A stretch of 39,171 nt of DNA, taken from NCBI GenBank assembly GCA_018224445.1, contig JAGTVA010000024.1, forward strand, positions 1 through 39,171, given 5' to 3'. Below, piece by piece: positions 1-39,171 of this stretch; the first letter of the stretch is position 1, and every line of letters starts with the position of its first letter. Under the pieces are notes generated by a model, which was not told where the DNA came from, ran no database searches, and worked only from the letters and a program-made list of their open reading frames with translations. Source of the DNA: Saprospiraceae bacterium. Its GTDB lineage: Bacteria > Bacteroidota > Bacteroidia > Chitinophagales > Saprospiraceae. The position numbers and the translations under genes were made by a program.

Positions 1-550
1 AATGAAGGGCGTAATAATAGTAATCGTTTACTTCATAGGAGGCGTCGGTGGCTACGGTTAGGTAAGGACTCAACACGTATTGACCGGAGAGCGCCACCTG
101 AGTATCACTGAACTTTTGATTGGGGATGTCGTCTTTTTTGGCGGAGAGGTGTCTTCCTGTAATGGCCATGGAGAGATTGTCGCTGTTGTGCAGGTGATAG
201 CCCGCTTCGAGCAGGGGAGAATTGGGAAAACCGTAGCCGGCTCTGATAAATCCGTTGTAGGGCTGGGGTAGCGATTCGGTGCGCATCCCCACCGGTCTGA
301 TGTTGGGTTCACTGTATTCCACAGCCAGCGGTCTCGCAGTGAGCGAATATTGGTAAGTCAAGGCACTCAGGGTATCGGCAGCAGGTAAAGTAGGGGAAAG
401 TCTGAGTTTTTCAGCGTCCATCAACCGGGCCTCAAAGCTCCTGATCACCTCTACCTGTTCTGCGGGCAGATCGCGTTCTTGCGCGAATAATGTGGAAAAC
501 GATACAAGGGTGCAGGCAAACCACAATAAACTCAGGGATATTTTACTCAT
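1..550 (-). CDS. Putative outer-membrane beta-barrel protein, 3' end cut by window edge
   Basis: The reading frame opens with ATG at 550 and stays open for 183 codons to the left edge, so the C-terminal part is missing. The first 23-24 residues form a clear Sec signal peptide ending in LFAQ. The rest of the visible chain, after about residue 60, is rich in alternating aromatic and polar residues (for example GYHLHNSDNLSMAITGRHLS and LTVATDASYEVNDYYYY), which looks like successive transmembrane beta strands and turns. The gene begins only 26 bases after the stop of the large TPR gene upstream on the same strand, so the two are probably co-transcribed and may act together in the envelope. I infer an outer-membrane barrel from strand pattern and signal peptide only. 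A TonB-dependent receptor-like or porin-like protein is possible; no plug domain or TonB box is visible in this part. Confidence 0.6.
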   Translation of the reverse strand, partial: MSKISLSLLWFACTLVSFSTLFAQERDLPAEQVEVIRSFEARLMDAEKLRLSPTLPAADTLSALTYQYSLTARPLAVEYSEPNIRPVGMRTESLPQPYNGFIRAGYGFPNSPLLEAGYHLHNSDNLSMAITGRHLSAKKDDIPNQKFSDTQVALSGQYVLSPYLTVATDASYEVNDYYYYALH

Positions 551-576
551 TACTTTAGCTTGTCTTTAAAAAAATA

Positions 577-3500
577 TTACGGTTTTTCAATTTTGATCTC
601 ATCTCCTTCTCCTTCCCGGCTTTCCGCTTCTTTAGCTTCAGCATCCAATTGTTTAATTCGATTGAGTTTCTCCCTGGCCTCACTGACCAATTCCGGATCT
701 TCATCGAAGTGCTCGATTACTGCCTCCAGTGCTGCACGAGCGTTGAAATTGTCGCCCTGGATGACCAAAATATCTGAAAGTAATACCAGTGACCTGGCTA
801 CCCACAAGGGATAATTGGAATTTTCCTGCACGGCGGCCCTGGCGAGATTTTCTGCGAGTTCAATTTCATTGTTCAAAAAATAAATGCTCGCTATCCGATA
901 CCTCGATTCTGCAGCATATACATTATTTGACAATCTGGTTACAGCATTAAAACTCTCCAATGCATCGGAAAAGAGTTTTTCGTCAAACTTAATTTTGGCT
1001 TTAAAAAAGTGTGCTGCTGCCTTTTGGTCCTCTCCGGCTCTCGGATTGTCGAGGACTTTAGCAGCCATGGTGTTTACAGCTTCTTTGTGCCGGATCCGGT
1101 AGGCCGATCTCAAGGCGCCCATTTGCGCTTCAAATCGCTGATCATTTGAAGTGGCGCGTGACTCGAGGGTGGTGTAGTGAGTAAGAGCCCGTTGAAAGTC
1201 CTCTGAATGGTGATAGCTTATGGCAGCCGCTTTTTCCAATGCCCGGATGTAATAATTTCCGGTACCTCTCGATATTACACTTTCGTAATCGTTCAGTGCA
1301 CGGTTCCAGTTTCTGAGGATAGAATTACATTCGCCCCTATTGTAAAAGGCTTCTGTTAGAAAGGTCCCTCTGGGAAATTGTGAAATATAGGCCCCATAGG
1401 ACTGAATGGCTCGTTCGCAATTGCCCGCCATATACTGAAGGTCAGCCGCTCTGTACGTAATCGAGTCTCTGGCAAAATCCGAAAAGTCAATAACACCAAT
1501 ATTTTCTACCAGCGTAAAATACTTTTCGGGCTGCCCCAGGTCGTTTACATAAATTTCTTCAAGTGCTGCCAATGCATCCTGCGCTTCCCTTTTATCCGGA
1601 TTGTTTTCAAAAACTTGTTTGTAGTGGTGCATGGCGTTGGCATTGTCGCCCTGATTGTAGTGAATCAGGCCGAGTCTGAGATGTGCTGTATTGACCAGGG
1701 GAGAGGTTTGGCCGTAATTTTTGATCAGTCTATCGAGAGCGTTTACCGCCTCCGCACTTCTGCCCATTTCTTGAAAAGTAATTCCCAATTGAAAAAGGGC
1801 GTGGTCTGCATAAGTAGACTGGGGCTGAGTGGCCACCAAATCCTCCAGTAGTACAATTTTGTCGAAAGGTTTATTGGTCAGGCCCAAAATCATTCCTTTT
1901 TGAAAAATGGCGTAATCGTAGCCTCCGACTCTCATTTCAATGGCATCGTTATAAAATCGGAGAGCCTGACTGTAGCGGTTGTTCTTAAAAAGACAATCTC
2001 CCGCTCTCAACATGGCGTCACTCAATACTATTCTTCTCAGATAGGGATCTTGAATGTTTACGGTATTCAACCTGATAGAGGATACTGCCTCCTGGAAAAA
2101 GCCCAGAGCCACTTCATGCCTCTCGATTTTGAGGTAGTTGTACCCTTGTAAATAGTTAGCCACCGGGATGCTCGAATTTTCCGGCAAATCTCTTATTCCA
2201 CGGGCTATGGAAAAATATTGGTTCAATTCTTCTATACTCTGTTCAAATTTTCTGTCCCTATGGGAAATTTCAGCTTTCCAGAAAAGCGCCTGAGCGCGCA
2301 AAGAACTGTTGAGTGGATTGTAAAGAGACTTGTCGAAAAGGACTCTAGCCTCATTGAGCTTGTTGTCGACAACATGTTGGACGGCGCGGTTAAAGGTCAC
2401 TGTTTGATAAGCCCTTCTGATGGTCGGAGCAGGTGATTCGATGTTTTCGATAATTTCAATGGACCGCTCATAATCTCTGCTGTTGAGCAATACATCTCCC
2501 AGAATTTCCTGCGCCTGTGCGTAGTAAACAGAACCCGGTTGAATAGATACGAGGGTATTCACTGCCTCTCGATCGTATTGAAGCTCAGCACTTAATTTAC
2601 CGTAATTAAATCTCGCTTCCTCTGTGATTGCATTCACTAGGTCATGTCGCAAGGCGTTGGCAAAAGCATTTCTGGCAGATTCATAATCCCCTGATTCAAT
2701 GTAACATTCTGCGAGATAGAAATTGCCGTGTTGGCTGATTTTATCCGAATCCCCTGCCACATAGAGGAGGTGCGGTTTAGCTTCTGTGAATTTATTTTGT
2801 CGGTAAAGAGAATAACCGAGTTGGTACCTGATGTTTCGGTCGACAACACCACCTGCATTTACAGCCTTGCCGAGGTATTCTGCCGCTTCAGCGTAATTTT
2901 CGTTTTCAAAATGGGACTGTCCCAAAAGCAAATTCATTTCTGTAAAATACCGATTGGATTCGTCCTCAGCATAGGGGGTGAGATAACTAATTACCCTGTC
3001 GTAGTTTTTGTCGGAAAAATGTATAGAGGCCACATAAAAAGGAACCAGTTTGCCGTAATAACCGGATGATTCGACTTTGCGAAACCCCTCAACAGCGAGA
3101 TCACTCCTCCCCGTGTAATAATTGCTCATGGCGTAGTAATAATTGGAGGGGTAGTAGTATATATCTTTAATGTCTAAGATGGGTAAAAAATAACCGATTG
3201 CGCGAGTGAATTCCCGTTGAGTAAAGTGGCTGTATCCTGCTTTAAATGACGCTTCTGAACGAAGAGACTCCGGAAGGTCTTCCATATCCACCATTTCGTA
3301 AAACCTGATGGATTCCAGGTGGTTGGTTTTATTGTAATGGTAGTTTGCGATTTCTAATATGGCTTCAACCGCAACCGGATTATTGGGATTTTCACGCAGG
3401 AATTTGGTCATCTTTTGTTCCCCTTCCGGGAGCCCTAATCGAATGAGACAGGCCGCTTCCATGAGTTGAGCTTTGGCATCGAGCAATGGAATGCCCTCCC

Positions 3501-3696
3501 GATGAATGGGAAAATCCATATTTTGTGCCATCCTGAATTCGTGAACCGCCGCACCAAACAAATGTTTTTCAAAATATTCCAGGCCCTTTTTAAAATGCCT
3601 TTCGGTGTCGTAGAACAAGGCTGTTTTCTGGGCGTACACTTGAGGACTACTCATTGCTAAAAGGAGAATAAATGCAATTATTTTATACTTTATCAC
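577..3696 (-). CDS. Large periplasmic tetratricopeptide-repeat protein
   Basis: This 1039-residue protein has a signal peptide (about residues 1-22, ending VYAQ), so it should be exported to the periplasm. Almost the whole remainder is helical TPR-type repeats: A/G/Y-rich helix pairs recur about every 34-37 residues, as in FYLAECYIESGDYESARNAF and FNRGECNSILRNWNRALNDY-like units. The last 25 residues are charged and probably disordered. The start codon is GTG at 3696; the nearest upstream ATG is in another frame and soon meets a stop. TPR solenoids of this size act as protein-binding scaffolds, and in Bacteroidota such proteins are commonly linked with outer-membrane proteins. The gene for a barrel-like protein follows 26 bases downstream. 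The precise function is unknown to me. Confidence 0.85.
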   Translation of the reverse strand: MIKYKIIAFILLLAMSSPQVYAQKTALFYDTERHFKKGLEYFEKHLFGAAVHEFRMAQNMDFPIHREGIPLLDAKAQLMEAACLIRLGLPEGEQKMTKFLRENPNNPVAVEAILEIANYHYNKTNHLESIRFYEMVDMEDLPESLRSEASFKAGYSHFTQREFTRAIGYFLPILDIKDIYYYPSNYYYAMSNYYTGRSDLAVEGFRKVESSGYYGKLVPFYVASIHFSDKNYDRVISYLTPYAEDESNRYFTEMNLLLGQSHFENENYAEAAEYLGKAVNAGGVVDRNIRYQLGYSLYRQNKFTEAKPHLLYVAGDSDKISQHGNFYLAECYIESGDYESARNAFANALRHDLVNAITEEARFNYGKLSAELQYDREAVNTLVSIQPGSVYYAQAQEILGDVLLNSRDYERSIEIIENIESPAPTIRRAYQTVTFNRAVQHVVDNKLNEARVLFDKSLYNPLNSSLRAQALFWKAEISHRDRKFEQSIEELNQYFSIARGIRDLPENSSIPVANYLQGYNYLKIERHEVALGFFQEAVSSIRLNTVNIQDPYLRRIVLSDAMLRAGDCLFKNNRYSQALRFYNDAIEMRVGGYDYAIFQKGMILGLTNKPFDKIVLLEDLVATQPQSTYADHALFQLGITFQEMGRSAEAVNALDRLIKNYGQTSPLVNTAHLRLGLIHYNQGDNANAMHHYKQVFENNPDKREAQDALAALEEIYVNDLGQPEKYFTLVENIGVIDFSDFARDSITYRAADLQYMAGNCERAIQSYGAYISQFPRGTFLTEAFYNRGECNSILRNWNRALNDYESVISRGTGNYYIRALEKAAAISYHHSEDFQRALTHYTTLESRATSNDQRFEAQMGALRSAYRIRHKEAVNTMAAKVLDNPRAGEDQKAAAHFFKAKIKFDEKLFSDALESFNAVTRLSNNVYAAESRYRIASIYFLNNEIELAENLARAAVQENSNYPLWVARSLVLLSDILVIQGDNFNARAALEAVIEHFDEDPELVSEAREKLNRIKQLDAEAKEAESREGEGDEIKIEKP

Positions 3697-3890
3697 CGGC
3701 TTTAAATTTTACCATATATTCAGGGATAACAATCGATCAGTTTCGATTATTGCCACTAAATTACAATTTTTTTAATATTAAACAAAATAGGTTTGGGAGG
3801 AAGTCCGAAATTCCCACAGGAGCCGGTATTTGGGCAATTCGAATTACCTGCAATTCCCGAGGTTTTAAAAAAAAGGTAACTTCTACTCTA

Positions 3891-4058
3891 TTATTCTATT
3901 TTTCTCTGGCGGGGTTGCGATTTTTTCAGAGGGTACGGACAGTTTTTGCAACCGGATTTACAGCAGTACCCTCTTTTCAGGTGGTATCTTTCAGTGAAGA
4001 CATACAGGCCGTTTTCAATGGTGTAGTCCTCACCCTTTATGAGTTTCTGGGTACTCAA
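3891..4058 (-). CDS. Small Cys-rich DUF5522-like protein, TTG start
   Basis: This short frame encodes 55 residues. The core reads GLYVFTERYHLKRGYCCKSGCKNCPYPL (written in parts: residues 17-29 and 30-44), with cysteines at 32, 33, 37 and 40. The pattern YCC-x3-C-x2-CPY is the signature I recognise from the DUF5522 family of short Bacteroidota proteins, which may bind a metal. The in-frame TAA lies three codons before the TTG at 4058, so TTG is the only reasonable start. The TTG sits 4 bases after the stop of the DUF6580 gene, which suggests translation by re-initiation. The basic tail (KKSQPRQRKIE) is longer than the usual ending at CPYGF or similar. The family has no established function. 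Confidence 0.75.
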   Translation of the reverse strand: MSTQKLIKGEDYTIENGLYVFTERYHLKRGYCCKSGCKNCPYPLKKSQPRQRKIE

Positions 4059-4062
4059 GTGA

Positions 4063-4629
4063 TTATCTTTTTACCTGCTGGGGAATAAGTGCCGTTTTAC
4101 TAATCAGTGCGTAGGAGCCAAACATCACTCCACAGAAAAAAAGATCTCCTGCCAGGGTATTTAAAAAGAACGGCAATCCGGCAACATATGCAGCAATCAA
4201 ACCACCTATATTTAGGGGGTACATGGTCCCGACGGCCCAGGCTCCAAAATTAGAGACCAGGAAAAATATGACAGAGGCTGCAAGGCTGGCTCCTATCACT
4301 CTGCCGGGATTAATTTTTTTGAGAACAAATCGCGCCAACAGTACCATTAGTAAAATGGCAAGCCCGGTAAAGAGTAAGTTTTTACTAATCCATACAAAGC
4401 CTTCATAGTAGGCTGCATAGACGACATTGTTTAAAATGAGATCGGTAATCCAGACGGCCAACACAGGCACCAGAAATGCCAACCATTTTTTGGAAAAATA
4501 AGCACCGCCAAAAAGGGCGATGGCTCCAATGGCTGTGAAATTTGGAGGGTGGGGTAGTAGCCTGCTCATGGCTGCAAATAAGATAAAGAGTCCCAGAATT
4601 AATCCCTTGTGCTTATAGTTTTGATTCAT
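4063..4629 (-). CDS. DUF6580-family integral membrane protein
   Basis: The 188-residue product is almost entirely hydrophobic, with five or six membrane segments (for example around residues 10-27, 48-66, 78-99, 112-130 and 155-178). The N-terminal signature, SRLLPHPPNFTAIGAIALFG near residue 22 followed by a GGAYF-x2-KWLAFLVP stretch, is what I associate with DUF6580. These proteins resemble the substrate-binding S components of ECF transporters, but no ECF ATPase or T component is encoded nearby, so transport is only a guess. The gene has the best promoter in the window (TTTTG, 19 bases, TATTTTTG) with the -7 box ending 19 bases before ATG. The tiny DUF5522-like gene follows directly in the same transcript. 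Confidence 0.8.
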   Translation of the reverse strand: MNQNYKHKGLILGLFILFAAMSRLLPHPPNFTAIGAIALFGGAYFSKKWLAFLVPVLAVWITDLILNNVVYAAYYEGFVWISKNLLFTGLAILLMVLLARFVLKKINPGRVIGASLAASVIFFLVSNFGAWAVGTMYPLNIGGLIAAYVAGLPFFLNTLAGDLFFCGVMFGSYALISKTALIPQQVKR

Positions 4630-4648
4630 TGTTTGTACTTTTGATCCA

Positions 4649-4680
4649 CAAAAATAGTTACTCCCGTGACTTATTCAAAA
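4649..4680 (-). promoter_or_regulatory. Bacteroidota promoter of the DUF6580-DUF5522 operon
   Basis: On the minus strand TTTTG (4680-4676) is followed by a 19-base spacer and then TATTTTTG (4656-4649), matching the Bacteroidota -33 TTTG and -7 TAnnTTTG consensus. The ATG follows 19 bases after the box, so the leader should be only about 12 bases. The 9-mer CGGGAGTAA (4666-4658, minus) lies in the spacer, a good site for a regulator. Confidence 0.7.
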
Positions 4681-4780
4681 TTATTAACTCACTTCATTTT
4701 ATAAATGTTGAATAGAGTCCTCGTTTATTTATTTAAAGTCCCAATAGGTGGAAGGAGGAGAATAGGCCCTATTTGAGTTC

Positions 4781-4789
4781 CGGGAGTAA
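4781..4789 (+). promoter_or_regulatory. CGGGAGTAA motif upstream of the CPBP gene, second copy
   Basis: This is an exact copy of the 9-mer in the divergent DUF6580 promoter, in the same orientation relative to its own gene, 46 bases before the CPBP start. Just before it, at 4761-4773, lies the near-perfect palindrome AATAGGCCCTATT (6-base arms around one base). A shared operator for both divergent genes is an inference. Confidence 0.35.
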
Positions 4790-4835
4790 TCACCATTTTT
4801 TAATTTTCTTCAAAAAATAATTTAAATCGCGCGCA

Positions 4836-5819
4836 ATGAACGGCAAACACAATGGATTTTTTCAAGCGCCCTACAGGGGTAAGAACAATTATTGGCGCTA
4901 TCTGGTAGTATTGTTGGCGGTAATGGTTGGGTATTTTATAGGGCAATTGCCACTCGGGATTGCGGCCCTGCTCCAGATGAATTCAGGTAAAGAGGGGGTG
5001 AGCATAGATGAGTTTCAAAAAACTGCCGATTTTAGTGTATTGGGATTGGATGCCAACCTGGGGTTATTTTTACTGTTATTGAGTTTTGCAGGGGCACTTA
5101 TTTTTCTCTGTGCAGCTACCAAGTTGTTTCACCGGAGGCCCTGGCAGACGTTGATTAGCTATTCGGGAAGGTTAAATTGGAGGAAAATCGGGTTTGGATT
5201 TTCAGCCTGGTTGTTCTTGTGTATTGTGGTGGAGAGTTATTCTTATTTTTCAGATCCGGAAATTTACGAGTTTCACTTTGCGGGCATGCAATTTGTAATT
5301 CTCCTGGTGATTGCATTTTTTGTACTTCCACTGCAGACTTCTTTTGAAGAATTGTTTTTCCGGGGATGGATGATGCAGGGATTGGGTTTTATGTCAGGGA
5401 GTAAAATTGTTGCCTTATTGATTTCAACCGCCTTGTTCGCAGGAATCCATTCATTGAATCCGGAGGTAAAAACCTATGGATATGCTCCCATGATGATGTA
5501 TTATTTTCAGGCCGGGCTTTTTCTTGGCTTACTTACCGCCTTGGACGACTCTCTGGATCTTGCGCTGGGGGTTCATTTTGCGACCAATTTCTACGCCGCC
5601 GTTTTCTTTAATTACGAAGCCGCCGCGCTCCAGACACACTCCCTTTTTACCTCTGAGGAACCGTTGAATGTAATGGGAGTTAACCTGAGTTTTCTTATAA
5701 TAGCGGTAATATTTATTTTCTTTTGTAAACACCTCTATAAATGGAATTTTAATTCTCTGTTTCGCCCTGTGGGAACTCCATCTGACAGATTATTGGATAC
5801 CGACAATGAGGAGGACTAA
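4836..5819 (+). CDS. CPBP-family intramembrane metalloprotease
   Basis: The 327-residue membrane protein carries the CPBP (CAAX protease/bacteriocin-processing, ABI) motifs: motif 1 is FEELFFRGW with E171, E172 and R176; motif 2 is FAGIH with H205; motif 3 is GVHFATNF with H247 and N251. About seven or eight hydrophobic segments surround them (for example 21-47, 76-95, 119-134, 151-167, 190-204, 223-235, 280-300). In characterised members, glutamates and histidines of these motifs form the active site inside the membrane. Substrates range from prenylated proteins to peptides and anti-sigma factors; none is suggested here. The ATG at 4836 opens a natural N-terminus before the first membrane segment. 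The C-terminal 20 residues are acidic and cytoplasmic. All catalytic residues are intact. Confidence 0.88.
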   Translation: MNGKHNGFFQAPYRGKNNYWRYLVVLLAVMVGYFIGQLPLGIAALLQMNSGKEGVSIDEFQKTADFSVLGLDANLGLFLLLLSFAGALIFLCAATKLFHRRPWQTLISYSGRLNWRKIGFGFSAWLFLCIVVESYSYFSDPEIYEFHFAGMQFVILLVIAFFVLPLQTSFEELFFRGWMMQGLGFMSGSKIVALLISTALFAGIHSLNPEVKTYGYAPMMMYYFQAGLFLGLLTALDDSLDLALGVHFATNFYAAVFFNYEAAALQTHSLFTSEEPLNVMGVNLSFLIIAVIFIFFCKHLYKWNFNSLFRPVGTPSDRLLDTDNEED

Positions 5820-5822
5820 GGA

Positions 5823-5847
5823 GATTTTATTTTTTTTTAATAAAATC
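5823..5847. terminator. AT-rich hairpin after the CPBP gene
   Basis: GATTTTATT (5823-5831) pairs perfectly with AATAAAATC (5839-5847) around a loop of seven T. It starts three bases after the CPBP stop. The stem is AT-only except at the base and has no T-tract after it on the plus strand, so it is at best a weak terminator or RNA-stabilising hairpin. Confidence 0.3.
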
Positions 5848-5914
5848 CAATGTACACAAATGTTAAAAATTAACGTTATTAAAATAATTTTTTGAAATAT
5901 ATAAACATCTTTTT

Positions 5915-7792
5915 ATGAAGTTGAATTTTCTTTTAGTGCTCCTCTCCGTTTTATTTTTTTCATTGATCTCAGTCAATTTAGATGCAAGGCCAGGGTATTG
6001 GCAAATGGAAGTGATGTACGATATAGAAATTGATTTTGACGTGGAAAAGCACCGCTTTACAGGGAAGCAGGAGGTGACATTAACCAATCACAGCCCGGAG
6101 GCCCTGGACCGTGTATATTTTCACTTGTACTACAACGCATTTCAGCCCAACAGTATGATGGGGATGAGAGCTGCCAATATTGTTGATCCGAAACACAACA
6201 TGGGCAATAGGATTTCCAGGTTAAAGCCCAATGAGGTGGGATACCACGACATTAAGAAAATCACAATGGATGGTGAAGTTTGCGAGTTTCAAATTACAGA
6301 GACGATTATGGATGTTTTTATTCCGTATTTAATTCCTCCGGGTCAAAAGGTTACTTTCTATCTGGAGTACGAATCTCAGGTACCGCTTCAAATTAGAAGA
6401 ACCGGGCGAGAAAATGAAGAGGGTGTTGTCTATTCCATGGCTCAGTGGTATCCCAAATTGGCCCAGTTTGACCACCGTGGCTGGCATGCACACCCCTATG
6501 TAGGGCAAGAGTTTTACGGTATTTTTGGCAACTACGACGTGAAAATCAATATGGATTCATCCTATACAGTTGCTGCGGGAGGTGTTTTGCAAAACCCACA
6601 GGAGGTGGGACATGGATATTCCGATGACTTGGATCAGGTTGTAGCGGATGAAAATGGGAAGCTTCACTGGCACTTCAGGGCAGAAAATGTTCACGACTTT
6701 GCCTGGGCTGCAGATACCGCCTATACGCATTCAACCTACCAGACAGAAGACGGTCCGCTTTTTAGATTTTTCTATATTTCCAACGAGAGGACCAGTCACA
6801 ACTGGGAAAAATTACCGGAGATACTGGAGACCGCTCTGACTTATATAGAAAACCGATGTGGAGAATACCCCTATCCGGAATTTAATGTTATACAGGGTGG
6901 TGATGGCGGAATGGAGTACCCCATGGCCACATTAATAACCGGGGAAAGGCCGCTGACGAGTTTGGTCGGGGTCAGTGTACACGAACTCATTCACATGTGG
7001 TATTATGGGGTTTTGGCGACCAATGAAAGTATATACCCTTACATGGACGAAGGGTTTACCACCTATATTACTGAAGAGACGATGAATCACCTCGCCAGGC
7101 TTGAATTGTTGCCCAGGAGGGAGTGGAAACCTTTAGCCCACAGCGACAGAATGGCAGCCTACATCAATTTTGCCCGGGAGGGCAATGAAGAACCGATGAG
7201 TACTTTTGCCGATCATTTCCAAACCAATTCAGCGTATGTTATTTCTTCGTATACAAAAGCCGCCCTTATGCTTGTTCAGTTGCAATATATTGTTGGAAAA
7301 GAGGCCTTGGATAAAACCCTTCTAGATTATTACGAACAGTGGAAATTCAAACACCCTCTGCCGGATGATTTTTTCAGACTGGCCGAAAGAGTTTCCGGAT
7401 TGAATCTCAAATGGTTTCAGAATTACTGGATATCAACCACCAATACCATTGATTACGGTGTGGACACTATTTTTGGCAATCCGGATGGCAGCACCTCAGT
7501 TATACTCGTCAATAACGGAACCATACCCATGCCCATCGACCTCACGGTTTATGTAGATGGCACTCCCTACTACTTGAACATACCACTGGTGATTACCCAC
7601 GGACATAAAAAAGTAGACGACGGAATGGAATATATGTTGATGCAGCCCTGGAAATGGACCAATCCCATGTACGAACTTCAATTGCCTTTTAGCCTGAATC
7701 AAGTGTCCAGAGTCGTTATCGATGAATCCGGAAGGCTGGCCGATGTAAATCCAATGGATAATATTTTTCCAAAACCCAGGGTAACCGATTAA
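5915..7792 (+). CDS. Exported M1-family zinc metallopeptidase
   Basis: The 625-residue protein starts with a signal peptide (about 1-24, before RPGYWQ). The M1 (aminopeptidase N-like) catalytic site is complete: HELIH at 356-360 gives both zinc histidines and the catalytic glutamate, and E379 in YMDEGFTTY is the third zinc ligand at the canonical 18-residue spacing. The usual GxMEN substrate loop appears as GGMEYP (331-336), with tyrosine in place of asparagine. The N-terminal half is the beta-rich domain that precedes the catalytic fold, and the final 100 residues form another beta domain. Exported M1 peptidases of this shape are common in Bacteroidota and probably trim peptides in the periplasm or outside. 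A box close to TAnnTTTG (the TTTG of 5891-5894) lies 20 bases before ATG. Confidence 0.9.
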   Translation: MKLNFLLVLLSVLFFSLISVNLDARPGYWQMEVMYDIEIDFDVEKHRFTGKQEVTLTNHSPEALDRVYFHLYYNAFQPNSMMGMRAANIVDPKHNMGNRISRLKPNEVGYHDIKKITMDGEVCEFQITETIMDVFIPYLIPPGQKVTFYLEYESQVPLQIRRTGRENEEGVVYSMAQWYPKLAQFDHRGWHAHPYVGQEFYGIFGNYDVKINMDSSYTVAAGGVLQNPQEVGHGYSDDLDQVVADENGKLHWHFRAENVHDFAWAADTAYTHSTYQTEDGPLFRFFYISNERTSHNWEKLPEILETALTYIENRCGEYPYPEFNVIQGGDGGMEYPMATLITGERPLTSLVGVSVHELIHMWYYGVLATNESIYPYMDEGFTTYITEETMNHLARLELLPRREWKPLAHSDRMAAYINFAREGNEEPMSTFADHFQTNSAYVISSYTKAALMLVQLQYIVGKEALDKTLLDYYEQWKFKHPLPDDFFRLAERVSGLNLKWFQNYWISTTNTIDYGVDTIFGNPDGSTSVILVNNGTIPMPIDLTVYVDGTPYYLNIPLVITHGHKKVDDGMEYMLMQPWKWTNPMYELQLPFSLNQVSRVVIDESGRLADVNPMDNIFPKPRVTD

Positions 7793-8015
7793 ATTTTATC
7801 GCAGGAACTTGAATCGTGTGTAATTAACTATTTCAAATTTTTACCTTCGACCTGCGAGGGTCTTGCCTAATCTATTGTATAATGACTTCAATATTGTCGT
7901 CCTTTAGTTTATGGCCCCCCAATAGTTGCTTATTAATTCAATACTGGTGTCCTAATTCCTGAATCTGTAGTGAAGGATTTAAGCTATAAATTTAAATGGT
8001 AAAAAGAATTATTAA
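7793..8015. other. Intergenic region before fmt with an imperfect direct repeat and a near-consensus promoter box
   Basis: No gene is visible. Two 17-base segments, TTCAATATTGTCGTCCT (7887-7903) and TTCAATACTGGTGTCCT (7937-7953), match at 14 positions and are spaced exactly 50 bases apart. TAAATTTA at 7987-7994 matches the -7 consensus at all but its last base and ends 21 bases before the fmt ATG. Confidence 0.35.
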
Positions 8016-8951
8016 ATGAAGATCGTATTTTTTGGTACCGCCGATTTTGCTGTTCCGTCGTTGCAGCGGATGAATGAAAGCGACCATGAAGTAATAGGGG
8101 TAGTTACTGCACCTGACCGGAGAGGAGGAAGAGGGAGGAAACAACGGATTTTGTCCCCGGTAAAGAATTACGCCCTTGAAAATGAATTATACCTTTTGCA
8201 ACCTGTGAATTTGAAGTCTGAGGAATTTGTACGCCAATTGAAATCCCTGCAGGCCGATATTTTTGTGGTAGTGGCCTTTCGTATGTTGCCGAGGATGGTC
8301 TGGAGCATGCCTCCCATGGGAACGGTCAATCTTCACGCCTCACTATTGCCTGAATACAGGGGTGCAGCCCCCATTCACCATGCCATCATCAATGGAGAGA
8401 CCGAAACCGGCCTGACGGTTTTTAAAATTGCTGAGGAGATTGATACCGGCGATGTGCTTTGCCGTGAAGTCGTAAAAATAGAACCTCACGATACAACGGG
8501 TGATTTGCACGATCGAATGGCTATTGCGGGATCTAAGTTACTTCTAAATTGCATAGAAAAGTGGGCAGTGGGCAAAATTGACCTGCAAACCCAGGATGAT
8601 CGGCTGGCCAGTCCGGCCCCAAAATTATTTAAGGAGTTTTGTGAATTGGACTTCAATCAGCCAACAGCTTTGGTGTACAACAAGATTAGAGGGCTGAGCC
8701 CCTTTCCCACCGCTCACACCACAATCCATGGACAAATGTTTAAAATCTTCCAGGCAAGGCCGGAACTTTTTGATGAAAAGTTGGTAAAGGAACCGGGAAC
8801 CTTGATAACCGATGAAAAAAGTTATTTAAAAATTGCTACTACAGATGGCGCAGTGAACTGTCTGGAGGTTCAATTGCAGGGGAAAAAGAAAATGAATATA
8901 GAGGAATTTCTGAATGGAATGGGTAATCAACTACCACTAAAGGCGGGGTAG
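8016..8951 (+). CDS. fmt: Methionyl-tRNA formyltransferase
   Basis: The 311-residue product formylates the methionine on initiator tRNA, using 10-formyl-tetrahydrofolate, before bacterial translation starts. The N-terminal formyltransferase domain begins MKIVFFGTADFAVPSL and holds the catalytic triad equivalents N105, H107 and D143, with the signature SLLPEYRGAAPIHHAI (109-124) between them. The C-terminal tRNA-binding domain follows from about residue 205 (KIRGLSPFPTAHT). Length is typical for the family. No def (peptide deformylase) gene is adjacent, unlike in many proteobacteria. The next gene converges from the right with only 2 bases between the stops. Confidence 0.97.
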   Translation: MKIVFFGTADFAVPSLQRMNESDHEVIGVVTAPDRRGGRGRKQRILSPVKNYALENELYLLQPVNLKSEEFVRQLKSLQADIFVVVAFRMLPRMVWSMPPMGTVNLHASLLPEYRGAAPIHHAIINGETETGLTVFKIAEEIDTGDVLCREVVKIEPHDTTGDLHDRMAIAGSKLLLNCIEKWAVGKIDLQTQDDRLASPAPKLFKEFCELDFNQPTALVYNKIRGLSPFPTAHTTIHGQMFKIFQARPELFDEKLVKEPGTLITDEKSYLKIATTDGAVNCLEVQLQGKKKMNIEEFLNGMGNQLPLKAG

Positions 8952-8953
8952 TT

Positions 8954-9196
8954 TTAATCCTTATTGACAATGGATGAAAATAAGGACGATGCTTTATCTG
9001 CGAGGAATTCAATAATTTTGGTCTCGGGAAGCAAACTCTTGGATTCGGCTTCGTTCGATTCGGAATAGCTGAGTTCTGTCTGTTGTATATTTTGATTTAA
9101 ATTAAAAGGAGATACAGTAGATTGGACGTACACAAAGCTGAATAAGCTAAGCGCCAATACTCCTGTGATTATACCTAATTTAAATCTTTTTTTCAC
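8954..9196 (-). CDS. Small exported or membrane-anchored protein, unknown
   Basis: The 80-residue product has a basic N-terminus (KKRFK) and one hydrophobic segment (about residues 7-26), then a Ser/Glu-rich, probably extended periplasmic part ending in a short helix. It starts with GTG at 9196, preceded by AGGAAA; an in-frame TGA 16 codons upstream leaves no ATG. The stop is 2 bases from the fmt stop on the other strand. I do not recognise a family. Open frame, sensible signal-like segment and a dedicated upstream region support a real gene, but homologues would be needed to confirm it. Confidence 0.55.
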   Translation of the reverse strand: MKKRFKLGIITGVLALSLFSFVYVQSTVSPFNLNQNIQQTELSYSESNEAESKSLLPETKIIEFLADKASSLFSSIVNKD

Positions 9197-9215
9197 TTTC
9201 CTAAATTTAATAATT

Positions 9216-9227
9216 TCCCAGCTGGGA
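9216..9227. promoter_or_regulatory. Perfect 12-base palindrome TCCCAGCTGGGA
   Basis: This GC-rich palindrome stands out in an AT-rich 270-base gap, 19 bases upstream of the GTG of the small exported protein. It may be an operator for that gene. The remaining gap up to 9467 is AT-rich without a gene; it contains a 9-base DnaA-box-like TTATCCACA at 9274-9282 and the promoter-like TATGTTTA at 9432-9439, 28 bases before yhaO. Confidence 0.35.
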
Positions 9228-9467
9228 GTTAATCAGTTATTGGACTGTTTCAATTTGCGAGTTTGATTGAATTTTATCCACACTTTTATTAACTGCAAAT
9301 ATAAAAATAAGTTTTATATTATTGTGTATTTATCAAGTACTTTTTATTTTTTTTGTACCTAATAAGTCACGGGCAGTTATTGAAATATCAATAAGTTGGC
9401 AAATTATATGTTTACAGTTCGGTAAAATTGTTATGTTTAGGTTTTAGAAATATTGTGAGTATTGGAA

Positions 9468-10757
9468 ATGAGTGATTTTAAATTTATTCACGCTGCGGAC
9501 CTTCACCTGGACAGTCCTTTTAAGAATATTTTATCCCTCAATCCCGAATTGGGGGATGTACTGCGGAAGTCTAGCGTAGCCGCTTTTCATAACCTGGTGG
9601 ATATCTGTATACAGGAAGAGATTGATTTTCTTCTGGTTTCAGGGGACAGTTTCGACAGTGGATCCGGCAGCCTCGCTGCCCAAAATATCTTTATTGGTGG
9701 AATGCGTAAGCTGGAAGATGCAAATATCCGGGTGTATATCATTTGCGGGAATCACGATCCGCTTTCTAGTTGGTCAAGGGCCTTAAAGTTACCCGCCAAT
9801 GTCCACCGTTTTGAGTCCGGATCCCCGCAGTTTCAATTGTTTGAGAAAAATGGTAAACCCGCAGCTGCCATTCACGGGGTAAGTTTTAAGGAAAGGGAAG
9901 AGAAGCGGAATTTGGCTGTCCAATTTTCCAAAAAAAGTGGCCATCCATTTTCTATCGCAATGTTGCACGGAAACCTGGGGCAGAATACAGGACACGAACC
10001 CTATTGCCCCTTTATCGCTGAAGATCTTCGCGCCTCAGAGATGGACTATTGGGCGCTGGGCCATATCCACAAAAGGGAAGTGGTTCTGGAGGGAATACCT
10101 ACGGCAGTATATCCCGGAAACCTGCAGGGCAGGCATTTCAACGAACCCGGAGAAAAAGGCAGTTATTTGGTAGAGGTAGAGAATCAATCGGTTTCAAATC
10201 TCTATTTTAAGTCCCTTGCGCCCTTGATTTTTCACAGAAAAAGCATAGATCTCAGCAACACTCATGATTTAGCTTCCTTTATCGTTCTTTTGGAAAACCT
10301 GAAACTGGAGCTGGAGGAGGAAATGCCGGAACACAGTCACCTGATCAAAGCCGAATTTACAGGCAGGACGCAACTCTTTCAAGTTCTTATGGACGAGACA
10401 GAACTCACCGAACTTTTTGGACAATTGAATGAATCCATAAACTACGACCAGCCCTTTGTGTATTTTGATCTCCCGAAAAACAGAACGGGCCCATTCATTG
10501 ATTTGGAACAGAGAAAACAGTCCTCTGACTTTTTAGCTGATTTATTGAATGAGTTTGAACGCCTCACGGGGGATAAAGAGTTATTGCGAGAAATCCTTGC
10601 AGAGATCACCGCGGAGTTGTCGAGCCACCAAAGTTATAAATACATAAAAAAATACCTGGCTGAAGTTGAAGGGGAGAACTCCTACCCAACTATTTTGGAA
10701 TCTGCCCGACAGAAGTGTTTGTCCGGCCTTTTTGCCCACGAAAAGAAAAGCCAATGA
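9468..10757 (+). CDS. yhaO: YhaO/SbcD-like DNA repair exonuclease, metallophosphoesterase subunit
   Basis: The 429-residue protein has the full calcineurin-like phosphoesterase (Mre11/SbcD) motif series: DLH (11-13) in HAADLHLDSPF, GDSFDS (59-64), GNHDP (94-98), then LHGNLG and GHIHKRE. These residues bind two metal ions for DNA hydrolysis. The C-terminal third carries the YhaO-type capping region. ATG at 9468 is preferred over a TTG two codons upstream. The stop overlaps the start of the next gene in ATGA (10754-10757), so the two are translationally coupled and very likely form one nuclease-ATPase complex acting on DNA ends. The protein is closer to the Firmicutes YhaO branch than to classical SbcD by length and by its partner. 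Confidence 0.88.
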   Translation: MSDFKFIHAADLHLDSPFKNILSLNPELGDVLRKSSVAAFHNLVDICIQEEIDFLLVSGDSFDSGSGSLAAQNIFIGGMRKLEDANIRVYIICGNHDPLSSWSRALKLPANVHRFESGSPQFQLFEKNGKPAAAIHGVSFKEREEKRNLAVQFSKKSGHPFSIAMLHGNLGQNTGHEPYCPFIAEDLRASEMDYWALGHIHKREVVLEGIPTAVYPGNLQGRHFNEPGEKGSYLVEVENQSVSNLYFKSLAPLIFHRKSIDLSNTHDLASFIVLLENLKLELEEEMPEHSHLIKAEFTGRTQLFQVLMDETELTELFGQLNESINYDQPFVYFDLPKNRTGPFIDLEQRKQSSDFLADLLNEFERLTGDKELLREILAEITAELSSHQSYKYIKKYLAEVEGENSYPTILESARQKCLSGLFAHEKKSQ

Positions 10758-13684
10758 GAATAAAAAAATTGTTTCCGGAGGGGTATGGGAATTTTTACCA
10801 AAGGGAAATTGACGGCTTTTCCAAGGGTCTGAATATCGTTTATGGTGAAAATGAAGCGGGGAAGACCACCTTGCTCGATTTTATACGCATGACTTTTTTT
10901 GGTTATCCCGACAAGAGGTCTAAAACCAACAGAAGACCGCCCCTCAAGGGTGGCAATCACGGTGGGAAAATAATCTTTGAGACCTCTGATGGCAGTGTAT
11001 ACGACCTGCATCGATCCGGGGGGAACAATGGTATTTCGCTCTTCGACCATCAGTCCAAAACAACCCAATCCGAAGAATCTTCATTCAGCCGGTTGACGGG
11101 AAATGCCGGAGCAGACCTGTACAATAATATATATGCCATCACCCTGGATGAATTGGTGAGTCTGTCCGCACTCAATGAGTCGGGGATGCAGGATCGTATA
11201 TACAGCATGGGCATGGGGTTGGCCGGTATGGATTTTGGCGCCTTTGAGAGCGGCTTGGAAAGCGAAGCCGAAGAGTACTATAAAAAAAGAGGTAAAACAC
11301 AGACTTTTGTTGAGTTGGCGCGTGAAATTGATGCCCTACAAAAAAAGAAAAATGAGTACATCAGGAATGTAGCTACTTTTGACAAGTTGAATCTTGAGGT
11401 GAAAGAGTTGTTGGAGAAGAAGGAAGGAATGACCAAAGCAAAGAACACCCTGGAAAGCGAACGGAGAAAACTCGATAACTTTATCAAAATTTATCCCGAT
11501 TTTATCGCCTACTACCACCTTCAAGAAAAGAAAGCCGGTACTGAGGGCCGGGAGATCGTATCCGAAGAGTATTTCAATCGGTATGTGGAAAAAAAATCAA
11601 AAAGGGAGAGCCTGAAGGAGGAATTGGAGGAAATAGATCACGAAATTTTGGGTTTGCGCAAGGGACTACAAAAGCTTAAGATAGACCCCGACTTGGAAAA
11701 GCAATTGCCCCAACTGGATTACCTGAAGTCCCACATCGAGCTGTACCGTCAAAAATGCACGGCACATTCCAATCTTCTTCTTGAATTTAATAGGATGGAA
11801 GCGGAGACAGAGGAACTTCTCAAGAGATTGGGCCCGGAATATAACCAATCAGAAATAATAGCTCTCCAGGGAATCCACAAAATCAAAACCAGGGCATTGG
11901 AATTTAAGGAGGAATTGAATTCCCTGTATTCAGGTAAAACAAGTCATGAGAAAGAGTTGGAAGGGGTTGAAATGGAAATTGGGAATCTTGAAGAAGAACG
12001 CAGACAATGGTGTGAATCCCTGGCGGATTCGGTCGTTTTCAATGACCAGGAGCGAAGCCATGCCTCTGAAAAACTCGATGAACTCCGGGTGCAATTCGAG
12101 AGCATGATGGAACATATCCAGAGCAGGAATTCGGGGAGCAATTTTTCCGAAAAGTACCTTGTGTTCGGACTCGCCGCCATTATGTGTATCACGGGTGCGT
12201 TTTTATTTCAGGTGGCATGGATGGCAGCGGCCATATTATTTTTATCGGGTATACTGGCAGTTGTTTTTGCGTTTTGGAGAGATAGGAAGACAGAGTCAAA
12301 AAAAACTCCAAATAGATACAGCCCTAAAGAATTGCGAATGCAAATGACCGAATTGGAAAAGAATATCGAACACTTTGATAAGTGTACAGAGAAGATAAAT
12401 GAAATTGGCCGGCAGATCGAACTCAAAAAAAAGCACAGAGAAACCGTCCGGGACAAGTGCTTAAATACAGACAACAAATTGGAAGAGACTACCCGCGATT
12501 GGAAAATCTTCCTGAAAGAATCCGGATTGTCTGCTGATGTCGGGGTTTCCGAATTTTTGAACGCACTGCCTGAATTGGAAAAAATAAGAGAATTGGACAT
12601 CAGGCAAAAAAAAATCCTGGAAGAAAAGACAGTTATCAAATCGCAAATAAGGGAATTCGAAGGACGGGTGGAGGAAATGGCTCCTGATAAGGCCGAAGGT
12701 CAATCCACTGAAATAGCGGCCGTGAATCTCATTGAACAAATGAATGAGTGCAGCGAGCAGATTCAAAAGAGAGATGCTTTGGGAAATCAACTCCAGGACC
12801 GGGAGAGGAAGCGCAATTTGAAGAGCGAACAGAGCGTCAAGGTGGAGGGTGAAATGAATGCTTTAATGAAAAAAATTAACGCAGCAGACGAAAATGATTT
12901 TTTCGCCTTTTTTGAAAGCCAAAAACAGCACCTAAAGGACCTGGAGGAGATGGACAGATTGGTGGAAAAAATGGAGGCCGTTGCCGGCCCGGGAAAAGCA
13001 GAAGCTGCCTCCGGGTTTTTGGCAAGCCATCCCCTGGATGAGCTGGAGGCCAGGGTTGAATCCCTCCAATCGAAAACAGATGCCCTCGGCAATGAAATAG
13101 AAAAAACCGATCGGGAGATTGGAAGCCTGAATAACGAAATCCGGAAAATGCTCGAAAAAGGAGATGGTCAGAAAATAAACACGGAGCTGGAGGGGCTTCA
13201 CAGTCAATTGAGAGAGGCCTTTGAGAATTGGGCAGGATTGCAAATAGCCGGCAGAATTGTGAGGGAATGCAAGAAAAAATACGAGGAAAACAGACAGCCT
13301 CAGGTAATTAAAAATTCACAGGGTATATTTAATAAAATTACCAACGGAGCTTATTCCGGCATTCAGGTTTCACTGGGGGATTCTGAAGTACACATCATCG
13401 ACAGTGGTGGAGGGCGAAAAACGGTTTCAGAACTCAGTAGGGGAACCCGGGAACAATTGCTGCTGTCTATGCGGATGGGCCTGATCGAGGAGTATGAAAC
13501 CCATACGGAACCCCTGCCGGTAATACTCGACGATATCATGGTCAATTTTGACAGGGCGCGCGCCGAAAAAACAGCCGAAGTATTGAGTTCTTTTGCAGCG
13601 GATCGCCAGGTGATATTATTTACCTGTCACCGCTACACCCTGGATTTGTTTGCCCCTTTCAACCCCAATCGCATCGACTGGTAG
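10754..13684 (+). CDS. yhaN: YhaN-like SMC/Rad50-type ATPase with internal membrane segment
   Basis: The 976-residue partner of YhaO has a split ABC-type ATPase: Walker A GENEAGKTT (31-39) at the N-terminus, and the signature ELSRGTREQ (about 893) plus Walker B LPVILDDIMVNFD (about 921) at the C-terminus. Long Lys/Glu-rich coiled coils fill the middle. At about residues 468-510 two hydrophobic helices (around LVFGLAAIMCITGAFLF and AAILFLSGILAVVFAF) replace the zinc hook seen in Rad50 and SbcC; there is no CxxC there. In the YhaN family this pair is thought to anchor the apex in the membrane. The start is the ATG at 10754 that overlaps the yhaO stop; a longer frame from 10715 would add 13 residues inside yhaO and is unlikely. 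Confidence 0.88.
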   Translation: MRIKKLFPEGYGNFYQREIDGFSKGLNIVYGENEAGKTTLLDFIRMTFFGYPDKRSKTNRRPPLKGGNHGGKIIFETSDGSVYDLHRSGGNNGISLFDHQSKTTQSEESSFSRLTGNAGADLYNNIYAITLDELVSLSALNESGMQDRIYSMGMGLAGMDFGAFESGLESEAEEYYKKRGKTQTFVELAREIDALQKKKNEYIRNVATFDKLNLEVKELLEKKEGMTKAKNTLESERRKLDNFIKIYPDFIAYYHLQEKKAGTEGREIVSEEYFNRYVEKKSKRESLKEELEEIDHEILGLRKGLQKLKIDPDLEKQLPQLDYLKSHIELYRQKCTAHSNLLLEFNRMEAETEELLKRLGPEYNQSEIIALQGIHKIKTRALEFKEELNSLYSGKTSHEKELEGVEMEIGNLEEERRQWCESLADSVVFNDQERSHASEKLDELRVQFESMMEHIQSRNSGSNFSEKYLVFGLAAIMCITGAFLFQVAWMAAAILFLSGILAVVFAFWRDRKTESKKTPNRYSPKELRMQMTELEKNIEHFDKCTEKINEIGRQIELKKKHRETVRDKCLNTDNKLEETTRDWKIFLKESGLSADVGVSEFLNALPELEKIRELDIRQKKILEEKTVIKSQIREFEGRVEEMAPDKAEGQSTEIAAVNLIEQMNECSEQIQKRDALGNQLQDRERKRNLKSEQSVKVEGEMNALMKKINAADENDFFAFFESQKQHLKDLEEMDRLVEKMEAVAGPGKAEAASGFLASHPLDELEARVESLQSKTDALGNEIEKTDREIGSLNNEIRKMLEKGDGQKINTELEGLHSQLREAFENWAGLQIAGRIVRECKKKYEENRQPQVIKNSQGIFNKITNGAYSGIQVSLGDSEVHIIDSGGGRKTVSELSRGTREQLLLSMRMGLIEEYETHTEPLPVILDDIMVNFDRARAEKTAEVLSSFAADRQVILFTCHRYTLDLFAPFNPNRIDW

Positions 13685-13712
13685 TTACCTTACATACAAA
13701 AAGTAATCCAGG

Positions 13713-14147
13713 TCAGTATTTCCGGGGAACTGCATTGGGGCAATTGTCGAGCTTTTCTTGGAGTTTGATCGGGTTGACATAACCTGCACGGTTTCCAAAG
13801 TGATTTCCGATGTAATTTAAAATATTGGTAATTTCAGTTTCTGTCAGCTGGTGCAGCGGAGGCATGGGGTAGGTCTCCACTTTGGGATCGAAGGGATCGG
13901 GCCTTTTGATGCCGTACCTTATCAGGCAGGCGGTGGAGTGGATTTGTTCGCCGGTCAAAAAGGGAGATTGGTGCAGGGAGGGGATGAGGTCTCTCAGTCC
14001 ACTTCCGTCCTCCATATGGCAGGAAGCACAATGGGTGCGATAGAGCCACTCGCCCTGAGAATAGGGATTGAAATTACAGGAAACAGCGGTGAAATAGATT
14101 AAACTCAGGCCGATGAAAATTCCGGATACGAGGAGTTTAAGATTCAT
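13713..14147 (-). CDS. Membrane-anchored c-type cytochrome
   Basis: The 144-residue protein has an N-terminal signal with a lipobox-like AVSC (C24), so it is probably a lipoprotein facing the periplasm. One heme c is attached through CASCH (40-44), and M95 in YPMPPL is the likely sixth iron ligand, which fits a class I mono-heme cytochrome c. It is the last gene of a three-gene operon; its start overlaps the end of the SCO gene by 11 bases. With a copper chaperone next to it, it may carry electrons to a copper oxidase or take part in its maturation. No oxidase gene lies in the window. Confidence 0.9.
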   Translation of the reverse strand: MNLKLLVSGIFIGLSLIYFTAVSCNFNPYSQGEWLYRTHCASCHMEDGSGLRDLIPSLHQSPFLTGEQIHSTACLIRYGIKRPDPFDPKVETYPMPPLHQLTETEITNILNYIGNHFGNRAGYVNPIKLQEKLDNCPNAVPRKY

Positions 14148-14775
14148 CGAGAAGGATTTTGATGTCCTCCATCAATCGGTCCACTTCTTCGTCCTTGGTT
14201 CCGTCGCAGTAACTGCGAATGTGCCTGTTTTTATCAATCAATATCAGCCAGCCACTGTGGTCGAAACCACCAGGTGCATCTTCATCCTCTACCGCTATAC
14301 TCATATAGTCCTCAGCGATGTCGTAAATTTTATCCCGGTCCCCCGTCACAAAATGCCACCGATCTGAGGTTACGCCGAGATTTTCAGCGTACAACCTGAG
14401 CCTGGGTACTGAGTCCCTTCGGACATCAATGGTGTGAGAGAGAAAAAGTACATCGTCCCTGCCCTCAAATTCTTCGTACATCCTGAGCATGGACCGGGTC
14501 AATTTTGGACAAATCGTTGGACAGGAGGTAAAGAAGAAGTCAGTTACATATACTGCGTCCCCGAAGGTTTCATTGGTCACCCATTGGCTGTCTTGGTTTA
14601 CAAAGGAAAAATCCGGTATAGTGTGAGGAATGGTGTCTCCTTCAATGATTTTAGGAAATCCCAAAATGGGTAGCTCCCTTTCATTAGCAGAGTGGCAGCC
14701 CCAGGAGGCTGCCACTATTATTAATATCAAGGTGAAGGGTAAGAATGCCTTCACTCCCATTATTTTATTGGTCAT
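14137..14775 (-). CDS. SCO1/SenC-family copper chaperone
   Basis: The 212-residue protein has an N-terminal membrane anchor or lipoprotein signal (C27) and a thioredoxin-like SCO domain. The copper site is complete: C85 and C89 in FTSCPTICP, with H173 in GGFDHSGW as third ligand. SCO proteins deliver copper to the CuA site of cytochrome c oxidase or act as thiol reductases in the periplasm. The start at 14775 overlaps the upstream lipoprotein gene by 11 bases; an internal ATG at 14760 would instead leave a 4-base gap. The SCO-cytochrome c order supports a role in respiratory copper handling. Confidence 0.92.
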   Translation of the reverse strand: MTNKIMGVKAFLPFTLILIIVAASWGCHSANERELPILGFPKIIEGDTIPHTIPDFSFVNQDSQWVTNETFGDAVYVTDFFFTSCPTICPKLTRSMLRMYEEFEGRDDVLFLSHTIDVRRDSVPRLRLYAENLGVTSDRWHFVTGDRDKIYDIAEDYMSIAVEDEDAPGGFDHSGWLILIDKNRHIRSYCDGTKDEEVDRLMEDIKILLDES

Positions 14776-15253
14776 CGGCTTCGTCTCGTTGATTCAGATT
14801 CGATAAAAACATTTTGGCCTCATCCAGGCTGGAGCGCATATCTTCAGCAATTTCGTCGATTTCTTCCTTTTGATCGCGATAGTATTCCTCGGCCTCTTCG
14901 AAATCGAAATTATCTCGGTCGGTATCGGCCCATTCTCCCATCCAATCAAACATATTCCCATCGGCTTCTTCCAGGCGTTCAATGAGATCGTTTATTTCAT
15001 CTCTGGTGGCGTCGTCGAGTTCTTCGCCCCTTTCTTGCAGATAGGCACGCAGTTGATTTGCTGCTCCCCGCAGTTCATTGGTGAGCGGCATTACCTCATC
15101 GTGCACCTGCATCACTTCATCTTCCATATCCAGAAGGAGGTCTTTTTTTTCTTCATCGGATTTTTCTGTTTCTCCATTTCCGCAAGCTACAAAAGACAAG
15201 GAAAATACCATTGCACAGGCGGTTAGGATCGAAAATAAATTTAACTTTTTCAT
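14765..15253 (-). CDS. Acidic helical lipoprotein upstream of SCO
   Basis: The 162-residue product begins with a lipoprotein signal whose lipobox is FVAC (C24). The mature part is strongly acidic and helical, with heptad-like stretches (LLLDMEDEVMQVHDEVMPLT, about 40-59) and a run of Asp/Glu to the C-terminus. It contains several Met and His residues in the first helix (MEDEVMQVHDEVMP), which could bind a metal; this is inference. Similar Bacteroidota proteins are often labelled viral A-type inclusion protein, a name without functional meaning. It leads the operon with SCO and cytochrome c, so a part in copper or heme protein assembly in the periplasm is plausible. Confidence 0.8.
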   Translation of the reverse strand: MKKLNLFSILTACAMVFSLSFVACGNGETEKSDEEKKDLLLDMEDEVMQVHDEVMPLTNELRGAANQLRAYLQERGEELDDATRDEINDLIERLEEADGNMFDWMGEWADTDRDNFDFEEAEEYYRDQKEEIDEIAEDMRSSLDEAKMFLSNLNQRDEADDQ

Positions 15254-15274
15254 TGGTTGATTTTTTAAAATTAA

Positions 15275-15341
15275 TAAAAATACTTTAGGGGCCAGGAATT
15301 ACCCTTTGCCTTTACAATGTAAAACGCAAAAGGGACCTAAA
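15275..15341 (-). promoter_or_regulatory. Promoter and large dyad upstream of the lipoprotein-SCO-cytochrome operon
   Basis: TATTTTTA (15282-15275, minus) is one base off the -7 consensus and ends 21 bases before the ATG. Right upstream lies a nested inverted repeat: TTTAGG (15284-15289) with CCTAAA (15336-15341), CCCTTTGC (15302-15309) with GCAAAAGGG (15326-15334, one bulged A), and TTTAC/GTAAA at the centre (15311-15315, 15319-15323). Its position over the -33 region suggests an operator; on RNA it could instead end transcription from hslR. The rest of the gap to 15524 is AT-rich with nothing recognised. Confidence 0.4.
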
Positions 15342-15524
15342 TGTTTTTAGTATGAAATTAAAGGTCGACAATTTGCAATGTGTAAAATTTTATTTCCCGG
15401 AGGTAATTGTTTGAAACCAATCTTTATATATAATCATCAAAAATTGATGAGCATTATTTTAAGTTATTTTTAAGTAATTACTAAAACGAAACTGAGTTAA
15501 ATAAATCCTTTACAGGGGTATTGG

Positions 15525-15908
15525 TTAAAGCATATTTTTCAGTCGTTCAATTTCCCGGCGATCCTTTTTGGTAGGCCGTCCCAGTCCTTTTTCTCTGAAC
15601 TCAGATTTCTTTTTCCGGTTGAACCAGCTTTCGTATTTCAGGTATTCTTCCTCCGGAGTTAGGTCCTCGTAGCAGGTGGCAGCAATGGCTGCACCCACTC
15701 TTTTTTCCAGTAGTTGAATGACTTTGACGGTGTAGGTAAATCCATTTTTACGGAATTGAATGACGTCTCCAGTTTCTATGGTTTGAGCGGGTTTTAATTT
15801 GACTCCGTCTTTGAGTACGTCTCCGTCTTTACAGGCCCTGGTTGCCCGGGACCTCGATTTGATCAATCGAATACTCCATATCCATTTGTCGACTCGTACC
15901 TTTTGCAT
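15525..15908 (-). CDS. hslR: S4-domain RNA-binding protein, Hsp15-like
   Basis: The 127-residue protein begins with an S4 RNA-binding domain (about residues 3-65): VRVDKWIWSIRLIKSRSRAT is the standard opening, followed by the DGV-KLK-x-TIETGDVI turn. The C-terminal half is very basic (KKKSEFREKGLGRPTKKDRR). Hsp15 binds the stalled 50S subunit that still carries peptidyl-tRNA and helps recycle it. ATG at 15908 is taken as start; a TTG one codon earlier adds nothing. The gene stands alone with a TAnnTTTG promoter 57 bases upstream. The symbol is by family resemblance; a general S4 protein label is the safer reading. Confidence 0.85.
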   Translation of the reverse strand: MQKVRVDKWIWSIRLIKSRSRATRACKDGDVLKDGVKLKPAQTIETGDVIQFRKNGFTYTVKVIQLLEKRVGAAIAATCYEDLTPEEEYLKYESWFNRKKKSEFREKGLGRPTKKDRREIERLKNML

Positions 15909-15965
15909 CAATTTAATTTATTACTCTTTAATGTTCCTCCTTTGTGAAGATAAATAAATTTTTTG

Positions 15966-15973
15966 CAAAAATA
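15966..15973 (-). promoter_or_regulatory. -7 box TATTTTTG of the hslR-like gene
   Basis: A perfect TAnnTTTG on the minus strand, 57 bases before the ATG. No convincing TTTG lies at -33. An AGGAGG at 15941-15936 is 27 bases from the start, too far to act as a ribosome binding site for it. Confidence 0.45.
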
Positions 15974-16087
15974 AAATATCATCCTTTTGGGATTCTGTTG
16001 TATTCTGAACATTTGGTTCTAGCCGAGAAATTGACGCGGAAATAAAACCCTGAAAGGGTGGCATTCGTGTTCTTCTTCATCACCTCC

Positions 16088-16834
16088 TCAAAACCTGGTA
16101 TTAATCGGCGGCAATTTCAAATCCAGGGATTTCATCGCCTCCAAAACCTTTTCAGCCACGAAGTAATTTCTGTACCACCTCTGATCGCAAGGTGCGATTA
16201 TCCAGGGGATTTCGCTCTGGTTTAGAATGTATTCATAGGCCTCCATATACTCCTCCCATTTCTCCCTGATCGACCAATCCTTATCGTTGTGTTTCCAATG
16301 TTTTTCCGGGTCTTCCCTTCGCTCTTTGAGTTTCTCCAACTGTCTTTCGGGAGAGATGTGCATATAGAATTTTAATATTAGGGTATGGTTGTCTTCTTTG
16401 ATCAGTTTTTCAAATTCATTAATAGCCCTCATGCGCATGTGTACGCGCTCCATATCAATCCACTTTTCCACTCTTTGGATGAGTATATCTTCATAGTGAG
16501 AGCGATTGAAGATATGGATTCTCCCTTTTTTGGGAGCGAGGCGGTGTACCCGCCATAAAAAGTCGTGATTGAGTTCCTCTTGCGAGGGTTTTTGAAATCC
16601 GTAGGCCCAGGTCGCCATAGGGCTGCATTGCTGAAATACCTCTCTGGTTGTTCCGTCTTTTCCGCTGGCATCCATTCCCTGGAAGATTACGAGGACGGCA
16701 TATCTTTTATCCGCGTAGAGCAAATGCTGTAATTTTCCGATTTCTTCTGTCAGCTTGGCTGTCTCCTTTTGAATTTTCTTTTTTTTCAATCCTGCCGGAT
16801 GGAAAGTGGGAAAGTCCTCTAAATTTATTTTCAT
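16088..16834 (-). CDS. ppk2: Polyphosphate kinase 2 family protein
   Basis: The 248-residue enzyme belongs to PPK2, which transfers phosphate between inorganic polyphosphate and nucleotides in the cytoplasm. Walker A is GMDASGKDG (53-61) and the Walker B/lid region FNRSHYEDIL (109-118); the C-terminal PWIIAPCDQRWYRNYFVAE stretch (about 215-233) is also family-typical. The length fits a single-domain PPK2 able to phosphorylate nucleoside mono- or diphosphates; the exact class cannot be assigned from reading alone. No ppk1 or exopolyphosphatase gene is nearby. It is a single gene with its own upstream region. Confidence 0.92.
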   Translation of the reverse strand: MKINLEDFPTFHPAGLKKKKIQKETAKLTEEIGKLQHLLYADKRYAVLVIFQGMDASGKDGTTREVFQQCSPMATWAYGFQKPSQEELNHDFLWRVHRLAPKKGRIHIFNRSHYEDILIQRVEKWIDMERVHMRMRAINEFEKLIKEDNHTLILKFYMHISPERQLEKLKERREDPEKHWKHNDKDWSIREKWEEYMEAYEYILNQSEIPWIIAPCDQRWYRNYFVAEKVLEAMKSLDLKLPPINTRF

Positions 16835-17151
16835 CTTTTTGTTATTTTAAAGTTTAAAGGAAAAGAAATTAACGATGCAATGAAAAAGAAAAAAATAAAA
16901 CACTCTTGAGCCAGCGGCGAAAATAAAAAATTGAAAACAGGAAAATTCAAAGGCTACGGTTAGGAAGCATATTCGGGGTCAAATCCTGCTAAAACAAATG
17001 TACTAAAAATTTGAAAATTTGGCTGGTATTTAACGGTTTAACTGAGCCCCCATCCTTTTTCTCTCACCCCAGAGGCGCAGAGAGCGCAGGGAAGAGGCGC
17101 TAAGAAAAAAATCTGGGTTAAAGGGTCTTAGCTCCCGGCCCGGCTTAAAAT
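16835..17151. other. 317-base intergenic gap between ppk2 and ribE
   Basis: No gene is visible. The left part is AT-rich and should contain the ppk2 promoter, though no clean TAnnTTTG is seen. The right part holds a GC-rich repeat-like element (listed separately) and an inverted pair GCTAAG (17099-17104) / CTTAGC (17127-17132) that could form a hairpin downstream of the ribE stop. Confidence 0.6.
17071..17104. repeat. GCGCAGAG-type dispersed intergenic repeat
   Basis: The segment is made of imperfect GCGCAG units (AGAGGCGCAG, AGAGCGCAGG, GAAGAGGCGC) ending in TAAG. It is far richer in G and C than its surroundings. From memory, similar short segments of GCGCAGAG/GCGCTAAG type occur between genes in many unrelated environmental bacteria. 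I could not check copy number; only one copy is in this window. Confidence 0.45.
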
Positions 17152-17754
17152 CTAATCAGTATCCGACTTTTTAAAAGCCATCAATCTCGCAACGTATTTG
17201 CCTATCACGTCCAATTCGATATTAACCTTGTCCCTTTTACTCAATTCGCGGAAGCCGGTATGTTCGTAGGTGTAAGGGATGATGGCAGTGTAAAACCCCT
17301 CCTCCGTGACTCCTGCTACAGTCAGGCTCACTCCGTCGATGGCGATGGAACCTTTTTCGACCACAAGCGAATGATAGGATGGGGGAATGGAAAAATAAAA
17401 GTACCAACTTCCACCGACTTCTTCAATCTTAGAGACATTTCCAAAACAATCCACATGCCCTTGGACCAGGTGGCCATCGAGTAGGGTAGTGGGAGTTGCA
17501 GAGGTTTCGAGGTTTACTTTCTGTTCTTCTTTCCAATGGCCTGCAGTAGATCGGAGAATGGTTTCCTTTACTGCGGTAACGGTGTAGAGATCGCCATCAA
17601 TTTTTTCCACAGTCAGGCAAATCCCATTGTGGCTAACGGACTGGTCGACCTGAAGTTCCCTGGCAAGGGGTGACTGAAAAGTGAATTCCAATGAACTTCC
17701 CCTGCTCCTAATTTTTTTAATTTCACCCCTATGGCGGATAATACCTGTAAACAT
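17152..17754 (-). CDS. ribE: Riboflavin synthase, alpha chain
   Basis: The 200-residue enzyme makes riboflavin from two molecules of 6,7-dimethyl-8-ribityllumazine. It shows both lumazine-binding barrels: barrel 1 starts MFTGII and includes SHNGICLTV (41-49); barrel 2 starts near QGHVDCFG (98-105) and includes SIAIDGVSLTV (136-146). The C-terminal helix (ELDVIGKYVARLM) is used for trimerisation in known structures. Length is standard. No other rib gene and no FMN riboswitch is visible around it. It follows the T9SS-cargo gene by 95 bases on the same strand. Confidence 0.96.
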   Translation of the reverse strand: MFTGIIRHRGEIKKIRSRGSSLEFTFQSPLARELQVDQSVSHNGICLTVEKIDGDLYTVTAVKETILRSTAGHWKEEQKVNLETSATPTTLLDGHLVQGHVDCFGNVSKIEEVGGSWYFYFSIPPSYHSLVVEKGSIAIDGVSLTVAGVTEEGFYTAIIPYTYEHTGFRELSKRDKVNIELDVIGKYVARLMAFKKSDTD

Positions 17755-17849
17755 ATATTTATACCCTATTTAAATTTTTTATTAAACCTGATACTGCAAG
17801 CGAATAAGCCCACGCACCAACTTTGCGGAACTTTCGTTTGCAGACCGTT

Positions 17850-20612
17850 TTACCTGATCAGCTCAATGAATCCACGCAACTGAAAGTAAACTTCCGAGCC
17901 ACTTAGATCAATATAATAGACTTTGGCGGTGTAGTGGTAGGTGCCCTCAGCCAATGGAGTTCCGCTGAAATTGGTTCCGTCCCAATTTAAATCCGGATCA
18001 TCGGTCCTGAATACCCTTTGGCCCCAGCGATTGTAAACTTCAAAGTCCACTCGTTCGACAAAAATGTAGGGGCTGAATGGAATAAACAAGTCGTTGTGCC
18101 CGTCCCCGTTGGGCGTGAAAGCATTGGGCAAATTGTAAATGGGACAATTGGATTTGCATATCCGGTTGCTGAACTCACTTATATTACCAGTGGTGTCAAC
18201 TGCTCGCACTGCATAACATCCCGTTACTCCAAAGTCGGATTGGTGTGTGTATGAGAAAACATGGCCGGCAACTTCGTCGATCCATTCCAACTCTTTGTTT
18301 TCTTCACCGGAATAATAGATAAGAAAACGCTCCGTATCGCCTTCAAAGAAATCGCATTCGCCCGATTCCCAGATCAATTTGTTTTCGAGATTTTCCAGAT
18401 CAGCACCTGAATATTGCTCGGGATGGGTGCAGATGTTCTCTACCTCAAGTAAGGGAGGACAGGGTGGAATGGTATCCAATGGGGTTGCGCAGAGGATTTG
18501 AGAAAAATTGATTATAGGTTCCCCTATCCCATCCAGGTAATAGCTGCCCGTACTTCTGACCAAATAGCAGTATTCGGTATCGTTAATCAAACCGGTGTGG
18601 ATAAAAGGAGATTGAGTTTCCCGACTCAGTGTATCGGTAATCTGACCGCTGTCGTCGAGGAGGAATACGTCAAAAAAGTCGTTGATCCAGGGTACGTCTT
18701 TTTCCCAGTCGATGATATTTGTTTTGTTGCGTGAATTGCTGGTCAGAAAAACAGTAGACGCACGAGGGGATCTCCCGTATTCTTCCTGGTCCGCTCCGGT
18801 ATAAAAGGAAATTCTGTAGGTGTAAGCATCGCTAACTGTATTGAGGGCGGTATCGGTAAAGCTGGTATCGTTGGCCATCGCAAAGGTATTGCTGTTAAAT
18901 GTGCCTCCAGGTATTTCGATAAATTCCTCGTTGCCAATACCTACAGATCGAAATACTTTATAGGTATAAGGTCCGGGAAAACTAAGTGAATCAAAATCGG
19001 GAATCAGGGGTTTGGTCCAGGTGATGGAGACGGCTCCTTCTTCCTCATCTGTTGATTCTACAGAGGCTTCGATTATCAGCGGTATATCGAGGGCCAACTG
19101 CGCACAAGCTTCGTTGGAGGGCAAGCTCTGAACCCGATTGAAAGGGTTGTTTCCAACCCCACCTCTTCTGGCAAATTCCGCAGTGATGCGGTAACAGTAT
19201 TGGACTGCTTGCTCTGCCGTTTGGTCTGTAAAAAGGTATTGATCCCCCTCCGATGATTTTATTCCAAAACCAATAGGCACATAACCCGATTCCGACAAGT
19301 CTGTTCCACAGGTGTCGATAGCTACTTCAGTGGAGGTGTTTCGCCTCCAAACGGTAAACCCATTGAAGTAATCATCCAAAGTCTCCTCACAGGCGTAAGG
19401 CTTGTCCCATCTGAGATCGATGCCGTCAAGCCTGCTTATAGAGGTAAGATTTTCCGGTGATGGGCCGGAAACTGTAATCGCCAAATTTTTCAAATCTACC
19501 AATCCTGAAGTATCCCCCAATCCTGAAGTAGAGAAAGCATTGTCCTCTGCTTTAAAAATTACCTGATAAAATTGATTTCTGATGTGGTTGCAGGAGGTCT
19601 CCCAGATAAAAGTCCCTTGTACAGGAGGATTCTGGTAACTTCTTGGGACCTCGAATCGGGCGGGGCTTATGTTTAATTCCAGGGGGCCTCCATCTGCCCT
19701 GAGTTTTACGAGTTGTCCCGGATCCTGATCTTCAGCAATAATAGTTTCTACTATGGTGTCTCCCGCTATTACGCACAACTCGTCGGTGGACGAAATTTGA
19801 GGAGGTGTGGTTTGGCAATTGTCTCTGACGTTAATCTGCATATCGCGGATGGTGGTGCTGATGATATTTCCATTTCGATATTCATTGATTTTAATGGCAA
19901 TGTTGTATTCACCTCTCAGTTGGGGTGCATCCCATACAAAATCACCGGTGACGGGATCCATAGAGATCTGATTGTCGAGACCTGGAATAATCTGATCGGG
20001 AAATTCATATCTGGGAACCGGTTCGCCGGAGGCTTCCAGAGATTCTATCAGATGAAAGCTCAAGCTGTCGCCATCCGGGTCGTAAGCGTTGGGATTGTGT
20101 ATAAAGCGCTCTCCTACGCAAGCAAAATCCACGGGTGGATTGAGGAGAACTACCGAATTATTATATCCCTGGAACTGGGGATTTAAAAAGGTGAATTTGG
20201 TTTCTATATAAAATAATACAAGGTCTGAGTTTGGGAAATTGATATTCTGAATCCCGGCAATCCTGTTGGGGTCCGTCATAGAAATGATGTAGGTACCCCG
20301 ACCGGGATAGGTGTGTTCACCGACATATAAGTTTACTTGCAGATCGTTTCCTATTTCCACCCCATTTCCATTGCCATTTACCCTTTGAACAACAGAACTC
20401 TGCCCGTCTCCCCAATTTATGGTAATGCTGTCTCTGTCGGCAGCTACACTCGAGGCTTTGGTATAGGTGGTCACGATGGCCCTGACGGTGAGATCTCCTG
20501 TTTGTTCAATCGCTATTTCTCCGCCCCGATTGTGGGTGGCGTATGCCGTGGAGATGTCGATAGCAACCAGGGCGATTAGCGGGCCGAACAAATAAAATAA
20601 AAATGATCTCAT
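17850..20612 (-). CDS. Large secreted protein with type B T9SS sorting domain
   Basis: The 920-residue protein is exported by Sec (signal peptide about 1-25, ending in AYA) and then by the type IX secretion system. The C-terminal 90 residues are a clear gliding-motility-associated CHU_C (type B) sorting domain: NAFTPNGDGHNDLF, YNRWGQRVF, NWDGT and LAEGTYHYTAKVYY. Upstream lie several beta-sandwich domains with fibronectin-III-like features (for example ITWTKPLIPDFDS and the AYTYRISFY strands) and a PKD-like N-terminal part (ITINWGDGQS). Many cysteines occur in the second half, consistent with an extracellular location. ATG at 20612 is chosen because it starts the signal peptide; an upstream ATG at 20714 would bury it. 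No catalytic domain is recognised; surface adhesin or structural role is likely. Confidence 0.88.
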   Translation of the reverse strand: MRSFLFYLFGPLIALVAIDISTAYATHNRGGEIAIEQTGDLTVRAIVTTYTKASSVAADRDSITINWGDGQSSVVQRVNGNGNGVEIGNDLQVNLYVGEHTYPGRGTYIISMTDPNRIAGIQNINFPNSDLVLFYIETKFTFLNPQFQGYNNSVVLLNPPVDFACVGERFIHNPNAYDPDGDSLSFHLIESLEASGEPVPRYEFPDQIIPGLDNQISMDPVTGDFVWDAPQLRGEYNIAIKINEYRNGNIISTTIRDMQINVRDNCQTTPPQISSTDELCVIAGDTIVETIIAEDQDPGQLVKLRADGGPLELNISPARFEVPRSYQNPPVQGTFIWETSCNHIRNQFYQVIFKAEDNAFSTSGLGDTSGLVDLKNLAITVSGPSPENLTSISRLDGIDLRWDKPYACEETLDDYFNGFTVWRRNTSTEVAIDTCGTDLSESGYVPIGFGIKSSEGDQYLFTDQTAEQAVQYCYRITAEFARRGGVGNNPFNRVQSLPSNEACAQLALDIPLIIEASVESTDEEEGAVSITWTKPLIPDFDSLSFPGPYTYKVFRSVGIGNEEFIEIPGGTFNSNTFAMANDTSFTDTALNTVSDAYTYRISFYTGADQEEYGRSPRASTVFLTSNSRNKTNIIDWEKDVPWINDFFDVFLLDDSGQITDTLSRETQSPFIHTGLINDTEYCYLVRSTGSYYLDGIGEPIINFSQILCATPLDTIPPCPPLLEVENICTHPEQYSGADLENLENKLIWESGECDFFEGDTERFLIYYSGEENKELEWIDEVAGHVFSYTHQSDFGVTGCYAVRAVDTTGNISEFSNRICKSNCPIYNLPNAFTPNGDGHNDLFIPFSPYIFVERVDFEVYNRWGQRVFRTDDPDLNWDGTNFSGTPLAEGTYHYTAKVYYIDLSGSEVYFQLRGFIELIR

Positions 20613-20767
20613 TATAAAATATCTAAATTTTACCAACCTGTATGTTGGATAGGTATGATTTAATCTAAGTGTTGCCTTAACAATATCTATTCTATTGTGC
20701 ATTTGCACGGGCAAAGGCGTGAAATTAATTAAATCTATTCAACTATAGATCAAAACGGAATTTCAGC

Positions 20768-21664
20768 TCAATTAGTTTGATCTACCTCCAATTCTCTCCA
20801 AAGTTCAACGCAGGATTTCAGAGAGTCCCTCCAATGGGGAATATCGATTTGCAATTGATGTTGAATTTTTTGCTTGGAAAGTACACTGAAGTTGGGCCTG
20901 GTCGCTTTGGAGGGAAATTCCGATGTGGGGACAGGGATCACCTTCACATTCAAATTGCTGTACTCAAAAATCGCGTGGGCGAAATCGTACCAACTGCTCA
21001 CACCCTGATTGCTGTAATTGTATATTTGACCGGACAATCCTCGATTGCCGCAGATTAATTCTTTGACAAGTGCAACGCTGGCACCAGCTAAGTCAGGTGC
21101 ATAGGTTGGAGTACCTATCTGGTCGGTTACCACCTTTACTTCATCCCGGGATTTTGCCAGTTTCATCATGGTCAGGAAAAAATTATGGCCAAAGGGGGAA
21201 TACACCCAGGAGGTCCTGACTACCACAGCCGATGGATTTACTTTCAGTATTTTAATTTCTCCTTCCAGTTTTGATTTTCCGTAAACCGATGAAGGCGTTG
21301 TGGCATCCGTTTCAAGTAGAGGCCTGTTCAACTTATTGTCATAGACGTAATCCGTTGAATAGTGAAGAAGTCGACAGGAGTATTTTTCACAATACTGAGC
21401 CAGTAGGGCAGCTCCATCTGCATTGAGTTTGTGAGATAATTCGGGCTTTTCTTCCGCCCGGTCGACAGCTGTATAGGCTGCGCAATTGAGAGTGAAATCC
21501 GGTGAATATTTTTGAAAAAAATCTTCCAGGTGGTCGGGAGAGGTGATGTCGAGTTCCCGTTTGCCCGCAAAAATCCAATCGAAATTTCCAAAATCCTCCT
21601 TCTTTTGGTGAAAAGATCTTCCCAATTGGCCGTTTGCTCCTGTAATCAGAATCTTTTTTGTCAT
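20768..21664 (-). CDS. rfbD: dTDP-4-dehydrorhamnose reductase
   Basis: The 298-residue short-chain-dehydrogenase-type enzyme makes the last step of dTDP-L-rhamnose synthesis, reducing dTDP-4-dehydro-L-rhamnose with NAD(P)H. Visible motifs are the Rossmann loop GANGQLG (9-15), CAAYTAVDRAE (61-71), STDYVYD (103-109) and the catalytic Y128-x3-K132 in YGKSK. It lies 114 bases after rfbC on the same strand. Genes for the first two steps (rfbA, rfbB) are not in the window. Rhamnose would go to surface polysaccharide. Confidence 0.95.
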   Translation of the reverse strand: MTKKILITGANGQLGRSFHQKKEDFGNFDWIFAGKRELDITSPDHLEDFFQKYSPDFTLNCAAYTAVDRAEEKPELSHKLNADGAALLAQYCEKYSCRLLHYSTDYVYDNKLNRPLLETDATTPSSVYGKSKLEGEIKILKVNPSAVVVRTSWVYSPFGHNFFLTMMKLAKSRDEVKVVTDQIGTPTYAPDLAGASVALVKELICGNRGLSGQIYNYSNQGVSSWYDFAHAIFEYSNLNVKVIPVPTSEFPSKATRPNFSVLSKQKIQHQLQIDIPHWRDSLKSCVELWRELEVDQTN

Positions 21665-21778
21665 TCGATCTAATTTTTACGAGGTATTAATTTCAGGAAT
21701 AAAATTAAATTTCTTATCCTATCTCCAATTATTTTTCCCGGCCCCAGCCCGTTCTTTTTTAGGTATCTTTTATTATAA

Positions 21779-22327
21779 CTATCTAAAAGGTTTGTGGTCC
21801 CTGAGATTCGACAATTTTTTATCCTTTTCGCTTACGATCATGTCAGAAAGTGGTGTCGGCCATGAAATACCGAGTGCATTGTCGTCGTATCTCACCCCCC
21901 CCTCTGCTTCGGGGACATAGTAGTTGTCGCATTTGTAATTAAAAACAGCCGTTTCACTCAAAACCAGGTACCCGTGTGCAAATCCGTGCGGAATAAAGAA
22001 CTGCAATTTATTCTCCTCTGACAGCACCAGAGATTCAACCTGCCCGAAGGTAGGAGAACCCGGCCTGATATCCAGGGCCAGATCGAGTACTTTGCCCTTG
22101 GTGACTCTCACCAATTTAGCCTGGGCATAGGGCGGCAATTGGTAGTGAAAACCCCGGAATACATTTTTCACTGAGGCGGACTCATTGTCTTGCACCCAAT
22201 TGACTTTTCCAATTTCCCTTTCAAAAACGCGTTTGTTGTAGCTCTCAAAGAAATATCCTCTAGGGTCTTTGAAAACCCTGGGTTCTAATATATATATACC
22301 GGAAATCCTACCCTTTCTGACAATCAT
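21779..22327 (-). CDS. rfbC: dTDP-4-dehydrorhamnose 3,5-epimerase
   Basis: The 182-residue cupin-fold enzyme epimerises dTDP-4-dehydro-6-deoxyglucose. Family motifs are VFRGFHYQ (57-63) with catalytic H61, the SPTFG turn (91-95), FIPHGFAHGY (111-120) and the Y131 region FNYKCDNYY. Length is standard. The ATG lies 9 bases after the der stop, so translation is probably coupled to der. No promoter box is seen in that short gap. Confidence 0.96.
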   Translation of the reverse strand: MIVRKGRISGIYILEPRVFKDPRGYFFESYNKRVFEREIGKVNWVQDNESASVKNVFRGFHYQLPPYAQAKLVRVTKGKVLDLALDIRPGSPTFGQVESLVLSEENKLQFFIPHGFAHGYLVLSETAVFNYKCDNYYVPEAEGGVRYDDNALGISWPTPLSDMIVSEKDKKLSNLRDHKPFR

Positions 22328-22336
22328 ATCGATCTT

Positions 22337-23638
22337 TTATTTGTCTCTAAAAAATATGCTGATGGGGACTCCTGTGAAATCGAAGTTTTTGCGAATTTGG
22401 TTTTCCAGAAAGTAACGATAACTGTCTTGAATTTTTGACGGATGGTTGCAAAAAAAAGCAAAAACCGGATGAGAGGCCCTGATTTGGGTGACGTATTTTA
22501 TTTTGATATAAAGTCCCCGGTGTGCTGGTGGATTGTTGCGCTCTATGGCTTTTAGCAATACGTTGTTGAGTTTAGAAGTGGGGATGATTTTATTTCTTTT
22601 TTCGTAAACTTCCATGGCGAGCTCCATGATTTTTAAAATCCTTTGTTTTTCGTGAACGGAGGTGAATACTACCGGTACATCGGAGAAAGGAGCTATTTTT
22701 TCTTTAATGGTGCGCTCCATATCCCTCGCCGTATTGGTCTCTTTTTGAACCAGGTCCCATTTGTTGACGACAACCACCACCCCTTTGTGTTTGCGGTGGG
22801 CGAGCCAGATGAGTTTGACATCCTGAGACTCAATCCCCAGCGTTGCATCGAGCATGACTATACAAACATCTGCTTCTTCAAGGGCTTTAATCGCCCGCAT
22901 TACAGAGTAAAATTCCAGGTTTTCGTGGACTTTTGACTTCTTTCGTATTCCGGCGGTATCAATCAGTAAAACCTCTTTTTCAAACTTATTGTAAATACTG
23001 TGAATGGAATCTCGCGTAGTTCCCGCCTGATCTGTAACTATATTTCGCTCTTCTCCCAGGAGGGCATTGGTAAGCGAAGACTTGCCGACGTTGGGTTGTC
23101 CGATTATAGCCAATTTCGGAAGGTTGTGAGTGGGAATGGACTCCTCGGGTAATAAGCTCACTACTTCGTCCAGTAGCTCACCTGTTCCGGAGCCCGAAAT
23201 TGCACTGACCGGATAGGGGGTACCCAAGCCCAGGCCCCAGAATTCAGGTACCTCCAGATGGCGTTGAGTGTGGTCTACCTTATTGACGGCGACCACTACA
23301 TTTTTTTTACTCGACCGGAGCATTTGCGCTACTTCTTGATCCAAATCCGTAATTCCAGTGGTGACATCCGTCAAAAAAATTATCACACTGGCCTCCTCAA
23401 TGGCGAGTCTTACCTGGTCCCTTATGGCAGATTCATATACGTCGTCAGAATCGGGTACAAATCCCCCGGTATCAATGACGATAAAATCCTTACCGGTCCA
23501 ATTGGATTCACCGTAAATTCTGTCTCTTGTAACTCCACTGATGTTGTCTATGATAGATTTTTTTTGACCTATCAAGCGGTTGAAAAAAGTGGATTTGCCG
23601 ACATTGGGCCGGCCTACTATGGCTACTATGTTGCTCAT
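22337..23638 (-). CDS. der: Ribosome biogenesis GTPase Der (EngA)
   Basis: The 433-residue protein has the two tandem GTPase domains unique to Der. G1 motifs are GRPNVGKST (9-17) and GQPNVGKSS (about 180-188); switch/G3 motifs appear as DTGG and DTAG, and G4 motifs as NKVD and NKWD. The C-terminal KH-like domain follows (about 350-433). Der is needed for 50S subunit maturation and is usually essential. The gene leads an operon with rfbC and rfbD. Its promoter box TAAATTTG ends 19 bases before the ATG. Confidence 0.97.
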   Translation of the reverse strand: MSNIVAIVGRPNVGKSTFFNRLIGQKKSIIDNISGVTRDRIYGESNWTGKDFIVIDTGGFVPDSDDVYESAIRDQVRLAIEEASVIIFLTDVTTGITDLDQEVAQMLRSSKKNVVVAVNKVDHTQRHLEVPEFWGLGLGTPYPVSAISGSGTGELLDEVVSLLPEESIPTHNLPKLAIIGQPNVGKSSLTNALLGEERNIVTDQAGTTRDSIHSIYNKFEKEVLLIDTAGIRKKSKVHENLEFYSVMRAIKALEEADVCIVMLDATLGIESQDVKLIWLAHRKHKGVVVVVNKWDLVQKETNTARDMERTIKEKIAPFSDVPVVFTSVHEKQRILKIMELAMEVYEKRNKIIPTSKLNNVLLKAIERNNPPAHRGLYIKIKYVTQIRASHPVFAFFCNHPSKIQDSYRYFLENQIRKNFDFTGVPISIFFRDK

Positions 23639-23657
23639 TGTTTATTTCTATGGAGTG

Positions 23658-23665
23658 CAAATTTA
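23658..23665 (-). promoter_or_regulatory. -7 box TAAATTTG of der
   Basis: Perfect Bacteroidota -7 element on the minus strand, 19 bases before the ATG. A TTTG (23683-23680) lies upstream but with only 14 bases between, shorter than the usual spacer. Confidence 0.55.
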
Positions 23666-23812
23666 ATCAAGATGCCGGACAAAGTCCCCATTATTCTTTA
23701 TTTGTAATTTTTTAGAATCGTTTTTTTCAAAAACAAATGAAGGTGATTTTTTGATTTATCTATTGAGATTAGGTATGAAATTATTTTATTTTTATATTTA
23801 CAACAAAAAATT

Positions 23813-25486
23813 ATGGACGATTCTAAACCCTGGCTAAGCCATTATTCTCCCGGAGTACCGGTAAATATCGATGCGGATCAATACCCATCTCTGGTCGCAT
23901 TATTTGAGGATTGCATTACAAAATACAAAAACAAGCCCGCTTTTACCTGTATGGGAAAAACCATCACCTACAAGGAATTTGGCAAGAAGTCCAGAAAGAT
24001 GGCCGCCTATCTGCAGTCCAGAGGCCTTGAACCCGGGGATAGGATTTCGCTGATGATGCCCAATACGCTCCAATATCCCATTGCTTTATTCGGCTCATTA
24101 CTCGCCGGTTTGGTGGTGGTGAACACCAATCCACTTTACACCCCAAGAGAGATGAAGCACCAGTTTACGGACTCCGGAGTAAAAGCTATTATTATAGCAG
24201 AGAATTTTGCCGCCAATCTGCAAAAAATAATAGACGATACCAAAATTGAGGTGGTCATCAAGACCAGTATTGGTGAGTTGCTTGGGGCAATTAAAGGGAC
24301 TGTGGTCAACTTTGTAGTCCGACGCGTGAAGAGAATGGTGCCTAAATATCAGATCAACAATGCCATTTCTTTCTCTCACGCACTCAAGGAAGGCAAAAAG
24401 TTTACCATCAAGCAAGTGACCCAAACTCCTGACCGCGTAGCAGTATTACAATACACCGGAGGGACTACCGGGGTTGCCAAGGGAAGTATGTTGACCAATC
24501 GAAATTTGGTTGCCAATGCACTCCAAATCAGGGCCATAATGGATCCCTTTTTAAAAGAGGGAGAGGAAGTCGCCTTGTGCCCTTTGCCGCTTTATCACAT
24601 TTTTGCATTTACGGTCAATTGTGTGGCCATGATGAGCTTTGGAAGTCACTCGATATTGGTGGTCAATGCCAAAGACATTCCCTCTGTGATCAAGGAATTT
24701 AATAAATACCCGGTTTCTCTTTTTACCGGAGTTAACACTTTGTTTAATGCGCTGCTGAATCACCCCAAATTTGCAGAGGTGGATTTCAGTAGTTTAAAAG
24801 TTACGGTGGGAGGTGGTATGGCCGTCCAGCGATCTGTTGCAGAGGAATGGCTTAAGGTCACAGGATGTTTTCTCAATGAGGGATTCGGTATGACTGAATC
24901 GTCGCCTCTCGCATCGGTCAATCCTTTGGATGGAGGTGGTCAGTTGGGCACTATTGGAATTCCCGCACCCTCCACACTGATGCGGATTGTCGATGAGAGT
25001 GGCTCTGTGCTTCCTCCCAATGAAATTGGGGAAATTCAGATCAAGGGACCCCAGGTAATGAAGGGGTATTACAACCAACCCGTGGAAACAGCTAAAACCA
25101 TTGTTGACGGATGGTTAAATACCGGAGACCTAGGACTGATGCAGCCGGATGGGTTTTTCAAAATTGTGGACCGCAAAAAAGACATGATCAATGTTTCCGG
25201 CTTCAATGTTTTTCCCAATGAAATCGAGGAGGTATTAGCCTCTCATCCCAAGGTGCTGGAGGTTGCGGCTGTGGGTGTTCCTCACGAAAAATCCGGAGAA
25301 TGTGTTAAAGTTTTTGTGGTCAAGAAGGACTCCTCTCTGACAGAAAAAGAACTTATAGCTTATTGCAGGGAAAATCTCACGGGTTACAAAGTACCCAAAG
25401 AAGTCGAATTCAGGAAAGAACTTCCCAAGACCAATGTGGGTAAGATCCTGCGCAGGGCCCTTCGGGAGGAGGAGAAAAAAAGCTGA
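23813..25486 (+). CDS. fadD: Long-chain fatty acid-CoA ligase
   Basis: The 557-residue adenylate-forming enzyme activates fatty acids to acyl-CoA with ATP. It shows the AMP-binding P-loop YTGGTTGVAKG (214-224), the core motif EGFGMTESSP (about 357-366), the hinge/ATP region WLNTGDLG followed by DRKKDMINVSGFNVFP, and the C-terminal catalytic lysine in PKTNVGKILRRAL. Length and motif set fit FadD-type long-chain synthetases; medium-chain substrates are possible. It faces away from der, with a 174-base shared upstream region that has the near-consensus TATATTTA (23793-23800). A likely terminator follows. Confidence 0.93.
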   Translation: MDDSKPWLSHYSPGVPVNIDADQYPSLVALFEDCITKYKNKPAFTCMGKTITYKEFGKKSRKMAAYLQSRGLEPGDRISLMMPNTLQYPIALFGSLLAGLVVVNTNPLYTPREMKHQFTDSGVKAIIIAENFAANLQKIIDDTKIEVVIKTSIGELLGAIKGTVVNFVVRRVKRMVPKYQINNAISFSHALKEGKKFTIKQVTQTPDRVAVLQYTGGTTGVAKGSMLTNRNLVANALQIRAIMDPFLKEGEEVALCPLPLYHIFAFTVNCVAMMSFGSHSILVVNAKDIPSVIKEFNKYPVSLFTGVNTLFNALLNHPKFAEVDFSSLKVTVGGGMAVQRSVAEEWLKVTGCFLNEGFGMTESSPLASVNPLDGGGQLGTIGIPAPSTLMRIVDESGSVLPPNEIGEIQIKGPQVMKGYYNQPVETAKTIVDGWLNTGDLGLMQPDGFFKIVDRKKDMINVSGFNVFPNEIEEVLASHPKVLEVAAVGVPHEKSGECVKVFVVKKDSSLTEKELIAYCRENLTGYKVPKEVEFRKELPKTNVGKILRRALREEEKKS

Positions 25487-25536
25487 TTTACCGAGGACCA
25501 ATGGTGTGATTCTTCCACTTGCTTTTTTAAATCACC

Positions 25537-25557
25537 AGGTCACAGAGTTGACCTTTT
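25537..25557 (+). terminator. Likely terminator of the acyl-CoA ligase gene
   Basis: AGGTCA (25537-25542) pairs with TGACCT (25549-25554) around CAGAGT and is followed by further T. It lies 51 bases after the stop. The rest of the gap to 25688 shows no gene. Confidence 0.5.
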
Positions 25558-25688
25558 GGATCATTTTTAGGATAAAACGTTCACGTACAATTCACTAAAT
25601 GGTTTTGCAGTTCTAATTCAGTATTTTTTTTAGAAGGTGTTCCTTCGGATTTTTTCGATAGGAATAGAACCGCAAAAGGTATTAAAAT

Positions 25689-26252
25689 ATGCATCTTAAA
25701 TTTATCCTCTCTTTCTTTTTACTCTTTGCCATTTCAGACAACAACTTATGCTCACAGGAATGGGCCAGGCAGGTGCACCTGGAGGGTAATTTCAGCGTGA
25801 TGCTACCCAACAGCCCCAAACTGAAAGTCAATGAAGTGGTCGATCCCGTTTTTGGGGAATTGAGGCTAAATCACTGGACAGCGGTTGATACAAGTGCTAA
25901 AACCGGGGAAATGGTGTACACCATTTTTTATACCGATTATCCGGAGGACATGGTCCACCAGGACTCTACAGATTTACTGGAGGAATTTTTTGCAGCTACA
26001 GCTGAATCGGCTGCCTACTCGATGGCAGGGAACCTGATTTACTCTTCTGAACTCGGTGGATTCGAATGTCCGGGCTACACCTTCAGAATTCACTATAATC
26101 TGGGAGATGCAGTCATCCGTTCCAGGGCTTATTTGTGTTGTTCCCGACTGTATATCCTATCCGTTGCCGGACTTACCGAAGGAGTATCGACCGACCAATT
26201 ATTTAAATTTTTCAACTCGTTCAGGTTAATCAATTCCTGTGATGTGAGGTAA
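25689..26252 (+). CDS. Exported protein of unknown function
   Basis: The 187-residue protein has a signal peptide (about 1-22, ending LCSQ). The mature part has a strand-rich pattern starting NFSVMLPNSPKL, then two amphipathic helices and the ending LFKFFNSFRL. This layout (a FSV-x-LP-x-SP opening and a closing helix with FFxSF) is seen in several Bacteroidota and planctomycete proteins of unknown role and reminds me of PsbP/Mog1-like folds; that is a guess. Three cysteines (in FECPGYTF and YLCCSRL) may form a disulfide. It lies 202 bases after fadD, so common transcription is uncertain. Confidence 0.7.
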   Translation: MHLKFILSFFLLFAISDNNLCSQEWARQVHLEGNFSVMLPNSPKLKVNEVVDPVFGELRLNHWTAVDTSAKTGEMVYTIFYTDYPEDMVHQDSTDLLEEFFAATAESAAYSMAGNLIYSSELGGFECPGYTFRIHYNLGDAVIRSRAYLCCSRLYILSVAGLTEGVSTDQLFKFFNSFRLINSCDVR

Positions 26253-26272
26253 GTAGTACAAATGTCACTACT
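26252..26272. terminator. Small hairpin between convergent genes
   Basis: AGTAGT (26252-26257) and ACTACT (26267-26272) can pair around 9 bases. The hairpin overlaps both stop codons of the convergent genes and could slow transcription from either side. No T-tract is present, so this is weak. Confidence 0.25.
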
Positions 26273-27056
26273 CATTTAAACTCCAATCGTACTCCATATA
26301 GGAAATATCTGCATCGGGTTTGAGTTTGACCTCGCTGTACTGATTGAGGTAATCAACCACCGTCATTCCGTCGACTTTAAAATCTCCGCTGTACCATTGA
26401 AAAAGTCGGGAAACTTGCGCTCTATCCGGGCCTTCGATAATATTAAACCTCGGATTGTTTATAAAACTTAGGGTTTGCTGTTGCAGTTGCTCTTCTAGTT
26501 TTTCGGGGGTATAGGCCTCGTTGAGTAAAATCGGACAGGAATAGGATGCGCAATTGACTGCAAAATGTATTCTGGGTTCTTCAAACTCCTTTCTGATGAT
26601 GCCGTGTTCCACTGTATTGAGATCGATTTCTGTTCCCCCTATGTTGATAAATTTAATATCCCAGACCGTACTGACAAAGGGTATGTTTACCCTTCCACCT
26701 ATTTCTTTGATGGTTTCTACCGGGTAGTGGTCTGCCACGATTTTAACCGTAAAGGCATTGTACACATTAATCCAATAAGCCAATTGTTCCGCATCAGACC
26801 ACTTCTTTTTGTCGGGAGCTGTGGTCGACAGTGTATGTAAATATTGGTTCAACTTCACACTGTCCTTAATAAATCCAGGGTAATCTACCTCGCCGACATC
26901 GGAAACGTGTTTTTGAAGCAACTCCGTCCACAGGCTGTGATCCGGTGGGGTAGGGGAGGTGTTGGGGAAGTTTTTTTGACTGAAACAGGATGGAATAATT
27001 AAAAATATGCCGAGGACCAGTGAGCCGAAGTTAAAAAATGAAGGACTGATTTTCAT
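26268..27056 (-). CDS. DUF547-family exported protein
   Basis: The 262-residue protein has a signal sequence (about 1-26) that could be cut by signal peptidase I after CFSQ or lipidated at C24. The rest matches DUF547: LAYWINVYNAFTVKIV (about 92-107), the central DLNTVEHGIIR, and the strongly conserved HFAVNCASYSCP (about 165-176). The fold is distantly similar to cysteine peptidase/transglutaminase-like proteins, and the conserved Cys, His and Asn could be catalytic, but no activity is established. It stands alone, 180 bases after ftsK, with no clear promoter box. Confidence 0.9.
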   Translation of the reverse strand: MKISPSFFNFGSLVLGIFLIIPSCFSQKNFPNTSPTPPDHSLWTELLQKHVSDVGEVDYPGFIKDSVKLNQYLHTLSTTAPDKKKWSDAEQLAYWINVYNAFTVKIVADHYPVETIKEIGGRVNIPFVSTVWDIKFINIGGTEIDLNTVEHGIIRKEFEEPRIHFAVNCASYSCPILLNEAYTPEKLEEQLQQQTLSFINNPRFNIIEGPDRAQVSRLFQWYSGDFKVDGMTVVDYLNQYSEVKLKPDADISYMEYDWSLNE

Positions 27057-27236
27057 AGTTGGATGTTGGTGTAGATGTACTTTAATAACGCTTATATTTT
27101 AAAAGCCTTACATCTTCTCCATTTTTATCTTACCTCCGGGGAAAAAAAACGAGATAACCTAATCATATAGAAGAAATGATTCAACCAAAGGTAGGATAGT
27201 TGAAAGGGCAAAGTGATATCCTTTATAGGAATGTAT

Positions 27237-29681
27237 TTAATTACTGCTGAATATATCGCTGAGCAGTCGATTGAGTTCATCCTCGCTGTGAATTAATACT
27301 TCCCTGGCTTTGGAGCCCTCGCTGGCTCCTACAATTCCAAATGCTTCGAGCTGATCCATGATTCTTCCGGCGCGATTAAAACCCAATTTCAGTTTTCGCT
27401 GAATCATGGAGGTGGATCCCGACTGAGCCTGATAGACCAGATGAGCGGCATCCGTGAACATTTCATCCAACTCGGACACACTGATTCCACCGGGTCCTGC
27501 ACCCTCCTCCGTACTGAATTCAGGAAGCAGATAAGGCTCAGGATATCCTTTTTGCTTTGAAATATACTCCAGGACTTCCTCTACCTCGGGAGTATCCACA
27601 AAAGCACACTGCAATCTAATGATGTCGCCTCCTACAGAAAGCAGCATATCTCCGCGGCCTATAAGTTGATTGGCGCCGCCACCGTCCAAAATAGTTCTGG
27701 AATCTATTTGAGAGGTAACTTTGAAGGCAATTCTGGCTGGGAAATTGGCCTTGATGATACCGGTGATGATTTTAACAGAGGGTCTCTGAGTAGCTATTAC
27801 GAGGTGAATTCCAACCGCCCTTGCCAATTGAGCCAGTCTGGCTATCGGCATTTCTATTTCTTTTCCGGCGGTCATGATCAAGTCTGCAAATTCATCGATG
27901 ACCAGAACGATAAAGGGGAGAAACTTGTGTCCCTTTTTGGGATTTAATTTTCGGTCGACAAACTTATTGTTGTACTCCCGTATATTTCTCGCTCTACCTT
28001 TTTTTAATAAATCGTATCGCTGATCCATCTCTATACATAGAGAATTCAGGGTCTCTATTACCTTGGTGGTGTCGGTAATGATGGGTTCTTCTTGTCCGGG
28101 CATTTGGGCCAGGAAGTGGTGTTCCAGATTACCGTAGGGAAATAGTTCCACCTTTTTCGGATCTATGAGAACCAGCTTAACTCTGGAAGGATGATTGTGG
28201 TACAGGATGCTGATCAGTATGGCGTTGATTCCGACAGATTTTCCCTGTCCGGTAGCACCGGCGATGAGCAGGTGTGGCATTTTAGAGAGATCGGCTATAA
28301 AAACTTCATTTGAAATGGTCTTGCCCAGCGCTATGGGCAGCAACATCTTTGTATTTTTAAATTTTTCGCTCCGGATGATTTCTTTGAGGGATACGATTTG
28401 CTTTTTCTTGTTGGGGACTTCGATTCCAATGGTCCCCTTACCGGGTATAGGGGCAATGATTCGGATACCCAGAGCTGCCAGTGAAAGAGCAATGTCGTCT
28501 TCCAGGTTTTTAATTTTAGAAATGCGGACGCCGGGAGCGGGTACGATTTCGTATAAGGTGACTGTCGGTCCTATGGTTGCCCGGATTTTTACAATGTCTA
28601 TTTTGTAATTAGACAGGGTATTGATTATTTGATTTTTATTGTCTTCCAGTTCTTCCCTGTTGATGGATACCTTGCCCGAGTCGTGGGACATGAGCAGGTC
28701 CAGTGTGGGTTTTTTATAACCCGAAAGTTCAAGTGAGGGGTCGTATTCAGTGTCGAGATTGTATTCATCTTCGGTGGCAATATCCATTTCCGGATTGATG
28801 TCGTCTTCTTTATTGATTTCTATTTCTGAACTCTCTTTTTCGAGTTTTGGCTTAGATTCTACGGAATTTTCAATGGGGGCATCATTACTCAGGGAAAATG
28901 ATTGGTCGGTTTCAGTGGAATCGTCATCGCCCTCATCCTCCATGTCCACATCGGAGTATTCGTATACGGTGTCTTCCCACGGTATCTTTTTATCCTCAGG
29001 TCTGGACTTTGTTTCACGCTGGTCCAAATCTTGGTCACCGTTTGAATTTTTACCAAAACCTCCCCAATTGAATTCCTGTTTAAATTTCGGAAGAGAAAAC
29101 TCTCTGAGGTTGATATTAAACAGCAGGATGAGGTATGTGGCCGTTAGGAATAAAAGAAAAAAGAAGGTGCCTATGGTACCGATAAAGGAACTGAACCAAT
29201 TTGTTAAAAACTCCCCAATGGCTCCTCCCCAGGGGAAATGTGAATCCTCCAGGGCAAAGTCCATGATGAATTCCATCAACACCGAGACCAGTACCAGGGT
29301 GTAGAGCGTGTATAGTACCTGGTTGATGAATTTTTTAATAGATCCCCCGAACGCAACGATATAACCCAATTGGAAAATGATAAACGGAATGACAAATGAA
29401 GCTATTCCAAAGAGGTAAAAAAAGAAAAATTTGGATATAAAGGCCCCCAATCTTCCCAACCAATTGCTCGCCTCCTTTTCCGCATCAAATAAAACCGAGG
29501 TGTCCTGCTGTCCAATTAAGGCGTCGTCTGCTTTCCAGGTGAACAGGTAGGAAGTCAATGAAATCAATAAAAACACCGACAGCAGTATGATAAACAGCCC
29601 GAGGAGGGTGTGAATCCTCTTGTCTTTAAACCAGTTGTATGAGAGGTTTTTATTTCGCTTTTTCTTCCTGCTTCTTGCCAT
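27237..29681 (-). CDS. ftsK: DNA translocase FtsK
   Basis: The 814-residue protein links division and chromosome segregation. Four or so membrane helices fill the N-terminal 190 residues (first at about 29-49). An acidic, low-complexity linker follows (about 200-320). The motor domain has Walker A GATGQGKSVG (about 473-482) and Walker B FIVLVIDEFADL (about 590-601). The C-terminal gamma domain (about 745-814; MIQRKLKLGFNRAGRIMDQL) reads the polar guide sequences. Length is typical for Bacteroidota FtsK. The promoter box TACTTTTG ends 19 bases before ATG. Confidence 0.97.
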   Translation of the reverse strand: MARSRKKKRNKNLSYNWFKDKRIHTLLGLFIILLSVFLLISLTSYLFTWKADDALIGQQDTSVLFDAEKEASNWLGRLGAFISKFFFFYLFGIASFVIPFIIFQLGYIVAFGGSIKKFINQVLYTLYTLVLVSVLMEFIMDFALEDSHFPWGGAIGEFLTNWFSSFIGTIGTFFFLLFLTATYLILLFNINLREFSLPKFKQEFNWGGFGKNSNGDQDLDQRETKSRPEDKKIPWEDTVYEYSDVDMEDEGDDDSTETDQSFSLSNDAPIENSVESKPKLEKESSEIEINKEDDINPEMDIATEDEYNLDTEYDPSLELSGYKKPTLDLLMSHDSGKVSINREELEDNKNQIINTLSNYKIDIVKIRATIGPTVTLYEIVPAPGVRISKIKNLEDDIALSLAALGIRIIAPIPGKGTIGIEVPNKKKQIVSLKEIIRSEKFKNTKMLLPIALGKTISNEVFIADLSKMPHLLIAGATGQGKSVGINAILISILYHNHPSRVKLVLIDPKKVELFPYGNLEHHFLAQMPGQEEPIITDTTKVIETLNSLCIEMDQRYDLLKKGRARNIREYNNKFVDRKLNPKKGHKFLPFIVLVIDEFADLIMTAGKEIEMPIARLAQLARAVGIHLVIATQRPSVKIITGIIKANFPARIAFKVTSQIDSRTILDGGGANQLIGRGDMLLSVGGDIIRLQCAFVDTPEVEEVLEYISKQKGYPEPYLLPEFSTEEGAGPGGISVSELDEMFTDAAHLVYQAQSGSTSMIQRKLKLGFNRAGRIMDQLEAFGIVGASEGSKAREVLIHSEDELNRLLSDIFSSN

Positions 29682-29700
29682 GGTGTAATTAAATCAATTA

Positions 29701-29708
29701 CAAAAGTA
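29701..29708 (-). promoter_or_regulatory. -7 box TACTTTTG of ftsK
   Basis: Perfect TAnnTTTG on the minus strand, exactly 19 bases before the ATG. No clear -33 TTTG is seen. Confidence 0.5.
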
Positions 29709-29816
29709 ATAAAAATCTATTATGTACACACCACATTAAAAATAATTTATATATTCTAAGGAAAAATAATTTAATGGTTGGAGTGCAAATATTTCACAGA
29801 TTGAAGGTTGTCTTTC

Positions 29817-30533
29817 CTATCGGAAAAAACCGCCGTGATCGGTGCGATCAGATGGATCGGCGGGCAGGTTGTCCTTTTTGTCAAACAAATCCGGTGGGAA
29901 ATAATAGGATTCCCCCTCCATGTCAAAATCTGATGAAAGCGATTTTTCCTTCTCCTCTATTTCCTCCTTTTCTAATTTGCTCCTAAAGAGAAAGGCGACC
30001 ACTATTCCGACTATGCCTCCCATGAGGTGGCTCTCCCAGGAAACCCCTTCCTCTCCGGGAACTATGCCCAAAAAGTAGCCGCTGTAAAGCACCGTGACAA
30101 TGAGGGCGAGGACAATAGATTTGATGTTGCGCCTGAATATCCCACTCCAAAAAACAAAGCTCACCAAGCCGTATACCACCCCGCTCGCACCGATGTGAAA
30201 ACTGGGCCTGGCGAAAATCCAAACCGACAGCCCCGTGAGCAGGTAAATTAAAGTAAAGCTTTGAACGGCAATTTTTTTATAAAAAAAAAAGACGATAAAA
30301 GTGAGGATGAGGAAAGGCAGTGAATTGGAAAACAAGTGCAAAAAATCACCGTGGATAAGGGGCCCGGTAACAATTCCCTTCAGACCTTCAGTTACGCGGG
30401 GATATATTCCCAACCAATAAAAATTCAGGTTGGTGACGTAACTGAATACGTGAATAAACCAAATCAGAACTACAAAAAACAAGGGGAATTTTGCAGCCAC
30501 AACTACACGGTCGATAAATTTTTTATCCTCCAA
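29817..30533 (-). CDS. Rhomboid-family intramembrane serine protease
   Basis: The 238-residue protein has six membrane helices. The rhomboid dyad is intact: S117 in HIGASGVVYG and H169 in ESHLMGG; HGDFLHLFSN (61-70) matches the helix 2 motif with the oxyanion-side histidine and asparagine. The C-terminal 50 residues are acidic, cytoplasmic and probably disordered. The start is TTG at 30533: an in-frame TAA lies three codons upstream and no ATG is available before the first helix. Substrates are unknown. It lies 59 bases after the 272-residue protein gene and may share its transcript. Confidence 0.88.
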   Translation of the reverse strand: MEDKKFIDRVVVAAKFPLFFVVLIWFIHVFSYVTNLNFYWLGIYPRVTEGLKGIVTGPLIHGDFLHLFSNSLPFLILTFIVFFFYKKIAVQSFTLIYLLTGLSVWIFARPSFHIGASGVVYGLVSFVFWSGIFRRNIKSIVLALIVTVLYSGYFLGIVPGEEGVSWESHLMGGIVGIVVAFLFRSKLEKEEIEEKEKSLSSDFDMEGESYYFPPDLFDKKDNLPADPSDRTDHGGFFR

Positions 30534-30592
30534 TTGAAAGCTTTAGGTTTGGAACATCCCTATGTGCAATATGGTTTAGCGTTCCCAGTGAA

Positions 30593-31411
30593 TTACTTAT
30601 ACCTCCTGTATACCAATTGGATGAAATTTTTTGCCTTCTTCACTTTTTCAGGTTCACTCCATTTGAGGTTGCCGGCCACTTCACGGGTGAGGTAATCTTT
30701 GGCCTGATCGAAATTCTCCATGGAGTTCAACCGCTTTATCGTTTGTTGGAAAAACAGGTCATCTCCATCGAACAACTCGTTTTTTACATAAATTTTTTCG
30801 TTGACGCCCATGGCTTTGTTTAGGTCGGTTATCGGCAACTGACTGAGTTTTTCGGAAATTTCGTTGGCCTTTTTGATTTTAAACAACTCGTAAATTTCCG
30901 GCTTTACATCGGTTTTTTCATCTGTAGGAGTTGCCCGACTAGTCTCCACCACCTTTACCTGTGATTCTCCGCGGTCGCTAGAGGAAGATGATTTTACGGT
31001 AATTACTGCTTCGTCGGCATGGTTTTTCTTCTCAGTCTCCTCCTTTGGTTCCTCCGGCAAGGGTCTGAATGACGCTTGTTCTGATTTTAATTGGGAGGAG
31101 GGATTTTCTGCGGAGGACAATACAGGCTCGGGTTTCCTTTCCGATACCCGATCGGAGCTCGAATCTCTCTTAACCTGCTCTTGTGGAGAATGAGTTTTTT
31201 CAAACTTCAGGTGACTTTTATTCTTCTCAAAGTTTTTATTTTCTCCGGAGGAATTAATTTTACCCGTGGAAATAAGGGCATCGTAAAACTCGCGGGTGTA
31301 ATTCATCAGTAAATCACTTTCCAGCCTGGATACGCTGCTGTCACCGGGTTCAAAGGTTTCGATGAGGCTGTTTATCTTTTGAAGTTTCTTTTTGGCTGTT
31401 TCCAGATTCAT
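30593..31411 (-). CDS. Conserved two-ended Bacteroidota protein with disordered middle
   Basis: The 272-residue protein has no signal peptide. A short helical N-terminus (residues 1-50) is followed by about 125 residues rich in Ser, Lys and Glu that should be disordered. The C-terminal 95 residues are folded and helical: LSQLPITDLNKAMGVNEKIY and ELFDGDDLFFQQTIKRLNSM are the core, ending in IQLVYRRYK. I recognise this C-terminal pattern (Leu-x-Lys-Ala-[IM]-Gly-[LV]-Asn-[DE]-[KR] ... ELF-x-GD) from uncharacterised Bacteroidota proteins. Function is unknown. A TATATTTG promoter box lies 68 bases upstream. Confidence 0.8.
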   Translation of the reverse strand: MNLETAKKKLQKINSLIETFEPGDSSVSRLESDLLMNYTREFYDALISTGKINSSGENKNFEKNKSHLKFEKTHSPQEQVKRDSSSDRVSERKPEPVLSSAENPSSQLKSEQASFRPLPEEPKEETEKKNHADEAVITVKSSSSSDRGESQVKVVETSRATPTDEKTDVKPEIYELFKIKKANEISEKLSQLPITDLNKAMGVNEKIYVKNELFDGDDLFFQQTIKRLNSMENFDQAKDYLTREVAGNLKWSEPEKVKKAKNFIQLVYRRYK

Positions 31412-31479
31412 GTTTTTTTCTTTTACTAACGACTAAAAATCAATTTTAATGCGAAGTTCTAAACTTATTATAAAAAAAC

Positions 31480-31487
31480 CAAATATA
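31480..31487 (-). promoter_or_regulatory. -7 box TATATTTG of the 272-residue protein gene
   Basis: Perfect TAnnTTTG on the minus strand, 68 bases before the ATG, the longest leader inferred in this window. The rest of the 221-base divergent gap holds the tdk promoter and nothing else recognised. Confidence 0.45.
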
Positions 31488-31589
31488 TTCATATTAATAA
31501 TTGGCTGCGATTTAAACAAACTTCTGTATTAAACCCTTATGAATCCCGGTGAATTTCACAAAACCACAAAGAATTTAATCATTGCCTAA

Positions 31590-31597
31590 TAGTTTTG
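31590..31597 (+). promoter_or_regulatory. -7 box TAGTTTTG of tdk
   Basis: Perfect TAnnTTTG 35 bases before the tdk ATG. A second near match, TAGAAATTTG (31618-31627), is too close to the start to serve unless the message is leaderless. Confidence 0.4.
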
Positions 31598-31632
31598 CAT
31601 AAAATTGAAAAAAATAATAGAAATTTGCTGCT

Positions 31633-32220
31633 ATGTTTTTAGAAACCAATGTTAAGTTACAACCCGCCGGTTGGATTGAAGTGGTCTGTGGATCCATGTT
31701 CTCCGGAAAAACCGAGGAGTTGTTGAGGCGGCTTAAACGGTCGGTTTATGCCAAGCAGCATTACCTGTTGGTAAAGCCTGCAAAAGATGTCAGATTTGCC
31801 AAAAGAGAGGTAGTTTCTCACGACGAAAATGCCATGGAATGTATTACCGTGGCTCAGGCAACCGATATTTTAAAACACGTGTCAGAGGTGGAGGTTATAG
31901 GGATTGATGAAGCCCAGTTTTTTGATCAACAGTTGATTGAAGTTTGCGAGCAGTTGGCCAATGCGGGTAAACGGGTAGTGGTGGCCGGACTGGACATGGA
32001 CTTTTTAGGCCGGCCTTTTGGCCCTATTCCTCAATTGCTCGCCATTGCAGAATACGTTACCAAAGTTCACGCGATTTGTCCTCATTGCGGTAACCTGGCT
32101 TCCCATTCCTATCGATTTGCCGAGGGCGAAGCCACTATTATGCTGGGAGCAACGGAGGCCTATGAACCCCGGTGCAGAAAGTGCTTTAGTTTGGGAGACA
32201 AACTTTTACCCAAGAGCTAG
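31633..32220 (+). CDS. tdk: Thymidine kinase
   Basis: The 195-residue enzyme phosphorylates thymidine (salvage pathway). It is the type II (TK1-like) form: P-loop GSMFSGKTEELLRRLKR (20-36), DEAQFFD (about 96-102) as Walker B, and a zinc ribbon with CPHCGN and CRKC near the C-terminus. Length is standard. The gene stands alone before gyrA with a 148-base gap. Confidence 0.96.
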   Translation: MFLETNVKLQPAGWIEVVCGSMFSGKTEELLRRLKRSVYAKQHYLLVKPAKDVRFAKREVVSHDENAMECITVAQATDILKHVSEVEVIGIDEAQFFDQQLIEVCEQLANAGKRVVVAGLDMDFLGRPFGPIPQLLAIAEYVTKVHAICPHCGNLASHSYRFAEGEATIMLGATEAYEPRCRKCFSLGDKLLPKS

Positions 32221-32341
32221 AAATGTCCAAATTTTTTATAAAAACGATGCAATACCCCCGCTCTTTCTCATTAGTTTTCATATTTCCATTTATCGACATA
32301 AAATGTATGCATAAAGGTGGATGATAATACGATAATTTTTG

Positions 32342-32349
32342 TAAATTTG
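32342..32349 (+). promoter_or_regulatory. -7 box TAAATTTG of gyrA
   Basis: Perfect TAnnTTTG exactly 19 bases before the gyrA ATG. The inferred leader is about 12 bases, A-rich, without a Shine-Dalgarno sequence. Confidence 0.55.
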
Positions 32350-32368
32350 CACCCTAAAATTAAAACGT

Positions 32369-34837
32369 ATGGCAGATCCTTCCAGGATAATTGATGTAAA
32401 TATTGAGGAGCAAATGAAATCGGCATATATAGACTACTCTATGTCGGTTATAGTTTCAAGGGCTTTGCCCGATGTGCGGGACGGTTTAAAGCCCGTACAC
32501 AGAAGAATTCTCTTCGGAATGGACCAATTGGGTGTCCAGTACAACAAATCGCATAAAAAATCAGCTAGGATTGTGGGTGAAGTTCTCGGTAAATACCATC
32601 CCCACGGTGACAGTGCAGTATACGATGCCATGGTCAGAATGGCACAGCCCTGGTCCTTGAGGTACCCACTGGTTGACGGCCAGGGGAACTTCGGTAGTAT
32701 GGACGGGGACAGTCCGGCGGCCATGAGGTATACAGAGGCGAGACTACAGCGAATTTCAGACGATCTTTTGGGCGACATCAAAAAGGATACGGTCGACTTT
32801 GCATTCAATTTTGATGACACCCTGGAAGAACCGACTGTTCTTCCATCCAGAGTGCCGAATTTGTTGATAAACGGAGCCTCAGGTATCGCTGTGGGTATGG
32901 CGACCAATATGTTGCCTCACAACCTGACCGAGGTAGTCAATGGACTCGTCGCCTATTTGGACAATCCTGAGATAGAAACGGATGAATTAATTCAATACAT
33001 CACGGCTCCCGATTTTCCTACGGGTGGAATTATTCACGGTTATACCGGAGTAAAGGAGGCATTTGAAACCGGTAGGGGAAGGGTAGTAGTGAGAGGAAGA
33101 GTGGAAATAGAAGAAACAGACTCCGGTAAAGAGCGACTGATCATCACTGAAATTCCATACCAGGTAAATAAAGCGACCCTGGTGGTGAAAATTGCGGATT
33201 TGGTCAACAACGAAAAGGTAACAGGAATCAGCGACGTCAGGGATGAATCGGACAGGAGTGGATTGAGAATAGTGGTCGAACTGAAAAGGGAGGCCATGGC
33301 GAGCGTGGTGCTTTCTAAATTGTACAAATACACTCCCCTTCAGACCTCCTATGGCGTAAATAATATCGCTCTGGTAAACGGCAGGCCTGTTCAGCTCAAC
33401 CTCAGGGAACTGCTCGGGCATTTTATAGACTTCCGTGTGGAGGTGGTCATCAGGAGAACCAAGTACGAACTGAAAAAAGCCGAAGAACGGGCCCACATCC
33501 TGGAGGGTTTACTTATAGCTTTAGACAACCTTGACGAAGTGATTGCCTTGATTCGCGCCAGCAAAACAGTAAACGATGCCCAGGAAGGCTTGATGACCCG
33601 TTTCCAGTTGTCCGAAGCCCAGTCCAAAGCAATACTCGAAATGCGTCTGCAGAAATTGACAGGCCTCGAGCGCGAAAAAATAAAGACTGAGTACGACGAG
33701 TTGATGGCCAAAATCGAGTACTACAAAAGCGTTTTGGCGTCTGATAAACTTCAAAGGGAAATTATAAAGGAAGAGTTGCTCGAAGTGAAAGAAGCCTTCG
33801 GGGATGAAAGGAGGACAGAAATTTCCTTTGACGATGGAGAAATCAGTATAGAGGATATGATTCCCAACGACGACGTGGTGGTTACTATTAGCCACCTTGG
33901 GTATATCAAGAGAACTAAGGTGTCGGAATACAAAACTCAGGGCAGAGGCGGAAGAGGATCGCGTGGAAGCAAGACCCGAGAGCAGGATTTTATTGAACAC
34001 ATATTCTCGGCGAGAACCCACGACAATTTATTGTTGTTTACGAAATTGGGCAGGTGCTTTTGGTTAAAAGTATATCAAATTCCCGAAGCCAATAAAAACA
34101 GTCTTGGACGGGTCATCAGAAATATAATTCCGCTGCCCAAGGAAGACAGTGTCAAGGCTTACATTAAAATCCAGGATCTGGAGGATGAAGAATTCCTGAA
34201 CAACAACTACATCATTTTTGCCACCGCTTTTGGAGTGGTTAAAAAGACTTTGGTAGAGAGTTTCTCCAGACCCAGGACGAATGGAATTAACGCCATTACC
34301 ATTAGGGAGGGAGACAGTTTACTCGAAGCGAAATTGACCAACGGAAATTCAGAAATAATGTTGGCCAATAAAAACGGCAGGGCGATAAGGTTTCACGAGT
34401 CCAATGTCAGGAGCATGGGCAGAACTGCTGCCGGTGTGAGAGGAATGAAATTGGACGGAGGCAAAGACCGGGTTATCGGAATGATTACAATTGATCCTGA
34501 GGACCCGAATTTCTCTGTACTGGTACTCTCTGAAAAAGGAAATGGAAAACGCTCGAATGTGGACGATTATCGCATTACCAACAGGGGCGGTAAGGGAGTT
34601 AAAACTATGCAAATTACCAAAAAGACCGGAACTTTAGTAGCTATGAAAGCTGTTTCAGATCAAGACGACCTCATGATCACCACTAAAACCGGAGTTGTAA
34701 TCAGACTGGATGTGAGTGAACTTCGCATTATGGGGAGGGCAACGCAGGGAGTGAGATTGATCCGGTTGAGCGAAAATGAAGCCATAGCAGATGTAACACC
34801 CGTTAAGAAGGACGATGAAAGTGAGGAGGAGGAATAG
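32369..34837 (+). CDS. gyrA: DNA gyrase subunit A
   Basis: The 822-residue subunit cuts and rejoins DNA in the negative supercoiling reaction with GyrB. The catalytic tyrosine is Y121 in [10 protein letters not shown]. The quinolone-determining region reads [17 protein letters not shown] with S82 and D86 at the positions of E. coli S83 and D87, so no common resistance substitution is present. The GyrA box is QGRGGRG (near residue 529), followed by the beta-pinwheel repeats, which separates GyrA from ParC. The C-terminal tail is acidic. The TPR gene that follows after 80 bases is probably in the same transcript; no terminator lies between. Confidence 0.97.
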
Positions 34838-34917
34838 ATTCGGGTTGATTTTTTTTAACTGATCACAATTCTTTACCTGTGAAATGGTTATTTATTTAAC
34901 ACTAAAACATAAATCAC

Positions 34918-36243
34918 ATGAAAATTGGAATTATTTTTTGCCTCAGCATGATGTTGCTTATACCCTATGATTTGTTTACCCAAAACATCAATCGCGAAAT
35001 AAGGGAGGCATCCAGAGAGCTCACTCGTTTCAACCTGGATCCCCTTCAGAACAAAGCCAACCTTATCGAAGCTAAAAAGATAATTGAAGGGGTCATTCAA
35101 ATGAAGGAAGCGGAAACCAATTTCAGAGCCTGGCAGACAAGAGGTGAAATTTACAATTCTTCGCTAACTGCAGAAATCACCATGATTACCCTGGAGGGAA
35201 AGGAGGGATTTGAAAACCCAGAGGACGGTGTAATTGCTTATCAGTCCTTTGAAAGAGCCATTTCTCTCGCAGAAAAACGGCACGAAGAGCGGGATGCTCT
35301 TGCAGGAATTACTGAAGCTGCTGGACATTTGGGTAACATTGGTAGCATGTTTATCGAAAAACAGGATTATGCAGCGGCTTTCCAACCCCTTAATCTGGTG
35401 TACAAAATTCATAATATACTTATTGAGAAAGGAGAAGACCCCATTTTTGAAAATGAGGAAGAACTCAATAACCACCTCTATATATTGGGAGTTTGTGGAT
35501 TACAAGCCGGTGAAACTGACCTTGCTGAAAAGTATATGTTGCATCTCTACGAAAAGAGATACGATGAATCCAGGGTTTACGTAACCCTATTTAATATGTA
35601 CGTGGAAGACAATGAGGAAAAAGCCCTTGAAATTTTAGAAACAGGGAAAAAGGTATCGCCTGAAGATATCGATATTCTCTATGCAGAGATAAACTATTAC
35701 ATCGCCAAGAACGACTTTAAAAATCTACAGGAAAAGCTGACGGTTGCCATTGAAAAAGACCCGGAGAACCACACGCTATACAATGTCCTGGGTAATGTAT
35801 TTATGAATTTGATGACCGAGGCCATGGAAAATGAGGAAGAAGAAGATGTGATTCAAAAGTACTTTGAAACTTCCCTAAAATACCTTGAGGAGGCTATAGA
35901 GTTAGAGCCCACTTTTTTTGAGCCTTACTACACCATTGGTTCTATTTACTTTAACAGAGCAGCCATTTTGACACAAAGAATGAATGAGCTTACCATGTCC
36001 CGGGAGGACCAAAAATTGTATGAACAGTATACAAAGGAAGCAAACGAGTTGTTTAATAAAGCTCTGCCATACTTCAAAAAGGCAGAGAGTCTGGAACCTA
36101 ATGACATAACTACCCTGATTGCACTGCGAGAGACATTTGCGAGAATGCAAGACTTTGAGCTCTACAATGTATTCAATGAGAGACTAGAAAAAATTGAGAG
36201 TGGAGAAAAGCTTGAATCTTCATATTTTAATTTCAAGGAATAA
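34918..36243 (+). CDS. Exported TPR protein downstream of gyrA
   Basis: The 441-residue protein has a signal peptide (about 1-22, ending LFTQ) and helical TPR-like repeats, for example YNVLGNVFMNL followed by YLEEAIELEPTFFEPYYTIG and the last unit ELFNKALPYFKKAESLEPND. TPR units carry the usual E/L/P ending of helix B. A TPR gene directly after gyrA is a recurring arrangement in Bacteroidota, from memory. It probably binds other envelope proteins. An intrinsic terminator follows 50 bases after the stop. Confidence 0.85.
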   Translation: MKIGIIFCLSMMLLIPYDLFTQNINREIREASRELTRFNLDPLQNKANLIEAKKIIEGVIQMKEAETNFRAWQTRGEIYNSSLTAEITMITLEGKEGFENPEDGVIAYQSFERAISLAEKRHEERDALAGITEAAGHLGNIGSMFIEKQDYAAAFQPLNLVYKIHNILIEKGEDPIFENEEELNNHLYILGVCGLQAGETDLAEKYMLHLYEKRYDESRVYVTLFNMYVEDNEEKALEILETGKKVSPEDIDILYAEINYYIAKNDFKNLQEKLTVAIEKDPENHTLYNVLGNVFMNLMTEAMENEEEEDVIQKYFETSLKYLEEAIELEPTFFEPYYTIGSIYFNRAAILTQRMNELTMSREDQKLYEQYTKEANELFNKALPYFKKAESLEPNDITTLIALRETFARMQDFELYNVFNERLEKIESGEKLESSYFNFKE

Positions 36244-36293
36244 TCAATCACCAGGTTTCAAATAGTTCCCGGTAGGAGATAATTTTAATGTAC

Positions 36294-36329
36294 AATTCCC
36301 CTGGATTTTTCCGGGGGAATTTTTTTTTA
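36294..36329 (+). terminator. Intrinsic terminator of the gyrA-TPR transcript
   Basis: AATTCCCCTGG (36294-36304) pairs with CCGGGGGAATT (36311-36321, one T-G pair) around a 6-base loop, followed by an unbroken T-tract to 36328. It is the strongest terminator in the window. Confidence 0.9.
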
Positions 36330-36335
36330 TATTTG
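36328..36335 (+). promoter_or_regulatory. -7 box TATATTTG of ettA, abutting the terminator
   Basis: Perfect TAnnTTTG that begins at the last T of the terminator T-tract and ends 16 bases before the ettA ATG. The leader would be about 10 bases. Confidence 0.6.
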
Positions 36336-36351
36336 CAAAAATATTATTCAG

Positions 36352-38040
36352 ATGGATCAAAAGATAATTTTTTCAATGATGGGAGTGAGCAAAATGCTTC
36401 CCCAAAATAACAAAACCATTATTAAAGACATTCACTTGTCTTTCTTTTACGGTGCGAAAATCGGAATAATCGGGTTAAATGGATCCGGTAAATCTACCTT
36501 GCTAAGAATTATTGCCGGAGAGGATCAAAACTATCAGGGAAAGATCGAATTTCAAAAAGATTACTCTATTGGTTTTTTGGAACAGGAGCCTACACTTGAT
36601 GGCTCTAAAACGGTAAAGGAAACCGTTAGTGAGGGAGTTCAGGAGATAATGGATGTCCTCGCAGAGTACGAAGAAGTAAATCAGGCCATGGGGATGGAAG
36701 AGAACTATATGGATCCCGATAAAATGGATAAATTACTACACAAGCAGGGAAGTCTGGGAGAAAAAATCGATTTAGTGAACGGTTGGGAAATTGATTCCGT
36801 ACTGGAGCGCGCAATGGATGCACTAAAATGTCCGGATGCCGATAAATCTGTTGAAATTTTATCGGGTGGAGAAAAAAGAAGAGTAGCGCTCTGCAGATTG
36901 CTGCTGAAGAATCCCGATATTTTATTACTGGATGAGCCCACCAACCACCTGGACGCCGAATCTGTTCATTGGTTGGAGCAACACCTGGCGAGGTATAAAG
37001 GAACTGTCATTGCCGTGACCCACGACAGATATTTTTTGGACAATGTAGCAGGCTGGATACTTGAATTAGACAGAGGAGAAGGTATCCCCTGGGAAGGAAA
37101 CTACTCGAGTTGGCTCGAGCAAAAGGGAAAAAGACTGGCTACCGAGGAAAAGCAGGAGAGCAAAAGACAAAAGGCACTTCAGCGGGAATTGGAATGGGTG
37201 AGAATGAATCCCAAAGGGCGACAGGCTAAAGCCAAGGCCAGACTTAGTAATTATGAAAAAATGGCTTCAGAAGAGGCCAGGTCAAAAAATGCCAATTTAG
37301 AAATTTTTATTCCCCCGGGCCCCAGACTGGGCAACAATGTGATCGATGCCAATGGTTTGTATAAGGGATACTACGATCAGCTCTTGATTGAGGATTTGAG
37401 TTTTCAGCTCCCCCCGGCCGGTATCGTGGGAGTTATCGGACCCAATGGAGCCGGAAAAACCACCCTGTTCCGGATGATAATGGGACAGGAGAAACCCGAT
37501 AAAGGCGATATTCAAGTAGGCGAAACCGTTAAGATCGGATATGTGGATCAAACACACGAAGATATTCACCCCGATAAAACAGTTTACGAAGTGGTTTCCA
37601 ACGGCCTTGATTTTATTCCCTTGGGGAATACAGAGATCAACAGCAGAGCCTACCTCGCGCGTTTTAACTTTACCGGTGCCGATCAGGAAAAAAAATGCGG
37701 TGTTCTGTCGGGTGGTGAGAGGAACAGGTTGCACCTTGCGATGTGCTTAAAACAAGAAGCCAATGTACTGTTGCTGGATGAGCCCACCAACGACATCGAC
37801 GTCAATACGCTAAGGGCGTTGGAAGAGGCTATTGAAAATTTTGCAGGATGCGCAGTCATTATCTCCCACGACCGATGGTTTTTAGATAGGGTAGCGACTC
37901 ATATATTGGCATTTGAGGGAGATGCGCAGGTCTACTTTTTTGAAGGGGGCTTTACCGATTATGAGGAGAACCGAAGAAAACGACTGGGTGAAATCGGAAG
38001 CAAAAAATTTAAATACAGAAAGTTGACGGCTGAAGGGTAG
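36352..38040 (+). CDS. ettA: Energy-dependent translational throttle protein EttA (ABC-F)
   Basis: The 562-residue ABC-F protein has two ATPase domains and no membrane segment. Walker A motifs are GLNGSGKST (41-49) and GPNGAGKTT (363-371); signatures are LSGGEKRRVALC and LSGGERNRLHLA; Walker B motifs run into DEPTNHLD and DEPTNDID. Between them lies the arm/linker region with the basic helix ALQRELEWVRMNPKGRQAKA. EttA binds the ribosomal E site and gates the first peptide bonds according to ATP/ADP ratio. The length and the EttA-type linker separate it from Uup and resistance ABC-F proteins. Confidence 0.95.
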   Translation: MDQKIIFSMMGVSKMLPQNNKTIIKDIHLSFFYGAKIGIIGLNGSGKSTLLRIIAGEDQNYQGKIEFQKDYSIGFLEQEPTLDGSKTVKETVSEGVQEIMDVLAEYEEVNQAMGMEENYMDPDKMDKLLHKQGSLGEKIDLVNGWEIDSVLERAMDALKCPDADKSVEILSGGEKRRVALCRLLLKNPDILLLDEPTNHLDAESVHWLEQHLARYKGTVIAVTHDRYFLDNVAGWILELDRGEGIPWEGNYSSWLEQKGKRLATEEKQESKRQKALQRELEWVRMNPKGRQAKAKARLSNYEKMASEEARSKNANLEIFIPPGPRLGNNVIDANGLYKGYYDQLLIEDLSFQLPPAGIVGVIGPNGAGKTTLFRMIMGQEKPDKGDIQVGETVKIGYVDQTHEDIHPDKTVYEVVSNGLDFIPLGNTEINSRAYLARFNFTGADQEKKCGVLSGGERNRLHLAMCLKQEANVLLLDEPTNDIDVNTLRALEEAIENFAGCAVIISHDRWFLDRVATHILAFEGDAQVYFFEGGFTDYEENRRKRLGEIGSKKFKYRKLTAEG

Positions 38041-38093
38041 TGGGGTAATTGTATCAAAATTATCTATATACCGGGAGAAACGAAATAGGTTAA

Positions 38094-38138
38094 CCTGAGA
38101 TTAAATAACTCAGGAGATAATAATCGGAGTTTTACTCC
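38094..38138. terminator. Two hairpins between convergent ettA and rarA
   Basis: CCTGAG (38094-38099) pairs with CTCAGG (38109-38114), and GGAGT (38126-38130) with ACTCC (38134-38138) followed by TTTTG on the plus strand. The second overlaps the rarA stop. Together they may end transcription from both sides. Confidence 0.4.
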
Positions 38139-39171
38139 TTTTGTTTGTCGAGCCTGTGCTTGAATTTTTCCTCATGAGCATTGTCGGCCGGAGTGTAAAG
38201 ACTGACATTTTTGATTTCCACCGGAAGGTAATCCTGAATTACAAAGTTATCCTTGTAATCGTGTGGGTAGAGATAGCCTTTGCCGTACCCCAGTTCTCTG
38301 GTGAGCTTACTCGTGGCATTTCTCAGGTGTAGGGGGACCTTGACGTTGGGAAATTGCCTGGCGAGCTCTCCTGCCTTATTCCTCGCGACATAAGCCGAGT
38401 TGGATTTGGGTGAGCAAGCGAGATATATAGCGGTTTGACTCATGGGTATTTCGGCTTCGGGAAGGCCGATGTTTACAGCTGACCGGAAACAGGAATCCGC
38501 GAGGAGCATAGCGTTGGGGTTTGCCAATCCGATATCCTCGGAAGCTGAAATGATCATTCTTCTACAGATAAACTTGATGTCCTCTCCTCCCGCCAGCATT
38601 CGATGCATCCAAAAGAGGGCAGCATCGGGATCACTTCCCCTTATGCTTTTGATAAATGCGGAGGCCATGTCGTAGTGATTTTCTCCGTCTTTATCGTATT
38701 GAGCGACATCCAGGTGAATTACCTGAGCGACCAATTCGTCTGTAATGCTAATTTTTTTGGAATTTTCTGAAGCCACCGATTCAACAGCGGATTCCAACGC
38801 GTTCAACAATCGCCTGACATCTCCCCCCGAATACCGAAAGAGCTCGGTTTTATCCTTCAAATCAATGTCGTACTGTGAGAGAATCTCGTCGTCGCGAATG
38901 GCCTTGTCCAGAAGAATGGAGAGTTCATCAACCCCCATTTCCTGAAATTTATACACCCTGCATCGGGAAAGCAAGGCATTGTTGATTTCAAACGACGGAT
39001 TTTCTGTAGTGGCACCGATCAGGCTGATGATTCCCTTTTCCACTCCACCCAACAGTGAATCCTGTTGAGACTTCGAAAATCGGTGGATCTCGTCCAAAAA
39101 CAAAATGGGTGCGGGTCGATGAGTGGTGATCAATTCCCTGGCGTGGGCCAGTATATCCCTGACTGCCTTTA
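38132..39171 (-). CDS. rarA: Replication-associated recombination protein RarA (MgsA), N-terminus cut by window edge
   Basis: The frame is open to the right edge, giving 346 residues of the C-terminal part of this AAA+ ATPase; the Walker A region and true start lie outside. Visible motifs are Walker B LFLDEIHRFSKSQQD, sensor 1 GATTENPSFEIN, and sensor 2 region YSGGDVRRLLNAL. The C-terminal tetramer domain follows (FWMHRMLAGGEDIKFICRRM, then GYGKGYLYPHD). RarA acts at stalled forks together with single-strand binding protein. An apparent start at 39133 is a TTG coding for an internal leucine, not the real start. Confidence 0.95.
   Translation of the reverse strand, partial: KAVRDILAHARELITTHRPAPILFLDEIHRFSKSQQDSLLGGVEKGIISLIGATTENPSFEINNALLSRCRVYKFQEMGVDELSILLDKAIRDDEILSQYDIDLKDKTELFRYSGGDVRRLLNALESAVESVASENSKKISITDELVAQVIHLDVAQYDKDGENHYDMASAFIKSIRGSDPDAALFWMHRMLAGGEDIKFICRRMIISASEDIGLANPNAMLLADSCFRSAVNIGLPEAEIPMSQTAIYLACSPKSNSAYVARNKAGELARQFPNVKVPLHLRNATSKLTRELGYGKGYLYPHDYKDNFVIQDYLPVEIKNVSLYTPADNAHEEKFKHRLDKQKE

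Follow-up and report, generated by a model that had tools for sequence, protein, structure and literature searches.

In Bacteroidota, the uptake of vitamin B12 has been described with BtuB, BtuG, BtuH, BtuJ and BtuFCD (PMC12751083) or, more briefly, with btuB and btuFCD (PMC6977713), as presented in the available excerpts of these sources. BtuFCD is an ABC-type B12 importer whose permease belongs to the FecCD family (PF01032). Many B12-dependent Gram-negative bacteria possess an outer-membrane B12 receptor and lack BtuCDF (PMC6072759), and for about a quarter of the gut bacteria with a predicted cobamide requirement no source has been identified (PMC6977713). A different protein, BtuM, was predicted from the co-localisation of its gene with btuB, and most BtuM genes co-localise with btuR (PMC6072759). 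The B12 operons of Bacteroides thetaiotaomicron (BtuB/G/H/J/K) resemble the loci described here in that they combine a riboswitch, a TonB receptor and additional genes of unknown function. They differ in having BtuFCD as the inner-membrane system, and no DUF5522 or DUF6580 gene is named in the excerpts of that study (PMC12751083). Similarly, the available parts of two other papers name BtuFCD, BtuM and CbrT and not DUF6580 (PMC2667541, PMC8123684), and our literature search returned no paper that mentions DUF5522 or DUF6580 by name. The initial annotation of the locus was thus right, for the literature searched, in calling the pairing of the two families undescribed. As the B12-uptake literature, in the portions available, names neither family, we therefore treat DUF6580 as BtuM-like and claim no membership in the BtuM family.

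The locus lies on a contig of 39,171 nucleotides from a Saprospiraceae bacterium, the whole of which is called the window hereafter. The features of interest are collected in the table below.

Features of the DUF6580-DUF5522 pair in the window
Feature	Position	Strand	Remarks
DUF5522 gene, 55 aa	3891..4058	minus	TTG start at 4058, stop at 3891; PF17653 match
YCC-x3-C-x2-CPY core, residues 31-42	3933..3968	minus	holds the four invariant cysteines
Gap of 4 bases (TCAC) between the DUF6580 stop and the DUF5522 TTG	4059..4062	minus	from the sequence; identical gap in L033
DUF6580 gene, 188 aa, helical membrane protein, proposed B12 importer	4063..4629	minus	PF20221 match

The initial annotation had proposed, without stating the strand, a short TTG-initiated gene of the DUF5522 family with a cysteine core, four bases from the stop codon of DUF6580. 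All of these elements were found, on the minus strand, with the DUF6580 stop being the TAA at 4065-4063. The 55-residue product matches PF17653 with 66.9 bits and an E value of 1.6e-18 (cut-off 25) over positions 3-46 of the 48 of the profile, far beyond chance, which confirms that the gene is real; the NCBIfam search of the same protein gave no DUF5522 match. Its motif reads Y31-C32-C33-x3-C37-x2-C40-P41-Y42. In a locus of the same genus (L033), an ATG stands four bases past the DUF6580 stop and 31 residues ahead of the CC pair, and because both the gap and the start-to-CC distance are equal to those of the window, the TTG is very probably the authentic start. Two other loci of the genus (L032 and L034) also have an ATG 31 residues ahead of CC, yet 75 bases past the DUF6580 stop. 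We favour the reading, to which we assign a probability of about 0.6, that the pair is a small transcription unit for B12 (corrinoid) assimilation, in which DUF6580 would be the importer and DUF5522 a thiolate or metal protein acting after import.

The DUF6580 protein of the window matches PF20221 with 181.4 bits (cut-off 27) and no other Pfam family, and NCBIfam yielded a single match below its cut-off (15.4 bits against 75). Its AlphaFold (AF2) model, built from six sequences, is of moderate confidence (pLDDT 71.3, pTM 0.68). The top match of this model is BtuM with bound cyanocobalamin (8c7p), both in Foldseek (probability 1.00, E 0.021, TM 0.66/0.69) and in VIA (Z 13.1 over 170 residues, 3.5 Å), and a second BtuM structure, 8ovv, is also among the fold matches. 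The next VIA matches are ECF S-components and metal transporters belonging to the S-component class, with Z between 8 and 12, and the first row outside that class is MreD, with Z 8.3. The model thus supports an S-component-like fold for DUF6580. The fold argues for an importer and does not prove one, because helical bundles can reach such Z values through their arrangement alone.

Like BtuM of Thiobacillus denitrificans, DUF6580 is predicted to be a protein of about 22 kDa with an S-component-like fold, and the genes of both are found close to btuB and to that of a cobalamin adenosyltransferase, according to the available text on BtuM (PMC6072759). In contrast, the two proteins are only 16-17% identical over their structural alignment and show no sequence-profile match. 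A PDB search with the single DUF6580 protein gave nothing significant, and a profile of 33 DUF6580 sequences run against all PDB sequences gave one match up to E 10, which was not BtuM. Cys80 of BtuM serves as a cobalt ligand, whereas the invariant and nearly invariant columns of the 33 DUF6580 sequences hold no cysteine. Moreover, DUF6580 occurs in Bacteroidota and BtuM mainly in Proteobacteria. As for BtuFCD, it shares with DUF6580 the inner-membrane step behind BtuB, at which the two systems replace each other; however, DUF6580 is little over half as long as the FecCD permease and has no Pfam match to it. Some DUF6580 operons retain a BtuF-like gene.

The genomic context of DUF6580 points to B12 as well. 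Of 146 DUF6580 loci in 139 genomes, 44 (in 44 genomes) have a cobalamin riboswitch (RF00174) no more than 10 kb away, where random placement, with 3.5 Mb assumed for genomes for which no individual size was used, would give about 0.9; the other 102 loci are away from a riboswitch. The riboswitch lists for genomes with either family were made with stricter filters, so that weak matches are lost. Riboswitch matches below the cut-off (five, in G204, G251 and G255) were dropped, and two fragments of one DUF6580 in G228 were joined before counting. At many loci DUF6580 immediately follows BtuB, the TonB receptors being named BtuB from their position, by Pfam or by a custom profile. Two loci show the order riboswitch-BtuB-DUF6580-BtuF (L104 and L108) and two others riboswitch-DUF6580-riboswitch-BtuB (L096 and L097). 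In 11 of 45 relatives, a gene for the adenosyltransferase PduO is found no further than 10 kb from DUF6580. This vicinity to btuB or an adenosyltransferase gene is a feature of the DUF6580 family that is not seen in the window itself, where RF00174 has no match either.

DUF6580 and the FecCD permease exchange almost exclusively. Across the 247 genomes of our phylum sample, 81 have DUF6580 only, 148 FecCD only, 17 both and one neither (Fisher p 8e-47; our P values ignore kinship). The 60 relatives of the window's genome gave 40, 9, 5 and 6, respectively, those with neither being mostly incomplete genomes, and the relatives at least 90% complete gave 35, 8, 4 and 1. A FecCD match was considered strong if its best E was below 1e-60, a threshold set post hoc; weak partial matches have E values of about 1e-14 or worse, and the 14 genomes with such matches were counted as without FecCD. 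In many relatives (e.g. G006:C89 and G034:C59), these partial matches, of about 21-47 bits, fall mostly in frames of 420-560 aa, which were likewise not counted as FecCD. The exchange does not reflect one old split, because both exclusive states coexist inside single families, for example f1, to which the window belongs (G010, G012, G027 and G028 versus G034), and f22 (G061 versus G137). The sole phylum-sample genome with neither DUF6580 nor strong FecCD, G193, still has a riboswitch and a DUF5522 fusion. In the window's own genome, whose assembly is 86% complete, FecCD found no match, so that DUF6580 is the only one of the two importer families searched that this assembly shows. The genome also encodes PduO, and the one riboswitch found in it, on contig C146, lies upstream of a TonB receptor (BtuB)-DUF5074 arrangement called by profile.

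Taken with the fold and the linkage, this exchange makes an inner-membrane B12 importer working like BtuM the best and a very probable reading of DUF6580, for which transport activity is thus predicted. Riboswitch control extends to precursor and cobalt transporters, and S-component-like folds carry many substrates, metals among them, as illustrated by the matches of the DUF6580 model to the cobalt transporter CbiMQO (5x3x, Z 9.6) and to a transition metal transporter (4m58, Z 9.5). DUF6580 might accordingly import, instead of whole cobalamin, another B12-related compound such as cobalt, cobinamide or dimethylbenzimidazole. We regard this as improbable, however: the best fold match is BtuM with cobalamin bound, and the near one-for-one exchange with FecCD, often straight after BtuB, leaves 81 of the 98 DUF6580 genomes of the phylum sample without a strong FecCD match. 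With DUF6580 as the predicted B12 importer, the importer gap in the phylum sample would be filled almost one for one, 81 of the 247 genomes having DUF6580 and no strong FecCD match, and the prediction of B12 uptake in environmental Bacteroidota would improve.

The small partner is best characterised by its cysteines. V20 and C32, C33, C37 and C40 are invariant in all 45 aligned DUF5522 sequences, that of the window included, which bears out the cysteine core noted in the initial annotation. The four cysteines and P41 are also invariant in 56 of 56 sequences of a second alignment. Because the pattern used to retrieve this second set already demanded the cysteines, the unbiased count is that of the 45-sequence set only. 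The AlphaFold model of DUF5522 (pLDDT 78.5, pTM 0.49) comprises a beta hairpin, a short helix and a cysteine loop, and by eye no signal peptide is evident. Foldseek against the PDB gave nothing below E 2.6, and a PDB sequence search with the single protein gave no significant match. Nor did a PDB search with the DUF5522 profile, whose best hit, over the motif alone, was the oxidoreductase-like protein 7zm7_o (E 0.6). In that alignment, DUF5522 and the Oxidored-like domain (PF09791) have a CC-x2-GC-x2-C core in common; they differ in that the alignment is confined to this core and that PF09791 scores 15.6 bits with the window protein, under the Pfam cut-off of 24. The human proteins C1orf53 and OXLD1 are presumably relatives in this DUF5522/Oxidored-like context; no functional paper on either was among the matches listed, and the literature search found no paper on the oxidoreductase-like domain in Chaetomium complex I.

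DUF5522 also occurs in longer proteins. In four genomes of family f43 (L052-L055), it forms the N-terminal part of a fusion protein that runs on through a hydrophobic segment into a secreted-looking domain, and the gene lies between those of a TonB receptor and a DUF5074 protein. One DUF5522 protein (L072:5164-5538) has an N-terminal cysteine-rich domain, Cys_rich_CWC (PF14375, 41.4 bits), and longer DUF5522 proteins from several other loci group with this L072 protein in BLAST; a second one (L181:2278-2712) matches PF14375 below the cut-off, with 20.4 bits. In Flavobacterium sp. xlx-214 (L151:6004-8166), the DUF5522 frame runs on into a long protein that by eye looks like a urocanate hydratase. 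A putative fusion with a BtuF-like domain in L121 (P0005) found no support, as that part gave no Pfam match at E up to 0.001 and the BLASTP similarity to two BtuF-like proteins is weak.

For DUF5522, 20 of 120 loci (20 of 108 genomes) have a cobalamin riboswitch within 10 kb, against about 0.8 expected on the same assumptions, and the remaining 100 do not; a second DUF5522 match in G048, with 14 positions and 25.1 bits, was dropped before the linkage counts. The 20 linked loci are not independent events, because 12 of them come from a single genus, g63. At six g63 loci, BtuC and BtuF are divergent from DUF5522, and CobU and CobT are downstream, as called by Pfam in L060 and by profile in L069, L070, L214, L216 and L217. 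In L060, the DUF5522 and CobU genes overlap by four bases; a Diphthami_syn_2 gene and a nitroreductase-CobT fusion come next, and this group faces BtuF and BtuC. The fusion (L060:3273-4955) joins a BluB-like nitroreductase domain to CobT (DBI_PRT) in one protein of 560 aa. As for the Diphthami_syn_2 gene (PF01902), it recurs with BtuB, BtuF, CobU, DUF5522 or DUF6580 in L060, L092, L099, L104 and L126.

Other families display their own arrangements. In f27, the order is riboswitch-TonB receptor (BtuB)-DUF5522 at two loci (L093 and L094), with a Diphthami_syn_2 gene ahead of DUF5522 at a third (L092). In L078 and L086, DUF5522 has as neighbours a riboswitch, a TonB receptor and a gene assigned to DUF5074 by Pfam (L078) or by custom profile (L086), and in L049 and L050 a riboswitch and a TonB receptor lie divergently from a DUF6580-DUF5522 pair. 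Among the named relatives, Fulvivirga sp. M361 (L112) is the closest, with a DUF5522 that is 82% identical to that of the window, and it has the order riboswitch-TonB receptor-DUF5074-BtuF-CobU-DUF5522-CobT. The order CobU-DUF5522-CobT is also found in L115, where identity to the window protein is 73%. PduO is encoded within 10 kb of DUF5522 in 7 of 44 relatives, every one of them with an adjacent DUF6580-DUF5522 pair.

We also counted core B12 genes with profiles for CobU, CobT, the Diphthami_syn_2 gene, PduO, BtuF, DUF5074 and the secreted protein. At least one was present in 15 of 60, 3 of 20 and 19 of 80 loci of the three fetched DUF5522 sets and in 1 of 20 control regions, a comparison that is weak alone. 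The controls lie 150 kb from DUF5522 genes and were taken by a fixed rule from 20 genomes with long contigs; the single positive one (L208) is the riboswitch locus of G053 and was retained in the count. L092-L111, picked for their riboswitch proximity, were excluded from these locus counts.

These neighbourhoods make a B12 role for DUF5522 probable. A serious rival is that only DUF6580 serves B12, as the importer, and that DUF5522 is a general small metal-binding housekeeping protein, with zinc or Fe-S, that occurs in many operons. It is to be taken seriously because DUF5522 often stands behind housekeeping genes, namely purB, prfA (RF1), trmB, those of the Lhr helicase (at three Acidobacteriota loci, L120, L129 and L137) and fumarase; a DbpA-type helicase and FtsJ add to the diversity of its neighbours. 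Furthermore, its occurrence is independent of the permease type, and 61 of the 80 loci fetched by name carry no core B12 genes in their flanks, five of these having DUF6580. Nevertheless, the riboswitch linkage of DUF5522 is about 24-fold over random placement, and its B12 association appears in several Bacteroidota families, on a Meiothermus MAG contig and on two Gammaproteobacteria MAG contigs. In addition, the f43 fusion places DUF5522 in a TonB receptor-DUF5074 operon in four genomes. On balance we consider a purely general metal-binding role a credible second choice, clearly less likely than a role in B12 metabolism.

How far the pair itself is conserved bears on the functional partnership and coupled translation suggested in the initial annotation. 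DUF5522 was found in 44 and DUF6580 in 45 of the 60 relatives. In the phylum sample they were found in 68 and 99 genomes at E 0.001 and in 66 and 98 above the cut-offs, the matches of G115 and G139 (DUF5522) and of G119 (DUF6580) being dropped as sub-cut-off. With the two samples pooled, the two genes lie within 2 kb of each other in 20 of the 61 genomes with both families, always on one strand, and the pair was also present at 5 of the 80 loci fetched by name (L114, L166, L180 and L185 from Saprospiraceae, L118 from Bacteroidetes), so that family f1 is probably Saprospiraceae or near it. Adjacency is therefore not confined to the genome of the window. Its recurrence is narrow all the same: 18 of the 20 adjacent pairs belong to family f1, where they span 14 genera, two belong to family f4, and none of the remaining 25 phylum-sample genomes with both families has one. 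This restriction rules out a general pairing across Bacteroidota. It would also fit an accidental adjacency that was passed on by inheritance, the two genes being functionally unrelated. We find this quite unlikely, since the pair is kept across the 14 f1 genera though the flanking genes vary, adjoins a riboswitch and a TonB receptor in f4, and consists of two families that are each linked separately to B12 loci.

In the 24 pairs that were fetched, the possible DUF5522 starts vary between positions inside DUF6580 and one that leaves a gap of 159 bases (L043), and many are only a few bases away from the stop of DUF6580, a frequent short spacing that is compatible with translational coupling. 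Among the DUF5522-positive phylum genomes, 25 have DUF6580 only, 38 FecCD only, two both and one neither. DUF5522 is thus no dedicated partner of DUF6580, because genomes with the other permease type have it at least as often, and a specific dependence on DUF6580 is ruled out. What stands of the proposed partnership is that both families, to neither of which the initial annotation had assigned a function, point to vitamin B12.

In the assimilation unit that we favour, the two proteins would divide the work. DUF6580 would act as a solitary, S-component-like and BtuM-like corrinoid importer of the inner membrane, in place of BtuCD. DUF5522, presumably cytoplasmic and co-transcribed with it, would use its four cysteines, as thiolates or with a bound metal, to act on the corrinoid after import. 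It would aid the removal of a ligand or the reduction of cobalt ahead of adenosylation by PduO or of nucleotide-loop repair by CobU and CobT. We consider thiolate or metal chemistry the most economical guess for its action on the corrinoid. This small protein, whose start in the window is unusual, is a concrete candidate for an unrecognised corrinoid-handling step. In favour of the unit, seven of the 20 adjacent pairs have PduO and two a riboswitch and TonB receptor within 10 kb; against it, no more than these two of the 20 lie near a riboswitch, and the window has none.

A more specific proposal, which we deem unlikely, is that DUF6580 and DUF5522 together are a two-protein counterpart of BtuM, in which DUF5522 supplies the thiolate chemistry that DUF6580 lacks. 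DUF6580, devoid of a conserved cobalt-binding cysteine like that of BtuM, would move the corrinoid over the inner membrane, and DUF5522, on the cytoplasmic side, would strip the upper ligand or reduce the cobalt and then pass the corrinoid to PduO or CobU/CobT, with an identical task in genomes with BtuCD. As for the immediate surroundings of the pair, a gene for a CAAX-protease-like (Rce1) protein lies divergent from it in the window (4836-5819, plus strand), as it does in the same-genus locus L032.
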